Source: Flavobacterium sp. 140616W15 | GTDB taxonomy: Bacteria; Bacteroidota; Bacteroidia; Flavobacteriales; Flavobacteriaceae | Direction of reading: 5' to 3' | Assembly (NCBI RefSeq): GCF_003668995.1 | Contig: NZ_CP033068.1 | Location: 3,782,001-3,846,000 of the forward strand | Length of the DNA stretch: 64,000 nt | Shown here: in pieces, positions 1-64,000 of the stretch | Layout of the letters: the number at the start of each line of letters is the position of its first letter | Position numbering within the stretch: the stretch's first letter is position 1 | Made by a program: the position numbers and the translations under genes | Notes under the pieces: generated by a model | What the model was told of the DNA's origin: nothing | The model's database searches: none | The model's input: the letters and a program-made list of their open reading frames with translations, nothing else

Positions 1-127
1 TGCGGAGAAATTTACCGTAACACTAAAATTAAATAACATTACAAACGAAGAAATTTACGATGGTTGGTCAACCATTCATCCAAAAGATCCTAGAACTTTT
101 GCAGCAAGTTTCTCATATAGATTCTAA
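1..127 (+). CDS. TonB-dependent siderophore receptor, C-terminal end (partial)
   Basis: Only the last 42 codons lie in the window, read in the frame starting at base 2 and ending with TAA at 125-127. The visible C-terminus ends DPRTFAASFSYRF, the aromatic last-strand signature of outer-membrane beta-barrels and typical of the FhuA/FecA-like TonB-dependent siderophore receptors. The two small membrane proteins and two PepSY proteins that follow are the usual companions of such receptors, so iron-siderophore uptake across the outer membrane is the likely role. The substrate cannot be told from this fragment. Confidence 0.75.
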   Translation, partial: AEKFTVTLKLNNITNEEIYDGWSTIHPKDPRTFAASFSYRF

Positions 128-135
128 TAAAAAAC

Positions 136-176
136 AAGGCATCTTTCTAATATTACATTAGAGAGATGCTCTTTTT
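136..176 (+). terminator. Rho-independent terminator after the receptor gene
   Basis: A 13-bp stem (139-151 with 157-169, one mismatch) with a short loop is followed by a T-rich run. It sits directly after the receptor stop, so the downstream membrane genes may be transcribed at a lower level by read-through. Confidence 0.7.
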
Positions 177-188
177 AATTATATAATT

Positions 189-521
189 ATGATAACCATA
201 GCCAGCCTTTTTGTTTTTATTTCATTTTATACTTTATACTACACATCTAAAAGAGCAGTACTATCTTATGATTTTAGTTTTCAAAAATGGATGCAAAGAA
301 ATCCAAGACAAACAAAAATCACAGGCCTATGTTTACTTCTTTTTGCCTATTTATTATGGTTGCTTACCGCCTCTTTGGGCTCAGCAACTTTATTCTTTTT
401 TATTCAGTTAATGACAATTAGTAGCTTGGTTATCCTATTGACTCCATTAAAAGTCATTAATCTCAAAGGCGTAATTATTCTATTTGCACTATCTGGACTA
501 TTAGAATTTTACTATTACTAA
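189..521 (+). CDS. Small membrane protein, DUF3325-like
   Basis: The 110-residue product has about four hydrophobic segments (roughly residues 1-20, 42-62, 64-84 and 90-108) and a basic loop around residues 35-45. Size, topology and position beside a siderophore receptor and a PepSY protein match DUF3325, a family of unknown function found in iron-uptake clusters. It belongs to a tight run with the next two genes (27-bp and 3-bp gaps). The family assignment rests on context and general pattern rather than on a catalytic motif, and no enzymatic function should be assumed. Confidence 0.6.
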   Translation: MITIASLFVFISFYTLYYTSKRAVLSYDFSFQKWMQRNPRQTKITGLCLLLFAYLLWLLTASLGSATLFFFIQLMTISSLVILLTPLKVINLKGVIILFALSGLLEFYYY

Positions 522-547
522 ACCAACTTTTTGTTAATCCAAAAAAC

Positions 548-850
548 ATGCCTGCAAACCCAAAATATTTAACCCAATCCATATGGCAGCGTATTGCCAA
601 AATAACAGCCGCTATACTTGGTGGTTATTTAGTATCAGTAAGTTTTCATCTTGCGTTAGCTTCATGGATTAGCCATGTCAACGTGATCATAACAATGGCT
701 TTTAGCGGATTCATACTTTGGGTTGTTTTGATGATTGTTGCTTTCTTGGCAAAAAGTGGATGGAAAATCTGGGGTATTTATTTATTACTGACCTTGATTT
801 TTTGTAGCATTATATATCTTGGCCAAATCTATAACCCTATTACTGGATAA
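548..850 (+). CDS. Small membrane protein, DUF3649-like (iron uptake)
   Basis: The 100-residue product has three hydrophobic stretches (about residues 18-38, 44-66 and 74-94). The N-terminal pattern with IAKITAAILGGYLVS resembles DUF3649 iron-uptake-associated proteins, which are usually encoded between a TonB-dependent siderophore receptor and a PepSY protein, exactly as here. The stop lies 3 bp before the next ATG, indicating translational coupling. It is probably an inner membrane protein that helps iron release or transport, but its mechanism is not known for the family. Confidence 0.6.
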   Translation: MPANPKYLTQSIWQRIAKITAAILGGYLVSVSFHLALASWISHVNVIITMAFSGFILWVVLMIVAFLAKSGWKIWGIYLLLTLIFCSIIYLGQIYNPITG

Positions 851-853
851 TTT

Positions 854-2410
854 ATGAATAACAGGAACTATAATATCTATTTTCATACACATACCGTAAG
901 TGGTATCGTAATAAGTGTTGTGTTATTTGTCATTTTCTTTGCTGGATCTTTTTCGTTTTTTAGAGATGAAATCATCAATTGGGAACGAAGTGAATCTGTA
1001 GCAATAACAAAGAATATTCAACTAGATTACGATAAAGCACTAAACAATTTAGATAAGGAATATACTTTACACGGTAGAAATATTTCTATATCTAAAACAA
1101 GTGCAGAAAGAAGAGTAAATATTTACCTTGAGGGAACCAAAGATTCTTTGGCAGTAGCCAAATTAAAAGAAGGCTCTTTTTTTTATTTAGACACTAAAAA
1201 CTTCAAAACCCACACCTATGAAAACTCCTATTCCTTAGGTGAGTTTTTATACAGACTCCATTTCCTAGCCCAAGTTCGTTATCCTATAGGATATTATCTT
1301 TCAGGATTTGTAGCATTGTTTTTTCTATTTGCAATCGTAACAGGTATTCTATTACATTGGAATAAAATAGTTTCCAACTTTTATATTTTTAGACCAAAAG
1401 AAAAACTAAAAACATTGTGGACTGATGCTCATACCTCATTAGGAATGATTGGCCTGCCTTTTCAGTTTGTATATGCCGTTACAGGAGCATTCTTCATGAT
1501 TAAACTGTTGATTGTTGCACCAAGTGTGATGGCACTTTATAAAGGTGATCAGGATAAATTGTACAAGGATCTAGAATATAATGATCCCGAATATAAGTTT
1601 GATAATAAAAAATTAGCCAATCCATTTAGCATTGACAAATTAGTAGCTAAAACAAAAAGCAATTGGAATGATTTTGAGATTACTCGTGTTTATATTCAAA
1701 ATTACGGTGATACCAATATGCATGTTTTGGTAGAAGGCGAAATGAAGTATGACAAAAAATTCACTGGAATCGGTAAAGTAATTTATAAAGTTGCCAATGG
1801 TAGCATCGTTGCAAAAAAAGACCCAATTACAGAAACCACTTATCTCGATGGAGTAAAAAATGTTTTGTACCGAATACATTTTGGAGATTATGGAGGATAT
1901 GCTCTCAAAATAGTAAGTTTTGTACTTGGCATAATTACTTGTTTTGTAATAATATCAGGAGTTATGATTTGGCTAGTAGCCAGAGATAAGAAAAATATGC
2001 CCGAAAAAAAGCGTCGTTTTAACGAAACTGTTGTACGCATCTATCTAGCAATTTGTTTAAGCATGTACCCTATAACCGCATTGGCATTTATAGCTACCAA
2101 GGTATTTCATCCTTTAGGACAATCAAACATCTATAGTGTCTACTTTATAGGTTGGTTAGTATTGACAGTGTTTTTTATCCTAAAAAAAGACAATGCATTT
2201 ACAAATAAATTCAGTCTGCTTTCCGGAAGTATTTTAGGGTTTCTTATTCCTGTTGCTAACGGAATTTGCACAGGCAATTGGTTCTGGAAAACATTTACGC
2301 AAAATCAAATCCAGATATTCTTTATTGATGTATTTTGGATCATTCTTGCTTCAATTACATTATATATCTCATTTCATTTAAACAAAAAAGAGAAACAAGC
2401 AATATCATAA
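854..2410 (+). CDS. PepSY-associated transmembrane protein, iron uptake cluster
   Basis: The 518-residue inner membrane protein has an N-terminal TM helix (about 13-36), a large periplasmic part of PepSY type, further helices near 150-168, 195-225 and 355-380, and four more at the C-terminus (about 395-510). The opening pattern with a histidine pair before the first helix, then FFRDEI, is typical of the PepSY_TM family, members of which act as haem-containing siderophore-iron reductases in Gram-negatives. Clustering with the receptor and the two small proteins supports a role in reducing or releasing iron from an imported siderophore. Reductase activity is inferred. Confidence 0.75.
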   Translation: MNNRNYNIYFHTHTVSGIVISVVLFVIFFAGSFSFFRDEIINWERSESVAITKNIQLDYDKALNNLDKEYTLHGRNISISKTSAERRVNIYLEGTKDSLAVAKLKEGSFFYLDTKNFKTHTYENSYSLGEFLYRLHFLAQVRYPIGYYLSGFVALFFLFAIVTGILLHWNKIVSNFYIFRPKEKLKTLWTDAHTSLGMIGLPFQFVYAVTGAFFMIKLLIVAPSVMALYKGDQDKLYKDLEYNDPEYKFDNKKLANPFSIDKLVAKTKSNWNDFEITRVYIQNYGDTNMHVLVEGEMKYDKKFTGIGKVIYKVANGSIVAKKDPITETTYLDGVKNVLYRIHFGDYGGYALKIVSFVLGIITCFVIISGVMIWLVARDKKNMPEKKRRFNETVVRIYLAICLSMYPITALAFIATKVFHPLGQSNIYSVYFIGWLVLTVFFILKKDNAFTNKFSLLSGSILGFLIPVANGICTGNWFWKTFTQNQIQIFFIDVFWIILASITLYISFHLNKKEKQAIS

Positions 2411-2522
2411 ATCCATCTAAAATAAATGGACATAATTTGTGGGTTAGACATTTAGAATCTAATTTTGCCTCTTGCAACAATTCTAAATAAAGATAGAACG
2501 CTATCATACTGCAAATTAACAT

Positions 2523-3635
2523 ATGGGTTTAAAAAAACAAATACGATTTATACACAAATGGCTCGGGTTAACTTCCGGGCTTATTGTGTTTATAATAAGC
2601 ATTACAGGTTGCATTTTTTGTTTCCACGATGAGATAAAAGATATTACCCGCAAAGAATGGCGCTTAGTAGAACCTCAAGACAAACCATTCATACTACCTT
2701 CTGTTTTACAACAAAAAGCTAAAGAAATTCTTCCGAACAATAAATCGAGTATGATTTCCTTTTACGGAAAAAACCGTTCTGCTATTGTCTATACTTATTC
2801 CGACACTGATAACTTATATCTTTATTTTAATCCCTATACCGGAGAATATCTAAAAACAGAAAATCCCGAAACTGACTTTTTTCTCATTGTCGAACACATC
2901 CATTTGTATTTGCTTCTACCCGATTATATAGGTAAGCATATCATCGGTGGTGCAACTATTATTTTTATACTTCTTTTAATCACAGGAATCATACAATGGT
3001 GGCCTAAGCGCAAAAGCGACATTAAACGCAGCTTAAGTGTAAAATGGTCGGCCAAATGGCGTCGTGTGAATTATGACTGGCATAAAACTTCTGGGTTTTA
3101 CATCTCAATAATCATTGCAATAATTGCCATAACTGGTTTAACCTTTACTTACGAATGGGTTGGCGATGGAATATACAAAACCTTCAACTTTGGCGGTGAT
3201 AAGGCTCTAGAAACAAAAGCTCCAATAGTAGACCCCACAAAGTTTGATTACAATACAACTGCAGCAATAGATCGTGCTTTGGTACAGACCATGATAAAAA
3301 ACCCTAAATCCGAAATGTTTTATGTAACAACTCCACAACAAAAAGGAGATGCTATAAATACAGGTGCATACCCTCATTCGTTACGATACGACCATCAAAG
3401 CAATTATTACTTTCATCCCTATGATGGCGAATTAATTCAGAGCGATCCTTTTGAAGAAAAGAGTTTAGGCTTACAAGTTGTTGAAATGAATTATGGAATT
3501 CATACGGGACAAATTCTAGATTTGCCAGGAAAGATAATTGCTTTTATAGCTAGTCTAATAGCCGCAAGCTTACCTGTAACAGGATTTATGATTTGGTATG
3601 GAAGAAATAAAAAAGGTAAATCTTCAAAAAAATAA
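2523..3635 (+). CDS. PepSY-associated transmembrane protein (FoxB/FegB-like)
   Basis: The 370-residue protein has the canonical four-helix PepSY_TM layout: helices near residues 15-36, 140-158, 195-218 and 340-360, with periplasmic PepSY segments between them. Histidines precede helix 1 (FIHKWLG) and recur near helix 3 (DWHKTSGF) and helix 4 (MNYGIHTG), the pattern expected for membrane haem ligands in siderophore reductases. It is a second, shorter PepSY protein in the same cluster, 112 bp downstream of the first. It probably acts in iron release from siderophores at the inner membrane; the exact substrate is unknown. Confidence 0.75.
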   Translation: MGLKKQIRFIHKWLGLTSGLIVFIISITGCIFCFHDEIKDITRKEWRLVEPQDKPFILPSVLQQKAKEILPNNKSSMISFYGKNRSAIVYTYSDTDNLYLYFNPYTGEYLKTENPETDFFLIVEHIHLYLLLPDYIGKHIIGGATIIFILLLITGIIQWWPKRKSDIKRSLSVKWSAKWRRVNYDWHKTSGFYISIIIAIIAITGLTFTYEWVGDGIYKTFNFGGDKALETKAPIVDPTKFDYNTTAAIDRALVQTMIKNPKSEMFYVTTPQQKGDAINTGAYPHSLRYDHQSNYYFHPYDGELIQSDPFEEKSLGLQVVEMNYGIHTGQILDLPGKIIAFIASLIAASLPVTGFMIWYGRNKKGKSSKK

Positions 3636-3639
3636 GCAC

Positions 3640-3677
3640 AAAAAAAAGGTTGCTCACATGTGAACAACCTTTTTTGG
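3640..3677. terminator. Bidirectional terminator between convergent genes
   Basis: The stem AAAGGTTG / CAACCTTT encloses the palindrome TCACATGTGA. A-tract and T-tract on either side let it serve both the PepSY gene on the plus strand and the convergent gene on the minus strand. Confidence 0.8.
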
Positions 3678-3691
3678 TTTTATAATTAGTC

Positions 3692-4039
3692 TTAGTTTCT
3701 GTTTGCAAGTGCATCTTGTTTCCAGTTTTTCACAGAAGCCACACGACTGTCAGAATAATCTACCTCACTAAGATTCGATCCATTCCAGAAAAACCATTTA
3801 CCTGTTTTTTCTCCATTCGCATATAACCCTGTAGATTTTTTATTTCCATTTTCATCAAATGCAACCCAGACACCATCTAATTTACCGTCTTTAAAAAAAC
3901 CTTCTTGTTGAACTTTACCATTGTCATAATAGTAAGTAGCTTTTACTTTATGTCCAACAGCTTCTAAAACTGGTTTAGTTTCTTGTGCAACTAAAATTCC
4001 AGAGAACAATATTGCAACTAAAATCACACACTTTTTCAT
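3692..4039 (-). CDS. Secreted YwqK/MORN-type repeat protein
   Basis: Starting at the internal ATG at 4037-4039 gives a 115-residue protein with a clean signal peptide (MKKCVILVAILFSGILVAQ). The longer frame up to 4075 would bury that signal behind 12 polar residues, so the internal start is preferred. The mature part carries repeated G-x-W/F and NGKxxxxG motifs (DNGKVQQEGFFKDGKLDG, ENGNKKSTGLYANGEKTG, KWFFWNG) typical of MORN_2/YwqK antitoxin-like repeats. In Bacteroidetes such proteins are common, exported and uncharacterised, and no toxin gene lies beside this one. The repeat assignment is firm; function is not. Confidence 0.7.
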   Translation of the reverse strand: MKKCVILVAILFSGILVAQETKPVLEAVGHKVKATYYYDNGKVQQEGFFKDGKLDGVWVAFDENGNKKSTGLYANGEKTGKWFFWNGSNLSEVDYSDSRVASVKNWKQDALANRN

Positions 4040-4215
4040 ATCTTTAGTTATTAATGTTTTAAAATCTATAAACAAATATAACTAATACTTTACATTAAAA
4101 AAACTTTTACTTAACAATTTGGTAACATTGAAGAAAAGCTTAACATTGGAAATTGAAAGTGTGTCTAAAATCAATACCATTCAATGTATCAATACATTAC
4201 AAATTAATACGATTT

Positions 4216-5208
4216 TTAATTCAATAATTTATCAAGAGTAACATGTAAATCTGGCGACGAAGGTCTCGGAGCATCGGCACTAACAATATTTCCTGCTGGA
4301 TCAATCAGGATAAATCTAGGAATTCCTGTTACCCCATAACTAACTACAAAATCAGATTCCCAATCCTTGTCAGCGAATAGTTGAACTCCTCCTAAGTTTT
4401 TATCACTTACAAACTTTTTCCATTTTTCGTAATCTTTAAGTTTATCAATTGATACACTTACAAATTCGATATTTTTACCATGATACTTTTCTTCTGTTTT
4501 TTGCAAGAAAGGAATTTCGGCTCTACAAGGTGCGCACCAAGTTGCCCAAAGGTCGATATAAACATATTTCCCTATTAAGTCAGAAAGCTTGGTTTTACCT
4601 CCTTTATAGTTTTCAAAATCAAAATTTGGAGAAGCAGTACCATTTAATTTTTTCATTTTAGCCGTACTCTCATATGTTTTTTCAGCATAAAATTTAGACT
4701 TTTCCAATGATTTTTTTACTGACTCTTTAAATTCAGGATCAAAATCACCTTTTTCAATATTTTCTGCATCGGTTTTTATCTTTGCTCCCAAAAGGTTCGC
4801 AAACTCAACAGCTTCTTTAGCAAAAGCTTCTTCTTCAAATTTTTCATCTCTTAATGCCATCTGAGCTAAAAAATTACTTTCATTACTACCTTTTCCTTTG
4901 TAAACAATTGTCTCATCAAACTGCTTAGCATCCATTGTTAAGTTAATGTCAGATCCTGGTTTTAAGTAAAGACTAGATGCCTCAGTCCCATCTGTAAATT
5001 GGTAAAATCCTTTTGGCGCATCAAATGTTGCAACAAAAGTTTCTTTTTTATCAATTGGAATCACTTGCTTGAAATTATTAGCGCCTCTAATTACAAGAGT
5101 ATCGCTATTTCTATTATTGATTTTAGCAGTGAATTTAATTTTGCTTGCGTTGCCCTGTGCAAAAGTTACACCAACTGAAAACAACAGCAAAAAGGTTAAT
5201 TTTTTCAT
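4216..5208 (-). CDS. TlpA-like periplasmic thioredoxin, thiol-disulfide oxidoreductase
   Basis: The preferred start at 5206-5208 yields about 330 residues beginning with signal peptide MKKLTFLLLFSVGVTFAQ. Residues about 20-130 form a beta-rich DUF4369-like N-terminal domain. The C-terminal ~150 residues are a TlpA/ResA-like thioredoxin fold with the redox motif WCAPC in ATWCAPCRAEIPF and the cis-Pro region GIPRFILID. It is expected in the periplasm, maintaining or reducing disulfides, for example in cytochrome c maturation or oxidative stress. It is divergent from aspS with 141 bp between starts. The fold and CxxC are clear; the specific partner is unknown. Confidence 0.85.
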   Translation of the reverse strand: MKKLTFLLLFSVGVTFAQGNASKIKFTAKINNRNSDTLVIRGANNFKQVIPIDKKETFVATFDAPKGFYQFTDGTEASSLYLKPGSDINLTMDAKQFDETIVYKGKGSNESNFLAQMALRDEKFEEEAFAKEAVEFANLLGAKIKTDAENIEKGDFDPEFKESVKKSLEKSKFYAEKTYESTAKMKKLNGTASPNFDFENYKGGKTKLSDLIGKYVYIDLWATWCAPCRAEIPFLQKTEEKYHGKNIEFVSVSIDKLKDYEKWKKFVSDKNLGGVQLFADKDWESDFVVSYGVTGIPRFILIDPAGNIVSADAPRPSSPDLHVTLDKLLN

Positions 5209-5323
5209 ATATATAATTTGTTTAGTTGAAGTAAAAATAAACATTTAAATAAACCAAAATAAAAAATAATTAAGAAGAACAGCATTAAACATTAGAAAAC
5301 TAGACTTATTTAATTTTTGTGTT

Positions 5324-5331
5324 TACTTTTG
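5324..5331 (+). promoter_or_regulatory. -7 element of the aspS promoter
   Basis: TACTTTTG matches the Bacteroidetes -7 consensus TAnnTTTG and ends 18 bp before the aspS ATG at 5350. No clear TTG is seen at the optimal -33 spacing. Confidence 0.5.
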
Positions 5332-5349
5332 CAATCTAAAATTTGGATC

Positions 5350-7107
5350 ATGTATAGAAGTCATAATTGTGGCGAATTAAACGCCTCACACATTAATACA
5401 GAAGTTACACTAGCGGGCTGGGTTCAGAAATCGCGTGATAAGGGATTTATGAATTGGGTTGATTTACGCGACCGTTATGGAATCACACAACTTATTTTTG
5501 ACGAAAGTCGTACTGATAAAACCGTTTTTGAAGCAGCAAAAACACTGGGAAGAGAATTTGTTATTCAAGTTAAAGGGATTGTTATTGAACGTGAGGACAA
5601 GAACAAAAACAAAAATATGATTACAGGTGACATAGAAATTCTTGTTACCGAATTAACGATCTTAAACGCTGCATTAACGCCTCCTTTTACAATAGAAGAT
5701 GAAACTGATGGTGGAGAAGATATCAGAATGAAATATCGTTACCTTGATATTCGTCGTAATCCAGTAAAAAACAGTTTGCTTTTCCGTCATAAAGTGGCAA
5801 TGGAAGTTCGTAAATATTTATCTGATTTGGATTTTTGCGAAGTTGAGACTCCATACCTAATAAAATCAACTCCAGAAGGAGCAAGAGATTTCGTTGTACC
5901 AAGCCGTATGAATGAAGGACAATTCTATGCTTTACCACAATCACCACAAACTTTTAAGCAATTATTGATGGTGGGTGGAATGGATAAATACTTCCAGATT
6001 GTAAAATGTTTCCGTGACGAAGATTTACGTGCAGACCGTCAGCCAGAGTTTACACAAATCGATTGCGAAATGGCATTCGTAGAACAAGAAGACATTTTAA
6101 ATGTTTTTGAAGGATTGACAAGACATTTACTTAAAGAAATAAAAGGCATTGAAGTAGATAAATTCCCAAGAATTACTTACGACTATGCTATGAAAACATA
6201 CGGAAATGACAAACCGGACATTCGTTTCGGAATGGAGTTTGGAGAATTAAACGAATTTGCACAACATAAAGAGTTCCCAGTATTTAATGCTGCCGAATTA
6301 GTGGTTGGTATTGCAGTTCCTGGAGCAGGAAATTATACTCGTAAAGAAATTGACGGATTAATTGACTGGGTAAAGCGTCCACAAGTAGGAGCATCAGGAA
6401 TGGTGTATGCTAAATGCAATGACGACGGAACTTACAAATCATCTGTAGATAAATTCTATGACCAAGAAGACTTAACTAATTGGGCAAAAGCTACAGGAGC
6501 TAAACCTGGCGATATGATTTTTGTACTTTCGGGACCAGCTAATAAAACACGTGGTCAATTAAGTGCTTTACGTATGGAATTAGCAACTCGTTTAGGATTG
6601 CGTAAACCAGAAGAATTTGCACCGCTATGGGTAGTTGATTTTCCTTTATTAGAATTAGACGAAGAAACGGGTCGTTACCATGCAATGCACCACCCATTTA
6701 CATCGCCTAAACCAGAAGACATGCAGTTATTAGAAACTGAACCTGGAAAAGTTCGTGCTAATGCTTACGATATGGTCCTAAACGGTAATGAAATTGGTGG
6801 AGGGTCTATTCGTATTCACGATAAAGCAACACAACAATTAATGTTCAAATACCTTGGATTTACTGAAGATGAGGCAAAAGCACAATTCGGATTTTTGATG
6901 GATGCATTCCAATTTGGGGCTCCACCACACGGAGGATTGGCTTTCGGATTAGACAGATTAGTAGCCATACTAGGTGGACAAGAGACAATTAGAGATTTTA
7001 TCGCATTCCCTAAAAACAATTCGGGTCGTGATGTAATGATTGATGCTCCTGCTGCAATAGATGCTTTACAATTAAAGGAATTACACATCAAAATTGACGC
7101 AATATAA
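5350..7107 (+). CDS. aspS: Aspartyl-tRNA synthetase
   Basis: This class II aminoacyl-tRNA synthetase charges tRNA-Asp in the cytoplasm. Starting at ATG 5350 ([10 protein letters not shown]) gives 585 residues, the normal bacterial length; an upstream in-frame ATG would overlap the promoter. The N-terminal OB-fold anticodon domain (about 1-110) is followed by the catalytic core with motif 2 [16 protein letters not shown] (about 221-236), the bacterial GAD insertion (about 290-420) and motif 3 GLAFGLDR (about 530). An intact stop follows the C-terminal IDAI. The gene appears monocistronic, followed by a spacer with the cold-shock promoter. Confidence 0.97.
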
Positions 7108-7157
7108 CGAGCGAATACACTGTAAATCAATATTTTTTATAAAAAATTAACAGTTTG

Positions 7158-7190
7158 TTGCCTTTTGTATTATTTTATATCTTACATTTG
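7158..7190 (+). promoter_or_regulatory. Promoter of the cold-shock gene
   Basis: TACATTTG at 7183-7190 is a perfect -7 element. A TTG at 7158-7160 lies 22 bp upstream and is a possible -33 element. The transcript would have a leader of about 25 nt before ATG 7220. Confidence 0.6.
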
Positions 7191-7219
7191 CCTCATTATA
7201 AATTATTATTACTATTACA

Positions 7220-7414
7220 ATGCGTACAGGTACAGTTAAATTTTTCAATGAGTCTAAAGGTTACGGGTTCATTACAGACGAAGAAACAGGAAAAGACATT
7301 TTCGTTCATGCATCAGGAATCAACGCGGAAGAATTACGCGAAGGTGACAGAGTTAGCTACGAAGAAGAAGAAGGAAGAAAAGGTAAAGTTGCTGCTAAAG
7401 TTGCAGTAATCTAA
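7220..7414 (+). CDS. Cold-shock protein, CspA family
   Basis: The 64-residue single-domain OB-fold protein carries both nucleic-acid-binding motifs: RNP1 KGYGFI (about 14-19) and RNP2 IFVHAS (about 28-33). Length and the opening MRTGTVKFFNESKGYGF are typical of bacterial Csp RNA chaperones. It is cytoplasmic and expected to melt RNA structure during cold or growth transitions. The gene is monocistronic, with its own promoter and a strong terminator. Which csp paralogue this is cannot be said. Confidence 0.95.
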   Translation: MRTGTVKFFNESKGYGFITDEETGKDIFVHASGINAEELREGDRVSYEEEEGRKGKVAAKVAVI

Positions 7415-7457
7415 GCATAAAAATATAGCAATTTATTTTTTTTGCCACCGAATGCTT

Positions 7458-7494
7458 AAAAGCGTTTCGATTAATTTCGAAACGCTTTTTTTTT
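7458..7494 (+). terminator. Strong terminator after csp
   Basis: A 13-bp perfect stem (AAAAGCGTTTCGA with its complement), a 6-base loop and a run of T residues follow the cold-shock gene. Confidence 0.9.
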
Positions 7495-7597
7495 ACCTCT
7501 ATTTCTTAAAAAAATCATAAAATTTGAAATCTTATTTATAATCAATAAAAATTACACTATTACTACATTTCAAAACCTACTTAAATCATTTTTTAAC

Positions 7598-7628
7598 TTG
7601 TGATTTACATACTTGAAAGCTATCTTTG
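7598..7628 (+). promoter_or_regulatory. Promoter of the nuo operon
   Basis: TTG at 7598-7600 is followed after exactly 20 bp by TATCTTTG at 7621-7628, matching the Bacteroidetes primary sigma consensus at both elements. The start of nuoA lies 33 bp further on. Confidence 0.8.
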
Positions 7629-7661
7629 TGACTTATTTTTAAGCAAAAAAACCCTTAAATT

Positions 7662-8027
7662 ATGCATTCAGATCAAGTAAATTATATTCCAATTTTAATG
7701 CAGCTTATTTTGGCTGTTGGTTTTGTTGTAGGAACCATCATTATTTCTGGAAAATTAGGTCCAAAAAGAAATTCCGCAATTAAAGACAAAAACTTCGAAT
7801 GTGGTGTTGAATCTATTGGTAATGCTCGTATTCCATTTTCTGTAAAATATTTTTTAGTTGCTATTTTGTTTGTATTGTTCGACGTTGAGGTAATTTTTCT
7901 TTACCCATGGGCAGCAAACTTTAAAGAACTAGGTATTGAGGGAATGCTGAAAATGCTAGTGTTCATGTCGCTTCTTTTGGTAGGTTTTTTCTACATCATC
8001 AAGAAGAAAGCACTAGAGTGGGAATAA
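7662..8027 (+). CDS. nuoA: NADH-quinone oxidoreductase subunit A
   Basis: The 121-residue membrane subunit of complex I has three TM helices (about 8-30, 65-88 and 95-115) and the conserved loop with NFECGVES, which sits near the quinone-binding junction. The DVEVIFLYPWA segment in helix 2 is diagnostic. It is the first gene of the 14-gene nuo operon, directly behind the best promoter in the window. A 128-bp AT-rich spacer separates it from nuoB, longer than usual within an operon. Confidence 0.96.
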   Translation: MHSDQVNYIPILMQLILAVGFVVGTIIISGKLGPKRNSAIKDKNFECGVESIGNARIPFSVKYFLVAILFVLFDVEVIFLYPWAANFKELGIEGMLKMLVFMSLLLVGFFYIIKKKALEWE

Positions 8028-8155
8028 AAAGAGACTTTAAATTTTACAATTAAGATTTAAACGCCTCAAATTAATACAATTGATTTAAAAAAATTGATTT
8101 CAATTTTTACGATTTCAAAAATCTAAAAACAGAAATCAGAAATCTATAATAAAAA

Positions 8156-8704
8156 ATGAGCGATTCAAAGATAAACATGGCAACCCCGCCAGAAGGAGTC
8201 ACAGGAGAAGGTTTTTTTGCTACAAAACTTAACGATGTTGTAGGTTTAGCAAGAGCCAATTCATTATGGCCTTTACCATTTGCAACTTCTTGTTGTGGTA
8301 TCGAGTTCATGGCTACAATGGCTTCACATTATGACATAGCACGATTTGGTTCTGAGCGTGTGAGTTTTTCTCCTCGCCAAGCTGATATGTTATTAGTAAT
8401 GGGAACAATTTCTAAAAAGATGGGACCTATTTTACGTGAAGTTTACGAACAAATGGCTGAACCACGTTGGGTTATTGCTGTAGGTGCTTGTGCATCTTCA
8501 GGGGGTATTTTTGACACGTATTCAGTTCTTCAAGGAATTGACAAAATAATACCAGTAGATGTTTACGTTCCTGGTTGCCCACCTAGACCAGAACAGATCC
8601 TTGATGGCGTATTAAAACTACAAGAATTAGTAAAGAGCGAGTCTGTAAGAAGACGTAGCTCTCCTGAATACCAAGAATTATTGGCTTCATATAACATTCA
8701 ATAA
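8156..8704 (+). CDS. nuoB: NADH-quinone oxidoreductase subunit B
   Basis: The 182-residue subunit binds the terminal cluster N2 that passes electrons to quinone. Cysteine ligands are visible in [10 protein letters not shown] (about 44-45), GACASSGG (about 112) and VPGCPPRPE (about 142). Length is normal. A few extra N-terminal residues precede the conserved core. It is followed after 5 bp by nuoC, so the two are translationally close. Confidence 0.97.
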
Positions 8705-8709
8705 ATAAA

Positions 8710-9231
8710 ATGGCTTTAGAGACAATAGAAATTCAAGATAAATTAATTGAAACATTTGGAGAAGATGTATTCAATTTCAATCAAGATAGAGACATTTTTT
8801 CATTAGAAGTTGCTTCTGATAAAATAACGGCTGTAATCCTTTTTTTGAAAAACGACCCAACATTGCGTTTTCAATTTTTAACTGATTTATGTGGTGTACA
8901 CTACCCAGATAATGAAGTTGACCGCCAATTTGCAATAGTATACCACTTGCACAACTGGTATGAAAACAAAAGAATTAAAATAAAAGCTTTTATCAATGGC
9001 GAAAAACCAGAGATAAAAACAATATCTAATATCTTCTTAAGTTCAAACTGGATGGAAAGAGAAACCTATGATTTTTACGGTGTAAACTTCATTGGACATC
9101 CACAATTGAAACGTATTTTAAATATGGATGAGATGATATCATTTCCGATGCGTAAAGAATTCCCTATGGAAGACAGCGGAAGAACAGATAAAGACGATAG
9201 GTTCTTTGGAAGAACAATCACAAATTGCTAA
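8710..9231 (+). CDS. nuoC: NADH-quinone oxidoreductase subunit C
   Basis: The 173-residue 30-kDa-type subunit of the peripheral arm is encoded separately from nuoD rather than as the NuoCD fusion of E. coli. The conserved segment WMERETYDFYGVNFIGHPQL (about 117-136) and the following arginine- and proline-rich FPMRKEFPMED are family signatures. It contains no redox centre and stabilises the NuoB-NuoD junction. Position between nuoB and nuoD is canonical. Confidence 0.95.
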   Translation: MALETIEIQDKLIETFGEDVFNFNQDRDIFSLEVASDKITAVILFLKNDPTLRFQFLTDLCGVHYPDNEVDRQFAIVYHLHNWYENKRIKIKAFINGEKPEIKTISNIFLSSNWMERETYDFYGVNFIGHPQLKRILNMDEMISFPMRKEFPMEDSGRTDKDDRFFGRTITNC

Positions 9232-9263
9232 GACAAAATCATATAATTTTTCACATTAAATAA

Positions 9264-10502
9264 ATGTCAGAACTATTATTATCACCAGAGCATCGCTATG
9301 CTAAAATAATTGAACAGAAACTAAACGACGATGGTAGTGAACTTTCTGTTCTGAATCTTGGACCAACACACCCAGCTACACACGGTATTTTTCAAAATGT
9401 CTTGTTAATGGACGGTGAAAAAATTATCGATGCTGAGCCAACTATTGGTTACATCCACAGAGCTTTCGAAAAAATTGCCGAAAATCGTCCATTTTATCAA
9501 ATTACACCTCTTACAGACCGAATGAACTATTGCTCCTCTCCTATCAACAATATGGGATGGTGGATGACTCTAGAAAAGCTTTTAGATATTGAAGTACCTA
9601 AACGTGTTCAATACTTAAGAGTAATCGTTATGGAATTGGCTAGAATTACGGATCATATTATCTGTAATTCAATTCTTGGTGTAGATACAGGTGCCTATAC
9701 AGGTTTCCTTTATGTATTTCAATTTAGAGAAAAGGTATATGAAATATACGAAGAAATTTGTGGTGCCCGTTTAACCACAAATATGGGAAGAATTGGTGGT
9801 TTTGAAAGAGATTGGTCTCCAGAAGCTTTCAGAAAACTAGATGTCTTCTTAGAAGAATTTCCAGTTGCTTGGAAAGAATTCGAAAACTTATTCGAAAGAA
9901 ACAGAATTTTTATCGACAGAACTGTAAATGTTGGAGCTATATCTGCTGAACAAGCAATGGCTTACGGTTTCACAGGTCCAAATTTACGTGCTACAGGTGT
10001 TGATTATGATGTGCGTGTAGCACAACCATATTCATCTTATGAAGATTTTGATTTTATAGTTCCAGTTGGAAAATCAGGAGATACATACGATCGTTTCTGC
10101 GTTCGTAATGCTGAAGTTTGGGAAAGTTTAAGCATCATCCGTCAAGCATTAGAAAAAATGCCAGAAGGAAATGTATACCATGCCGAAGTCCCAGATTACT
10201 ACCTTCCTCCAAAAGAAGATGTATACACCAACATGGAATCTCTAATATATCACTTTAAAATTGTTATGGGAGAAGTTCCTGTACCAGTTGCAGAAATATA
10301 CCATCCCGTTGAAGGTGGAAATGGTGAATTAGGTTTTTATCTAGTTACCGACGGAAGTAGAACTCCATACAGATTACACTTCAGAAGACCTTGTTTTATA
10401 TATTACCAAGCGTTTCCTGAAATGATTAAAGGAGCAATGCTATCAGATGCCATTGTAATATTATCAAGTTTAAATGTTATCGCTGGAGAGTTAGATGCTT
10501 AA
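9264..10502 (+). CDS. nuoD: NADH-quinone oxidoreductase subunit D
   Basis: The 412-residue 49-kDa-type subunit forms the quinone pocket together with NuoB. The motif LGPTHPATHG (about 32-41), containing the histidine at the quinone site, the region around DRMNYCSS, and the C-terminal HFRRPCF are all present. Length is normal for stand-alone NuoD. A spacer with short GATTTCAGATTT-like repeats separates it from nuoE. Confidence 0.97.
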   Translation: MSELLLSPEHRYAKIIEQKLNDDGSELSVLNLGPTHPATHGIFQNVLLMDGEKIIDAEPTIGYIHRAFEKIAENRPFYQITPLTDRMNYCSSPINNMGWWMTLEKLLDIEVPKRVQYLRVIVMELARITDHIICNSILGVDTGAYTGFLYVFQFREKVYEIYEEICGARLTTNMGRIGGFERDWSPEAFRKLDVFLEEFPVAWKEFENLFERNRIFIDRTVNVGAISAEQAMAYGFTGPNLRATGVDYDVRVAQPYSSYEDFDFIVPVGKSGDTYDRFCVRNAEVWESLSIIRQALEKMPEGNVYHAEVPDYYLPPKEDVYTNMESLIYHFKIVMGEVPVPVAEIYHPVEGGNGELGFYLVTDGSRTPYRLHFRRPCFIYYQAFPEMIKGAMLSDAIVILSSLNVIAGELDA

Positions 10503-10552
10503 AAGATTTCAGATTGTAGAATAACGATTTTTGATTTCAGATTTAAAATAAA

Positions 10553-11083
10553 ATGGAAAGAACACATTACAAACAAGAAATAAACATGACCGAAGCATTG
10601 ATGAACCGCATCAATGAACTAATCAGTCATTATCCTGAAGACAAAAGAAAATCGGCTTTATTGCCTGTTTTACACGAAGTACAAGATGCCCATGAAAATT
10701 GGCTGAGCATTGAACTTCAGGACAAGGTTGCCGAAATCTTACATATAAAACCAATTGAGGTTTATGAGGTAGTAACTTTTTACACCATGTACAACCAAAA
10801 GCCAATGGGTAAATACATGTTTGAATTTTGCCAAACTTCTTGTTGTTGTTTAAGTGGTGCTGAAAATTTAATGGATTATACATCTGAAAAATTGGGTATC
10901 AAAATGGGAGAAACTACTCCTGATGGTATGTTCAGCATTGCTGGTGTAGAATGTCTAGGTGCTTGTGGATACGCTCCAATGATGCAGTTAGGTGATTTCT
11001 ACAAAGAAAAACTTACCGAAGAAAAAATTGATCAGTTAATCGCTGATTGCAAGGACAATAAAATAATATTACACGATAAATAA
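10553..11083 (+). CDS. nuoE: NADH-quinone oxidoreductase subunit E
   Basis: The 176-residue thioredoxin-like subunit binds 2Fe-2S cluster N1a in the NADH dehydrogenase module. Two cysteine pairs are visible: FCQTSCCC (about 96-102) and ECLGACGYAP (about 137-146). The N-terminal helical bundle has the usual YPEDKRKSALLPVLHE pattern. ATG 10553 is taken as the start, but an in-frame ATG at 10586 would also leave the fold intact. The stop lies 2 bp from the nuoF ATG. Confidence 0.95.
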   Translation: MERTHYKQEINMTEALMNRINELISHYPEDKRKSALLPVLHEVQDAHENWLSIELQDKVAEILHIKPIEVYEVVTFYTMYNQKPMGKYMFEFCQTSCCCLSGAENLMDYTSEKLGIKMGETTPDGMFSIAGVECLGACGYAPMMQLGDFYKEKLTEEKIDQLIADCKDNKIILHDK

Positions 11084-11085
11084 TT

Positions 11086-12423
11086 ATGTCACAAAAAATA
11101 TTATTAGATAAAATCAATATTCCTGGTATTAAAACCTACGAAGTATACCGCAAAAATGGTGGTTATGCTTCTGTAGAAAAAGCTTTAAAAACGCTTACAC
11201 CAGACGAAGTTGTAGAAGAAGTAAAAAAATCAGGTCTTCGTGGTCGTGGTGGTGCAGGTTTCCCAGCAGGAATGAAGTGGAGTTTTATTGATAAAAAATC
11301 AGGAAAACCAAGACATTTAGTTTGCAACGCCGACGAATCTGAGCCAGGTACATTCAAGGATCGTTATTTGATGGAATACATTCCACACTTATTGATTGAA
11401 GGAATGATTACTTCAAGTTTTGCCTTAGGCGCTAACCTGTCATATATCTATATTCGTGGAGAATATATGTGGGTTTTCAAAATATTAGAAAGAGCCATTG
11501 CCGAAGCCAAAGCTGCTGGATTTTTGGGAAAAAACATATTAGGATCAGGATATGATCTAGAACTACACGTTCACTGTGGAGCTGGTGCTTATATTTGTGG
11601 AGAAGAAACTGCACTTATTGAGTCACTAGAAGGAAAAAGAGGAAATCCGCGTATTAAACCGCCATTCCCTGCTGTTTCTGGACTTTGGGCTAATCCTACC
11701 GTAGTAAACAATGTTGAAACTATTGCCACTGTGCCATGGATTATCAACAACTCTGGAGACGATTATGCCAAAATTGGTGTAGGTCGTTCTACTGGAACTA
11801 AATTAATCTCAGCTTCTGGACACGTTAAAAATCCTGGAGTTTATGAAATTGAATTGGGTTTAAGTGTTGATGAATTCATGAATTCTGATGAGTACCTAGG
11901 CGGAATGTCTTCTAGCAGACCTTTGAAAGCGTTTGTACCAGGAGGTTCTTCTGTGCCAATTTTACCAGCCGAATTAATTTTTAAAACTGCAAATGGTGAA
12001 GATCGTTTAATGACTTACGAATCTTTAAGTGATGGTGGTTTTGCTACTGGATCGATGCTAGGTTCTGGAGGATTTATCGTATACAACGACACTGCTTGTA
12101 TTGTAAGAAATACATGGAACTTTGCTCGTTTTTACCACCACGAATCTTGTGGACAATGTACTCCTTGTCGCGAAGGTACAGGATGGTTAGAAAAAATATT
12201 GTGGAGAATCGAAAACGGTCAAGGTCGTGAAGAAGATATCGAATTATTATGGAGCATTCAGAGTAAAATCGAAGGAAACACGATTTGCCCACTTGGAGAT
12301 GCTGCATCTTGGCCAGTAGCAGCAGCAATTCGTCATTTTAGAGATGAGTTTGAATATCACGTTCGTTTTCCAGAAAAAATAAAAATAGAGAGCATTTTGT
12401 TGCTGAGCCTTTTTCACAAGTGA
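11086..12423 (+). CDS. nuoF: NADH-quinone oxidoreductase subunit F, C-terminus frameshifted
   Basis: This is the FMN and NADH site of complex I. All functional motifs are present: GRGGAGFPAG (about 51-60) for NADH, the FMN region GAGAYICGEETALIESLEGK (about 165-184) and the N3 cluster motif ESCGQCTPCREG (about 348-359) with a later cysteine in TICPLGD. After residue about 430 the frame changes: as read, the protein ends in KIKIESILLLSLFHK. Adding one A to the A-run at 12381-12385 (or the run just before it) restores a tail KNREHFVAEPFSQVKHLVGG ending with stop 12453-12455, a typical NuoF end. It is either a sequencing indel or a real frameshift that alters only the last ~25 residues. Confidence 0.93.
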   Translation: MSQKILLDKINIPGIKTYEVYRKNGGYASVEKALKTLTPDEVVEEVKKSGLRGRGGAGFPAGMKWSFIDKKSGKPRHLVCNADESEPGTFKDRYLMEYIPHLLIEGMITSSFALGANLSYIYIRGEYMWVFKILERAIAEAKAAGFLGKNILGSGYDLELHVHCGAGAYICGEETALIESLEGKRGNPRIKPPFPAVSGLWANPTVVNNVETIATVPWIINNSGDDYAKIGVGRSTGTKLISASGHVKNPGVYEIELGLSVDEFMNSDEYLGGMSSSRPLKAFVPGGSSVPILPAELIFKTANGEDRLMTYESLSDGGFATGSMLGSGGFIVYNDTACIVRNTWNFARFYHHESCGQCTPCREGTGWLEKILWRIENGQGREEDIELLWSIQSKIEGNTICPLGDAASWPVAAAIRHFRDEFEYHVRFPEKIKIESILLLSLFHK

Positions 12424-12542
12424 AACATTTAGTAGGCGGTAAAGTAATCGTATAAATACAGTTTTCAAATTACAGAAAACAAAACATTAAGATTAAAGTA
12501 TTCAAACAACTTGAAACTTTAAACCTGAAACAAAATTTGATT

Positions 12543-13574
12543 ATGAAAGTAACCATAGACGGTCAAAGTATAGACGTAGAGCCAGGAACAACAATCCTAC
12601 AGGCTGCACGTATGATTGGTGGAGATTTAGTTCCGCCAGCCATGTGCTATTACTCAAAATTAAAAGGTAGCGGAGGAAAATGCCGTTGTTGTTTAGTTGA
12701 AGTATCGAAAGGTAGTGAAGCTGATCCAAGACCAATGCCAAAATTAATGGCATCTTGTGTAACAGGATGTATGGATGGTATGGAAGTAAACAGTAAATCT
12801 TCTGATAGAGTAACTGAAGCACGTAAATCTGTAACAGAATTTTTATTGATTAACCACCCATTGGATTGTCCTGTTTGTGATCAGGCTGGTGAATGTGATC
12901 TTCAAAATTTAAGTTTTGAGCACGGAAATCCGAAATCACGTTTCATTGAAGAAAAAAGAACTTTTGAGCCAGAAGATATAGGTCCGCATATTCAATTGCA
13001 CATGAACCGTTGTATCTTATGCCAGAGATGTGTACAAGTTGCAGATCAATTGACAGACAATAGAGTTCACGGGGTATTAGATCGTGGAGATCACGCTAAT
13101 ATTTCGACTGGTATCTCTAAAGCAATCGATAATGAGTTCTCTGGAAATATGATTGATGTATGCCCTGTTGGAGCTTTGACTGATAAAACTTTCCGTTTTA
13201 AATCAAGAGTTTGGTTTAACAAGCCTTATAACGCACACAGAGAGTGTACAACTCCAGGATGTTGTGGAAAAACTACTGTTTGGATGTTTGGAGGCGAAAT
13301 ACAACGTGTTACTGGCCGTAAAGACATCTATCATGAAGTTGAAGAGTTTATTTGTAACAGTTGTCGTTTTGACCACAAAAATGTTGCAGATTGGACTATT
13401 GAAGGACCTAGAGAATTTGAAAAAGATTCTGTAATCAATCAAAACAACTACACTCGTAAATTAGAGAAAGTTGAAATCGCTACTGAAGAGATTATTCTTT
13501 TGGGTAGAGAAAAAGACCGTAAAAAAATTAGTATGACACAAATTCCATTAACCAATAACGACAAAATATCTTAA
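12543..13574 (+). CDS. nuoG: NADH-quinone oxidoreductase subunit G, short form
   Basis: ATG 12543 is chosen over an in-frame TTG two codons upstream. The 343-residue protein has the N-terminal iron-sulfur module only: 2Fe-2S ligands in MCYYSKLKGSGGKCRCC (about 34-50), the His-Cys 4Fe-4S motif HPLDCPVCDQAGEC (about 105-118) and CILCQRC with the distant CPVGAL (about 157-215). The large molybdopterin-like domain of E. coli NuoG (about 900 residues) is absent, as is usual in Flavobacteriia, so this is not a truncation. It carries electrons from NuoF toward NuoI and NuoB. Confidence 0.95.
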   Translation: MKVTIDGQSIDVEPGTTILQAARMIGGDLVPPAMCYYSKLKGSGGKCRCCLVEVSKGSEADPRPMPKLMASCVTGCMDGMEVNSKSSDRVTEARKSVTEFLLINHPLDCPVCDQAGECDLQNLSFEHGNPKSRFIEEKRTFEPEDIGPHIQLHMNRCILCQRCVQVADQLTDNRVHGVLDRGDHANISTGISKAIDNEFSGNMIDVCPVGALTDKTFRFKSRVWFNKPYNAHRECTTPGCCGKTTVWMFGGEIQRVTGRKDIYHEVEEFICNSCRFDHKNVADWTIEGPREFEKDSVINQNNYTRKLEKVEIATEEIILLGREKDRKKISMTQIPLTNNDKIS

Positions 13575-13576
13575 AA

Positions 13577-14629
13577 ATGGATAGTACATTTATTTTAGAA
13601 AAAAGTGTTGTAATTCTTGTGGTATTTGCTGTAACCATGCTTATGGCAATGTATTCTACTTGGGCTGAACGTAAAGTTGCTGCTTATTTACAAGATCGTG
13701 TTGGTCCTAACCGTGCTGGTTGGGGCGGATTATTACAACCACTTGCTGATGGTATGAAATTATTCTCTAAAGAAGAATTTTTCCCGAATACTCCAAATAA
13801 ATTTTTATTTGTTGTAGGTCCAGCAATCGCAATGAGTACTGCTTTAATGACAAGTGCTGTTATTCCTTGGGGAGACAAATTACACTTGTTTGGAAGAGAT
13901 ATTTTATTACAAGCTACTGATATTAACATTGGTTTATTATACTTCTTTGGTGTTGTTTCTGTTGGAGTTTATGGTATCATGATTGGTGGATGGGCATCTA
14001 ACAGTAAATTCTCTTTGATGGGAGCTGTTCGTGCTGCTTCGCAAATGGTTTCATATGAAGTTGCAATGGGATTATCTATGATCGCATTGTTAATGATGAC
14101 TGGAACCTTAAGTTTGAGAGAAATCTCTATGCAACAAGCGGGAATGAACTGGAACGTATTTTACCAACCTTTATCTTTCTTGATCTTCCTTATCTGTTCT
14201 TTTGCTGAAACGAATAGAACTCCTTTTGATTTAGCGGAGTGTGAAAATGAATTAATTGGTGGATACCATATGGAATATTCGTCGATGAAAATGGGATTCT
14301 ATTTATTTGCTGAATATGCGAATATGTTTATCTCTGCTACTATTATCTCTGTATTGTTCTTTGGAGGATATAACTATCCTGGAATGGAATGGATGGTAGA
14401 GAATGCAGGAGTTAATCCAGCAAACGTTTTAGGAATGGTTGTTTTATTTGCTAAAATATGCTTTTTCATATTTTTCTATATGTGGGTTCGTTGGACTGTT
14501 CCAAGATTCAGATATGACCAATTGATGCATTTAGGATGGAAGATATTAATTCCGCTTTCTATCATCAATATTATGATTACAGGTGTTGTAATGTTAAGAG
14601 GTGAAATTGCAGCTTATTTAGGGTTTTAA
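13577..14629 (+). CDS. nuoH: NADH-quinone oxidoreductase subunit H
   Basis: The 350-residue membrane subunit joins the proton-pumping arm to the peripheral arm and forms the quinone entry channel. The diagnostic ERKVAAYLQDRVGPNRAGWG (about 30-49) and the acidic loop AETNRTPFDLAECENELIGG (about 212-231) are intact, with eight or nine TM helices. It begins 2 bp after the nuoG stop. The 163-bp spacer after it contains a fold-back repeat. Confidence 0.97.
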   Translation: MDSTFILEKSVVILVVFAVTMLMAMYSTWAERKVAAYLQDRVGPNRAGWGGLLQPLADGMKLFSKEEFFPNTPNKFLFVVGPAIAMSTALMTSAVIPWGDKLHLFGRDILLQATDINIGLLYFFGVVSVGVYGIMIGGWASNSKFSLMGAVRAASQMVSYEVAMGLSMIALLMMTGTLSLREISMQQAGMNWNVFYQPLSFLIFLICSFAETNRTPFDLAECENELIGGYHMEYSSMKMGFYLFAEYANMFISATIISVLFFGGYNYPGMEWMVENAGVNPANVLGMVVLFAKICFFIFFYMWVRWTVPRFRYDQLMHLGWKILIPLSIINIMITGVVMLRGEIAAYLGF

Positions 14630-14639
14630 TAAACGAAAA

Positions 14640-14720
14640 CGCCTAGCCCTGATAGAAGTGAAAATCCTTTGGTGTTTTGCTACCAAAACAGTAAAGATTG
14701 CAACGGATAGCAGGATTAGC
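14640..14720. repeat. Flavobacterial intergenic fold-back repeat inside the nuo operon
   Basis: An imperfect inverted repeat has outer arms GCCTAGCCCTGATAG and GGATAGCAGGATTAGC, and an inner hairpin GGTGTTTTG-CTAC-CAAAAC followed by AAAGATT pairing with AATCCTTT. The GATAG motifs and general design match a repeat I recall as common between genes in Flavobacterium genomes. It lies between nuoH and nuoI and would be transcribed as a structured RNA segment. Confidence 0.6.
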
Positions 14721-14792
14721 TTCAGATAAAAAATAAAAGAAATAAATTTTTGAATTTGGTTTTGGAATCAAAATCGTAAATGATAAATTAAA

Positions 14793-15338
14793 ATGTCAAT
14801 AGAAACTATATCATTATCGGGTAGAAAAAAGGTAGTCTCAAATAAAGAGATGACTTTTCTTGAGCGATTGTATCTTGTAGCGATTGCTAAAGGATTGTTC
14901 ATTACAATCAAACATATGTTCAAACGTAAACCTACAATTCATTACCCTGAACAAGTTCGTGAGCGTAGTGATGTTTACCGCGGACAGCATATGCTAAAAC
15001 GTGATGAGCAAGGTCGCGAGAACTGTACTGCTTGTGGATTATGTGCTTTATCTTGCCCTGCTGAGGCTATCACTATGAAAGCTGAAGAGCGCAAACCAGA
15101 TGAAAAACATTTGTATAGAGAAGAAAAATATGCTTCGATATATGAGATTAATATGTTGCGTTGTATTTTTTGTGGATTGTGTGAAGAGGCTTGTCCTAAA
15201 GATGCAATTTACCTAACGACTTCAAAAGTATTAGTTCCTTCTAGCTATAATAGAGAAGATTTTATTTTTGGAAAAGACAAATTAGTGATGCCATTAGACA
15301 TGGCTATGAAAAACGCACAACTTAAAAACGCTAATTAA
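14793..15338 (+). CDS. nuoI: NADH-quinone oxidoreductase subunit I
   Basis: The 181-residue 8Fe ferredoxin-type subunit carries clusters N6a and N6b, with two CxxCxxCxxxC motifs: CTACGLCALSCPAEA (about 78-92) and CIFCGLCEEACPKDA (about 124-138). The N-terminal amphipathic region anchors it to the membrane arm. Its stop overlaps the nuoJ ATG by one base (TAATG), so translation is coupled. Start ATG 14793 follows an AT-rich leader after the fold-back repeat. Confidence 0.97.
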   Translation: MSIETISLSGRKKVVSNKEMTFLERLYLVAIAKGLFITIKHMFKRKPTIHYPEQVRERSDVYRGQHMLKRDEQGRENCTACGLCALSCPAEAITMKAEERKPDEKHLYREEKYASIYEINMLRCIFCGLCEEACPKDAIYLTTSKVLVPSSYNREDFIFGKDKLVMPLDMAMKNAQLKNAN

Positions 15339-15883
15339 TGATACATATACCTGATTTTGCTAATGCAAATGCAATACAAATTACTTTTTGTATTTTAGCT
15401 TTCATAACTGTGATTACCGCATTCTTAACGATTTTTAGTCGTACACCTATTCATAGCGCTATTTATTTAGTGATTTGCTTTTTCTCGATTGCTGGTCATT
15501 ACTTACTATTAAATGCTCAGTTTCTAGCAATAGTTCACATTATAGTCTATTCTGGAGCCATAATGATCTTATTCCTGTTTACGATAATGTTGATGAACCT
15601 GAACGAGAAAAACGAAGTACATAAACCTCGAATTACACGTTTGGGAGCAATTGTTTCTTTCTGTTTAATTTGTGTTGTATTAATTGCAATATTTATTAAT
15701 TCAAAACCAATTGTTGGAGAATACGACTCGACAGGAGAAGATTTCCAATCGATTAAAGTATTGGGTAAAATACTATTGAACGAATATATGGTTCCTTTTG
15801 AATTTGCTTCTATTTTACTTTTAGTTGCTATGATTGGAGCTGTGTTATTGTCTAAAAAAGAAAAATCGAAAAATAATGAATAA
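15338..15883 (+). CDS. nuoJ: NADH-quinone oxidoreductase subunit J
   Basis: The 181-residue membrane subunit has five TM helices (about 12-32, 38-57, 63-86, 100-122 and 150-172) and the conserved third helix with the pi-bulge region [16 protein letters not shown]. It overlaps nuoI by 1 bp and nuoK by 8 bp. Confidence 0.95.
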
Positions 15884-16196
15884 TATTTTAAATCAAATAG
15901 GTATCGAAAACTACATATTTTTAAGTGTAGTCCTTTTTTGTGTAGGTATATTTGGTGTTTTATACAGACGTAATGCGATTATCGTTTTCATGTCTATTGA
16001 AATCATGCTTAATGCAGTAAACTTATTATTTGTTGCTTTCTCTACGTATCACCAAGATGCACAAGGACAAGTATTCGTATTTTTCTCGATGGCAGTTGCT
16101 GCAGCTGAAGTAGCAGTTGGATTGGCAATTTTAGTATCGATATTTAGAAACATACATTCAATCAGTATCGATAATTTAAAAAATTTAAAAGGATAA
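15876..16196 (+). CDS. nuoK: NADH-quinone oxidoreductase subunit K
   Basis: Starting at ATG 15876 ([13 protein letters not shown]) gives 106 residues, the standard NuoK length; an in-frame ATG farther upstream at 15834 is embedded in nuoJ and adds 14 polar residues. Three TM helices carry the conserved membrane glutamates in [12 protein letters not shown] (about 43) and [13 protein letters not shown] (about 77). The stop abuts the nuoL ATG directly. Confidence 0.96.
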
Positions 16197-18083
16197 ATGG
16201 CAATGGATACCAATTTAGCTTTAGTTTTAGTATTAGCTCCTTTTTTAGGATTTTTAATCAATGTTTTCTTTGGAAAAAGTTTAGGAAAGACAGTTTCTGG
16301 GGCTATAGGAACTCTTTCTGTAGTTGTTTCATTTGCTGTGTCTATTTATTTTTTCCTTCAAATAAATCAAACTCAACAACCTATCAGCATTTCTTTATTT
16401 GAATGGATTCAGATAAGTAATTTTAAAGTTGATTTAGGTTTCTTATTAGATCAACTATCATTGCTTTGGTTACTTTTTGTAACTGGTATTGGTTCTTTGA
16501 TTCACCTATACTCTATCAGCTATATGCATGATGATGAGAAAATGCACCAGTTTTTTGCTTACTTAAACCTGTTTGTATTTTTCATGATTACGCTTGTTGT
16601 TGGAAGTAACTTATTAGTATTATTTATTGGTTGGGAAGGTGTAGGACTTTGTTCTTACTTACTAATCGGTTTCTGGTATAAAAACCAAGACTATAATGAT
16701 GCTGCAAAAAAGGCTTTCATCATGAACAGAATTGGAGATTTAGGATTACTAGTTGGTATTTTTATCATCGGTTCTATGTTCTCTACTTTAGATTATGCAA
16801 CTTTAAAAACTGCAATCGCTAGTGCTACAGATTTAAACATCTATATGCTTTCTGCAGCAGCATTCTGTTTGTTTATTGGTGCTTGTGGAAAATCAGCTCA
16901 AATCCCATTATATACATGGTTGCCTGATGCAATGGCTGGACCAACTCCAGTTTCTGCATTAATTCACGCGGCTACAATGGTTACAGCTGGTATTTTTATG
17001 ATTACGAGATTAAATTTTGTATTCGATTTAACTCCAGATGTTCAAAGCATAATTGCTGTTATTGGAGCAATAACTTCTCTTGTTGCTGCTACAATCGGTT
17101 TGGTTCAAAATGATATTAAAAAAGTATTGGCTTACTCTACTGTTTCGCAATTAGGATTAATGTTTTTAGCATTAGGATTAGGTGCTTACGAAGTAGCCGT
17201 TTTTCACGTTATAACACACGCTTTCTTTAAAGCTTGTTTATTCTTGGGTTCTGGTTCTGTAATTCACGCTTTACACGGTGAACAAGATATGCGTAAAATG
17301 GGTGGATTGCGTAAAGCAATGCCAATTACTTTCATCACAATGCTTGTTTCATCATTGGCAATATCAGGAGTTCCATTATTCTCTGGATTCTTCTCAAAAG
17401 ATGAAATATTATTGACAGCCTTTCATCATAACATTCCACTTTATGTTGTGGCATCGGTTGCATCTATCATGACTGCTTTTTATATGTTTAGATTAATGTT
17501 CTTAACTTTCTTTAAAGATTTTAGAGGAACAGAACACCAAAAAAGTCATTTACATGAAAGTCCTGCTTTAATTACTTTTCCACTAATCATTTTAGCAATC
17601 TTAGCTACTTTTGGTGGATTGATAAGCTTGCCTGGAAATAGCTGGTTGAATACTTATTTAGCACCTCTTTTTACAAAAGTAGCTGGCGAAGCTCATCATT
17701 TAGGAACTACTGAATACACTTTAATGGGTGTTGCAGTTCTTGGTGGTTTAGTTGGAATTTTTATTGCCTACTTAAAATACATCAAACAAAATAATGTTCC
17801 TGGTGAAGATGAGTCTATAACTGGAGTTACAAAAGTATTATACAACAAATACTATGTTGATGAACTTTATGACTTTCTATTTGTACGCTCTATTAATGGA
17901 TTATCTAAATTCTTTAGAGATTATGTTGAAACAAGTTTATCAGCACTTGTTTTCGGATTAGGAAAAGTAACCAATGAGGTAAGTTATCAAGGTAGAAGAT
18001 TACAAAATGGAAGTATCGGATTGTATTTATTCGCTTTTGTTTTGGGTATGTGTGCCATTGTTTCTTATATATTTTTAGCTTAA
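16197..18083 (+). CDS. nuoL: NADH-quinone oxidoreductase subunit L
   Basis: The 628-residue antiporter-like proton-pumping subunit has about 16 TM helices. Signatures are GWEGVGLCSYLLIGFW (about 143-158), PLYTWLPDAMAGPTPVSALI (about 236-255) and the lysine-bearing helix with AYSTVSQLG. The long C-terminal part after residue about 520 would form the lateral helix. Length is normal. Confidence 0.97.
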   Translation: MAMDTNLALVLVLAPFLGFLINVFFGKSLGKTVSGAIGTLSVVVSFAVSIYFFLQINQTQQPISISLFEWIQISNFKVDLGFLLDQLSLLWLLFVTGIGSLIHLYSISYMHDDEKMHQFFAYLNLFVFFMITLVVGSNLLVLFIGWEGVGLCSYLLIGFWYKNQDYNDAAKKAFIMNRIGDLGLLVGIFIIGSMFSTLDYATLKTAIASATDLNIYMLSAAAFCLFIGACGKSAQIPLYTWLPDAMAGPTPVSALIHAATMVTAGIFMITRLNFVFDLTPDVQSIIAVIGAITSLVAATIGLVQNDIKKVLAYSTVSQLGLMFLALGLGAYEVAVFHVITHAFFKACLFLGSGSVIHALHGEQDMRKMGGLRKAMPITFITMLVSSLAISGVPLFSGFFSKDEILLTAFHHNIPLYVVASVASIMTAFYMFRLMFLTFFKDFRGTEHQKSHLHESPALITFPLIILAILATFGGLISLPGNSWLNTYLAPLFTKVAGEAHHLGTTEYTLMGVAVLGGLVGIFIAYLKYIKQNNVPGEDESITGVTKVLYNKYYVDELYDFLFVRSINGLSKFFRDYVETSLSALVFGLGKVTNEVSYQGRRLQNGSIGLYLFAFVLGMCAIVSYIFLA

Positions 18084-18096
18084 TAATTTAATAACT

Positions 18097-19536
18097 ATGA
18101 ACGTTTCTCTTATATTAATTATACTTTTAATTGGTGCATTTGTCACTTATTTTGTGGGTGATAAACTAGCTTCAAAAGTAGCCCTGTTCTTTAGTTTGGC
18201 CGCTTTAGGTTGTTCGATTGTATTATTAAATCATTATAATCTTGGCGAAAGCATTGATTATATTAGTCAATGGATTACTCAGCCTAAAATTTCATTTGTA
18301 TTAAATGCAGATGGATTGGCTATTGCAATGTTATTATTAACAACTGCTTTAACACCAATAATCATACTCTCTTCTTTTGGTAATTCATATCCAAACGCAA
18401 AAGGATTCTATGCATTAATCTTATTCATGGCATTTGCAATGGTAGGTACTTTCCTTGCAGCAGATGGTTTGTTATATTATATCTTTTGGGAATTATCATT
18501 AATCCCTATTTACTTTATCGCTTTAATTTGGGGTAATGGTGACACCGAAGAACGCAGAAAAGCAGTAGTTAAATTCTTTATCTACACTCTTGCTGGTTCA
18601 TTATTTATGCTTGTAGCATTTGTTTACTTATATACAAAAGCAGGTAGTTTCTTATTGACTGATTTATATGAACTTGATTTAACTGCAACTGAGCAACTTT
18701 GGATTTTCTTGGCTTTCTTCTTAGCATATGCTATTAAGATTCCTCTTATTCCATTTCATACTTGGCAAGCAAGTGTGTACCAAAAAGCACCTACTGCAGG
18801 AACCATGCTTTTATCAGGTATTATGCTTAAAATGGGACTATACAGCATCATTCGTTGGCAATTGCCAATTGCTCCACTTCCTGCAAAAGAATACATGTCT
18901 ATATTCATCGGATTAGGTATTGCTGGAGTAATTTATGGATCGATTGTAGCTTTAAGACAAAAAGATCTAAAAAAATTACTAGCTTACTCTTCATTAGCAC
19001 ACGTTGGATTAATTGCAGCAGGTACTTATACATTAACTGCAGACGGTTTAAGCGGATCTGTTTTACAAATGATTGCTCACGGTTTTGTAGTAGTTGGTTT
19101 ATTCTTAGCTGCCGAAATCATTTTTAGAAGATACGAAACTAGAGTTATTTCTGAAATGGGTGGAATTCGTTACCAATCGCCTAAGTTCACTTCGATGTTC
19201 TTAATTTTGGTATTGGCATCGGTAGCACTACCATCTACATTTAACTTCGTTGGAGAATTCACAGTATTATATAGCCTTTCTCAAATTAATATTTGGTTTG
19301 CCGTTTTAGGTGGAACAACAATTATATTAGGAGCTTACTATATGCTTAAAATGTTCCAACATGCAATGTTAGGCGAAACAAATACGAAACCTTTTGCTGA
19401 TGTATCTGTCTCTGAAGGAATTTCACTTGTAGCAATTATAGCTGTATTATTCTTTTTTGGATTATATCCAAAACCAATTACAGATTTGATTACTCCAAGT
19501 TTAGATATAATTTTAAAAGTTATACATAGAAATTAA
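18097..19536 (+). CDS. nuoM: NADH-quinone oxidoreductase subunit M
   Basis: The 479-residue antiporter-like subunit has about 14 TM helices. The glutamate of FWELSLIP (about 132) and the segment PLIPFHTWQASVYQKAPTAG (about 214-233) with KKLLAYSSLAHVG are family signatures. It follows nuoL by 13 bp. A 144-bp spacer with degenerate GATTTCAG-type sequence separates it from nuoN. Confidence 0.97.
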   Translation: MNVSLILIILLIGAFVTYFVGDKLASKVALFFSLAALGCSIVLLNHYNLGESIDYISQWITQPKISFVLNADGLAIAMLLLTTALTPIIILSSFGNSYPNAKGFYALILFMAFAMVGTFLAADGLLYYIFWELSLIPIYFIALIWGNGDTEERRKAVVKFFIYTLAGSLFMLVAFVYLYTKAGSFLLTDLYELDLTATEQLWIFLAFFLAYAIKIPLIPFHTWQASVYQKAPTAGTMLLSGIMLKMGLYSIIRWQLPIAPLPAKEYMSIFIGLGIAGVIYGSIVALRQKDLKKLLAYSSLAHVGLIAAGTYTLTADGLSGSVLQMIAHGFVVVGLFLAAEIIFRRYETRVISEMGGIRYQSPKFTSMFLILVLASVALPSTFNFVGEFTVLYSLSQINIWFAVLGGTTIILGAYYMLKMFQHAMLGETNTKPFADVSVSEGISLVAIIAVLFFFGLYPKPITDLITPSLDIILKVIHRN

Positions 19537-19680
19537 GTTTTTAGAATAAAGTGTAATTATTTTTGATTTCAGTTTATCTGATTCTTAAAAACTTACACTG
19601 CTAAAGAATAAATAACATATTTTTAAATAAATAAATTAGGGCATCATTAGTTTTAGATTTCCTATATCAAAAAAACAAAA

Positions 19681-21051
19681 ATGAATACATTAATAGCTAT
19701 CATAGGATTGGGTGTTTTTTGCCTACTGTTTGAAATTCTTAATTTAAGAAAAGCCATTATACCAGTAACTATAATTGGTTTATTAGGCGTTTTGGCAATA
19801 AACTATTCAGAATTTGGTTTAACTGAAAGTTACTACAATAACATGATTTCGGTGAGTAAATACTCTACGTCGTTTTCATCTTTGTTTATTGTTTTAACGA
19901 TTTTCTTAGTGGCTTTAAGTCATAACTTCTACGAAGATCACCAAACGAAGATATCTGATTTTGTATCTATCAAAATATTCTTATTGGCAGGAGCTGTAGC
20001 AATGGTTTCTTTTGGAAACTTAGCTATGTTCTTTTTAGGAATCGAAGTATTATCTATTGCACTATACGTTTTAGCAGCAAGTGACAGAATGAAAATAAAA
20101 AGTAATGAAGCTGGAATGAAATATTTCTTAATGGGTTCATTTGCATCTGGAATTATCTTATTCGGAATCTGTTTGATTTACGGAGCTATGGGAAGTTTTG
20201 ATGTAATTGAAATTAGTGAATTATCTCAATCTGCTGAATTGCCTATTTGGTTTCCAATTGGTATTGTTTTACTAACTGTTGGTATGTTGTTTAAAGTTGC
20301 TGCTGTTCCATTTCACTTTTGGGCTCCAGACGTTTACGAAGGTTCTCCTGCATTAACAACTGCTTTAATGAGTACTTTGGCTAAAGTTGTTGCTATTGCT
20401 ACTTTATACAAATTATTAACGATATTAAATGCTGAGCTTTCTGAAAGCTATGTAATCGTAATCGTGATTGTTTCTATGTTATCTATGACTGTTGGTAATA
20501 TCATGGCATTACGTCAAGTAAACGTAAAACGTATGCTTGCCTATTCAGGTATTTCGCATGCAGGTTTCATGTTGATGACTTTATTAACTTTAGCAACTTC
20601 CGCAGGAACTCTTTTATATTATACTACTGCTTATGCATTAGCTGGTATTGCAGCGTTTAGCGTTATATTATATGTTTGCAAAAACAGAGACAACGAAGAC
20701 ATTACTAATTTTCATGGTTTAGGAAAAACAAATCCATTATTAGCAGCTATTCTTACCGCCTCACTTTTATCTATGGCTGGTATTCCAATTTTTGCAGGAT
20801 TCTTTGCTAAGTTATTCTTATTCAATCAAGTATTACAAGCTGGATACCTAGCATTAGTAATTGTTGCAGTAATTAACTCTATCATAAGTGTTGGTTATTA
20901 TTTTAAACTGATATTAGCAATGTACACTAAAGAGCCTAACGAAACTCGTACAGGAAGACCTTTCCTTATTTATGCTGTTGCAGTAGTTTCTATACTATTA
21001 AACATCGTGATCGGTTTATTCCCTTCTTTAGTTTTAGATCTTTTGAACTAA
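19681..21051 (+). CDS. nuoN: NADH-quinone oxidoreductase subunit N
   Basis: The 456-residue last subunit of the operon is antiporter-like, with about 13-14 TM helices. Signatures are FLGIEVLSIALYVL (about 119-132, with the conserved glutamate), KVAAVPFHFWAPDVYEGSP (about 206-224) and KRMLAYSGISHAGF. The gene is followed by a clear terminator, which closes the nuo transcript. Confidence 0.96.
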   Translation: MNTLIAIIGLGVFCLLFEILNLRKAIIPVTIIGLLGVLAINYSEFGLTESYYNNMISVSKYSTSFSSLFIVLTIFLVALSHNFYEDHQTKISDFVSIKIFLLAGAVAMVSFGNLAMFFLGIEVLSIALYVLAASDRMKIKSNEAGMKYFLMGSFASGIILFGICLIYGAMGSFDVIEISELSQSAELPIWFPIGIVLLTVGMLFKVAAVPFHFWAPDVYEGSPALTTALMSTLAKVVAIATLYKLLTILNAELSESYVIVIVIVSMLSMTVGNIMALRQVNVKRMLAYSGISHAGFMLMTLLTLATSAGTLLYYTTAYALAGIAAFSVILYVCKNRDNEDITNFHGLGKTNPLLAAILTASLLSMAGIPIFAGFFAKLFLFNQVLQAGYLALVIVAVINSIISVGYYFKLILAMYTKEPNETRTGRPFLIYAVAVVSILLNIVIGLFPSLVLDLLN

Positions 21052-21071
21052 ATATAACTACATAAAAACAC

Positions 21072-21104
21072 AAGCCATCAAGTTCTAAACTTGGTGGCTT
21101 TTTT
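21072..21104 (+). terminator. Terminator of the nuo operon
   Basis: A 13-bp stem (21072-21084 with 21088-21100, one G-T pair) with a 3-base loop and a T-run lies 20 bp after nuoN. Confidence 0.9.
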
Positions 21105-21231
21105 GTTTAAACTATATAAGTCATTTAAGAGAATATGAGTTTTTACTACTTTTCTTAAATGAACTTAAATGATTTCATATTTTATAGTCAACTTTAATAG
21201 CATAGTTTTTTTTAAGACTATACAGAATGAA

Positions 21232-21360
21232 TTGCCTCCTGCTTTAGCTGGAGGTTAAATGAATTGATAATAAATCTGGCTTTAGCCAAAAGAATACTGA
21301 GATTTGGCTAAAGCCAATACTAGACTTACCTAATATTCCTCCAGCTAAAGCTGGAGGCAA
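21232..21360. repeat. 129-bp nested inverted repeat (REP/MITE-like)
   Basis: The outer arms 21232-21254 and 21338-21360 are complementary at 22 of 23 positions (CCTCCAGCTAAAGC core). Inner arms GGCTTTAGCC (21278-21287) and GGCTAAAGCC (21306-21315) pair as well, and each arm also contains its own short TTTAGC/GCTAAA palindrome. No ORF is present. It resembles the palindromic intergenic units of Bacteroidetes associated with REP-type transposases, but no transposase is in this window. Confidence 0.75.
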
Positions 21361-21386
21361 CACATAAATAAAATGTATTCAGTAAA

Positions 21387-21462
21387 TTTTCTCGCAAAGA
21401 GGCCAAGGCGCAAAGTTTATATCTAAATTGCTTAGTGGCTTTGTTACTTGGCGTGACAAACA
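21387..21462. repeat. GCAAAG-type dispersed inverted repeat, copy 1
   Basis: The left arm contains CTCGCAAAGAGGCCAAGGCG and the right arm GCTTAGTGGCTTTG...TTGGCGTGA, roughly complementary. The same motif family recurs at 41521-41586. The remaining 21105-21707 sequence is AT-rich and shows no gene. Confidence 0.6.
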
Positions 21463-21682
21463 TTCAGTATAGTATTAAAGGGGGCTTTCCTAACTTAACA
21501 ACATTTTGATTTGATTGAAATCAATTGAAAATTAAAACCTTCCATTTTGAAATATTAATAATCTTCCAAACTATTATGCCTTGCAACTTTATAAAACTAC
21601 ATTTTATTTAAAACCCTCAACCATTTCAGAAGCCTCTTGGTATAAAAGCGGGATAATTCAATTGTTAAAATATATATAGGGA

Positions 21683-21715
21683 TTGGAGCAATTATGAAAA
21701 TATGCGTTATATTTG
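21683..21715 (+). promoter_or_regulatory. Promoter of the Bax-inhibitor-like gene
   Basis: TTG at 21683-21685 and TATATTTG at 21708-21715 are separated by 22 bp. The -7 element lies downstream of an in-frame ATG at 21702, which supports the later start at 21741. Confidence 0.55.
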
Positions 21716-21740
21716 GTACGTTTTAAAATTTAAATCTATT

Positions 21741-22517
21741 ATGGCTTTCAACTCAAACAATCCGTTTTTAAGTAATAAACGTTTTTCTCCAACTTCGGTT
21801 GCAGCAAAAAGTGAGAATCCTCATCAGGCAACAATTATCGATTATGGTAATGAGATGACACTATCTGGTACTATCAATAAAACTCTTATTTTATTTTTAT
21901 TGCTTACAGCTACTGCAATGATAACTTGGTGGATGTCTTTTAACGGAATCAACCCTATGCTTCCTACAATTGGTGGAGCAATCATTGGATTAATTTTAGT
22001 TGTTGTTGCTGCATTCAAACCGCAACTTTCTCCTTACTTAGCTCCAGGCTATGCTTTGTTTGAAGGTTTATTTATTGGTGGAATATCTGCAATCTTTGAA
22101 GCAATGTATCCAGGAATAGTAATACAAGCCGTTGGTGCAACATTTGTTACCTTCATGGTTTGTTTAGGTTTGTATAAATACAAAATTGTAAAAGTAACTG
22201 AGCAATTCAAATCGGTTGTTATGGCAGCTACTTTGGCAATTGCAACTTATTACCTAATCTCTTGGTTAGTTTCAATGTTTACAAGCTTTACTCCTGTTCA
22301 TCATGGTAGCTCTATGATGAGTATTGGTATTAGTGTTTTTGTAATCGTTATTGCTGCTTTAAACCTATTCTTGGATTTTGATAGAATAGAAGAAGGTGTT
22401 AAAGAAAAAATGCCAAAGTTTATGGAATGGTACGGTGCAATGGGATTAATGATTACTCTTGTTTGGCTGTATATTGAATTCTTAAGATTGCTATCTAAAC
22501 TAAATAGTAGAGACTAA
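21741..22517 (+). CDS. Bax inhibitor-1/YccA-like membrane protein
   Basis: From ATG 21741 (MAFNSNNPFL) the protein has 258 residues. A polar N-terminal tail of about 45 residues is followed by seven hydrophobic helices, with an FEGLFIGGISAIFE segment (about 108-121) and a final pair of acidic residues near LFLDFDRIEEG, both characteristic of the bacterial BI-1/YccA-like group (TMBIM). These proteins are proposed to be calcium-leak channels or to interact with FtsH-type proteases; the role in Bacteroidetes is untested. It has its own promoter and ends in a bidirectional terminator. Confidence 0.85.
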   Translation: MAFNSNNPFLSNKRFSPTSVAAKSENPHQATIIDYGNEMTLSGTINKTLILFLLLTATAMITWWMSFNGINPMLPTIGGAIIGLILVVVAAFKPQLSPYLAPGYALFEGLFIGGISAIFEAMYPGIVIQAVGATFVTFMVCLGLYKYKIVKVTEQFKSVVMAATLAIATYYLISWLVSMFTSFTPVHHGSSMMSIGISVFVIVIAALNLFLDFDRIEEGVKEKMPKFMEWYGAMGLMITLVWLYIEFLRLLSKLNSRD

Positions 22518-22538
22518 TCGTTTCAAATAATTATATAC

Positions 22539-22573
22539 AAAAAGCCTTTTTGATTTTCAAAAAGGCTTTTTTA
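22539..22573. terminator. Bidirectional terminator between convergent genes
   Basis: The stem AAAAAGCCTTTTTGA with its complement and a 3-base loop is flanked by A and T tracts. It serves the BI-1-like gene on plus and the PAS gene on minus. Confidence 0.85.
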
Positions 22574-23089
22574 TTAGGCTGCTTTTTCAAAAGCAATAAA
22601 ATGTGTCAACTTCCCTTTTAAATTAAAAACAGGAAAAGCATTTATTTTACAAAAATAGGTTTCGCCATTTTTCTTATAATTCAGAATAGTCTTTTCGAAA
22701 GCTTCATGAGATTTTATAGCTAATCTAATTTCCTCTCTAACAACGGAAGAAGTTTCAGGTCCTTGGAACATTTTTGGCGATTTACCCACAACTTCATCTT
22801 CTCTATAACCTGTCATATTAAAAATACGATTGGAAGCAAAAACAATCTTCAACTTCAAATCTGTAACTACTACAACTTCCTCTTTCAATCTTTCTAAAAC
22901 ATTAAATTCGGAATCATCCCAGTGAAATCTATTTGCAATATAAAGTACCTTTTGCCAATCTGAATAATTACTTTTTAAATCATTTAAAGACACATGATGA
23001 AAATCCCATGAAATCACTGGGACAACATTGCAATTCATCTCTTGATGATATTTTGCAATTGCGGCATCGTAAGCATCTAAATCATACAT
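22574..23089 (-). CDS. PAS domain protein (LOV-like fold, no LOV cysteine)
   Basis: The 171-residue cytoplasmic protein consists of an N-terminal helical part (about 1-65) and one PAS domain (about 66-170). The PAS core reads VVVTDLKLKIVFASNRIFNM, then GYREDEVVGKSPKMFQGPET, then YKKNGETYFCKINAFPVFN. The GKSPKMFQGPET stretch aligns with the LOV signature GxNCRFLQG, but the photoactive cysteine is replaced, so flavin-adduct photochemistry is not expected. There is no output domain; it may act as a stand-alone sensor by protein-protein contact. It stops at the bidirectional terminator. Confidence 0.8.
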   Translation of the reverse strand: MYDLDAYDAAIAKYHQEMNCNVVPVISWDFHHVSLNDLKSNYSDWQKVLYIANRFHWDDSEFNVLERLKEEVVVVTDLKLKIVFASNRIFNMTGYREDEVVGKSPKMFQGPETSSVVREEIRLAIKSHEAFEKTILNYKKNGETYFCKINAFPVFNLKGKLTHFIAFEKAA

Positions 23090-23105
23090 AAATTAAAATT
23101 TTATT

Positions 23106-23248
23106 CAAAGATAAATTGAAAACAGCACTAATCATGTTACTTATTACTCATTTAACGCATGTTTAAGCAATTTAAAAGCTAAACTTAAGCTAAACAACGA
23201 TAGCTTACTTAACTTCAATATTAAGACTGTTTAATAAAATCCCTAATA
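23106..23248 (-). pseudogene. Decayed duplicate of the dinB 3' end and its downstream flank
   Basis: This segment aligns by eye over about 143 bp to 24155-24298, which holds the last ~25 codons of dinB and about 65 bp beyond its stop. The offset is about 1050 bp, identity is roughly three-quarters, and there are two or three small gaps. Read on the minus strand, it translates as LLLGILLNSLNIEVK-stop-AIVV-stop-LKFSF, against RLLGISLSNLNTEVKKAIVVQLKFEF in the intact gene. Two in-frame stops show it is dead. It forms a direct repeat with the true dinB end, and the LRR gene sits between the two copies. Confidence 0.75.
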
Positions 23249-23258
23249 ACAGAGCAGA

Positions 23259-24059
23259 TTATAATCCTGCTTTCAAAGCTTGATCAAACGAAAACCCATT
23301 AACAATACACTTTGGTAAATGCTCTCTGAGCTGTCTTAACTCTTTCTGGTTGGCTTTGATGTTTAAATGCTTAAGTTTTTTGAGTTTTGATAGGTTTGCT
23401 ATTGTTCTCTTGAGTTTTATGGCGTTTGTTAGTGCCAGATTCAATATTATAATAGGGTTGCTTTCATTAAAAAAATCCAGCTCAGGTAGATTTTTATTGT
23501 CAGAAAGGGAGAGTATGCGTAGCTCACTCAATTTTTCAATAAATTGAAGGTTGATATGATTTGTACAGTTACGCAGAGATAGAATTTTGATTTTTTTGAG
23601 TAATTCAACATTCTCTATGCACTCTAGCTTAGGTGTATGGCTTATATCTAGCGCTTCAAAAGACGAGTTGTTTGGCAAGATAATTTTCTGAGCTTTTCTT
23701 GCGATGCATATTTCTAGTTTTATTAGTTTTTTGTTTAGCGCTGAGAAATCCAAAACACTACTGCTATCCTGGGAAATAGAAAGTCCACTGTAAATGTCGC
23801 TTATTCCGGCTCTCTTTATTTGATTCTCAAAACACCCTCCAGAAAAAATATTTTCACCAGAGCTCTCAATATATTTTCTTTTAATTATCAATCCAAGTGA
23901 ATCTATCTCATTGATGGATAAGTTTTCACTTAAGAAAACATCTTCAATTTCACTGAGACTCTGAATTTCAGGAATGTCGCTAAGCCAAACTTCTGTTTCA
24001 TCAACGCCAAACCCTACAGGGGCACTCCGTAACTTCTCAAATAAATATTCAGTATTCAT
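23259..24059 (-). CDS. Leucine-rich-repeat-like protein of unknown function
   Basis: The 266-residue protein has no signal peptide. The first ~110 residues are polar and not recognised. From about residue 115 to 245 there are irregular leucine-rich repeats with L-x-x-L-x-L spacing (KLIKLEICIARKAQKIILP, FEALDISHTPKLECIENV, KIKILSLRNCTNHINL, ELRILSLSDNKNLPEL, KLKHLNIKANQ), so a solenoid for protein binding is likely. It is flanked by direct repeats derived from the dinB 3' end, suggesting it arrived as an inserted segment. No integrase accompanies it. Cargo, immunity or orphan effector roles are all possible; none is shown. Confidence 0.7.
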   Translation of the reverse strand: MNTEYLFEKLRSAPVGFGVDETEVWLSDIPEIQSLSEIEDVFLSENLSINEIDSLGLIIKRKYIESSGENIFSGGCFENQIKRAGISDIYSGLSISQDSSSVLDFSALNKKLIKLEICIARKAQKIILPNNSSFEALDISHTPKLECIENVELLKKIKILSLRNCTNHINLQFIEKLSELRILSLSDNKNLPELDFFNESNPIIILNLALTNAIKLKRTIANLSKLKKLKHLNIKANQKELRQLREHLPKCIVNGFSFDQALKAGL

Positions 24060-24221
24060 AATTTACTTTTAAATTAAAAAAGTGATTTTTTATGTTTTTT
24101 TAAATAACAAAAACAATATCACAACCATCCCAAATTTAAGCAATTGCTTCAACTCGAAGATAAATCTAAAAGCCAAGTAATCATAACCGTATTGAGCATT
24201 TAACACCTCTTTTTAAATCAT

Positions 24222-25304
24222 TTAAAACTCAAACTTAAGCTGTACAACAATCGCTTTTTTTACTTCGGTATTAAGATTGCTTAATGAAATCCCTAATAAA
24301 CGAACTGAATCTTTCATTCGTTCCTGATACAACAACTCTTTTACAGTTTCAAGAATCAAGTTTTTATCGGCTATGAAATAAGGGAGTGTTTTACTTCGAG
24401 TTTGTTGTGTAAAGTCGCTGTACTTTATTTTAAGAGTAACCGTTTTACCAGAAATCTTATGCTTCTGTAAACGTCGCTCTAAAGAAATTGCGATTCGTTC
24501 GAGTTGCTCCAACATGAATATTTCCGAAGAAAGGTTAACATCAAAAGTATGTTCTGCTGCCACCGACTTTGTTATTCTATTAGATTTCACCTCACTATTA
24601 TGAACTCCACGCACAACATGATAATAAAAAGTCCCCGATTTTCCGAAATGTTTTTCTAAAAATTCTAAGGTTTTACTCTTTAAATCAGTCCCTGTAAAAA
24701 CACCAAGTTGGTACATTTTTTCGGTAGTTACCTTCCCCACTCCATAAAACTTTCTAATTGGTAATTCTTCCAAAAAAGCAATCACCTCATCTGGATTTAC
24801 CGTTTTTTGACCATTGGGCTTGTTGTAATCACTGGCAATTTTAGCTACAAATTTATTTACCGAAATTCCTGCTGAAGCTGTTAATCCAACTTCATTAAAA
24901 ATTCGCAATCTAATTTCTTCAGCCAATAAACTCGCACTTGGATTTCCTTTTTTGTTAATTGTAACATCAAGATAAGCTTCGTCAAGCGAAAGTGGCTCAA
25001 CTAAATCGGTATATTCATGAAAAATTTTATGAATTTTATTTGATATCTCTTTATATCGATCAAATCGTGGACGAACAAAGATAAGCTGTGGACAATTACG
25101 CTTAGCCTGCATACCACTTATTGCACTTCGAACACCAAATTTACGAGCCTCATAACTTGCTGCCGCCACAACACCACGATTCTCAGAACCGCCCACAGCA
25201 ATAGGTTTCCCACGCAAATCTGGATTATCCATTTGCTCTACCGAGGCATAAAATGCATCCATATCAATATGGATAATTTTTCGATATGTAGGTACATCAG
25301 ACAT
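24222..25304 (-). CDS. dinB: DNA polymerase IV (Y-family translesion polymerase)
   Basis: The 360-residue Y-family polymerase copies past damaged bases. The catalytic carboxylates are visible in IIHIDMDAFYASVEQ (about 10-24) and PLSLDEAYLDV (about 102-112). The YEARKFGVRSAISG finger motif and the helix-hairpin-helix thumb (IRKFYGVGKVTTEKM) are present. The C-terminus ends AIVVQLKFEF, with QLxF resembling the beta-clamp-binding motif. Length is normal. A second, broken copy of its last codons lies about 1 kb downstream, beyond the LRR gene. Confidence 0.95.
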   Translation of the reverse strand: MSDVPTYRKIIHIDMDAFYASVEQMDNPDLRGKPIAVGGSENRGVVAAASYEARKFGVRSAISGMQAKRNCPQLIFVRPRFDRYKEISNKIHKIFHEYTDLVEPLSLDEAYLDVTINKKGNPSASLLAEEIRLRIFNEVGLTASAGISVNKFVAKIASDYNKPNGQKTVNPDEVIAFLEELPIRKFYGVGKVTTEKMYQLGVFTGTDLKSKTLEFLEKHFGKSGTFYYHVVRGVHNSEVKSNRITKSVAAEHTFDVNLSSEIFMLEQLERIAISLERRLQKHKISGKTVTLKIKYSDFTQQTRSKTLPYFIADKNLILETVKELLYQERMKDSVRLLGISLSNLNTEVKKAIVVQLKFEF

Positions 25305-25308
25305 AGTA

Positions 25309-25316
25309 CAAATTTA
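25309..25316 (-). promoter_or_regulatory. -7 element just upstream of dinB
   Basis: Read on the minus strand, the site is TAAATTTG, a perfect -7 consensus, ending only 4 bp before the dinB ATG. If used, it would give a leaderless or nearly leaderless mRNA. No -33 element is clear. Confidence 0.45.
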
Positions 25317-25462
25317 GATAGGAAACCAACAATAGAGAATAAAAAAGGCATAAATATTTTTACTCATAAGTTAAATTTTTCATGCAAAACAGGCAGTAAT
25401 AGATTTTGAAGATAATAACAAACATTAACAAGTGAATAAGCAAAAACCAAATGATTTTCTCC

Positions 25463-25470
25463 TATTTTTG
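25463..25470 (+). promoter_or_regulatory. -7 element of the phosphatase gene
   Basis: TATTTTTG matches TAnnTTTG and lies 23 bp before ATG 25494. Confidence 0.45.
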
Positions 25471-25493
25471 TAAGTACATTACAAAACATTAAA

Positions 25494-26219
25494 ATGAGAA
25501 CATTCGTTATTGGAGACATACACGGTGGCTTAATTGCTTTGAAACAAGTACTCGAAAGGGCCTCTGTAACAAACAAAGACACCTTAATTTTCTTGGGTGA
25601 TTATGTTGATGGTTGGAGTCAATCTCCTCAAGTGATTGATTTTTTAATTGAATTAAAACAAAACCAAAATTGTATTTGCATCCGAGGTAATCATGATGAT
25701 TTACTTCAACAATGGATGAGAGACGGCAGAGACAATGAATTATGGCATCATCATGGTGGTGAATCAACTGTTCTCGCTTACGAATCGATTAGTGACACAC
25801 ACAAACAGATACACGTTGCTTTTCTTGAGTCATTACAAGGTTATTATCTAGATTCAGAAAATAGATTATTTATTCATGCAGGTTTTACTAACTTAAGAGG
25901 TGTAACTTATGAATATTCATTTGAATCTTTTTTTTGGGATAGAACGCTGTGGGAAACTGCTATGGCATTAGATCCAAATATGGAAACAGATTCACTACTC
26001 TATCCAAAAAGATTAAAACTTTATAAAGAAATTTTTATTGGACACACCCCAGTTACAAGAATTCACGAAACTGTTCCTATACAAAAAGCCAATGTTTGGA
26101 ATGTTGATACTGGTGCTGCATTTACAGGAAGGCTGACAATTATGGATATTGACAGTAAAGAATACTGGCAAAGCGACCCTTTGAACGAATTGTATTTTGA
26201 CGAAAAGGGTAGGAATTGA
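25494..26219 (+). CDS. PPP-family metallophosphoesterase (serine/threonine phosphatase-like)
   Basis: The 241-residue cytoplasmic protein has all metal-binding motifs of the PPP superfamily: GDIHG (about 7-11), GDYVDG (about 35-40) and RGNHD (about 62-66), with the later histidine in GHTPV (about 183-187). The HHHGGEST motif is typical of the bacterial PrpA/bis(5'-nucleosyl)-tetraphosphatase-like branch. It could dephosphorylate proteins or diadenosine polyphosphates; sequence alone does not decide. It is divergent from dinB and followed closely by a small outer membrane protein gene with its own -7 element. Confidence 0.88.
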   Translation: MRTFVIGDIHGGLIALKQVLERASVTNKDTLIFLGDYVDGWSQSPQVIDFLIELKQNQNCICIRGNHDDLLQQWMRDGRDNELWHHHGGESTVLAYESISDTHKQIHVAFLESLQGYYLDSENRLFIHAGFTNLRGVTYEYSFESFFWDRTLWETAMALDPNMETDSLLYPKRLKLYKEIFIGHTPVTRIHETVPIQKANVWNVDTGAAFTGRLTIMDIDSKEYWQSDPLNELYFDEKGRN

Positions 26220-26231
26220 TATATAAAGCCT

Positions 26232-26239
26232 TATTTTTG
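26232..26239 (+). promoter_or_regulatory. -7 element of the outer membrane protein gene
   Basis: TATTTTTG matches the -7 consensus, 23 bp before ATG 26263. A TTG lies upstream but only 13 bp away. Confidence 0.45.
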
Positions 26240-26262
26240 CAAAAAATAAATCCCTATATTTT

Positions 26263-26772
26263 ATGAAAAAGATTATTACACTTGCGTTTTTATTCGTATT
26301 TGGTTTAACTCAAGCACAGCAAGCATTTAGCGGAAAAGGAGACACTAAAGTTAACATTGGTGCAAACATTCAAGATGGTGGTACTGGAATTCAAGGTTCT
26401 ATAGATTTTGGTCTAGGAGAAAATTTTTCTGTTGGAATTGTAAGTAGCTATTTATTAGATGTAAAAGAATATAATGTATTTGACGGAACTTTAAAGCCAG
26501 CTTTTAAAGATCGTTTTGACGCAAAGGTTAGAATGAACGCAAACTTAGGTAGCGTGATAAATGTTGATGAAAAACTAGATGTTTACCCAGGTTTAAGCCT
26601 TGGATTAAGAAATTTTGGTGGTCATGTTGGTGGACGTTATTTCTTTACAGATGGATTTGGAGTATTCACTGAACTTGGTTTTCCAATTGCTAAATATGGT
26701 AACAACGACAAAATATTTGATCATTTAAACAATCAATTTACTTTTAGCTTAGGTGCTTCTTTTAGTTTATAG
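26263..26772 (+). CDS. Outer membrane beta-barrel protein, DUF6646-like
   Basis: The 169-residue protein has signal peptide MKKIITLAFLFVFGLTQA, cleaved before QQAFSG. The mature part is rich in glycine and alternating hydrophobic residues (about eight predicted beta strands) and ends with the aromatic-containing strand FTFSLGASFSL, as in small outer-membrane barrels. The pattern agrees with a flavobacterial family of unknown function that I recall as DUF6646. It is monocistronic, with terminator. Confidence 0.75.
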   Translation: MKKIITLAFLFVFGLTQAQQAFSGKGDTKVNIGANIQDGGTGIQGSIDFGLGENFSVGIVSSYLLDVKEYNVFDGTLKPAFKDRFDAKVRMNANLGSVINVDEKLDVYPGLSLGLRNFGGHVGGRYFFTDGFGVFTELGFPIAKYGNNDKIFDHLNNQFTFSLGASFSL

Positions 26773-26814
26773 AAAAAAGACATCTAATTTCAGCTAAATA
26801 GCTTAATCATATCC

Positions 26815-26850
26815 AAAAGACCATTTGAAAATTCAAATGGTCTTTTTTTT
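26815..26850 (+). terminator. Terminator after the outer membrane protein gene
   Basis: A 15-bp perfect stem (26815-26829 with 26832-26846), a 2-base loop and a T-run. Confidence 0.9.
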
Positions 26851-26886
26851 TACTACAAACTTACTAGCAATCAATTATTTATTAAA

Positions 26887-26894
26887 TACATTTG
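26887..26894 (+). promoter_or_regulatory. -7 element of the lipoprotein gene
   Basis: TACATTTG is a perfect -7 match, 24 bp before ATG 26919. No TTG lies at the ideal upstream distance. Confidence 0.5.
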
Positions 26895-26918
26895 TATTAA
26901 ATTATTTACACTGCAATT

Positions 26919-27704
26919 ATGAAAAAATTTATCGAAAATACTTTTTACTGTACATCAATAGCATTTTTAATACTTACAGCTACGTCATGTAAAGATTCCA
27001 AAAAGGAAACTGAAAAAGAACAGCCTAATAGCTTCGCAGGTACTTGGATTGCAAAAAACTTTATAGACGATATAATTATTGATAATGGAATCAAAACCAT
27101 TAACAATGGTGTTACAGAGATAATAGTACCAGAAAATTTAAAAGACAGTATTACTTTTATTAATGAAGATCTCGAAAAAAGCAAACATTTGGCTTCTTTT
27201 AAGAACGACACTTTAGTCAACCATTTGTATGAAACCAAAACTCAAAAAGCAGTAATTCAAGACGGGAATTTAATACTACTACCACTTGATGAACGTTATC
27301 ATTCACAAGAATATGTCAAAGCAGATAGCTCATTGGTCAAAAAAGCAAAAGAGACAAACGTAACTGTACTTCGTCTTTTAATAAATAAAACACTCTCAGA
27401 GAACACCTATTCAATCAAATCTTCAAAAACTGAAATTAAGTTTACTGAAGACGGGAAAGTAAGTGGTCTTTCAAATTTTAAAGACTATTATATTAGCATC
27501 AATGGCGATTCAGCAGATACTCGAGGCATAACAGCAATACGCTTTACCACTGTTGATGGATCTGATAAAAAATTAGGTATTGAATTTCAAAAAGATAAAA
27601 TAGAATTATATGACCTTGTACTTCTAACTAAGTCTGATGAAAAGCCATCTTATAGAAAAGGCAAATTATTGTATTCATTAAGAATAATAAAACCCAAAAA
27701 ATAA
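26919..27704 (+). CDS. Lipoprotein of unknown function
   Basis: The 261-residue protein has a lipoprotein signal with lipobox TATSC (cysteine about 24), followed by a charged linker. Residues about 38-125 and 140-260 look like two beta-rich parts. The first starts with FAGTWIAKNF and the second contains YSIKSSKTEIKFTEDGKVSG, reminiscent of lipocalin-like stability domains seen in Bacteroidetes lipoproteins. I do not recognise a named family. It is monocistronic between its own promoter and terminator. Confidence 0.65.
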   Translation: MKKFIENTFYCTSIAFLILTATSCKDSKKETEKEQPNSFAGTWIAKNFIDDIIIDNGIKTINNGVTEIIVPENLKDSITFINEDLEKSKHLASFKNDTLVNHLYETKTQKAVIQDGNLILLPLDERYHSQEYVKADSSLVKKAKETNVTVLRLLINKTLSENTYSIKSSKTEIKFTEDGKVSGLSNFKDYYISINGDSADTRGITAIRFTTVDGSDKKLGIEFQKDKIELYDLVLLTKSDEKPSYRKGKLLYSLRIIKPKK

Positions 27705-27745
27705 ACAACTGTAAAACAGAATGTAGTATTTACTTACATAGTCTC

Positions 27746-27778
27746 AAAAAAGCAACTCATACGGGTTGCTTTTTTTTA
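27746..27778 (+). terminator. Terminator after the lipoprotein gene
   Basis: The stem AAAAAAGCAACTC with GGGTTGCTTTTTT, loop ATAC, then a T-run. Confidence 0.85.
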
Positions 27779-27954
27779 TATCATAAATTCTCAAAAAAGA
27801 AAAGAACCGATATCGCGCGAAGTCAACATTTTTCAGCCATTATCTAATACACAACATCAAAACAACATCATTACACAATTAATATTTAAAACAGATATTT
27901 TTTTTATTATCTGTACTTTTTATCTAAAATAAATAATAATATATAATTTTTATT

Positions 27955-27976
27955 TACATTCGTGTAATCGATTACA
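27955..27976 (+). promoter_or_regulatory. -7 element overlapped by a LacI-type operator
   Basis: TACATTCG at 27955-27962 is a near-consensus -7 element. Immediately after it, TGTAATCGATTACA (27963-27976) is a perfect 14-bp palindrome with the central CG of LacI/PurR-family operators (TGnAAnCGnTTnCA type). Its place over the probable transcription start suggests repression of the pectate lyase gene until sugar is present. The regulator is not in this window. Confidence 0.6.
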
Positions 27977-28043
27977 TTTTAATAATAAAACAACCGTTAA
28001 CAGTAATCTATTCAAAACCAAACATTAACAAAAAACCAAAATT

Positions 28044-30599
28044 ATGAAGAAACTATTACTTTTTTTGACAATTTCACTTGCTTCTATCCAAATATGGGCA
28101 CAACAAGTATCCATTAACGAAGCTACTGGATGGCTAGAATCTGCATATGTAAAATGGCAACCTGTTGCTAACGCTCAAAGCTACAATGTGTACTATACAG
28201 GAATGGGAATAACAGATCAAAAAATAGACAATCAACTTATACGCAGCTACGGAAGCTACTATCGTGCAGACATACCAGGGATAAAAGCTGGCACATACAC
28301 TATAAAAATAAAACCGGTGATAGCAGGCTCAGAAGGAACTGGCTCAACAACAACAGCAATTACAGTAAAATCACATGACCGTGCTGGATTTGCCTTTACT
28401 AACGGTCGCGTACCCGGAGCGTACAATTTAGATGGCACTCCTAAGAATGGAGCAGTAATAATTTATATAACAGAAACTACTAAAAACACAGTTTCATTGG
28501 CTGTAACTGGAGCAACACCAAGTCCATCAGTAGGCTTACAATCGATATTGGATGGATATAAAAAAGGCAAAGATTTACGCCCACTAATTATACGTATGAT
28601 TGGACAGATAACAGATCTTGATTATATGTTAGCGGGTGATATCGTAATCGAAAATAATAATGCAACAGCATCTTACATCACTCTAGAAGGAATTGGGGAT
28701 GATGCTGTAGCCGATGGATGGGGAATACGAATCAAGAATGCATCTAATATCGAGATACGTAATATTGGTACTATGAACTGCAACAGTGGCGAAGGTGATA
28801 ATATTGGTCTTCAACAAAACAATGAATATGTTTGGGTGCATAATTGCGATTTCTTTTATGGAAATGCAGGCAGCGATGCCGATCAAATAAAAGGGGATGG
28901 TGCATTAGATAGCAAAAAATCAAATTACGTTACATTCTCATACAATCACTTTTGGGATAGTGGCAAATCAAATCTTTTAGGCTTAAGCGAAGGAGTTAAT
29001 CCTGGATATATCACCTATCATCATAATTGGTATGATCACTCTGACTCACGCCATCCACGTGTGCGTTATTATTCAGCCCATATATACAACAACTATTATG
29101 ATGGAAATTCTAAATACGGTTCAGGAGCTACTTTGGGTTCTTCTCTATTTATGGAAGCAAACTATTTTCGCAATGCTAAAAACCCAATGCTAATCTCTAT
29201 GCAAGGTACTGACATATGGAACAGCACAAAACAAGCAAATGACCCTGGGAACCAAGGGACCTTTTCAGGTGAAGCAGGTGGATCAATAAAAGCATTTAAT
29301 AATATATTAGACACGTCTATTGCTACCAACTCAATGCGCTTTGTAGCCTATGCCGACACGAATCCTTTATATAATATTACTGGTAAAATTAATTCTACAA
29401 TAGACTTCGACGCCTATGTAGCTCTCACAAGAAATGAACAAGTACCAGCAACCGTTAAATCAAGTGCAGGAGGAAATACCTATAACAACTTCGACACCAA
29501 TTTGGCAATAATGTATCCATATACTCCCGATAGTCCAGAAGATGCAAAAACAAAAGTTATGCAATACGCTGGTCGTATGAGTGGTGGTGATTTTAAATTT
29601 AGTTTTAACAATGCTGTAGATGACGCTTCGTATGCAGTGAACACCCCTTTAAAAAATGCATTAATAAGCTACAAAACTACTTTGAAAGCAATTCAAGGCG
29701 AACAAACTATACCTAGCAGTAGTCAAACGCTAATTGCAACAACGAATAATGTTAGCCAAGAGGTAGCAGAAAACACAGCTATAGAGCCTATTGTTTTAAC
29801 TTGGGGAGGTGATGCTACAGATGCAATTATATCTGGGCTTCCTGAATCAGGAGTTAGCGCAGTAAAAAATACTTCTGCAAAAACAATTACAATCACAGGA
29901 ACTCCTACTACTACTCTATCCTATTCAGTGACTACAATTGGATCATTAGGAACTCCAGCAACGTTGTCAGGGACAGTTAAAGTTATACCAACAGGAAGTG
30001 CATCTGGAACTCAAATACACAACTTTACAGCATCTATCAAAGAAAGCTCATTCTACAACATCACTGGTAACATGAATTCCTCGGCAGGATCTGTAAACTA
30101 TTCTGGTTTAGCATTAACTGCACGCCTAAAGATAGAAACAAGCACAACTATAACATATACTACAACTAATGAGTCAACATTAACCTTGGTATTTGACAAT
30201 GCTTTTTCAGGAAAAGTAAAAATTAACGGTATAAACTACACTGCAAGTGCAGGAATTGTTTCTATCACAGTACCGGCAGGAAATAATACCATAACAAAGG
30301 GAGATACAGCAAATTTATACTATATAAGCACCGAGTACAAAACTACATTAGGTGTGGATAAAACTGTTGAAGCAAAAAAAATAATCTTATATCCTAATCC
30401 AGTGACTGATTATTTACACTTATCAAACTCAAATCAAAATATAGAGAAAGTAATGATTTACAATATGAATGGTTCATTGGTAAAAACCACTGGGAAAGAT
30501 ATTGAAACAATTGATATGAGTCATTTGACTTCTGGGAATTACTTAGTAAAAGTACAAACAACAGAAGGCACTTTAAACCAAATAATAATTAAAAAGTAA
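28044..30599 (+). CDS. Secreted pectate lyase (PL1-like) with T9SS sorting domain
   Basis: The 851-residue secreted enzyme is predicted to cleave pectate by beta-elimination. Order: signal peptide (1-19), fibronectin-III-like domain (about 22-110), right-handed beta-helix catalytic domain (about 115-460), an Ig-like linker (about 570-660), a carbohydrate-binding-like module (about 655-765) and a C-terminal type IX sorting domain (about 775-851, ILYPNPVTDYL to IIIKK). PL1 signatures are VWVHNCDF, GALDSKKSNYVTFSYNHFWD and DHSDSRHPRVR, whose arginine is the expected catalytic base. It should be displayed or released through type IX secretion. It stands alone, with a LacI-type operator upstream. 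Confidence 0.88.
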   Translation: MKKLLLFLTISLASIQIWAQQVSINEATGWLESAYVKWQPVANAQSYNVYYTGMGITDQKIDNQLIRSYGSYYRADIPGIKAGTYTIKIKPVIAGSEGTGSTTTAITVKSHDRAGFAFTNGRVPGAYNLDGTPKNGAVIIYITETTKNTVSLAVTGATPSPSVGLQSILDGYKKGKDLRPLIIRMIGQITDLDYMLAGDIVIENNNATASYITLEGIGDDAVADGWGIRIKNASNIEIRNIGTMNCNSGEGDNIGLQQNNEYVWVHNCDFFYGNAGSDADQIKGDGALDSKKSNYVTFSYNHFWDSGKSNLLGLSEGVNPGYITYHHNWYDHSDSRHPRVRYYSAHIYNNYYDGNSKYGSGATLGSSLFMEANYFRNAKNPMLISMQGTDIWNSTKQANDPGNQGTFSGEAGGSIKAFNNILDTSIATNSMRFVAYADTNPLYNITGKINSTIDFDAYVALTRNEQVPATVKSSAGGNTYNNFDTNLAIMYPYTPDSPEDAKTKVMQYAGRMSGGDFKFSFNNAVDDASYAVNTPLKNALISYKTTLKAIQGEQTIPSSSQTLIATTNNVSQEVAENTAIEPIVLTWGGDATDAIISGLPESGVSAVKNTSAKTITITGTPTTTLSYSVTTIGSLGTPATLSGTVKVIPTGSASGTQIHNFTASIKESSFYNITGNMNSSAGSVNYSGLALTARLKIETSTTITYTTTNESTLTLVFDNAFSGKVKINGINYTASAGIVSITVPAGNNTITKGDTANLYYISTEYKTTLGVDKTVEAKKIILYPNPVTDYLHLSNSNQNIEKVMIYNMNGSLVKTTGKDIETIDMSHLTSGNYLVKVQTTEGTLNQIIIKK

Positions 30600-30619
30600 C
30601 CGCTATCAAATTATTAATC

Positions 30620-30657
30620 AACATAAAAGGCTTCCGTTGTTGGAAGCCTTTTATGTT
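30620..30657 (+). terminator. Terminator after the pectate lyase gene
   Basis: A perfect 16-bp stem (AACATAAAAGGCTTCC with its complement) encloses a short loop. It lacks a long T-tract beyond the stem, so it may also act as an mRNA 3' stabiliser. Confidence 0.75.
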
Positions 30658-30762
30658 ATTGCAACTATATTGCAAAATATATCTTAAAAAGCAAAATCAA
30701 CAAAAAAATACACACAACATGCACTAATTAAATCACTTACGTATAAAAGCAACTAAGTTGCA

Positions 30763-31164
30763 TTATCTATTTCTGTTTCTAAACTCCTGTTGCTCCGTTA
30801 GCTTACCAAACTCTCTTACAAACTTTTTAATTGTACTGAGATTAACCATTACAAAGAACAACATCCCCAAAAAGATTGTTATCCAACTATAAATAAGCTT
30901 TACACCTGAAATATCTGAAGCCACTACACTAAAAACAATAGTTGGCAATATGGAAAGTATCAAAGTAAGTCCTAAACACAATATTAGAGGTGATATGAAA
31001 TAACTAATAATAGAAGTAAAGCCTATCTTCCTAAATATAGCTGCAATAAGTGTCAATCCTACAATACCAAAGATTAAAACCGCAAATCCGTAGATTAAGA
31101 CCGAATCTGTTGCTTTATTGATTTCGGTTTCATAACCGAAAAATCTATTAAAATTGAATTCCAT
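30763..31164 (-). CDS. Small membrane protein, last gene of the LemA-GIDE operon
   Basis: The start at 31162-31164 (MEFNFNRFFGYE) is preferred to one 10 codons earlier; it overlaps the lemA 3' end by 17 bp. The 133-residue product has three hydrophobic helices (about 20-45, 50-80 and 88-115) and a basic, glutamine-rich tail (REFGKLTEQQEFRNRNR). I do not recognise the family. Its position after lemA and the GIDE gene suggests it forms part of the same membrane assembly. Confidence 0.65.
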   Translation of the reverse strand: MEFNFNRFFGYETEINKATDSVLIYGFAVLIFGIVGLTLIAAIFRKIGFTSIISYFISPLILCLGLTLILSILPTIVFSVVASDISGVKLIYSWITIFLGMLFFVMVNLSTIKKFVREFGKLTEQQEFRNRNR

Positions 31165-31711
31165 TATATGCTTTTTCTTGTGTTGAAACTTCAAATAACG
31201 TTTGTGTATGATACCCTAACATTTTTGCCAAAATAAGATTAGGAAATTCCTGAATACCGATATTATAAAGATTTACACTATCGTTAAAAAACTCTCTTCT
31301 ATCAGCGATTTTATCTTCCATTTGTGAAACTCGCTTTTGTAATTCCAGAAAATTAGAATTAGATGCTAGTGTTGGATAATTTTCTGAAACAGCAAACAAT
31401 GTTTTCAGAGATTTAGAAAACTCATTGGCATTTTCTATTTTCTCATCGACTGTTTTAGAATTTAAGAAATCTGTACGAAGCTTAGTCAAATTAGTTAGCA
31501 TCGCAGTTTCGTGTTCCATAAATTTAGACGCAACTTTAACCAGTTCAGGTACTTCTTCGGCTCTTTGCATCAATATAACATCAATGTTCCTAAAAGCTTT
31601 TTCGAAGTTGTTTTTGAGCATAACCAGCTTATTATACGTACCGATAAAAAAGTTAACTAGTATAATTACTAGAATTAACCCCACGATTAAAGCAATATTT
31701 TGTGCTGACAT
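31148..31711 (-). CDS. lemA: LemA family protein
   Basis: The 187-residue protein has an N-terminal TM helix (about 4-24) followed by a long helical bundle. Family motifs are YNKLVMLKNNFEKAFRNIDVILMQRAEEVPELVKV (given here only as residues about 26-60; key elements are the N-x-x-x-A-x-x-x-I-D core and the R-x-x-x-x-P-x-L segment) and YNIGIQEFPNLILAKMLGY near the C-terminus. LemA proteins are membrane-anchored and of unsettled function, often paired with GIDE/TPM-domain proteins in envelope stress. It starts 7 bp after the GIDE gene stop. Confidence 0.9.
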   Translation of the reverse strand: MSAQNIALIVGLILVIILVNFFIGTYNKLVMLKNNFEKAFRNIDVILMQRAEEVPELVKVASKFMEHETAMLTNLTKLRTDFLNSKTVDEKIENANEFSKSLKTLFAVSENYPTLASNSNFLELQKRVSQMEDKIADRREFFNDSVNLYNIGIQEFPNLILAKMLGYHTQTLFEVSTQEKAYNGIQF

Positions 31712-31718
31712 AATGTAT

Positions 31719-32762
31719 TTAGTTTAAAATGATATAGATAAGTATAAATGTGATAAAAAATAATGTTGTTAAAAATGAAACTAACAATGGTTGATATTTG
31801 TTCCTAAATGAGATACTTTGAGGTATTGCAACACCAAAAACTCCATTAGAATCTCCTTTTCTTAGAACAGTATTACCTTGATCTGAATCGGCATAACCAA
31901 TGAGCAAAATATAATCATTGTGTTTTAAATAGGTTTCGGAATATCTCTTTTTTCCTCCTTCTTGCTTATCGATTCTGTCAAAATAGAATTCTAACCCTTC
32001 TCCATTTACAGCAACACTTCCGGTTTCGTCTTTTATTTTAAAATCTCCTACTTTTAGCTCTGTAAATATAGTTCTATACGATCTTTTCCCATCATCATCC
32101 GCAGGTCCTTCTTCTTCGATGGTATAATAATATCCTATGCAGGGCTTGCTGAAATAAGGCGAAATAATAGGTTCAATTTCTTCTAAATCTCCCTCTACTT
32201 CTACCAATCCCATAGCAATTGCATTCATCTTAGAAGTGGGTAAAACTGCCTGAAGCTTAAGAAACTTGCTTTTATTACTAGGAAAGAAAATAAATTTTAT
32301 GAAAATAAGTCCTGGAATAATAAAGAAAAGAAAATGTAATTTCTCTATATAAACCAATCCATAAAATCCCCCAATAACTCCAATCATCATAAGCAAACCA
32401 AGGAGTTTCTTGCCTAAGGTAGTTTCTTTAATTTTATGTTTTCTATTGAATTTTTCTCTTTCTTCTTTATCCGTTTTACTACTTCTAATTCCTGAGTAAA
32501 ACATACCGATAATACCAAGTATGAAAACAGATGCAAATAAAAAGAAGAAAACCATAAGTGTATATTTGGAATCAACCAGAAAACTCAAACCAATAAACGA
32601 TGGGCATAAAACAAAAAATAACCATGTTGGGAATTTTAAGTTATATAAGCCCGAAAGCATTATAGTTTGAAACAAGGCGATCCCAAGACTGAAAAACATT
32701 AAGAAAATGACCATACCGCCATCTACTTTGTTTTGATCAAAAAATGCAAAAAATTCGTTCAT
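31719..32762 (-). CDS. Membrane protein with GIDE (MUL1-like) domain
   Basis: The 347-residue protein has a cluster of TM helices in its first ~165 residues (about 15-35, 42-62, 68-92, 115-140 and 142-160), a beta-rich cytosolic or membrane-adjacent domain (about 170-310) and a final TM helix (about 322-345). The segment MGLVEVEGDLEEIEPIISPY, then CIGYYYTIEEE and FKIKDETGSVAVNGEG, match the GIDE/BAM domain of eukaryotic mitochondrial E3 ligase MUL1, without any RING finger. Bacterial versions are typically next to lemA, as here. Role: probably membrane stress or membrane perturbation sensing. Confidence 0.8.
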   Translation of the reverse strand: MNEFFAFFDQNKVDGGMVIFLMFFSLGIALFQTIMLSGLYNLKFPTWLFFVLCPSFIGLSFLVDSKYTLMVFFFLFASVFILGIIGMFYSGIRSSKTDKEEREKFNRKHKIKETTLGKKLLGLLMMIGVIGGFYGLVYIEKLHFLFFIIPGLIFIKFIFFPSNKSKFLKLQAVLPTSKMNAIAMGLVEVEGDLEEIEPIISPYFSKPCIGYYYTIEEEGPADDDGKRSYRTIFTELKVGDFKIKDETGSVAVNGEGLEFYFDRIDKQEGGKKRYSETYLKHNDYILLIGYADSDQGNTVLRKGDSNGVFGVAIPQSISFRNKYQPLLVSFLTTLFFITFILIYIILN

Positions 32763-32797
32763 TATTAAAAATAAGGATTATTCAATATTGGAAATCA

Positions 32798-33610
32798 TTA
32801 AAACACAATTTCGACTTGACTAGAAAGTAACCTTCGAATCTTATTTCGTTCTGAATCTGAAATAGGATTGTTACTTAAATCTAAACCTATTAATTGTTGT
32901 AATTTATTGACTTCGTTAGGAATTTCAGTAATATTATTATGACTTAAAATCAGAAACTTAATATTCTTAAATTGTAAAATTGCTACCGGAAAAGTATCTA
33001 ATTTAGTATTAGATAAATTTAACTCTACTACCATTTCGGGTTTTAACTTTGCTTCTTCTAATTTATAAAAGGTTGACTTTTCTTTTTTCATCCCTTCTTT
33101 CCTTTGTATTAAAAGACCTGCGGCAGCCAAAATAAGTGATGTTAAGAAAAAGATACATAGAAAAGCAACCCAAATAGGAGAATCATCTTTTTCATGAGTA
33201 AAAAGCCTTAAATAAACGAAATAAGCCAATCCTCCAAGCATGGTTAAAAATAATCCCAGCACTATTAAAAACAAAATATTTTTAAAAATTACAAAGAGCA
33301 CTTTTTTAACTCCCGTTCTATTTTTACTAAATATAACGTATGTTGCAAAAACAATAACAAGAAACCAAAACACAGCAACAGCTATTTGGATAATCTTCGT
33401 GCCATTCTCTATGATTGAGAAAGATATAGCAACAGGAAACATTAAAGCAAACCAAATAATAAAAGCAGTAAATCCAATAGAGAAACATCCCATTTTTTCT
33501 TTTTTGCCCGATGACTTAAGCCACATATAAGCAATTAGAACAGAAAGCGCCATCACTCCTAAGAAACCATATCCGAAAGGAGTAAGTCCTGCTAAAAAAA
33601 TCAAACTCAT
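32798..33610 (-). CDS. Membrane protein with C-terminal leucine-rich repeats
   Basis: The 270-residue protein has about five TM helices in residues 1-165 and a soluble C-terminus with about three leucine-rich repeats (VVELNLSNTKLDTFP, IKFLILSHNNITEIP, LIGLDLSNNPISDSE). The combination of multi-pass membrane part and short LRR tail is unusual. It is the first gene of the minus-strand operon leading into the GIDE and LemA genes (35-bp gap), so the LRR tail may present a docking surface to that complex. No named family is recognised. Confidence 0.75.
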   Translation of the reverse strand: MSLIFLAGLTPFGYGFLGVMALSVLIAYMWLKSSGKKEKMGCFSIGFTAFIIWFALMFPVAISFSIIENGTKIIQIAVAVFWFLVIVFATYVIFSKNRTGVKKVLFVIFKNILFLIVLGLFLTMLGGLAYFVYLRLFTHEKDDSPIWVAFLCIFFLTSLILAAAGLLIQRKEGMKKEKSTFYKLEEAKLKPEMVVELNLSNTKLDTFPVAILQFKNIKFLILSHNNITEIPNEVNKLQQLIGLDLSNNPISDSERNKIRRLLSSQVEIVF

Positions 33611-33745
33611 TTTAATAATTTTTCAAAATATTATTTGGTTACTTAATTATCATTTCAGCTTCTATTTACACAAAACAACATCAGAAATAACAAAACATTT
33701 CATACTAAAATGCTAATTTAAATAAAACACTATGAATTAAGCAAT

Positions 33746-33791
33746 AAAAAAAACCGCTTCTCCCAAATAATATGGAAAAAAGCGGTTTTTA
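33746..33791 (-). terminator. Terminator after the ALDH7-type gene
   Basis: The stem AAAAACCGCTT / AAGCGGTTTTT with a loop of about 20 bases lies downstream of the aldehyde dehydrogenase on the minus strand, with a T-run on that strand. Confidence 0.75.
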
Positions 33792-33808
33792 CATCAATGA
33801 TTCTAATC

Positions 33809-35362
33809 TTACAAATCAAATTTTATTCCTTGTGCCAATGGCAAACTTGTAGTATAATTGATAGTATTAGTTTGGCGACGCATGTATATTTTCCAAGCAT
33901 CAGAACCTGATTCACGACCTCCACCAGTTTCTTTTTCACCACCAAAAGCTCCACCGATTTCAGCACCCGAAGTTCCTATGTTTACGTTTGCAATTCCACA
34001 ATCAGAACCTACAACAGATAAGAAATATTCTGCTTCACGCAAATTATTAGTCATAATTGCCGAAGACAAACCTTGAGCAACTCCGTTTTGAATGTCAACT
34101 GCATTTTCTACAGTTCCGCTATATTTTATCAAATATAAAACGGGAGCAAATGTTTCGTGTTGTACGATTTCAAATGAGTTTTCTGCTTCAGCAATAGCTG
34201 GTTTTACATAACATCCACTTTCGTAACCTTCTCCAGAAAGTACGCCACCTTCTACAAGGATTTTACCACCTTCAGCAACAACTTTGGTTAAGGCATTAGC
34301 ATACATCTCTACAGCATGCGTGTCAATTAGCGGACCAACATGGTTGTTTTCGTCCAAAGGATTTCCGATACGCAATTGTTTGTAAGCTGAAACAATAGCA
34401 TCTTTTACTTTATCATAAATACTTTCGTGAATGATTAAACGACGTGTAGATGTACAACGTTGTCCTGCAGTTCCTACCGCTCCAAAAACAGCACCAATCA
34501 CAGTCATTTTTATATCTGCATCTGGAGTAACAATAATAGCGTTGTTTCCTCCTAACTCTAATAACGATTTGCCTAAACGTCCTGCAACTGTTTGAGCAAC
34601 AATTTTACCCATTCGAGTAGAACCTGTAGCTGAAACTAAAGGAATACGTTTATCTGCAGTCATTAACTCTCCTACTTTATAATCTCCATTAATCAAGCAA
34701 GAAATACCTTCTGGAAGATTGTTCTCTTTAATTACCTGTGCAATTATATTCTGGCAAGCGATACCACAAAGAGGTGTTTTCTCTGATGGTTTCCAAACAC
34801 AAACATCACCACAAATCCAAGCCAAAGCTGTATTCCAAGACCAAACTGCTACTGGGAAATTAAATGCCGAAATAATTCCGACAACTCCCATTGGGTGGTA
34901 TTGCTCATACATACGGTGTCCAGGTCGCTCCGAATGCATTGTTAGTCCGTGAAGCTGACGTGACAATCCTACTGCGAAATCGCAAATATCAATCATCTCT
35001 TGAACTTCTCCATATCCTTCTTGTAATGATTTCCCCATTTCGTAAGAAACCAATTTACCTAAAGCTTCTTTATTCTGACGTAATTTTTCTCCAAACTGAC
35101 GTACGATTTCTCCACGTTGTGGCGCTGGCATAAGTCTGAAAACTTTAAATGCCTCTGTCGCTGTTTGCATTACTTTTTCGTAATCGGCAGCTGTTGATGT
35201 TTTTACCGATGCTATTAATTTTCCGTCTACTGGCGAAAAGCTTTCAAGAATATCACCTGAAGAAAAGTTATTTAGTCCAGTTGATGTTCCTTCGTTTATG
35301 GCTTTTATACCCAATTGCGCCAATGCGTCTTTCATTCCGAATTGCTCTGCTATTGTTATCAT
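33809..35362 (-). CDS. amaB: ALDH7-type aldehyde dehydrogenase (aminoadipate semialdehyde / P6C dehydrogenase)
   Basis: The 517-residue NAD-dependent dehydrogenase is of the antiquitin family, which oxidises L-2-aminoadipate 6-semialdehyde (in equilibrium with piperideine-6-carboxylate) in lysine catabolism. Motifs are FNFPVAVWSWN (about 169-179), the NAD-binding VSATGSTRMGK, ELGGNNAIIV with the catalytic glutamate (about 269), and GTAGQRCTSTRR with the catalytic cysteine (about 302). The ALDH7-specific C-terminal GAEIGGAFGGEKETGGGRESG is present. No lysine genes adjoin it, but a hydroxylysine-kinase-like fusion at 52624-54930 could feed the same intermediate. Substrate assignment is from family resemblance. 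Confidence 0.88.
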   Translation of the reverse strand: MITIAEQFGMKDALAQLGIKAINEGTSTGLNNFSSGDILESFSPVDGKLIASVKTSTAADYEKVMQTATEAFKVFRLMPAPQRGEIVRQFGEKLRQNKEALGKLVSYEMGKSLQEGYGEVQEMIDICDFAVGLSRQLHGLTMHSERPGHRMYEQYHPMGVVGIISAFNFPVAVWSWNTALAWICGDVCVWKPSEKTPLCGIACQNIIAQVIKENNLPEGISCLINGDYKVGELMTADKRIPLVSATGSTRMGKIVAQTVAGRLGKSLLELGGNNAIIVTPDADIKMTVIGAVFGAVGTAGQRCTSTRRLIIHESIYDKVKDAIVSAYKQLRIGNPLDENNHVGPLIDTHAVEMYANALTKVVAEGGKILVEGGVLSGEGYESGCYVKPAIAEAENSFEIVQHETFAPVLYLIKYSGTVENAVDIQNGVAQGLSSAIMTNNLREAEYFLSVVGSDCGIANVNIGTSGAEIGGAFGGEKETGGGRESGSDAWKIYMRRQTNTINYTTSLPLAQGIKFDL

Positions 35363-35447
35363 TGTAACTTTTTGGTTAGAAATTGTTATATTTTTTTATG
35401 TAAATATATTTGAATTTATCTATCTATTAAAATTTTATTACGTGTGG

Positions 35448-36341
35448 TTACATAATGTTTTTTCGTTTAAACCATATATAGATAAAAACACACATGACAA
35501 ACATAAAAATAATTGCGTACAAATACCCAAATTTCCATTCTAATTCTGGCATAAATTTAAAATTCATTCCATAAACCCCAACCAAAAAGGTAAGAGGCAA
35601 GAAGAAAGCAGAAAAAACTGTTAATAATTTAACGACATCATTATTTTTTTGAGCCGTAACAGATAAGAAAGTATTCATTAAGTTAATCGCATCTTCCATA
35701 GCCTCTTCATAAGCAAGTATAAGCTTAATAAGATTGTCTTTTACATCTTCAAGTGCAGAAGCATTTTCTTCTGGAACATGAACCTTATTAATAACATTTT
35801 GCGTAAGCACTAAAAGTTTTTTGGTAATTCTGGTTTCAGCTTTTTGAAAATACAAATCTTCCAAAGAGATTTTATTTTGCTGTTTTAAGAAAATAGTTTT
35901 TTCAACTTCATCTATCTGATCCGTTTGCCATTGCGAAGGGGCACTATAGGTAAGAATAATTTCTTTAAAAATGCGTATTAGCAATTCATAAACAGAAGTG
36001 CACTTTAAATCAGATTTAAAAATATCCTCCAAAAAAGAAAAAGGAGTTCTATGAATCGTTATTAATTGTTTTTCATTATAAAAAAAAGCAACCTTATTTG
36101 ACAACTCTTCTACAGTAGAATTGTTATCATATTCATTTGCAGTATAAGCTCTTAGAATGATAAAATTAAAATTCTTAATCTTTTCTACTTTAGGTAAATG
36201 TCCGTGTTCCACCGAATCTTTGACTGGAAAAACCTCCAAATCAAACTTTTGGGCAATATCTTCTAATTGTGCTTCTGTTGGTCCTTTTATGTCGAGCCAA
36301 TTAAACGATTCAAATGATTTTTCGGAGATATTTTTTGCCAT
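35448..36341 (-). CDS. CorA-family divalent cation transporter (first copy)
   Basis: The 297-residue protein has a cytoplasmic N-terminal domain, a long stalk helix and two C-terminal TM helices (about 236-256 and 268-290) separated by the CorA signature GMN in VGVYGMNFKFMP (about 251-256), which forms the pore mouth. Members carry Mg2+, Co2+ or Ni2+, or Zn2+ efflux in ZntB; the sequence does not tell which. A second CorA gene follows upstream on the same strand with a 103-bp gap. Confidence 0.9.
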   Translation of the reverse strand: MAKNISEKSFESFNWLDIKGPTEAQLEDIAQKFDLEVFPVKDSVEHGHLPKVEKIKNFNFIILRAYTANEYDNNSTVEELSNKVAFFYNEKQLITIHRTPFSFLEDIFKSDLKCTSVYELLIRIFKEIILTYSAPSQWQTDQIDEVEKTIFLKQQNKISLEDLYFQKAETRITKKLLVLTQNVINKVHVPEENASALEDVKDNLIKLILAYEEAMEDAINLMNTFLSVTAQKNNDVVKLLTVFSAFFLPLTFLVGVYGMNFKFMPELEWKFGYLYAIIFMFVMCVFIYIWFKRKNIM

Positions 36342-36444
36342 TATACTATTTAGTTTTTAATTAGGATTGATTCAAAACCATATAAAGTTAACGATTAAGA
36401 ATTTAAAGTCATCAAGATGGTCTTTATTCCTCTTAAAAACTAAA

Positions 36445-37371
36445 CTAAAACATGTTTTTTTTCTTAAATAAGAAAACCCCACATATTGATATTAACAATG
36501 AAATCAATAAAATAACAACAAAACCATAGCTGTTTTCCTGAAGATTATTAGGAACATTCATTCCATATAAGCTTGCTACCAAAGTTGGAATCATCAAAAT
36601 TATAGAAATAGAAGTTAATCTTTTCATGATAACATTCAAGTTATTCGAGATTACCGACGCATAGGCATCCATCATTCCTGTCAAGATATTACTATAAATG
36701 TTTGTAGTTTCTTCTGCTTGTCTCAACTCGATTTCAACATCCTCGAGTAAAACAGGATCAAAATCTTCTTTATGGTTTTTCAGATTTTTTATTCTATGAA
36801 ACAACATATCGTTGCCTTTTAATGAAGTGATAAAAAATACCAAACATTTCTCTATTTGAAGTAATGCTTGTAATTCTTCGTTTTTAATTGATTTTTCAAG
36901 GTTGTCTTCAGCCAATCGAATTCGCTGATTTATTTGCTTTAAATATTTTAAGAACCAAATACTAGAAGACAAAAGCAACCTTAAAACCAAATCAAAATGG
37001 TTCTTTACATCCGATTTTTTTCGTTGGGTATATAAAACAAAATCTGATAAAATTTCTGCTTGATGAAAACTTAGCGATACAAAGACATCATCTTTAAACA
37101 TTAAGCCCAAAGGGGCTGTATTGAATGGTAATTTTGCATCATTACTTTTAAAAGGAATCCGCAATATAATAAGAAACCAGCCGTTTTCGATTTCAATACG
37201 TGGCCGTTCATCAATATCTTCAATGTCGTTATAAAAAGCTTCAGGGATTTGTAATTCGTGGAGTAAAAATTTAGTTTCTTCCTGTGTCGGACAAACTACA
37301 TTAATCCATTTGTTGTTCTCACGGTTTTCTGTTGGAAATAATCCGTTGTTGTTTTTGTAAAAGGTAATCAT
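36445..37371 (-). CDS. CorA-family divalent cation transporter (second copy)
   Basis: The 308-residue CorA-like protein has the same layout and GMN motif in ASLYGMNVPNN (about 268-278), with TM helices near 250-270 and 283-303. It shares only low similarity with its neighbour, so the pair is not a recent duplication; a hetero-oligomer or different ion preference is possible. It is preceded by about 145 bp of AT-rich sequence after the 3-hydroxyanthranilate dioxygenase gene. Confidence 0.9.
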   Translation of the reverse strand: MITFYKNNNGLFPTENRENNKWINVVCPTQEETKFLLHELQIPEAFYNDIEDIDERPRIEIENGWFLIILRIPFKSNDAKLPFNTAPLGLMFKDDVFVSLSFHQAEILSDFVLYTQRKKSDVKNHFDLVLRLLLSSSIWFLKYLKQINQRIRLAEDNLEKSIKNEELQALLQIEKCLVFFITSLKGNDMLFHRIKNLKNHKEDFDPVLLEDVEIELRQAEETTNIYSNILTGMMDAYASVISNNLNVIMKRLTSISIILMIPTLVASLYGMNVPNNLQENSYGFVVILLISLLISICGVFLFKKKNMF

Positions 37372-37516
37372 AATGCAAAACGTTATTTTAGGAATAGCGC
37401 ATGCAAGATGCCACAGCTACTCCTGTTTATCTATCTTCTTCCTCGAATAATAATCGTCCATATGGATAATTTATTTTTTTTTGCAAAAGTATGCCTTTTA
37501 TATAAAAAACTCAGAA

Positions 37517-38056
37517 TTATTTTTTTGCCACAAATCTGGGGTCAGATTCCATCACAGTACCACATTTAGTACAAGTTCTCAAATCCTTAGAATTATAGAA
37601 ATGTTCAAAGTGTGGCAAGAAATCTTTCTCGATATTATGAAGTTCAAAAAACACTTCGTACAATTTATGATTGCAATTATCACAATGCCAAAGCAATCCA
37701 TCTTTATGTCCTTTTCCTGCTCGTTTTCTTTCGATTACTAAGCCTATAGAACCTTCTGAACGCACTGGAGAATGAGGTACACGAGCAGGATGAAGATACA
37801 TATCTCCTGCATGTAAATCCATTTCTTTACGCTCTCCATCTTCCTGAATAATAACTTTTATACTTCCCTCAAGCTGGTAAAACAACTCTTCGGTTTCGTT
37901 ATAATGGTAGTCTTTTCGGGCATTTGGTCCCGCAACAACCATTACAATATAGTCATCCGATTCAACATATAAATTTTTATTACCTACTGGGGGTTTAAGT
38001 AAGTGACGGTTTTCATCAATCCATTTAGTAAGATTGAATGGTTTTGCAATAGCCAT
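37517..38056 (-). CDS. nbaC: 3-hydroxyanthranilate 3,4-dioxygenase
   Basis: The 179-residue cupin opens the aromatic ring of 3-hydroxyanthranilate in the kynurenine route of tryptophan breakdown or NAD synthesis. Iron ligands are visible in DYHYNETEELFYQ (histidine about 51, glutamate about 57) and HPARVPHSP (histidine about 95). The C-terminal pairs CDNCN (about 126) and CTKCG (about 163) form the rubredoxin-like second iron site of bacterial enzymes. Length is normal. Other kynurenine genes are not adjacent in the window. Confidence 0.93.
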   Translation of the reverse strand: MAIAKPFNLTKWIDENRHLLKPPVGNKNLYVESDDYIVMVVAGPNARKDYHYNETEELFYQLEGSIKVIIQEDGERKEMDLHAGDMYLHPARVPHSPVRSEGSIGLVIERKRAGKGHKDGLLWHCDNCNHKLYEVFFELHNIEKDFLPHFEHFYNSKDLRTCTKCGTVMESDPRFVAKK

Positions 38057-38104
38057 AATTATGAGATGCTAAGTTTTGAGGTGCTAAGTTAATAAAAAGT
38101 ATCA

Positions 38105-38197
38105 TGTAGAGGCGCACCGCAGTGCATCTTAGATATGATTTTATTTTATAATTCTTTTCGCAACTATACGTTAGACGCACTGCGGTGCATCTCTACA
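38105..38197. repeat. 93-bp inverted repeat (MITE-like, CACCGCAGTGC type)
   Basis: Terminal arms 38105-38129 and 38173-38197 are complementary at 22 of 25 positions, with core GCACCGCAGTGC. The middle of about 43 bp is AT-rich without an ORF. Arms of this type are, as I recall, widespread between genes in Flavobacterium. Just before it, 38073-38090 has a short direct repeat of GTGCTAAGTT/GATGCTAAGTT. Confidence 0.75.
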
Positions 38198-38202
38198 AAG
38201 CA

Positions 38203-39285
38203 TTACATTTTTTCTTTAATAAGATAGATATAAACTGGAAAATGATCACTAAATCCTACTTCGGTTCCTGCATGTCGTAACGGATATCCTTTGTATTTAC
38301 CTGAATTTTGTATTAAATACGATTTATTAAAAATTCCAGCTTTCCAGAATTGAAAAGAATTGAAGTCTGATTTAATTAAAGATTGGCTAACTAAAATCTG
38401 GTCAAAAACATCCCACCAATCTCGATAGGCAATAGTTCCCATTCCTCTCTTTGCCATATCCTCAAATGGATTATACATTCCATACTCGCTAACATAATTC
38501 TTGTCCGCTTTAGCTCCTAGTGCAACTTTTACACTTTTATTATAAGGGCCATCATTAAAATCTCCCATTGTAATAACTTTAGCGTTAGGATTTATCCGTT
38601 GCAGGGAATCAATTATTTTTCGATTCAATGCACCCGCTGCTTCACGAAACGGACTCGATTTTTGTTCTCCACCAGAACGCGACGGCCAGTGATTAACAAT
38701 TATATTAATTTCCTCTCCATCAAGAAATCCCGTTACAAGTAATTGATCTCGAGTAAACACCCGTCTCTCCTTATTCTCAATTGTATCAGTAGCACTCACT
38801 ATCGGTTTTTTATAAATAATAAGCGGAATATTCGAATAAGTAACTGGTTTAAAATATTTCTTCTGATATAACAGGGCTACGTCGATACCCCGATGATCTG
38901 GCGAGTCAAAATGAATAATTCCAAATTCTTTATCTATTAACTTGGGTTGTTTTATTAAATCCTCCAGAACTCCCCTATTTTCTATTTCGGCACACCCAAT
39001 AAATGTTGGCGGATTAGGATTTTCGGGCATTCCAATTTCAGACATGACTCTGGCGAGGTTCTCTAATTTTTTAAAATATCTTTGAGATGTCCAATGTCTA
39101 GAACCTTTTGGCGTCCATTCATCATCGCGAATAGTTGGATTGTTTATGGTATCAAAAAGATTTTCGACATTATAAAAAGCCACAGTATGAATAACATACT
39201 TTTTCGTTTGTGCTTGTAGCTGTAGTAGCAATAAATTAAAAAAAATTAAAGCCGAAAAAGTAATTGTTCTCATTGCTACTCTCAT
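38203..39285 (-). CDS. Secreted endonuclease/exonuclease/phosphatase-fold protein
   Basis: The 360-residue protein has an N-terminal signal peptide (about 1-26; an ATG four codons in may be the true start). The EEP-fold motifs are FYNVENLFD (about 36-44), CAEIENR (about 98-104), IIVNHWPSRSGG (about 196-207), MGDFNDGP (about 241-248) and the closing GFSDHFPVYI with the catalytic Asp-His pair. It probably hydrolyses extracellular nucleic acid or phosphodiesters in the periplasm or outside, though phosphatase activity cannot be excluded. It is followed downstream by the MITE-like repeat. Confidence 0.87.
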   Translation of the reverse strand: MRVAMRTITFSALIFFNLLLLQLQAQTKKYVIHTVAFYNVENLFDTINNPTIRDDEWTPKGSRHWTSQRYFKKLENLARVMSEIGMPENPNPPTFIGCAEIENRGVLEDLIKQPKLIDKEFGIIHFDSPDHRGIDVALLYQKKYFKPVTYSNIPLIIYKKPIVSATDTIENKERRVFTRDQLLVTGFLDGEEINIIVNHWPSRSGGEQKSSPFREAAGALNRKIIDSLQRINPNAKVITMGDFNDGPYNKSVKVALGAKADKNYVSEYGMYNPFEDMAKRGMGTIAYRDWWDVFDQILVSQSLIKSDFNSFQFWKAGIFNKSYLIQNSGKYKGYPLRHAGTEVGFSDHFPVYIYLIKEKM

Positions 39286-39441
39286 TTATAAATACTAATT
39301 TTAAAGAAATTTCTTTCAAATATAAAACTAATTCATTTAAATAAGAAGTTTCAAAATACTTCTCATAATGGTTATCTTTGTTTTTAGATAATCTTATTTA
39401 AGCTATAAATAGAGGATTCACATTGCTAACATTGCCAAAAA

Positions 39442-40461
39442 ATGAAATATTTAACCACAACTCTGCTACTCTTTTTATTCAACTTTACTTTTGCTCAAAC
39501 AACTTTTAAGGTAAATAATTTCTCAAAAGCTCATTATGGAAAAATATTTATAGCCAACACTTCTCAAGTATTTTCAAAAGGTTGGGTCGCTATTTATGAT
39601 AAAAAAACTAATAAACAAATCATTAAGGTTGAATCAGAAGAATTAGCTTTGAGCTTACATAACGGAAAAGCTTTGGCAAACATAAAACAATTGCCTTATG
39701 GAGAACAGAGTCTGATTATGTATGAAGACTATAATTTTGATGGTATCAAAGATTTCGCCATCAATGACGGACAGAATAGTTGCTACCATGGCCCTTCTTT
39801 TAGAATATATTTAGGAACTAAAAACGATTTTAAATTTAGCCCCGAATTTACAGCACTGGCTCAAGACTATTGCGGAATGTTTCAGGTAGATTATAAGCAA
39901 AAGAAATTAAGTACAATGACTAAAAGCGGTTGCTGCTGGCATCAATTTTCAGAATTTATTGTCGAAAATAACAAACCCAAAGTAATTAAAATAGTCGAGG
40001 ACGACCAAATGAATTTTCCTTATAATAATTACAGCGAACAAAATTGGGATGGCAAGAAAATGGTAGTAAAAACAAAAAGAATGATTACCCTTGATGAAAA
40101 TGAAGGTATTAAAACTATACTATCATTTAACATTGATAAAAATCAAAAAAGAGTAGTTCTTTTTAATCATAATGACAGGACACTTAACTATGTTTTAATC
40201 GACAAAAATGATGAAGTAGAATTTTCTTACCCTATAAATACTGAATATCAAAATCCAGATTTTAATTTTGAAATGAAAAATAACACCCTAACATTTAAGA
40301 ATAAAGATGTTGTTTACACCATATATGACAACCAAAATTCTATTGGGATCACAATAACAACTAATGGAAAAACATACAATTGGACTGGAAACAGTACCAG
40401 CAAAAAAGGAAAATTAACAGATATAACTGCAACACCACTAGATAATGTTGTTGTAAACTAA
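39442..40461 (+). CDS. Secreted protein with XAC2610-like region
   Basis: The 339-residue protein has signal peptide MKYLTTTLLLFLFNFTFA. Residues about 85-180 contain YEDYNFDGIKDFAINDG, then cysteines in NSCYHGPSFRIYLG, DYCGMF and SGCCWHQ, the pattern of XAC2610-related proteins, which read as VCBS/EF-like Asp-rich loops followed by a compact Cys-containing domain. The rest is beta-rich and not recognised. It is probably periplasmic. It precedes the LD-carboxypeptidase gene by 10 bp, so the two may be co-expressed, but no functional link is known. Confidence 0.7.
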   Translation: MKYLTTTLLLFLFNFTFAQTTFKVNNFSKAHYGKIFIANTSQVFSKGWVAIYDKKTNKQIIKVESEELALSLHNGKALANIKQLPYGEQSLIMYEDYNFDGIKDFAINDGQNSCYHGPSFRIYLGTKNDFKFSPEFTALAQDYCGMFQVDYKQKKLSTMTKSGCCWHQFSEFIVENNKPKVIKIVEDDQMNFPYNNYSEQNWDGKKMVVKTKRMITLDENEGIKTILSFNIDKNQKRVVLFNHNDRTLNYVLIDKNDEVEFSYPINTEYQNPDFNFEMKNNTLTFKNKDVVYTIYDNQNSIGITITTNGKTYNWTGNSTSKKGKLTDITATPLDNVVVN

Positions 40462-40471
40462 AATTAGAAAA

Positions 40472-41476
40472 ATGAATACGACCCAATTACGATACCTAAA
40501 GAAACATTTTGCTTTTTGTAAATTCACATTTCTTATTTTTGCTTTACAATCATTCACCTGTCAATCTCAACAAAACATGATAACACCTCCTTATTTACAA
40601 AAAGGCGATACAGTTGCCCTAGTAGCAACAGCAAGAAAAAATATCGATGACAATTTAAAACCAACAATCGACTTACTTAAAAGTTGGGGAATAGAAACCG
40701 TAATAGGAAGTACAATAGGATTAGATACTAATCAGCTAGCTGGAACTGATGAGCAACGTGCAATCGATTTTCAACATCAAATGGACAATCCAAACATTAA
40801 AGCAATTTGGTGCGTGCGTGGTGGATATGGTACTGTTCGAATGATTGACTTACTTGACTTCACTAAATTTAAGCAACATCCTAAATGGGTCATAGGTTTT
40901 AGCGATGTCACAGTCTTACACAATCATCTTAATACAATGGGCTACAAATCCATTCACGGTGTGATGCCAGTAAGTATTCCTCGTGCAACACCTGATGCGA
41001 TTGCAACTATGAAAATGGCTTTGTTTGGCAACCCAATCTCCTATTCAGTTTCGCCAGACCCAATGAATCGATTTGGCAAAGCAACAGGTGAATTAGTTGG
41101 AGGTAATTTATCCATACTATATAGTCTATTAGGATCAAAATCAGCAATTGACTGCCGAGACAAAATACTTTTTATAGAAGATTTAGACGAATATCTTTAT
41201 CATATTGATCGTATGATGATGAACCTAAAGCGAAATGGATGTATCGAAAACCTAAAAGGAATTGTAATTGGTGCTATGACCAAAATGAAAGATAATGATA
41301 TCCCATGGGGGAAAAATGCATTAGAAATTATTGATGATGTTACCAAAAAATACGACATCCCTGTAATATTTAATTTTCCTGCAGGACACATCCAAGACAA
41401 TAGAGCATTGGTAATGGGAAGTACTGTTACAATCGAAGTTAATGCGGCAGGAAGCACGCTTGTTTTTAATAAATAA
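40472..41476 (+). CDS. LD-carboxypeptidase (S66 family), exported
   Basis: The 334-residue peptidase removes the terminal D-Ala from murein tetrapeptides in cell-wall recycling. The S66 catalytic serine is in GFSDVT (about 144). The region GGNLSILYSLLGS, the glutamate in FIEDLDEY and the C-terminal PAGHIQDNRALVMG with the catalytic histidine are all visible. Unlike E. coli LdcA, which is cytosolic, this one starts with a hydrophobic segment ending SFTCQS (cysteine about 30), so it is likely a periplasmic lipoprotein or exported form. ATG 40472 follows the previous gene by 10 bp. Confidence 0.9.
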   Translation: MNTTQLRYLKKHFAFCKFTFLIFALQSFTCQSQQNMITPPYLQKGDTVALVATARKNIDDNLKPTIDLLKSWGIETVIGSTIGLDTNQLAGTDEQRAIDFQHQMDNPNIKAIWCVRGGYGTVRMIDLLDFTKFKQHPKWVIGFSDVTVLHNHLNTMGYKSIHGVMPVSIPRATPDAIATMKMALFGNPISYSVSPDPMNRFGKATGELVGGNLSILYSLLGSKSAIDCRDKILFIEDLDEYLYHIDRMMMNLKRNGCIENLKGIVIGAMTKMKDNDIPWGKNALEIIDDVTKKYDIPVIFNFPAGHIQDNRALVMGSTVTIEVNAAGSTLVFNK

Positions 41477-41520
41477 TATAAACGATTACCTAGTCTAAGT
41501 ACTTATATAATTAAGTACAA

Positions 41521-41586
41521 TCTCCCAAAGACGCGGCCTTGCAAAGAAACCCAATTCAAACTTTGCAACGCTGCGTCTTTGCGTGA
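41521..41586. repeat. GCAAAG-type dispersed inverted repeat, copy 2
   Basis: The left arm CCCAAAGACGCGGCCTTGCA and the right arm TTTGCAACGCTGCGTCTTTG are complementary except for a few positions. The right arm, reverse-complemented, resembles the left arm of the element at 21387-21462 (shared CGCAAAGA...GCAAAG), so both belong to one dispersed family. Confidence 0.65.
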
Positions 41587-41649
41587 AAACTATTAGCGTA
41601 AAAAAAATGGAGACTAAAAACTGAATACTAACCTCTCAAAAAGCAAAAC

Positions 41650-42009
41650 ATGGCTGAACACAATGAGCTCGGAAAAAAAGGAGAAGATCTTGCTGTGGAA
41701 TATCTTCAACAAAATGGCTATAAAATTCTAGATCGGAATTGGAGTTTTCAAAAAGCTGAAATTGATATTATAGCCACCAAAGAAAACACAATGGCTATTG
41801 TAGAAGTAAAAACAAGATCGAGTCTTGACTTTGGCTTACCACAAGATTTTGTTAATCCAAAAAAAATTCAGCTACTTGTAAAAGCTGTAAATGCCTACAT
41901 AAACGATAGGGAAATGGATTTTGAAATTCGTTTTGATATCGTTGCAATTCACAAAAAAAAGGAATCGTTTGTTATAGAACATCTTATAGATGCTTTTTAT
42001 CACTTTTAA
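41650..42009 (+). CDS. YraN family protein (UPF0102)
   Basis: The 119-residue protein has the PD-(D/E)xK nuclease-like core: GEDLAVEYLQQNGYKILDRN (about 10-29), AEIDIIA (about 37-43) and the lysine of VEVKTRSS (about 54-61). The family is widespread and its substrate is not established; Holliday junction or damaged-DNA processing has been suggested from the fold. It is the expected size. A spacer of 117 bp with a strong promoter separates it from the next gene. Confidence 0.92.
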   Translation: MAEHNELGKKGEDLAVEYLQQNGYKILDRNWSFQKAEIDIIATKENTMAIVEVKTRSSLDFGLPQDFVNPKKIQLLVKAVNAYINDREMDFEIRFDIVAIHKKKESFVIEHLIDAFYHF

Positions 42010-42030
42010 CATAATTTTCTATTGTTATAT

Positions 42031-42061
42031 TTGTAACAAATTGTTTTTTAATTTATATTTG
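42031..42061 (+). promoter_or_regulatory. Promoter of the ACT-like gene
   Basis: TTG at 42031-42033, then exactly 20 bp, then TATATTTG at 42054-42061. A second TATATTTG overlaps the first element (42026-42033), so two start sites are possible. Confidence 0.7.
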
Positions 42062-42126
42062 CAAAAAAATATAACACACAATTAACTAAACCAACCACAC
42101 TAAGTTACTACAAAAACCAGAAAATT

Positions 42127-42783
42127 ATGAAAACTGTTTCCTCCATCGTAGAAAATTACATCAAAACGAAGCCTTTTTTATTAAATGCATTATCACTCGG
42201 CATTATTAATCTAACCTCATTATCTAGAAATATAATGACTGAATTAGAAAGCGAATTTGGCAAAGAAGTAAAACAAGGTGCTGTAGTAATGTCGTTAAAA
42301 CGACTAACGGAAGAATTAGATTTTAAATTAAATCATAAGATAAACAAAGTAATTAAGAATATTGGCGAGATTACAGTACGATCAGAACTTACAGATTATA
42401 CTTTTGCAGCATCTGAAACTGTTTTGAACAAACAAGCTGATTTAATATCTGACATTAATACATTATCAGATATATTCTATACCTCATCTCGTGGTGTTAA
42501 CGAAACCAATATTGTAGTTAGTAGCAGTATAAATCAACTAGTTGAAAAACACTTTGCTCGCGAAAAATTAATTCAGAAATTAAGCAATTTGGCTTCAATT
42601 ACTGTAAAATTACCAAAAGAAAACATTGTAGTTCCTGGTATATATTACTTTATTTTCCAACGTTTAGCATGGGAAGGAATTATAATAAATGAAGTTATCT
42701 CTACATCAAATGAATTTACAATATTAGTAAGTGAAGATCAAGTAGATATTGCTTTTAAAGTGATCAAAGACTTAAAAAACTAG
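42127..42783 (+). CDS. ACT-domain-like protein of unknown function
   Basis: The 218-residue soluble protein is conserved in Bacteroidetes and often labelled as aspartate-kinase-like because of C-terminal ACT-type strands (about 140-216, with LASITVKLPKENIVVPGIYY and FTILVSEDQVDIAFKVIKDL). The N-terminal ~95 residues are helical (NYIKTKPFLLNALSLGIINL) and resemble a small DNA-binding or dimerisation bundle. No kinase motifs are present, so it is not an aspartate kinase. A regulatory protein sensing a small ligand is a reasonable guess only. It has its own promoter and terminator. Confidence 0.6.
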   Translation: MKTVSSIVENYIKTKPFLLNALSLGIINLTSLSRNIMTELESEFGKEVKQGAVVMSLKRLTEELDFKLNHKINKVIKNIGEITVRSELTDYTFAASETVLNKQADLISDINTLSDIFYTSSRGVNETNIVVSSSINQLVEKHFAREKLIQKLSNLASITVKLPKENIVVPGIYYFIFQRLAWEGIIINEVISTSNEFTILVSEDQVDIAFKVIKDLKN

Positions 42784-42801
42784 ATTCCTTAATAAAAAAA
42801 T

Positions 42802-42844
42802 AAAAATCCCTTTTTTAGTTTAAAACTAAAAAGGGATTTTTTTT
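42802..42844 (+). terminator. Strong terminator after the ACT-like gene
   Basis: A stem of about 19 bp (AAAAATCCCTTTTTTAGTTT with its complement) followed by a long T-run. Confidence 0.9.
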
Positions 42845-43545
42845 ATTCTTCTACCGTTTTTGTACTATCAAAAATAGATATGAACAAATCCTTCCGCAAT
42901 AATTTTAATTAAAAAAGAGACAAATTTCTACTGGTAGGGTTCTTTTATAAGGAATTAAAATAGAATACATACTTCATAAACAACTACTTTTAGTGTTAAA
43001 AAAGTAGAATTCATCTCCCTCTTTATTTTTCCTTTTTATGCTTTATTTATTTTTTGAGCGCATCTCGATTTAAAAAAAAATAACAATTAAAGACTTAAAA
43101 TCCCCATTATGAGATTACTTGAAAATATTTCATTTTTCTCAATTTTACTTAATATTACAAAGACAAAACTTACTTTTTGTTGAATTTTAATTGTTCGTAT
43201 CAATAGAAAAACCCTCATGAACAACTTAATAATCTAATCAAGTAGTAGTTAATATTAGCTTAAAATCACCTTCAATTTATCTGTTTTATTTTCATGCAAA
43301 ATAATTTCTTAAAAAGATTCTTGGCTCAAAGCTAAAAAACAAACTGGTAGGTACTGGTGTATTATATATATGCAATCCTCTAAATTTGAATTTCATTATT
43401 CTTATAAAATTATATTCAAAAAAATAATATCATTATTTTAAAAGGAAAATGAATAAATAATGATAAAAATTTAATATCATAAACAAATAATACCTCAAAT
43501 AGAATAAAAAGCTTAACCAAAACCAGAAACCAAAAACTAACTAAA
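42845..43545 (+). other. AT-rich 700-bp region upstream of susC, no gene seen
   Basis: No credible coding frame was found. A -7-like TAAATTTG lies at 43381-43388, without a clear -33 element. AT-only inverted repeats follow (AAAATAAT-ATC-ATTATTTT at 43421-43439, and ATGATA/TATCAT about 43460-43485), which could fold in a leader of about 150 nt. No regulator gene is present here, unlike most such loci. Confidence 0.5.
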
Positions 43546-46500
43546 ATGAAACAATTAAAAAACTTACTTAGGAAGCCTTTTCTAATGCCGATCATTCTCC
43601 TTTTTTGGCTACCAAATATCCTACTCGCGCAGGAGAGTCAGACAAAAAAGACCATATCTGGAAAAGTTACTGATGACAAAAACAACTCCTTGCCTGGAGT
43701 TAGTATTTCTATAAAAGACACTAAGTATAATGCCGCAACCGATTTTGATGGAAATTATACTTTAACCTATATACCAAATGGTACGAATCAGACTATTCTT
43801 TTTTCTTACTTAGGATTTATAGAAAAAACGGAAGCTATCAATAATCGCAGTGAAATTAATGCATCGATGCAAGAAGAAACCAATAAACTTAATGAGGTAA
43901 TTGTTATTGGTTACGGATCTCAAAAGAAAAGCAATGTTACAGGAGCCATTTCATCTGTTAAGAAGGAAAGCATCGAAACACGAGCTACAACAAATCCAGC
44001 CGAAGCACTACAAGGCTTGGTTGCCGGAGTAAATGTTCAAAAAAGTGGTGGTGTTGCTGGAGCAGCTGTAAGCGTAAAAATACGTGGAGTAAATACTTTT
44101 GGAGCAACAGAACCTCTTTACATTATTGATGGGTTCCAAGGAAACATTAATACTGTAAATCCAACAAATATAGAATCTATGGAGGTTCTTAAAGATGGTG
44201 CGGCAGCAGCAATTTACGGATCTGTCGCAGCTAATGGAGTAATAATTGTAACTACAAAAAACGGTCAAAAAGAAGGAGTGAAAGTAGATTTTAGTTCATT
44301 TTTGGCTTATAAAAACACAGCAAAAACATTGGATTTATTAGATGCTGATGGCTATCGTACGGTACACAAAAGAATGTATGATGAGTATAATAAATATGCA
44401 ACTTCTCCTAAAGCTCTTCCAGCTTATATCACTAATCCATCAACTACCAATACCGATTGGCAAGACGAAGTTTTCCGTCCTGGGCTTACTCAAAATTATG
44501 GCATGGGCGTACAAGGAAGACAAGGTGATCTTAAATTTGCCTTATATGGTAATTATGTAAAAGAAAAAGGAATTGTTATCGATAATACTTTTGGCCAACA
44601 AACCGCTAGCGCAAGAGTTAGCTTTAAAAAATCAATCTTTGATGTAGATGGAAAAATGGCATACATTGGAACACAAAATGCATTACCTAATTTTCAACTT
44701 AGAGAAGTATATGCAATATCGCCTTTAGTCCCTGTTTACGATGCAAATGAACCTTACGGTTATGGCTTAACAAACAAAAATGGTTTACCTACTAATACTA
44801 ATCCTGTTGCCGAAGAACATTTTAAAAACAGCATGATAAAAGGTCAGGATATAACTGCAAATATTGCTATAACTGCAAACATTAGCTCTTGGTTAAAATA
44901 CAAAATAGCCTATTCTTATCGTGCAAAAAATGAGCAACAAACAGCGCATTTCCCACCTTATATTGCTAATCCAAAAGAAGCACATTTGTACCCATTGCAA
45001 ACCGAATTAAGATCATATTGGGATGAGCAAATATTAGACAACATTATAACAATTGACAAAACTTTTGGCAAACATACCTTTGGCTTGATGCTTGGAAATA
45101 CTATAAATGGAGTCTCTTCAAATTGGAATGAGGTAAGCGTAGAAGGAAAAACAACTGACTATTCTGTAGAGAACGGACAATTAGTATCAATTGATCGTCC
45201 CTCTGGATTTTTAGATCCAAATTTTGAAACTATTGGAGCAGGTAAAGGAGGAACATACTCAGCAGATGGCTCTAAATTTCAATACAACCGTCTTTCTTTT
45301 TTTAGCCGACTAAATTATTCTTTCAACGATCGCTACTTACTTCAAATGACGATTAGAAAAGATGGTTCATCTAAATTTGGAGAAGACAGTCGTTGGGGAA
45401 CTTTTCCATCTATTGCATTAGGATGGAAAATAGAACAAGAAGACTTTTTCCCTAAAGACTTTATCATATCAACTTTAAAATTGCGTGCTAGTTGGGGACA
45501 ATTAGGAAACGAAGCCGCTCTAGGGTATTACTCAGCAAATACATTAATTAGTACAGGAAACGGTTTAGGTTCTGGCTCTGTACAAGGTAACGGAAGTAAT
45601 CCTTGGCCTGGAAGTATTGCAAAAACGTTAGAGAATAGAAACTTACAATGGGAAACAACAGATTCTAAAAATATTGGTGTTGATTTTACCCTTAAAAACG
45701 GAAAAATTAGTGGTTCTATGAACTACTACCATAATGTAACTGACAATTTATTGATTACAAAAAAACTAGCTCCATCTGCTGGAATCGATGATCCTATTTT
45801 AAACGTAGGCAAAATTAGTAATAGCGGATTTGAACTTGAAGTTAATTACCGCGACCAGATTAATGAGTTTAAATACAATGTAGGTTTTAACATGTCTACC
45901 CTTAAAAACAAAGTAATCTCACTTGCAAACGAAGGTCAGACTATTTATGGTGAGGGATTAAAATATGGAGATGAGCATTTCCCTACTCAAGCACGCGTAG
46001 GAAATCCGATTAGTGGCTTTTATTTATACAAAACAGATGGTATTTTCCAATCTACTGACGAAGTAAATGCTCATAGTAAAAATGGTGTTTTATTACAACC
46101 AAATGCGCAACCGGGAGATATCCGATTTAAAGATTTGAATGGAGATGGTGTTATAGATGAAAACGACAAAGCATATGCTGGAACTGGATTACCAAAACTT
46201 GAAGCTAACATTAGTTTAGGTGCGAGCTATAAAGGGTTCGATTTCTCAGCTTTAATAGGAAGTGGCTGGGGCAACAAATTATATAACGGAAATAGATATT
46301 TCTATGAATCTATGAATTCTGGAACTAACATGCTAGCTTCAACACTTAATTCATGGACACCAGAAAACCACAGTAACACTCCTCGTGCCGTTTTGCAAGA
46401 TCCAAATGGAAACAGCCGTGAATCAGATCGTTTTCTCGAAAGTGGCGATTTTATAAGAATGCGTCAATTACAAATCGGATATACAATCCCTAATAAAATG

Positions 46501-46683
46501 TTAGGCGGAGCAAAATTAGACAAGCTAAGGATTTATGTAAGTGCGGAGAATTTATTCACCATCACAAACTACTCAGGTATAGATCCAGAATTCTCGCGTT
46601 CTTCTGTTCTGAATACAGGAATTGACCGTTTCGTGTATCCATTTACAAGAACGTTTGTAACAGGTGTTCAATACATATTTTAA
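43546..46683 (+). CDS. SusC/RagA-type TonB-linked outer membrane receptor
   Basis: The 1045-residue receptor imports oligomers through the outer membrane. After a signal peptide (about 1-28, ending LLAQ) comes a carboxypeptidase-like beta-sandwich (about 36-115: KTISGKVTDDKNNSLPGVSI, FDGNYTL), then the SusC signature with NEVIVIGYGSQKKSNVTGAI (about 117-136), the plug (about 137-250, with LYIIDG and GSVAANGVIIVTTK), and a beta-barrel ending GVQYIF. Together with SusD next door it forms a lidded importer. Substrate is inferred from the downstream enzymes, not from the receptor. Confidence 0.96.
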   Translation: MKQLKNLLRKPFLMPIILLFWLPNILLAQESQTKKTISGKVTDDKNNSLPGVSISIKDTKYNAATDFDGNYTLTYIPNGTNQTILFSYLGFIEKTEAINNRSEINASMQEETNKLNEVIVIGYGSQKKSNVTGAISSVKKESIETRATTNPAEALQGLVAGVNVQKSGGVAGAAVSVKIRGVNTFGATEPLYIIDGFQGNINTVNPTNIESMEVLKDGAAAAIYGSVAANGVIIVTTKNGQKEGVKVDFSSFLAYKNTAKTLDLLDADGYRTVHKRMYDEYNKYATSPKALPAYITNPSTTNTDWQDEVFRPGLTQNYGMGVQGRQGDLKFALYGNYVKEKGIVIDNTFGQQTASARVSFKKSIFDVDGKMAYIGTQNALPNFQLREVYAISPLVPVYDANEPYGYGLTNKNGLPTNTNPVAEEHFKNSMIKGQDITANIAITANISSWLKYKIAYSYRAKNEQQTAHFPPYIANPKEAHLYPLQTELRSYWDEQILDNIITIDKTFGKHTFGLMLGNTINGVSSNWNEVSVEGKTTDYSVENGQLVSIDRPSGFLDPNFETIGAGKGGTYSADGSKFQYNRLSFFSRLNYSFNDRYLLQMTIRKDGSSKFGEDSRWGTFPSIALGWKIEQEDFFPKDFIISTLKLRASWGQLGNEAALGYYSANTLISTGNGLGSGSVQGNGSNPWPGSIAKTLENRNLQWETTDSKNIGVDFTLKNGKISGSMNYYHNVTDNLLITKKLAPSAGIDDPILNVGKISNSGFELEVNYRDQINEFKYNVGFNMSTLKNKVISLANEGQTIYGEGLKYGDEHFPTQARVGNPISGFYLYKTDGIFQSTDEVNAHSKNGVLLQPNAQPGDIRFKDLNGDGVIDENDKAYAGTGLPKLEANISLGASYKGFDFSALIGSGWGNKLYNGNRYFYESMNSGTNMLASTLNSWTPENHSNTPRAVLQDPNGNSRESDRFLESGDFIRMRQLQIGYTIPNKMLGGAKLDKLRIYVSAENLFTITNYSGIDPEFSRSSVLNTGIDRFVYPFTRTFVTGVQYIF

Positions 46684-46706
46684 TTCTATTCCTAAAAGAC
46701 ACAATC

Positions 46707-48206
46707 ATGAAGAAGACATTTTTTATACTATCCATTATAGGCCTATTAACTGTCGCTAGTTGTAGTGACTATTTAGACCAACAATCTCCCGATCAACTTA
46801 CTTCAAATAATTTCTGGAGAAATAAAGCCGATGCCGAATCCGCTTTGGCAGCAACATATTCGCAACTCGAAGGTGCTGTCGATCAATGGGCTTTTGCCGA
46901 AGTAAAATGGCCCGTAGAAGCCTATAGAGAAGATATTTGCGAACTAGGAAGTGATGCATTAAATTACCAAAGCTGGGTAGAACTTTCGACATTCACCTAT
47001 ACCAATGGTAATAGTCAATTTACTAGATATTGGACACTAAATTACAGAGGAATTAGTAATGCAAATCAAGTAATTGATAAGTTACCACAAGTTCCAACTG
47101 CAACATTAAATGATGCTGATCGCAAACAAATAGAAGCCGAAGCTCGTTTTTTACGTGCTTATTACCACATGAAATTGCTTCTTAACTGGGAACAAATTTA
47201 TATCAGAAACAAATATATAACTAAAGAAAGTGATTTAAGTGTTCCATTATCAACACGTGTTGAAACTTGGAACTTCATTACAAGTGAACTTAAAGCCGTA
47301 GCCGAAATATTACCACTTAAACAAACACAAGACAAAACCGGTCGTGCAACTAGTGGAGCGGCCAATAGCTACCTAGGATTTGCTTATTTAACAAGAGCAT
47401 ACGAAGAAACAGCCCAAAAACAAACATTCCTAAATGAATCTCTTGCTGCATTAAACAAAGTACAAGGATATGATTTGGTTAAAGATTATGTATCCATGTT
47501 TGATGGTACTACCAAAAATTCTAAAGAATCTATATTCGAACTACAATTCACAGAAACTACTGCCAATGGTGCATTTTACCGTAATGCACTCCACTTTTGG
47601 ATGGCTGCAGGAGAACTAGGCGGATGGGATGAAATTCTTCCGAGTACAATGCTTGTAAACGAATTTAAAAAAGAAGGGAAAATAGCTACCACAGGAAATT
47701 ACGACACTCGTCTTTATAGCACGCTTTTCTTTAAAGATCCTTATTTTAATGATTCAAACAATCCAAGAGTATTAGGAACTACTTACGATGATAAATTTGG
47801 TGATACTGACAAACCCGTATTCCGTAAATACATACCAAATACCCAAGAAAAAATGGATCAGGAATATACAGCAATCAACATTCCGCTTATGCGATATTCA
47901 AATGTATTATTGATGCAAGCAGAAGCACTGAACGAGCTAGGCCGTACGCCAGAAGCTATTCCATACATTAACAAAGTTCGTGATAGAGCCGATATGCCTG
48001 CAATGACTGGTACAACTGGTGATGAGGTAAAAGCTCAAATCGAACATGAAAGAATATTAGAATTTCCTCTAGAAAACTATCGCTTTTATGACTTACGTCG
48101 TTGGGGCAAAACAAAATCAGCACTTGATGCTGTAGGCCGTACTGGTTTTAATGCATCAAAAAACAATTTTTATCCAATTCCATTAACAGAGTTACAAGCA
48201 AATTAA
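46707..48206 (+). CDS. SusD/RagB-type surface lipoprotein
   Basis: The 499-residue surface lipoprotein captures the glycan for SusC. Lipobox VASC (cysteine about 19) precedes the family start SDYLDQQSPDQLTSNNFW. The TPR-like N-terminal half contains AEARFLRAYYHMKLL, and the C-terminal part carries the SusD hallmark ERILEFPLENYRFYDLRRWG (about 451-470). Length is typical. It follows susC by 23 bp. A terminator-like hairpin after it would favour higher susCD than enzyme expression. Confidence 0.95.
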   Translation: MKKTFFILSIIGLLTVASCSDYLDQQSPDQLTSNNFWRNKADAESALAATYSQLEGAVDQWAFAEVKWPVEAYREDICELGSDALNYQSWVELSTFTYTNGNSQFTRYWTLNYRGISNANQVIDKLPQVPTATLNDADRKQIEAEARFLRAYYHMKLLLNWEQIYIRNKYITKESDLSVPLSTRVETWNFITSELKAVAEILPLKQTQDKTGRATSGAANSYLGFAYLTRAYEETAQKQTFLNESLAALNKVQGYDLVKDYVSMFDGTTKNSKESIFELQFTETTANGAFYRNALHFWMAAGELGGWDEILPSTMLVNEFKKEGKIATTGNYDTRLYSTLFFKDPYFNDSNNPRVLGTTYDDKFGDTDKPVFRKYIPNTQEKMDQEYTAINIPLMRYSNVLLMQAEALNELGRTPEAIPYINKVRDRADMPAMTGTTGDEVKAQIEHERILEFPLENYRFYDLRRWGKTKSALDAVGRTGFNASKNNFYPIPLTELQAN

Positions 48207-48230
48207 TCCATTGAATTATTTTAATTTTTA

Positions 48231-48267
48231 AAAGAATAGCCCTATATTTCTTGGGCTATTCTTTTTA
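48231..48267 (+). terminator. Intercistronic hairpin between susD and the glycosidase genes
   Basis: The stem AAAGAATAGCCC / GGGCTATTCTTT with a 10-base loop followed by T residues. It probably acts as a partial terminator setting relative expression. Confidence 0.7.
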
Positions 48268-48357
48268 TCTACTGATTTCGTATTTCTCTATTAATCACTA
48301 TTTAAGAATCGAGAAATGTATCACAAACCAAAAACATTCAATAAAAAACGAAACAAC

Positions 48358-50364
48358 ATGGGCAAAAGGCAAATACTTTATATTCTTTTATTCTTTTTTA
48401 TAATACAGTTCAATTGGGCACAAAAAGACTTCCCTATTTTAGAATCTTCAAAAAACAGTATAAATTATAAAGGAAATCCAACAGAAGCTACAGATAGAAA
48501 ATCATTAGCTTTCTCTGATAAAGGTGCGTGGTTCGCATTTGGGTTCCTTGAACCAAGTGAAGTTAAAGCTGGCTTTTCTGGTCCTTTTTTAATGACCGAA
48601 GAAAATGGAGTTTGGCTAAGCCCTTCGTTGGTTTCATTACAACTTAATGACGAAAACAAACACGAAGCCATCAACTGGAAAAGTAGCTTGGTAAGTCAAA
48701 ATAGTTACAATAGCCATTTAGTACAACTATTTCAAAATGAAAAATTAGACGTAAAACAGCAACTTGTTTTTTTATCTGGTCATTCAGCACTACAAAAAAC
48801 AAGTATTACCAATAAAACTGGAAAAGTCATCACCCTTTACCCTTCTTATGATTCCAATATTTTCATAGACAACATCCAATTATCTAAAGAAAATAAAACA
48901 TTAAAAATTGTTTCTACAAAAAGTACTGCTATTGGACACATTCAGTTTCTTAATGCAACACCCGAAGTTGAAATTTTCAAACAAGGATATAAAGTTCAAA
49001 CTGAAAAACTAGTATTAAAACCAAACGAAACCAAAGACCTAATTGTTTCTCAAACCTTTATTTTTCCACAATATTCATGGAAAAATGAAAATGAAATCAT
49101 CGCAAAAACAACTTTCAATACACTCCTTAAAAACACCCAAAAAGAAAAAGAGAGTCAATTAGAACAATTAATTGCCAGAAAGAAATCAATTTACAAAGAT
49201 GCTACTTACTCTGATTTGGTTGCTAAACTAGTATTGACATTACAAAATAATACCAGAATTGCTGCCGAAGGATTAAAACACGGTGGACTTTTTCCTAGTT
49301 ACAATTACAAGTGGTTTCATGGTTTTTGGGCATGGGACAGCTGGAAACATGCGGTTGCGGTTGCCAATTATGACTCCGAATTGGCAAAAAACCAAATGCG
49401 TGCCCTATTTGATTATCAAGAACCAAACGGATTTATTCCAGATTGCATCTACAGAAACAACCTCCTCGAAGAAAACAATTACCGAAATACAAAATCGCCA
49501 CTTGCAGCATGGGCAATCTGGAAAATTTATGAAAAAACTAAAGATGCCAATTTTATAAAAGAGTTTTATCCAAAACTAAAATCATATCATAACTGGTGGT
49601 ACAAAGAACGTGACCATGATCAGGATGGTATATGCGAATTTGGCTCTACAGATGGAACATTGGTTGCTGCCAAATGGGAAAGCGGAATGGATAATGCAGT
49701 ACGTTTTGATGATAGTAAAATCTTAAAGAACGGTGATAAAGCCTATTCATTAGACCAGGAAAGCGTTGACTTAAATTCATTTTTATACGCCGAAAAGAAC
49801 TTTTTAAATAAAATGGCTCAAGTTTTAAAATTGAATGAAGAAGCTAAAAAATGGCAAGACGAAAGTGCAACATTAAAAGCTAAAATTCAAACTCAATTTT
49901 GGGATCCAACAACAGGTTGGTATTATGATACCACAATCGACGGAAAAACATTGATAAAAGCGATGGGATGTGAAGGATATTTACCAATTTGGGCTGAGGT
50001 TGCTACAGCCGAACAAACCAAAGCCATGAAAGAAAACATGATGAATCCTACTATTTTCAACACATATGTTCCTTTACCAACATTGGCCGCAAACCACCCA
50101 AAATTTAAACCAGAACGTGGCTATTGGAGAGGACCTATTTGGCTTGACCAAAGTTATTTTGGTATAAATGGATTGGAAAAATACGGTTATACAACCGAAG
50201 CAAACCAATTGGCACATAAACTCATTCATAATGCAGAAGGAGTTCTGGACAAAGGCACATCTATAAGAGAAAACTACCAACCGCTTACAGGAAAAGGAAT
50301 GGAAGCTTTTAACTTTAGCTGGTCGGCCTCACATTATTTAATGCTACTTTTAGAAGATAAATAA
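48358..50364 (+). CDS. Exported GH63-like (MGH1/YgjK-type) alpha-glucosidase
   Basis: Starting at ATG 48358 gives 668 residues with signal peptide MGKRQILYILLFFFIIQFNWA; an earlier in-frame ATG would place 14 charged residues ahead of it. A beta-sandwich N-terminal domain (about 25-260) precedes an (alpha/alpha)6 barrel (about 280-665). Barrel motifs are FHGFWAWDSWKHA (about 320-332), KWESGMDNAVRFDD (about 440-453; candidate acid Asp about 445), SVDLNSFL and RENYQPLTGKGMEAFNFSW (candidate base Glu about 638). These match clan GH-G enzymes such as GH63 YgjK rather than GH65 phosphorylases. Likely periplasmic exo-alpha-glucosidase; I recall Glc-alpha-1,2-Gal as a good ligand of YgjK. Confidence 0.8.
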   Translation: MGKRQILYILLFFFIIQFNWAQKDFPILESSKNSINYKGNPTEATDRKSLAFSDKGAWFAFGFLEPSEVKAGFSGPFLMTEENGVWLSPSLVSLQLNDENKHEAINWKSSLVSQNSYNSHLVQLFQNEKLDVKQQLVFLSGHSALQKTSITNKTGKVITLYPSYDSNIFIDNIQLSKENKTLKIVSTKSTAIGHIQFLNATPEVEIFKQGYKVQTEKLVLKPNETKDLIVSQTFIFPQYSWKNENEIIAKTTFNTLLKNTQKEKESQLEQLIARKKSIYKDATYSDLVAKLVLTLQNNTRIAAEGLKHGGLFPSYNYKWFHGFWAWDSWKHAVAVANYDSELAKNQMRALFDYQEPNGFIPDCIYRNNLLEENNYRNTKSPLAAWAIWKIYEKTKDANFIKEFYPKLKSYHNWWYKERDHDQDGICEFGSTDGTLVAAKWESGMDNAVRFDDSKILKNGDKAYSLDQESVDLNSFLYAEKNFLNKMAQVLKLNEEAKKWQDESATLKAKIQTQFWDPTTGWYYDTTIDGKTLIKAMGCEGYLPIWAEVATAEQTKAMKENMMNPTIFNTYVPLPTLAANHPKFKPERGYWRGPIWLDQSYFGINGLEKYGYTTEANQLAHKLIHNAEGVLDKGTSIRENYQPLTGKGMEAFNFSWSASHYLMLLLEDK

Positions 50365-50407
50365 TTTAAAGAATACCACAAATTCGATTAACTCAATACA
50401 ACCAAGA

Positions 50408-52543
50408 ATGTTCAAGCAAAATATATCATTAATCAAAATTTTATTTACACTATTGCTTATCGCAAATTGTAATTCGAATCCTATTTTTTCTCAAACTAAA
50501 AAAAACACAGCAACGGAGAAAAAAGACCCACAACGCTTTTTTTCAAAACCTGATTTAATGCAAATTGGTGTTTACTATTATCCTGAGCAATGGCCAAAAG
50601 AACAATGGGAACGTGATTTAAAAAACATAAAAAAACTAGGATTTGAGTTTACGCATTTTGCTGAATTTGCTTGGACTTATATGGAACCCGAAGAAGGTAA
50701 ATATGATTTTAAATGGCTTGATGACGCACTTGCTATAGCCGAAAAAAACGGTTTAAAAGTAATTCTTTGTACTCCTACCCCAACCCCACCAGCATGGATG
50801 GGAGATAAATATCCTGAAATTTATTTGGTAGATGCAAGCGGACGTCGCAGAGAACACGGTAATAGAGCTAATGTATCTATAACAAATGAAAAATACCGAG
50901 AATTTACAGATCAAATAGTTGCCGAACTTGGAAAAAGATACGGTAAAAATAAAAACATCATGGGTTGGCAAATCGACAATGAACCTTTAGGTACTGCCGA
51001 TTTCAGTCCTTCAGCTCGCAAAGCATTTCAAATTTGGCTTAAAGCCAAATACGGAACAATCGAAAAACTAAATACCGAATGGGTTGGGAATTTTTGGAGT
51101 ACCCGTTATAATAACTTTGAACAAATAGTTTTACCTAATGCTGAAATTTATTTTGAAGACAAATTAAGTCCGCATGCCGTTTTAGATTTTAAAAGATTTA
51201 CTTCTGATGCACAGGGGGAATATTTGAATAGACAAGCCGAAATACTTCGTAAATATGTTGATCCAAAACAATGGATAACAACCAACTTTACCAATGTAAT
51301 TTATGATGCCGACCCAAGGAGTGCTAATAAAATGGACTTCATTACCTATACGATGTATCCTGTAAGTGGACAAAATCCTTTGGGAGGAGATAGCTTTAGA
51401 ATGGGATCTCCTAACAAAATATCTGAAGCCAATGATTACTACAGATCAATAAGCGGTGTTACTGGTATTATGGAATTACAACCTGGACAAGTAAACTGGG
51501 CAGGGATTAACCCACAATTACAGCCAGGAACGGTTCATATGTGGATATCTCAAGCTTTTGGTGGTGGTTGTTCCTTTACTTGTACGTATAGATACAGACA
51601 CCCGCTAGGAAGTAGCGAAATGTACCATGATGGAATCGTAGGAACCGATGGCGTAACACTTACTACTGGTGGAAAAGAATTTGTACAATCTATCGAGGAC
51701 ATAAAATTGCTTCGTAAAGAATACAATCCGAAAGCAGTAATCCCTCAAGAAATTGCAAAAAGAAAAACAGGTTTTTTATGGAGTCATGAGAACCTTTGGG
51801 ATTTAGAAAATCAAAAACAAACCGAATTCTGGAGCACTTGGAGACATCGAAATATCTATACAACAGCTATAAAATCGACTGGTGCTCCAGTAGATTTTAT
51901 TACAGAAAATGATGATTTCTCTGCTTATCCATTTATCGTTGCTCCTGCTTATCAACTAATAGATCAAAAATTAGTAGACAAATGGACTAAATATGTTGAA
52001 AACGGAGGAAACTTAATACTTTCTTGTCGTACTGGTCAGAAAGATAGAAATGGACATTTTTTTGAAGCCAATTGGAGTGCGCCAATCGTACCATTAATTG
52101 GTGCCGATGTAGATTTTTTTGATATGCTTGTTGCTAATGTAAACGGAACAATAACTGCTGGTAATAATACTCATAAATGGAATACTTGGGCTGATGTCTT
52201 GAGTCCGAAACAAGGAACAGAAGTTTTAGCAACCTATGCAGATCAATTTTACAAAGGTAAAGCAGCGGTTATTACAAGAAAACTAGGCAAAGGAACTGTT
52301 ACTTATATTGGTGCAGAAAGTAAAGATGGAAATTTAGAAAGACAAGTAGTTCGTACTATTTACGAGCGTGCAAAAGTAGCTATCGAAGATTTGCCAAAAG
52401 GAGTTTTTATAGAATGGAGAGATGGTTTTTATGTAGGTGTAAACTATACAAATGAGCCTATAAACTTATCTATACCTCAAGGAAGCAAAATCCTTGTGGG
52501 ACAAAACCCTTTACAACCAGCCCAGGCTATTATTTGGAAATAG
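50408..52543 (+). CDS. Exported GH42-type beta-galactosidase
   Basis: The 711-residue enzyme has an N-terminal hydrophobic signal (about 1-29), a TIM barrel (about 45-430), a class-I-glutamine-amidotransferase-like trimerisation domain (about 440-640) and a small C-terminal beta domain, as in GH42. The catalytic acid/base is in IDNEPLG (Glu about 192) and the nucleophile in MELQPGQVNW (Glu about 356). The opening IGVYYYPEQWPKEQWERDL is typical. It should remove terminal beta-galactose in the periplasm. A LLLIANC segment could make it a lipoprotein, but Asn before Cys is a poor lipobox. It follows the GH63-like gene by 43 bp. Confidence 0.9.
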   Translation: MFKQNISLIKILFTLLLIANCNSNPIFSQTKKNTATEKKDPQRFFSKPDLMQIGVYYYPEQWPKEQWERDLKNIKKLGFEFTHFAEFAWTYMEPEEGKYDFKWLDDALAIAEKNGLKVILCTPTPTPPAWMGDKYPEIYLVDASGRRREHGNRANVSITNEKYREFTDQIVAELGKRYGKNKNIMGWQIDNEPLGTADFSPSARKAFQIWLKAKYGTIEKLNTEWVGNFWSTRYNNFEQIVLPNAEIYFEDKLSPHAVLDFKRFTSDAQGEYLNRQAEILRKYVDPKQWITTNFTNVIYDADPRSANKMDFITYTMYPVSGQNPLGGDSFRMGSPNKISEANDYYRSISGVTGIMELQPGQVNWAGINPQLQPGTVHMWISQAFGGGCSFTCTYRYRHPLGSSEMYHDGIVGTDGVTLTTGGKEFVQSIEDIKLLRKEYNPKAVIPQEIAKRKTGFLWSHENLWDLENQKQTEFWSTWRHRNIYTTAIKSTGAPVDFITENDDFSAYPFIVAPAYQLIDQKLVDKWTKYVENGGNLILSCRTGQKDRNGHFFEANWSAPIVPLIGADVDFFDMLVANVNGTITAGNNTHKWNTWADVLSPKQGTEVLATYADQFYKGKAAVITRKLGKGTVTYIGAESKDGNLERQVVRTIYERAKVAIEDLPKGVFIEWRDGFYVGVNYTNEPINLSIPQGSKILVGQNPLQPAQAIIWK

Positions 52544-52623
52544 GAGAAATATACTTTTAATTTATAGCTCCATTTAACACCAATGGCCTTAACAGATAAA
52601 AAACAACTTAATAAACAATACCA

Positions 52624-54930
52624 ATGATTTTTTCAGAGACAGACATTCAGCAATTAGCGATAGAACATTATGGATTATCCGCTACCGTAAAAGCATTAGA
52701 CGGTTATGATGAATTGAACTTTATCTTAACTGATGAAAAAAATCAGAAGTATATATTAAAGCTTTCTGATGAAAATCAGCCGTATCCTTTTTTGGAAGCA
52801 CAAGTGAAAATTATTCAGCATTTAAGAAAGAGTCCTTTAGCCGATAGCTTTCAACAATTTTCAATCAATAAAAATGGAGAAGCATTAACCCAAATTATCA
52901 AAGACAACAAAACGTATTACATACGAATTCTAAGTTTTCTAGAAGGTTCTTTTTGGTACGAACAGCCAAAAAAATCAGATACTGCCCTTTATAATTTAGG
53001 AGCATTTATGGGGAATATGGACAAAGCACTTCAGGATTTTTCGCATCCTGCAATGCATAGAAATTATACTTGGGATATTAGCAGAGCGAGTGATGCCAAT
53101 GAAAAACTGAAATACATCACTAATCACGAGCGCAGACGAATTGCAGGTTATTTCCTTTTGCAGTTTGATACCGAAGTGCTTCCACAAATACAGCCGTTAC
53201 GGCATGCATACATTCATAATGACGCCAATGATTGTAATGTAATGGCTCGAGAAGAACAAACAACGGGATTAATTGATTTTGGCGATATGGTTTATTCTGC
53301 TTTAATCAATAACCTCGCAATAACTTGTACCTATGCAATTCTGGAATATGATGATCCATTAACAGCAGCTTCATTTATTGTAAAAGGATATCACGAAGCA
53401 TATCCGCTTAAAACAGAAGAACTCGATTTATTATATTACTTAATTGCAGGAAGACTTTGCATTAGCGTAACACAATCCGCATACAATACATCGTTAAACA
53501 GTGATAATATACACCATTTTATTACTGAAAAACCAGCTTGGGAATTACTACATAAACTCATCAAAATTAACCCTATAAAAGCTCAAGATACTTTTAGAAA
53601 AGTATGTGGATTTGATGGAGTAATAAACGATTCCGACTATTCAGATTTATTACAAGCGCGTCAAAAAAATGTAGGTCGAAATCTAAGTATAGGATATAAT
53701 GACAAATTAAAAATTGTAAAAGGAGCGTTACAATATTTATACGATGACAAAGGAAGAACCTTTGTTGATTGTGTTAATAATCCTTCACATGTTGGACATT
53801 GCCACCCTGTCGTAGTAAAGAAAATGCAAAAACAAATTGCTACCCTAAATACCAATACAAGATACCTTAACGATACCATATTAGAATATGCCGAAAAACT
53901 TACAGCAACATTACCTCCTTCTTTAAGCGTTTGCTATTTTGTAAACTCAGGAAGTGAAGCTAATGATTTAGCCATTCGAATGAGCCGTCATTTCACCAAA
54001 CAAAAAGACATCATCGTATTGGACCATGCTTATCACGGAACCTCAACTGTAGCAATGGAAATGAGTCCGTATAAATTTGATAGCAAAGGAGGTTTTGGCC
54101 AAATGCCTTGGATTCACAAGGCAATTAATCCCGATTTATACCGAGGTCCATATAAATATGGCGATACAAAGGCGGGCGAAAAATATGCTGCCGATGTACA
54201 ACGAATTATCAAAGATTTAAAGAAAGAAGATAAATCTCCCGCAGTATTTATTTGTGAAACTCTATTGGGTGTTGGAGGTCAAATCCCACTACCAGAAAAT
54301 TATTTAAAAACTGTATATGATTACGTAAGAGCTTCGGGAGGGGTTTGTATTGCCGATGAAGTTCAGGTAGGATTTGGAAGAGTTGGTGATAAATTCTGGG
54401 GATTCGAATTACAAGATGTCGTCCCTGATATTGTTGTACTAGGAAAACCTATTGGTAACGGACATCCGCTGGCGGCCGTGATTGTAACAAATGAAATAGC
54501 CGATGCTTTTAACAACGGAATGGAATACTTCAATACTTTTGGAGGTAATCCAGTATCAATGTCGGCTGGACTGGCTGTTCTAGAAGTAATTCAAGATGAG
54601 AAAATGCAACAACATGCTCTAGAAGTAGGTAATTACCTTATGGATTTACTCAAAGGATTAATGGCTAAATTCCCAATTATTAGTGATGTTCGCGGACATG
54701 GTTTATTCATTGGTGCCGAAATGGTAAAAGACAGAACCACCATGGAACCTGCAATTCCAGAAATTGATATTGTAGTAGAAAAAATGAAAGAAAAAGGATA
54801 CCTATTAAGTACAGATGGCCCTTTGCATAATGTTTTAAAAATAAAACCACCAATGCCATTCAACAAACAAAATGCAGATGAAATGGTTCAGTTTCTTGAA
54901 GAGGCTTTAAAAGAGATTCACATTCAATAA
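52624..54930 (+). CDS. Fused APH-type kinase and class III aminotransferase-fold phospho-lyase
   Basis: The 768-residue cytoplasmic fusion has no signal peptide. Residues about 1-335 are an APH-fold kinase of the hydroxylysine-kinase (HYKK) type, with [12 protein letters not shown] (about 197-208) and [10 protein letters not shown] (about 217-226) as catalytic and metal motifs. Residues about 350-768 are a PLP enzyme of the ETNPPL/PHYKPL branch of class III aminotransferases: [43 protein letters not shown] and the PLP lysine in GKPIGNGHP (Lys about 608). It could phosphorylate an amino alcohol (5-hydroxylysine or ethanolamine) and then eliminate phosphate and ammonia to give an aldehyde. It follows the two glycosidases on the same strand. 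Confidence 0.85.
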
Positions 54931-54963
54931 AGAAATATTTTATCTTCAAATCTTAGAGATAAA

Positions 54964-54997
54964 AAAATGGCGTATGAAAATATCATACGCCATTTTA
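54964..54997. terminator. Bidirectional terminator between the PUL and mfd
   Basis: A perfect 14-bp stem AAAATGGCGTATGA with complement and a short loop; A-tract on the left and T-rich sequence on the right. It serves the plus-strand locus and the minus-strand mfd gene. Confidence 0.85.
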
Positions 54998-55016
54998 AGT
55001 TTTTATTTTTCAGTAT

Positions 55017-58000
55017 CTACTCCTCAAACAATTCCATAAGCTCTAACGCTTTTTTAATCGATTTTACGTTGTCAAAAGTCAATAATAGACGTAAGCCGTT
55101 AACGGTTTGTTTTTCTTTCATTTTGCAAAGCGTACTGTGTTTTTGCACAAATTGCAAAACCTTTCTAAACTTTGAAGATTGATAATAATCCGATTGTTGA
55201 TCAGACACGAAATATCCAATCATTTTACCTTGTTTCATTATCAGTCTTTCGATACCAACATTTGTAGCAATCCATTTTATTCGAATACTGTTAAGCAACG
55301 AAATAGCTTGTCTAGGTAATGGCCCAAAACGGTCAATTAGCTTTCTCTCAAATTCTTTCAATCCAGCTTCGTCTTTTACAGCACCAAGTTCATTATACAA
55401 AACCAATCGTTCTGAAACGTTGTTGATATATTCATCTGGGAATAACAGCTCAAAATCAGTATCGATTTGCAGGTCTTTAACGTACTCCTTAGTATCGATA
55501 TTATTTTCTTCTGGATATAAATCCTTGAACTCATTTTCTTTTAATTCTTCGATGGCTTCATTCATGATTTTTTGGTAAGTGTCAAAACCAATTTCATTGA
55601 TAAAACCACTTTGTTCACCTCCTAATAAATCTCCTGCTCCACGAATTTCAAGATCTTTCATCGCGATATTAAAACCACTTCCTAATTCGCTGAATTGTTC
55701 CAAAGCCTGAATTCGTTTACGGGCATCTTCAGTCATAGAAGAATATGGTGGACAGATAAAATAACAGAATGCTTTCTTGTTACTTCGTCCTACTCGACCA
55801 CGCATTTGATGTAAATCCGACAATCCGAAATTATTAGCATTATTGATGAAGATAGTATTGGCATTTGGAACATCCAGACCGCTCTCGATAATCGTCGTAG
55901 CTACTAGAACATCAAAATCACCATTCATAAAGGCCAACATTAACTCTTCAAGTTTGGCACCTTCCATTTGTCCGTGTCCGATTCCTACCCTAGCATTTGG
56001 AACCAACCGCTGAATCATTCCGGCAACTTCTTTTATATTTTCTATTCGGTTATTGATAAAGAAAACCTGTCCGTTACGCTGAATTTCATATGAAATTGCA
56101 TCACGAATCAATTCTTCATTAAAGCCAACCACATTGGTCTCTATAGGATAACGATTGGGTGGTGGCGTTGTAATTACAGATAAATCTCGTGCAGCCATTA
56201 AAGAGAATTGTAATGTTCTCGGAATTGGCGTTGCTGTTAATGTCAACGTATCAACATTGGCAGCGATGGTCTTCAATTTATCTTTTACGTTAACTCCAAA
56301 CTTTTGTTCTTCGTCGACAATTAATAATCCTAAATCTTTAAAAACTACATTTTTATTTACCAATTGATGGGTTCCAATTACAATATCCAGCTTTCCTTCG
56401 GCTAGATCTTTTAAAGTTTGTGCTTTTTGTTTTGCTGTTCTAAATCGGTTTAAATACCCAACAGTAACTGGCATTTCTTTTAATCGTTCCGAAAAAGTAC
56501 GATAATGTTGGTAGGCAAGAATTGTAGTTGGTACTAAAACTGCAACTTGCTTACTATTATCTACTGCTTTAAAAGCGGCACGAATTGCAACCTCTGTTTT
56601 TCCAAATCCAACATCACCACAAACCAAACGATCCATTGGTCGGTCGCTTTCCATATCAGCTTTTACTTCCTGTGTCGATTTAATTTGATCTGGAGTATCT
56701 TCATATATAAACGAACTTTCTAACTCGTTTTGCAGATAGCTATCTGGAGCAAACTGAAATCCTTTTTCTAATCTTCTTTTTGCATATAACTGAATCAGAT
56801 TGAAAGCAATATGCTTGACACGCGCTTTAGTTTTTTGCTTTAAAATCTTCCAAGCGTTAGAGCCTAACTTATAAATTTTAGGAGGCGTTCCGTCTTTCCC
56901 GTTGTATTTTGAGATTTTATGAAGCGAGTGGATACTCACATACACTATATCATTATCGGCATAAACCAATTTGATGGCTTCTTGCGTTTTTCCTTCAACT
57001 TGAATTTTTTGCAAACCTCCAAATCGCCCGATTCCATGATCGATATGCGTAACATAATCCCCAACTGATAAAGTGGTAAGTTCCTTAAGCGTGATATTCT
57101 GTTTTTTAGAATATCCATTTTTAATATTAAATTTATGATATCGCTCAAAAATCTGATGGTCAGTATAACATGTAATCTGATTTTCGTCATCAATAAAACC
57201 TTGATATAATGGTAAGACTACAGTATGGTATTGCTTACGGATATTCTCAGAATTGGCTTCGTCCAACGTTTCAAAAATATCATGAAATCGTTTTGCCTGA
57301 GCATCATTTGAGCAGAATAGATAATTCTTATATCCATTAAAATGATTATCACTTAAATTATTCAGCAATAAGTCAAATTGTTTATTGAATGATGGTTGTG
57401 GCTGAATGTGAAAATCGTATTTCTTTATCGTTTTAAAAATTGGCTTACTAGCTAATTCTACAATCGAAAAATCCAATGCCTTTTTTATAAACGACTTCTG
57501 ATTTAAGAATAACTGATCAGGGCTTGCTCTTTTAATTTCTTTCGATAATTTCTCGTAAGCTTCTTCGGCTCTTGCAAATTGCTTATCTAGCTGACTTAAA
57601 AAACCATCTGTGTTTTGAATAAAAAGTACCGTTTTTTCAGAAATATAATCCAAAAAGCTTTCTCTATTTTCCTGAAAAACTTTGTTCTCAACATTTGGGA
57701 TTATCGTAATTTTTTTATGTGTTTCTACAGATAATTGTGTCCCAACATCAAAGCTTCGAATACTATCAACTTCATTTCCAAAAAACTCAATTCGATACGG
57801 ATTATCATTCGAAAAAGAAAACACATCCACGATTCCTCCACGAACAGAGAACTCTCCTGGCTCAGTAATAAAATCAACTCTTTTGAATTCGTATTCGAAT
57901 AACACTTCATTAATAAAATCAATTGAAATTTTATCTCCAACGGAAACTTTTAAAGTATTCTTATCCAACTCTTTTCGAGTCACTACTTTTTCAAATAATG

Positions 58001-58382
58001 CTTCGGGATAGGTAACAATTATTGCAGGTTTTTTACGCGAATTAATTCGGTTTAGAACTTCTGCCCGAAGTAAAACATTGGCATTGTCTGTATCCTCAAT
58101 CTGATACGGCCTGCGGTATGATCCTGGATAAAACAACACATCTTGCTCACCAATCATTTGTTCTAAATCATTCAGATAATAAGCAGCTTCTTCCTTATTA
58201 TCCAAAATAATAAGAAAAGGTAATTCTGCTTTTTTAAACAAAGAACGAATTACGAATGAAACTGCAGATCCTAACAAACCGTTTAGATGCAGTTTTACTT
58301 CATTATTTTCTAATAATTGATTGGCAACTTGCTGTATTTTAGGCAAATTATCATACGTAGTATATAAAGCACTTTTACTCAA
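55017..58382 (-). CDS. mfd: Transcription-repair coupling factor
   Basis: The 1121-residue SF2 translocase removes stalled RNA polymerase and recruits UvrAB. Order: UvrB-like N-terminal region (about 30-330), RNA-polymerase-interacting CarD-like domain (about 430-510, LSVGDYVTHIDHGIGRF), helicase domains with Walker A GDVGFGKTEVA (about 594-604), DEEQKFG (about 700-706), TATPIPRTLQ (about 725-734), IESGLDVPNANT and QMRGRVGRS, and the C-terminal TRCF domain (about 980-1110). Length is normal. Its start overlaps the 3' end of the upstream lipoprotein gene by 8 bp. Confidence 0.97.
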   Translation of the reverse strand: MSKSALYTTYDNLPKIQQVANQLLENNEVKLHLNGLLGSAVSFVIRSLFKKAELPFLIILDNKEEAAYYLNDLEQMIGEQDVLFYPGSYRRPYQIEDTDNANVLLRAEVLNRINSRKKPAIIVTYPEALFEKVVTRKELDKNTLKVSVGDKISIDFINEVLFEYEFKRVDFITEPGEFSVRGGIVDVFSFSNDNPYRIEFFGNEVDSIRSFDVGTQLSVETHKKITIIPNVENKVFQENRESFLDYISEKTVLFIQNTDGFLSQLDKQFARAEEAYEKLSKEIKRASPDQLFLNQKSFIKKALDFSIVELASKPIFKTIKKYDFHIQPQPSFNKQFDLLLNNLSDNHFNGYKNYLFCSNDAQAKRFHDIFETLDEANSENIRKQYHTVVLPLYQGFIDDENQITCYTDHQIFERYHKFNIKNGYSKKQNITLKELTTLSVGDYVTHIDHGIGRFGGLQKIQVEGKTQEAIKLVYADNDIVYVSIHSLHKISKYNGKDGTPPKIYKLGSNAWKILKQKTKARVKHIAFNLIQLYAKRRLEKGFQFAPDSYLQNELESSFIYEDTPDQIKSTQEVKADMESDRPMDRLVCGDVGFGKTEVAIRAAFKAVDNSKQVAVLVPTTILAYQHYRTFSERLKEMPVTVGYLNRFRTAKQKAQTLKDLAEGKLDIVIGTHQLVNKNVVFKDLGLLIVDEEQKFGVNVKDKLKTIAANVDTLTLTATPIPRTLQFSLMAARDLSVITTPPPNRYPIETNVVGFNEELIRDAISYEIQRNGQVFFINNRIENIKEVAGMIQRLVPNARVGIGHGQMEGAKLEELMLAFMNGDFDVLVATTIIESGLDVPNANTIFINNANNFGLSDLHQMRGRVGRSNKKAFCYFICPPYSSMTEDARKRIQALEQFSELGSGFNIAMKDLEIRGAGDLLGGEQSGFINEIGFDTYQKIMNEAIEELKENEFKDLYPEENNIDTKEYVKDLQIDTDFELLFPDEYINNVSERLVLYNELGAVKDEAGLKEFERKLIDRFGPLPRQAISLLNSIRIKWIATNVGIERLIMKQGKMIGYFVSDQQSDYYQSSKFRKVLQFVQKHSTLCKMKEKQTVNGLRLLLTFDNVKSIKKALELMELFEE

Positions 58383-58980
58383 CTCTTGGAATATTTGGAT
58401 CTATAGGCGTACTGGGAATTGCTCTCGCAGTATCCTTTATCATTTTCATTAATTCTGATTCTCCTTCTTCTAATGGAATTTTATTCTTTTCGACTATTTT
58501 ATCCATTTGTCTTTCTAAAGAAACCAACTCCTTATTAATATCTCCTATCAAGAAAACAACTTTTTCATCAGGAATTTTATCTAGATGAATATACAAATCC
58601 ATCATTTTTATCTTAGTAATTAAGACAGAAATCCTACTTTTTATTTGTTGCTTATTAAATTGTTCTGGGATATTATTATTTAATGCGATTGCTTTTTGGG
58701 CAATAGCACTCGATTTTTTTTGAAAAGCACCAATTGTTTTTTTAGGTTTACCTTTTAATTCCTCAAGAAACTGGCGCCATTCGTTCCAGCTTTTTATACT
58801 TTCTTCTGAAACTGTATTGATTGGAGTATCATAAAAAACCCAGCCTTTATTAATATTATTAAAAATTAGTTCTTTCTTTTTAGCTTCTTTTTTATTTTCG
58901 GCAAGTCGCTTTTCATCCTGATTTTGACAAGAATTTAAAAGAAAAACTAAAAGAAGGAAAAGAGATATTCTATATTTCAT
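58375..58980 (-). CDS. Lipoprotein of unknown function, overlapping mfd
   Basis: The 201-residue lipoprotein has signal peptide and lipobox LLNSC (cysteine about 18). The mature part is largely helical and lysine-rich, with probable coiled-coil stretches (about 25-40 and 90-180) and a proline-rich end SSTPIDPNIPRVE-like (ends PNIPRVE). No named domain is recognised. The stop codon lies within the mfd start (8-bp overlap), so the two are co-transcribed and perhaps translationally coupled, although a functional link to DNA repair is not obvious. Confidence 0.75.
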   Translation of the reverse strand: MKYRISLFLLLVFLLNSCQNQDEKRLAENKKEAKKKELIFNNINKGWVFYDTPINTVSEESIKSWNEWRQFLEELKGKPKKTIGAFQKKSSAIAQKAIALNNNIPEQFNKQQIKSRISVLITKIKMMDLYIHLDKIPDEKVVFLIGDINKELVSLERQMDKIVEKNKIPLEEGESELMKMIKDTARAIPSTPIDPNIPRVE

Positions 58981-59180
58981 TGGTTCAAACGTTAGGCTAC
59001 AAAGTTACAAAGTAAATTTACAATTATGAATTCCCATTTAAGAAGAAGTTATGATTTTATTGTTCTGTTTTTAATCCATTTACTAAAATAGCCATTCGTA
59101 AACTATCGTGAGAAACAAACACTCTTTTTGAGAAGTCTTTAAATAATCGATAGTCAATTAAAATATAATTGCGAAATCGT

Positions 59181-59188
59181 TACCTTTG
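59181..59188 (+). promoter_or_regulatory. -7 element of the threonine dehydrogenase gene
   Basis: TACCTTTG matches TAnnTTTG, 20 bp before ATG 59209. No -33 element at the correct distance. Confidence 0.5.
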
Positions 59189-59208
59189 CTAGACTAAACA
59201 AACTTAAC

Positions 59209-60156
59209 ATGAATCCTAAAATATTAATCATTGGTGCATGCGGCCAAATTGGAACGGAGCTTACGCAAAAACTACGCAAGTTATACGGAACTGAAAATGT
59301 AATCGCTTCAGACATTCGTAAATTAAATACAGATGTTGTTAATTCTGGTCCTTTTGAAGTTGTGAATGCCTTAGATTTCAATCAAATCGAACACCTTGTA
59401 GAAGTTCATAAAATAACTGATATTTATTTAATGGCAGCTTTACTATCTGCTACAGCTGAAAAAAACCCTGCATTTGCCTGGGATCTGAACATGAACTCAT
59501 TGTTTCACGTTTTGAACTTAGCGAAAGCAAAAAAAATAAAAAAGATTTTCTGGCCATCAAGTATTGCTGTTTTTGGACCAACTACTCCAAAAGAAAACAC
59601 ACCACAATATACTGTAATGGAACCTTCAACTGTTTATGGAATTAGTAAACAAGCTGGTGAAAGATGGTGCGAATACTACCATAATATTTATGGCGTAGAT
59701 GTTCGAAGCATACGTTATCCAGGTCTAATTAGTTGGTCAACTCCTCCTGGTGGTGGAACAACTGATTATGCTGTTGATATTTTCTACAAGGCTATTGCTG
59801 ATAAAAAATACGAATGCTTTTTATCATCTGAAACCAAAATGCCAATGATGTATATGGATGATGCAATCGATGCAACCATTAATATTATGAAAGCACCTGT
59901 TGAGCAAATAAAAATTCATTCTTCATACAATTTAGCTGCAATGAGTTTCACACCAACAGAAATTGCAAACGAAATTAAAAAACATATTCCTGAATTTGAG
60001 ATTACTTACAATCCAGATTTCCGTCAGAAAATCGCTGATAGCTGGCCTGCAAGTATCGACGATAGTTCTGCGAGAGAAGATTGGGATTGGAAACATACTT
60101 TTGATCTTGAGACAATGACGAAAGATATGTTGGAACATTTGGGTGACAAAAAATAA
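59209..60156 (+). CDS. SDR-type L-threonine 3-dehydrogenase
   Basis: The 315-residue NAD-dependent extended SDR (epimerase-like) protein oxidises L-threonine to 2-amino-3-ketobutyrate, as in the enzyme characterised from Flavobacterium frigidimaris. The Rossmann motif is GACGQIG (about 8-14), the catalytic pair is in VYGISKQAGE (Tyr about 143, Lys about 147) and the serine in FWPSSIAVFG. The SSETKMPMMYMDDAI stretch is characteristic of this branch rather than of GalE. It is monocistronic with its own -7 element and terminator. Confidence 0.88.
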   Translation: MNPKILIIGACGQIGTELTQKLRKLYGTENVIASDIRKLNTDVVNSGPFEVVNALDFNQIEHLVEVHKITDIYLMAALLSATAEKNPAFAWDLNMNSLFHVLNLAKAKKIKKIFWPSSIAVFGPTTPKENTPQYTVMEPSTVYGISKQAGERWCEYYHNIYGVDVRSIRYPGLISWSTPPGGGTTDYAVDIFYKAIADKKYECFLSSETKMPMMYMDDAIDATINIMKAPVEQIKIHSSYNLAAMSFTPTEIANEIKKHIPEFEITYNPDFRQKIADSWPASIDDSSAREDWDWKHTFDLETMTKDMLEHLGDKK

Positions 60157-60174
60157 GCAATCTGTTTACATTCT

Positions 60175-60224
60175 AAAAGTCCGTTTTTTTTAAAGCAATA
60201 CCTTTAAAAAAAACGGACTTTTAT
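60175..60224 (+). terminator. Terminator after the threonine dehydrogenase gene
   Basis: A 21-bp arm (60175-60195, AAAAGTCCGTTTTTTTTAAA core) pairs with 60202-60222, followed by a short T-rich stretch. Confidence 0.85.
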
Positions 60225-60366
60225 CATTTACATAATAAACCTATTTATTCGCTTTTATTATTTGTCTTTTAATAATTAATTACTACATAATTTTATTACT
60301 TTTAGTGCGTTTTTAACAAATACAAAAAACCAAAAAAACTAAAAACCAAAAAATTAAGTTAATTAT

Positions 60367-61575
60367 ATGACAAATCATCATCAACCAATCAATCAATCAA
60401 AAAGAACAGCAATAATTGACATACTAAGAGGCTGGGCCCTTTTTGGGGTAGCAGTAGGCAATTATTCAGGATTTCAACACATTGGAATACCTAACAAAAC
60501 CAAGAATAGTATTTTATCTGAGGTACTACATAATTTTGATCAATTTTTTTTAGCTGGAAAATCATGGACTCTATTAACCATTCTATTTGGCTATGGTTTT
60601 GCGATTTTAATTAATAATGTTAAATCAAAAGGCAGAAACCCTGTTCTTTTTTTTAGTTGGCGAATGTTACTGCTTTTTGTCTTTGCCTTTATTAATTCCT
60701 TATTTTGGTTTGGTGACATCTTAAGAGACTATGCCTTTCTAGGACTGATATTGTTATTCTTTTCAAGAAGTTCAGCAAAAACATTAGGTTATATTTCTGC
60801 TATCCTTATTCTTGCTGTTCCCTTCATAATGGTTTATGTCAAAGGATTTAGTCCCGAAAAAATATCAGTTCTCACAAATCCAGAATATTTAAAATTATAT
60901 CATTCTGGAAACTGGCTTGATTTTTTTAAATTTAATCTAACAGCTTCTTTTTATGAGCAAATTATTGTTCCTGGTTACGCCATTACCGCACATATTGTAA
61001 TGCTGGCTTGCATGCTTTTCGGCGTTCTTCTTCAAAAAATAGATTTTTTCAATCGTTTAAACGAAATGAAAAAAAATTTAAAATATGTACTTATATTCAG
61101 CATTCCTTTTCTTGTCCTTCTAGGTCTCAGCTTTTACTTCGCTGTCAATAATAAAATCGGATTTATTAAATTCTTCCATCCCTATTTTTGGTTTATTATA
61201 AGCACAATGCTCCCTATTGCAACTGGAATTTGCCTACTATATATTAACGGAAAACTAAAAACAATTTTTACCTATTTTAGTGCCTGTGGCAAAATGACAT
61301 TAACTAATTATATCTTTCAGAATATATTAGGCGCCTTTATTTTCTCCGGGATTGGTTTAGGAATAGGAAACACAATGCCTTATTGGTTTTACTTTTCATT
61401 AGCTGTTTTTGTTTTTATTATTCAATTATTTATCAGCAAGTGGTGGCTTTCAAAATACAATTACGGTCCAATAGAATGGCTTTGGAGATCTGCTAGCTAT
61501 AGAGAGTTGTTCCCTTTTAAAAAACCAACAGAAAATAATATTCCGATAGAAACCAATACACAAATAGCCAAGTAA
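60367..61575 (+). CDS. DUF418 (YeiB-type) membrane protein
   Basis: The 402-residue inner membrane protein has about nine or ten TM helices. The family start RTAIIDILRGWALFGVAVGN (about 13-32), the GKSWTLLTILFGYGFA segment, and the C-terminal GKMTLTNYIFQNIL followed by PIEWLWR are hallmarks of DUF418/YeiB proteins, which are suggested transporters or acyltransferase-like membrane proteins. No biochemical role is established. It is preceded by about 140 bp of AT-rich sequence and followed by a terminator. Confidence 0.88.
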   Translation: MTNHHQPINQSKRTAIIDILRGWALFGVAVGNYSGFQHIGIPNKTKNSILSEVLHNFDQFFLAGKSWTLLTILFGYGFAILINNVKSKGRNPVLFFSWRMLLLFVFAFINSLFWFGDILRDYAFLGLILLFFSRSSAKTLGYISAILILAVPFIMVYVKGFSPEKISVLTNPEYLKLYHSGNWLDFFKFNLTASFYEQIIVPGYAITAHIVMLACMLFGVLLQKIDFFNRLNEMKKNLKYVLIFSIPFLVLLGLSFYFAVNNKIGFIKFFHPYFWFIISTMLPIATGICLLYINGKLKTIFTYFSACGKMTLTNYIFQNILGAFIFSGIGLGIGNTMPYWFYFSLAVFVFIIQLFISKWWLSKYNYGPIEWLWRSASYRELFPFKKPTENNIPIETNTQIAK

Positions 61576-61601
61576 CAATTTATCATTAAAAATAATCATA
61601 T

Positions 61602-61640
61602 AAAAAGCCCTTAAAAACAGTTGTCTTTAAGGGCTTTTTC
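61602..61640. terminator. Bidirectional terminator between convergent genes
   Basis: The stem AAAAAGCCCTTAAA / TTTAAGGGCTTTTT with a 10-base loop serves both the DUF418 gene on plus and the M1 peptidase gene on minus. Confidence 0.85.
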
Positions 61641-61657
61641 ATTATAAAAAAGGAAGT

Positions 61658-63535
61658 TTATTTTACTTCATATATATTATTTGTAGCTTTTACATCAGCC
61701 ATTAATCCGCTTGGATCGATGGTGATTTTCTTGATAGCGCTTTTGCTTTTATCAATTGTAAAGTTATAAGTTGGCATTGCCCAAGCCCAATCATTTAAAA
61801 CTGTCCTTTTTACCGAAGGATTAGGATTCTCTTTTATAAAGTTCATCATTCGTAACGGAATATAAAAACTCTCTTTAGTTCCATCAGTATATTCTACAAT
61901 TAAATCAATAGGCATTGGCATTCTTCCAATTCTTTCAAGAGTTACAACTGTTTTATTACCACTATCACTCACTTCTTTGATACCATAATCAATTGTATTG
62001 GTAGTTTGCGTCCAATCTATTAAATACCAATCCAATTCAGCTCCAGAAACGCGTTCAGCAGTTCTTTTGATATCATTTGGTGATGGGTGTTTAAATTTAA
62101 AATCATTATAATATCTCTTTAATGTAGCATCAAGATTATCCTGACCAATTACATAAGCTAACTGCGAAAGAAAGATACTTCCTTTTACATAAGATGAAAT
62201 ACTATAAGGTCTGTTCTCATCATAACGATCACCATGCGTAGATTGTGGTTGCTCTTTACCAGAAGCAACTAAATTATAATAAGCTGTATAATTCCCTTTA
62301 AATGGGTTTGCTTCCTTTTTATCCCCAGCTAATTCATTCAAAGCCATATCTTCAACGTAAGTAGTAAAACCTTCATCCATCCATGGGTGCTTAGACTCAT
62401 TTGATGCTAAAACATGTTGAAACCAAGCATGTCCTAACTCATGTGTTGCTGTACCTAACATTCCTTGTAAAGTTCCATTACCCAACATCAAAGTACACAT
62501 TGCGTACTCCATTCCACCATCTCCACCTTGAATAAATGAATATTGTTTGTATGGGTATGGACCTATTTTATTATTATAAAAATCCATTACCTTAACCATT
62601 AATGGCTGTAGATTTTTCCAGTTTTCAATGATTTTCGGATTGTTTTTGTAAAAGAAATGCAAATCAACATCATTTGGCCCTTTTACCACATCATGAATAT
62701 ATTCATTATCTGCTGCCCAAGTAAAATCATGTACCATAGGCGCTACAAAATGCCATGTAAGTGTTTTTGTTTTTTTAGGATAAACAACAGTAACACCTGC
62801 ATCTTGGTATCCGTGACCTATTTCATTTTTGTTCTGTAAATAACCAGAACCTCCTATTGTATAATCCTTATCAATTGTAATCTTCACATCAAAATTACCC
62901 CAAACACCATGAAACTCTCTTGCGATGTATGGATCTGCATGCCAACCTTCGAAATCAAATTCGGCCAATTTAGGATACCATTGAGACATTGACAGAGCAA
63001 CACCTTCTGTACTATTTCTTCCTGCACGACGAATTTGTACAGGAACCTGTCCGTCAAACTCTAATGTAAAAGTAGTTTTTGAGTTTGGTAAAATTGGTTT
63101 AGCCAAAGTAACCTCCATAATTGTCCCCGAAGTTCTAGTTACTGCTGTTACCCCATCTTGCTTAAAATTGGTGATATTAAGAAAACCTATTTCATTAGGT
63201 TTTAAAGTTTTCATACGGCTTTCCTTAACATCTTTACCGTCAACTTTAATCTTGTTTATCATTCTTCCATCAGGATCTTTAATAGTTTGGACTCTAGCGT
63301 CCATCTCACTTCCTGGTTGAAACGCATTAAAAAACAAATGATAAAATACTTTTCGTAAAGTATCTGGTGAATTATTGGTATAAACCAATTCTTGCTTTCC
63401 TTTGTACAAATAGTTTTTCACATCCATGGATACATCCATTTTATAATCAACATGTTGTTGCCAATAAGGAGCATTTTGAGCAACCAGAGAACCAAAACTA
63501 AGGCTCAAAAAAGAAAGTAATATAATTTTTCGCAT
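61658..63535 (-). CDS. Exported M1-family zinc metallopeptidase
   Basis: The 625-residue aminopeptidase-like protein has signal peptide MRKIILLSFLSLSFGSLVA. The N-terminal beta domain (about 25-240) is followed by the thermolysin-like catalytic domain with HELGH (about 364-368) and the third zinc ligand 19 residues later in WMDEGFTTYVE, giving HExxH-x18-E. The substrate-binding motif is GGMEYAM rather than GAMEN, as in many flavobacterial members. The ERAP1-like C-terminal domain is absent. It is likely periplasmic or surface peptide degradation. It lies next to a subtilisin-like protease. Confidence 0.9.
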   Translation of the reverse strand: MRKIILLSFLSLSFGSLVAQNAPYWQQHVDYKMDVSMDVKNYLYKGKQELVYTNNSPDTLRKVFYHLFFNAFQPGSEMDARVQTIKDPDGRMINKIKVDGKDVKESRMKTLKPNEIGFLNITNFKQDGVTAVTRTSGTIMEVTLAKPILPNSKTTFTLEFDGQVPVQIRRAGRNSTEGVALSMSQWYPKLAEFDFEGWHADPYIAREFHGVWGNFDVKITIDKDYTIGGSGYLQNKNEIGHGYQDAGVTVVYPKKTKTLTWHFVAPMVHDFTWAADNEYIHDVVKGPNDVDLHFFYKNNPKIIENWKNLQPLMVKVMDFYNNKIGPYPYKQYSFIQGGDGGMEYAMCTLMLGNGTLQGMLGTATHELGHAWFQHVLASNESKHPWMDEGFTTYVEDMALNELAGDKKEANPFKGNYTAYYNLVASGKEQPQSTHGDRYDENRPYSISSYVKGSIFLSQLAYVIGQDNLDATLKRYYNDFKFKHPSPNDIKRTAERVSGAELDWYLIDWTQTTNTIDYGIKEVSDSGNKTVVTLERIGRMPMPIDLIVEYTDGTKESFYIPLRMMNFIKENPNPSVKRTVLNDWAWAMPTYNFTIDKSKSAIKKITIDPSGLMADVKATNNIYEVK

Positions 63536-63545
63536 GGGCTATATA

Positions 63546-63576
63546 ATAAAAAATGGAAGGGTTGCCACCCTCCCAT
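63546..63576 (-). terminator. Terminator after the subtilisin-like gene
   Basis: Read on the minus strand, ATGGGAGGGT-GGCA-ACCCTTCCAT (9 of 10 pairs) is followed by a T-run. Confidence 0.75.
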
Positions 63577-63597
63577 CGGATTAATATTCTTTACAAT

Positions 63598-64000
63598 TTA
63601 TTTTTTTGACATTTTTTCTGCCATCAATAACGCATTATAAGCATTCACCATTCTCCCTGTTTTTGATGATTCAGTCGATGAAACAGCTACTGGTTTTTCC
63701 TCTGGATTTGGATTCTCACCCAAAATCACCATTGCTGGAAGTAAAACACCAGAATTCATTAAAATATGTTTTACCTGTGGAGCAGTTAGCTTAGGATAAT
63801 ATGAACGAATTAGTGCTGCAACTCCAGCTGCATTTGGTGCAGCCATTGAAGTTCCTTGCAAATATTTGTATTTATTATTTGGAACTGTAGCATATATCTC
63901 TTCTCCTGGAGCAAAAACATCAACGTTTATTTTTCCAAAATTAGAAAAACCAGCTACAACCTTTTCTCCATATACTTTATTGATCGCACCAATTGTAATT
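63598..64000 (-). CDS. Subtilisin-like S8 serine protease, C-terminal part (partial)
   Basis: The frame is open from the C-terminal stop at 63598 to the window edge, about 133 codons, so the 5' end is outside. The catalytic serine motif GTSMAAPNAAGVAAL is visible, preceded by the typical GFSNFGKINVDVFAPGEEIYAT core. The C-terminal extension after the catalytic domain ends NALLMAEKMSKK without a type IX sorting domain. It is probably exported, like the M1 peptidase downstream. Confidence 0.92.
   Translation of the reverse strand, partial: ITIGAINKVYGEKVVAGFSNFGKINVDVFAPGEEIYATVPNNKYKYLQGTSMAAPNAAGVAALIRSYYPKLTAPQVKHILMNSGVLLPAMVILGENPNPEEKPVAVSSTESSKTGRMVNAYNALLMAEKMSKK

What the first reader, a model, noticed from the sequence alone, without database searches (positions are those of the whole stretch)
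43546..54930. Candidate locus for glucosyl-galactosyl-hydroxylysine (collagen glycan) use
SusC/SusD, an exported GH63/YgjK-like alpha-glucosidase, an exported GH42 beta-galactosidase and a cytoplasmic HYKK-like kinase fused to an ETNPPL/PHYKPL-like phospho-lyase lie on one strand in order. Collagen carries Glc-alpha-1,2-Gal-beta-O-hydroxylysine. Known biochemistry: GH42 enzymes are beta-galactosidases; YgjK-type GH63 enzymes handle Glc-Gal linkages (from memory); human HYKK phosphorylates 5-hydroxylysine and PHYKPL converts it to aminoadipate semialdehyde. Predicted location fits each step: import, deglycosylation in the periplasm, amino-acid catabolism inside. I know of no described locus that joins glycan removal and hydroxylysine catabolism. 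The pathway as a whole is inference.
Basis: partly seen in the sequence, partly recalled or inferred. Interest (0 to 1): 0.85.

Follow-up and report, generated by a model that had tools for sequence, protein, structure and literature searches.

The report
Bacterial collagen-sugar and hydroxylysine eating locus
A Flavobacterium gene cluster looks built to import the glucose-galactose-hydroxylysine unit found on animal collagen, strip off its sugars and consume the rare amino acid hydroxylysine; no enzyme has been tested yet.

Summary
All five genes are present as described: SusC, SusD, an exported YgjK-type GH63, an exported GH42 and a kinase/phospho-lyase fusion, on one strand with gaps of 23-109 bp. 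Relatives support the collagen-glycan reading. Of the best 80 of 496 GH63 loci from a scan of 84,980 species, 71 have the kinase within 10 kb and 69 a beta-galactosidase (GH42 in 43, GH2 in 26). In 30 Flavobacterium loci the cluster also holds L-piperidine-6-carboxylate dehydrogenase, 2-oxoadipate dioxygenase and a D-2-hydroxyglutarate-dehydrogenase-like enzyme: steps expected after phosphohydroxylysine cleavage, not for ethanolamine. In 13 of 80 loci hydroxyproline-type genes lie near the GH63; one contig strings them, both glycosidases, peptidases, galactose genes and the fusion into an 11-gene run. None of 40 control stretches held kinase, lyase, hydroxyproline or aminoadipate genes. YgjK, the nearest solved GH63, was crystallised with Glc-alpha-1,2-Gal, the collagen disaccharide. 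No activity is shown. The window's genome lacks 2-oxoadipate dioxygenase, and PHYKPL versus ETNPPL specificity cannot be read from sequence. Verdict: interpretation supported; a new variant of a polysaccharide utilisation locus.

The parts
43546..46683 (+). SusC-type TonB-dependent outer-membrane transporter, predicted importer of the glycosylated hydroxylysine or small glycopeptides
   Evidence: TIGR04056 799.8 bits; where present beside the GH63 in Flavobacterium relatives it is 69-95% identical
46707..48206 (+). SusD-like outer-membrane lipoprotein, predicted ligand capture
   Evidence: PF07980, PF14322; lipobox with Cys19
48316..50364 (+). Exported YgjK-type GH63, predicted alpha-1,2-glucosidase on Glc-alpha-1,2-Gal
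50408..52543 (+). Exported GH42 beta-galactosidase, predicted to split Gal-beta-O-hydroxylysine
   Evidence: PF02449 383.9 bits; alignment to 1kwg; E192 and E356 invariant in 44 of 44
52624..53628 (+). N-terminal APH-type kinase domain of the fusion, predicted 5-hydroxylysine kinase
   Evidence: PF01636 60.9 bits; H198, D200, N205, D218 in 71 of 72 rows, one gap
53629..54930 (+). C-terminal PLP phospho-lyase domain of the fusion, predicted 5-phosphohydroxylysine phospho-lyase giving 2-aminoadipate semialdehyde
33809..35362 (-). L-piperidine-6-carboxylate (aminoadipate semialdehyde) dehydrogenase: genus-wide copy, about 8 kb upstream and not part of the operon, able to take the predicted lyase product
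   Evidence: NF050084 828.9 bits, cut-off 730; G000:C1:3815812-3817353 is 91% identical to the copy inside the L034 cluster

Best explanation
The locus is a utilisation system for the collagen glycan unit Glc-alpha-1,2-Gal-beta-O-5-hydroxylysine (free or on short peptides). SusCD brings it through the outer membrane. The exported GH63 removes glucose and the exported beta-galactosidase removes galactose. Hydroxylysine enters the cytoplasm (transporter unknown), is phosphorylated by the APH domain and cleaved by the PLP domain to 2-aminoadipate semialdehyde, ammonia and phosphate. Piperidine-6-carboxylate dehydrogenase then makes 2-aminoadipate, and in many relatives 2-oxoadipate dioxygenase and a D-2-hydroxyglutarate-dehydrogenase-like enzyme carry it (after a transamination whose gene I did not identify) to 2-oxoglutarate. 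Shown: gene content, families, catalytic residues, conserved linkage and co-occurrence. Inferred: every substrate, the direction of flow, cell location and regulation.
For: (1) GH63 and fusion: 71 of 80 GH63 loci have the kinase within 10 kb. Genus sample: GH63 in 16 of 150, all inside the 20 of 150 with the fusion (Fisher 3.5e-18, not corrected for kinship). (2) Beta-galactosidase in 69 of 80: GH42 43, GH2 26, never both; the L106 GH2 is a LacZ-type model hit above cut-off (1008.8 against 999). (3) HGLS and piperidine-6-carboxylate DH together in 32 of 80 loci; a close D-2HGDH-like gene on the same strand in 30. HGLS is in 13 of 20 fusion-bearing and 3 of 130 fusion-free genus genomes, and in G280, G299, G274 and G262 it co-occurs about 126 kb away or on another contig. 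(4) 13 of 80 loci have hydroxyproline-type genes, 10 of 80 if only the Pro_racemase-family genes are counted (from the table); 4-hydroxyproline epimerase is above cut-off in L079 and L102. (5) L071/L184 contig: 11 consecutive genes on one strand, gaps -17 to +94 bp. (6) Control: 0 of 40 hand-spaced 20-kb stretches from 7 fusion-bearing genomes with kinase, lyase, glycosidase, hydroxyproline or aminoadipate genes. (7) YgjK E727A complex with Glc-alpha-1,2-Gal.
Against: No activity data. The window and the four close relatives tested lack HGLS, so the fate of 2-aminoadipate there is open. No aminoadipate transaminase or hydroxylysine transporter was recognised in the clusters (not searched genome-wide). 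Piperidine-6-carboxylate DH is housekeeping in the genus (138 of 150). No M9 collagenase in 150 of 150 genus genomes, though that control rang nowhere. Nearest solved lyase is ETNPPL; no PHYKPL structure to compare. YgjK has also been crystallised with glucose, melibiose and lactose and has a high Km for nigerose (PMC9061262 passage). L085, L097 and L103 have no fusion, hydroxyproline, aminoadipate or peptidase marker within the stretch held. Of the nine loci without the kinase nearby, six genomes have a kinase-lyase elsewhere, but four of those six belong to a separate two-domain clade never seen beside a GH63. Fusions of the window's clade occur without GH63 in G289 and G358. SusC/SusD fall to 32-44% in marine loci and are absent from some (SusC found in 52 of 80). 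The trans-3-hydroxyproline dehydratase-like proteins are below their model's cut-off. Marker queries were chosen after seeing the loci.
Confidence: 0.82

Rival explanations
1. The glycosidases and the fusion serve a different amine: the fusion is an ethanolamine kinase/phosphoethanolamine phospho-lyase for lipid head groups, lying by chance or for general scavenging next to a Glc-Gal locus.
For: The best solved relative of the lyase domain is human ETNPPL, and structural matches rank it first. No tool here distinguishes PHYKPL from ETNPPL.
Against: Lyases 88-90% identical to the window's lie beside piperidine-6-carboxylate DH and 2-oxoadipate dioxygenase, which act on C6 lysine-type intermediates and have no expected role in ethanolamine use. 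Hydroxyproline-type genes near the same GH63 point to collagen.
Confidence: 0.08
2. The locus uses hydroxylysine glycosides, but from a source other than animal collagen in bulk, such as collagen-like proteins of sponges, viruses or bacteria, or free glycosides in waste water.
For: Hosts range from freshwater Flavobacterium to marine genera, one from a sponge by its name, Xanthomarina spongicola (titles). No M9 collagenase was found in the genus (control silent).
Against: Hydroxyproline-type genes in 13 and proline-type or related peptidases in 17 of 80 loci suggest collagen-type peptides. This rival differs in ecology, not in mechanism.
Confidence: 0.07
3. An ordinary glycan PUL for alpha-gluco-galactans or glycolipids whose amino-acid gene neighbour is only a hitch-hiker kept by synteny.
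For: SusCD, GH63 and GH42 alone would be an ordinary PUL; many of the 80 loci are closely related Flavobacterium.
Against: After thinning to 29 GH63 proteins under 70% identity, 22 still have the kinase and 26 have fusion, hydroxyproline or aminoadipate genes. Gene order, strand, beta-galactosidase family and kinase-lyase architecture vary while the set persists.
Confidence: 0.03

Closest known systems
Mammalian route: PGGHG (GH65), beta-galactosidase, HYKK and PHYKPL
   Same: Same chemical steps predicted: Glc off Gal-Hyl, Gal off Hyl, phosphorylation, phospho-elimination to aminoadipate semialdehyde. [quoted passage not shown] HYKK and PHYKPL from the title of Veiga-da-Cunha 2012, seen only in reference lists, and from recall.
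   Different: The glucosidase here is GH63, not GH65; kinase and lyase are one protein; all are clustered with an importer and, in relatives, with the downstream pathway.
Bacteroidetes polysaccharide utilisation loci (SusCD + glycoside hydrolases)
   Same: SusC/SusD pair and exported hydrolases on one strand.
   Different: The cargo is predicted to be a glycosylated amino acid, and the aglycone's own catabolism is encoded in the cluster.
E. coli YgjK (GH63)
   Same: Same fold over about 617 residues, conserved acid and base; solved with Glc-alpha-1,2-Gal (3w7w).
   Different: 32% identity; YgjK's natural substrate is described as assumed to be another alpha-glucoside than nigerose (PMC9061262 passage).
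APH-M23-class III aminotransferase proteins (NF004799/NF004800, PRK06148/PRK06149)
   Same: The window's fusion scores 967.5 bits to NF004799, below its cut-off of 1128.
   Different: No M23 domain found in the window's fusion; a marine relative has it (L106; by similarity in 29 loci).
HglS/D-2-hydroxyglutarate branch of bacterial lysine catabolism (recalled)
   Same: HGLS and D-2HGDH-like genes flank the cluster in Flavobacterium relatives.
   Different: HGLS is absent from the window's genome.

Membership tests
Bacteroidetes PUL | Adjacent SusC/SusD pair | tested here: met
Bacteroidetes PUL | Co-located exported carbohydrate-active enzymes | tested here: met
   GH63 and GH42; export judged by eye and by lipobox only
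Bacteroidetes PUL | Dedicated regulator | tested here: inconclusive
   None recognised beside the window's genes; an AsnC/Lrp-like gene in 28 of 80 relatives; sigma/anti-sigma-like genes in 12 marine loci were named by eye, not by a family search
YgjK-type GH63 | YgjK fold, N-terminal domain plus catalytic barrel | tested here: met
YgjK-type GH63 | General acid Asp501 (PMC7263609 passage) and base Glu727 (recalled; E727A mutants in PDB titles) | tested here: met
   D459 and E652 align and are invariant in 83 of 83
YgjK-type GH63 | Hydrolysis of Glc-alpha-1,2-Gal | not testable with these tools
   needs assay
GH65 PGGHG | GH65 catalytic domain | tested here: not met
   Pfam matches are GH63/MGH1/trehalase/rhamnosidase-type, none GH65
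GH42 beta-galactosidase | PF02449 + PF08532 with two catalytic Glu | tested here: met
HYKK (hydroxylysine kinase) | APH-family kinase motifs | tested here: met
HYKK (hydroxylysine kinase) | Specificity for 5-hydroxylysine | not testable with these tools
   no solved HYKK among PDB hits and none named in the best 120
PHYKPL/ETNPPL ammoniophospholyases | Class III PLP enzyme closest to ETNPPL-type lyases rather than transaminases | tested here: met
   6tor 480.8 and 5g4i 300.9 bits are the only two hits at E <= 1e-80; next solved chain is a racemase at 178.2 bits
PHYKPL/ETNPPL ammoniophospholyases | PHYKPL rather than ETNPPL specificity | tested here: inconclusive
   no PHYKPL among solved chains; gene context favours PHYKPL
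L-piperidine-6-carboxylate dehydrogenase (cluster neighbour in L034, and window 33809-35362) | NF050084 above cut-off | tested here: met
   827.5 and 828.9 bits, cut-off 730
D-2-hydroxyglutarate dehydrogenase YdiJ (neighbour in L034) | NF049975 above cut-off | tested here: not met
   552.3 bits, cut-off 1350: YdiJ-like only
trans-3-hydroxy-L-proline dehydratase (neighbour in L075, L079) | NF045511 above cut-off | tested here: not met
   379.8 and 373.5 bits, cut-off 540: best model but below cut-off
4-hydroxyproline epimerase (neighbour in L079, L102) | NF010578 above cut-off | tested here: met
   588.6 and 594.1 bits, cut-off 376

The most novel reading that the evidence does not exclude
Flavobacteriia carry a dedicated, repeatedly rearranged system for complete catabolism of the collagen Glc-Gal-Hyl unit, from outer-membrane import to 2-oxoglutarate, using a GH63 as the bacterial counterpart of human GH65 PGGHG; in some genomes it is merged with hydroxyproline, proline-peptide and galactose catabolism into one collagen-peptide operon. 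YgjK-type GH63 enzymes of unknown natural substrate would then include collagen-glycan glucosidases.
Probability: 0.7. Interest if true: 0.87.

Novelty: new variant of a known kind. Interest (0 to 1): 0.82.

Why it matters
Collagen is a very abundant animal protein. PMC8626586 (passages) ties its glucosyl-galactosyl-hydroxylysine unit to a GH65 glucosidase found in man and chicken; none of the titles and abstract starts listed by my searches (two searches returned nothing) describes a bacterial gene set for it, in a library that lacks most subscription papers. If right, the locus gives a testable bacterial route for hydroxylysine, a natural substrate for a YgjK-type GH63, a PUL type whose target is a glycosylated amino acid, enzymes that could strip or read out collagen glycans, and a genetic marker for bacteria that live on animal connective tissue.

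Tried and rejected
Considered and rejected or left open. (a) Ordinary glycan PUL: the amino-acid genes persist across rearrangements. (b) Ethanolamine: context genes are of the lysine/aminoadipate type. (c) GH65-type glucosidase: the family search says GH63. (d) M9 collagenase as a partner: 0 of 150 genus genomes, but the control rang nowhere, so this proves little. (e) HGLS in the window's genome: none. (f) Human HYKK or PHYKPL by name: the best 120 rows of the searches with the two separated domains named only bacteria or metagenomes, where they named anything (one search scored a capped 7998 candidates). (g) A tree of 37 fusions: the two GH63-linked kinds, with and without M23, lie in separate clades and five unlinked two-domain proteins group with the window's clade at 92/76, not starred; two independent recruitments are suggested, not shown. 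Long branches (L122, L027) limit it. (h) The fusion model rests on 13 sequences, has pTM 0.54 and pLDDT under 50 in several segments, mostly between 337 and 415; the kinase half was barely tested by the fold search. (i) The Pseudoalteromonas tunicata paper concerns N6-hydroxylysine siderophores (passages) and is irrelevant. (j) My first wording that six of nine kinase-less loci have 'the fusion' elsewhere was too strong: four of the six are of the separate unlinked clade.
Full report
The locus. The five genes run 43546-54930 on the + strand with gaps of 23, 109, 43 and 80 bp. Families: SusC (TIGR04056), SusD (PF07980), YgjK-type GH63 (PF22422, PF21152), GH42 (PF02449, PF08532), and a fusion of an APH kinase (PF01636) to a class III PLP domain (PF00202). 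SusD has a lipobox and the window's GH42 a weak one; the fusion cluster has none in 71 of 71 members. Cell locations are judged from these and from the N-terminal sequence by eye.

Co-occurrence. In a sample of 246 genomes of the order, 23 are of the genus; 5 of these 23 have both GH63 and fusion and the other 18 neither, at the thresholds used; in the four other than the window the two genes lie together. Outside the genus one genome (G138) has both genes together, in the three-domain form, one (G201) a fusion without GH63, one (G219) a GH63 whose 13-kb contig shows no fusion. In 150 genomes of the genus the fusion is in 20 (G248 and G387 only at 42-43% over the lyase part), the GH63 in 16, all 16 among those 20. 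A scan of 84,980 species with a GH63 alignment gave 496 relatives, of which the best 80 were kept. In those 80 loci (flanks up to 10 kb, some cut by contig ends) one search found by protein similarity: kinase 71, lyase 70, GH42 43, GH2 26, SusC 52, SusD 51, HGLS 32, piperidine-6-carboxylate dehydrogenase 32, D-2HGDH-like 31, Lrp-like 28, M23 29, trans-3-hydroxyproline dehydratase-like 9, pyrroline-2-carboxylate reductase-like 10, 4-hydroxyproline epimerase 3, D-amino-acid dehydrogenase-like 4, M24 peptidases 8 and 6, S37-like peptidase 13, DPP IV-like 2, galactokinase 8, GalT 6; 77 of 80 have kinase, hydroxyproline-type or aminoadipate genes; L085, L097 and L103 have none. Of the nine loci without a kinase nearby, six genomes hold a kinase-lyase elsewhere: in L071's it is on the same contig about 25 kb on, in L079's it is of the three-domain kind, and in the other four it is of a separate two-domain clade with unrelated neighbours. 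L053, L085 and L105 have none. In a control of 40 hand-spaced 20-kb stretches from 7 fusion-bearing genomes only SusC/SusD (2) and one M24 peptidase rang. Thinned at 70% GH63 identity, 22 of 29 keep the kinase and 26 of 29 keep some of the set. The marker proteins were taken from these loci, so the control, not the count alone, carries the argument.

What the neighbours say. In 30 Flavobacterium loci the run is HGLS - piperidine-6-carboxylate DH - (SusC - SusD, missing in five) - GH63 - GH42 - fusion - D-2HGDH-like, usually with an Lrp-like gene ahead; L056 differs in having only a 50% D-2HGDH-like gene on the other strand, and L080 (Zhouia) has HGLS and the dehydrogenase in a marine-type locus. 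Families were checked by HMM on L034 only. Its dehydrogenase is an above-cut-off NF050084 match (827.5 against 730), i.e. the enzyme for the cyclic form of aminoadipate semialdehyde, which is the expected product of phosphohydroxylysine cleavage (recalled). HGLS is PF07063, 2-oxoadipate dioxygenase/decarboxylase. The 983-aa protein is only YdiJ-like (552.3 bits, cut-off 1350). HGLS also exists as a separate Lrp-HGLS-dehydrogenase unit away from the fusion in G280, G299, G274 and G262, and in three fusion-free genomes G264, G335 and G353, so it is a more general module that has been joined to the cluster. Piperidine-6-carboxylate DH is housekeeping in the genus (138 of 150), with a second copy in cluster-bearing genomes such as G344, G350 and G362; it was found in 23 of 23 genomes given from other genera. 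HGLS was found in 14 of 27 genomes given.

Collagen beyond the glycan. Near the same GH63 in 13 loci lie hydroxyproline-type genes; counting only Pro_racemase-family genes it is 10 (table). In L079 and L102 the 4-hydroxyproline epimerase is above its cut-off (588.6 and 594.1 against 376); the 3-hydroxyproline dehydratase-like proteins tested score 379.8 and 373.5 against 540, below cut-off; the L075 reductase is above the cut-off of NF004793 (376.4 against 322). The clearest case is a 39-kb metagenome contig (L071 and L184, labelled Limnohabitans but with Flavobacteriia-like genes): reductase, 3-Hyp dehydratase-like, GH63, GH42, DPP IV, aldose epimerase, galactokinase, GalT, a transporter (named by eye), an M24 peptidase and the fusion, 11 genes on one strand with gaps from -17 to +94 bp (Pfam for DPP IV, epimerase and GalT; the others by similarity; spacing).

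Variation. Marine Flavobacteriia use a three-domain kinase-M23-lyase, and most of them a GH2 LacZ, in place of the two-domain fusion and GH42. A 37-row tree puts the two kinds in separate clades, with unlinked two-domain proteins nearer the window's clade (92/76).

Own clade. The window and four close relatives (L028, L030, L031, L032) lack HGLS. The window's lyase is 88-90% and its kinase 68-74% identical to those in HGLS-bearing Flavobacterium clusters, so the same substrate is likely, but the end of the pathway is unknown there. A piperidine-6-carboxylate DH is at window 33809-35362.

Literature. Full-text searches (listings, with passages read in PMC8626586, PMC7263609, PMC8537180, PMC9061262, PMC8154272, PMC12138971 and PMC2536512) showed me no described bacterial locus for this unit; the library lacks most subscription papers. 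Two of the 120 listed relatives already bear the name 'hydroxylysine kinase /5-phosphonooxy-L-lysine phospho-lyase' (P0017, P0026), so the protein name is not new; the locus and pathway, as far as I could see, are.

Noticed in passing
L071 / L184 (contig JASGCW010000031) and L107: Loci typical of Flavobacteriia lie in MAGs labelled Limnohabitans and Candidatus Neomarinimicrobiota: mis-binning or transfer.
   Followed up: no
L106:11900-14938 and other marine loci: An M23 peptidase domain sits between kinase and lyase in marine relatives; its role in a predicted cytoplasmic metabolic enzyme is unexplained.
   Followed up: partly
proteins P0080-P0104: Flavobacterium psychrophilum, a fish-associated species, carries the fusion at 78% identity; whether GH63 and GH42 lie beside it was not seen.
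   Followed up: no
L124:10827-12737: Between HGLS and the D-2HGDH-like gene lies a protein with HAD, 2-hydroxyacid dehydrogenase and ACT domains, of unclear link to aminoadipate.
   Followed up: partly
L082:11948-15289 and L088:11916-15212: A second, more distant GH2 (39% identity) directly follows the GH63, besides the usual GH2 after the fusion.
   Followed up: no
window 35448-37371: Two neighbouring CorA-type transporter genes beside a 3-hydroxyanthranilate dioxygenase gene.
   Followed up: no
window 42127-42783: ORF of 218 aa upstream of SusC without any Pfam or NCBIfam match.
   Followed up: no
L179-L182: Four marine genomes hold a separate two-domain kinase-lyase, 41-44% identical to the window's, with unrelated neighbours; possibly another substrate.
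   Followed up: partly
L120 (G289): A fusion 69-88% like the window's lies without GH63 or GH42, near a GH130-like and a GH20 gene.
   Followed up: partly
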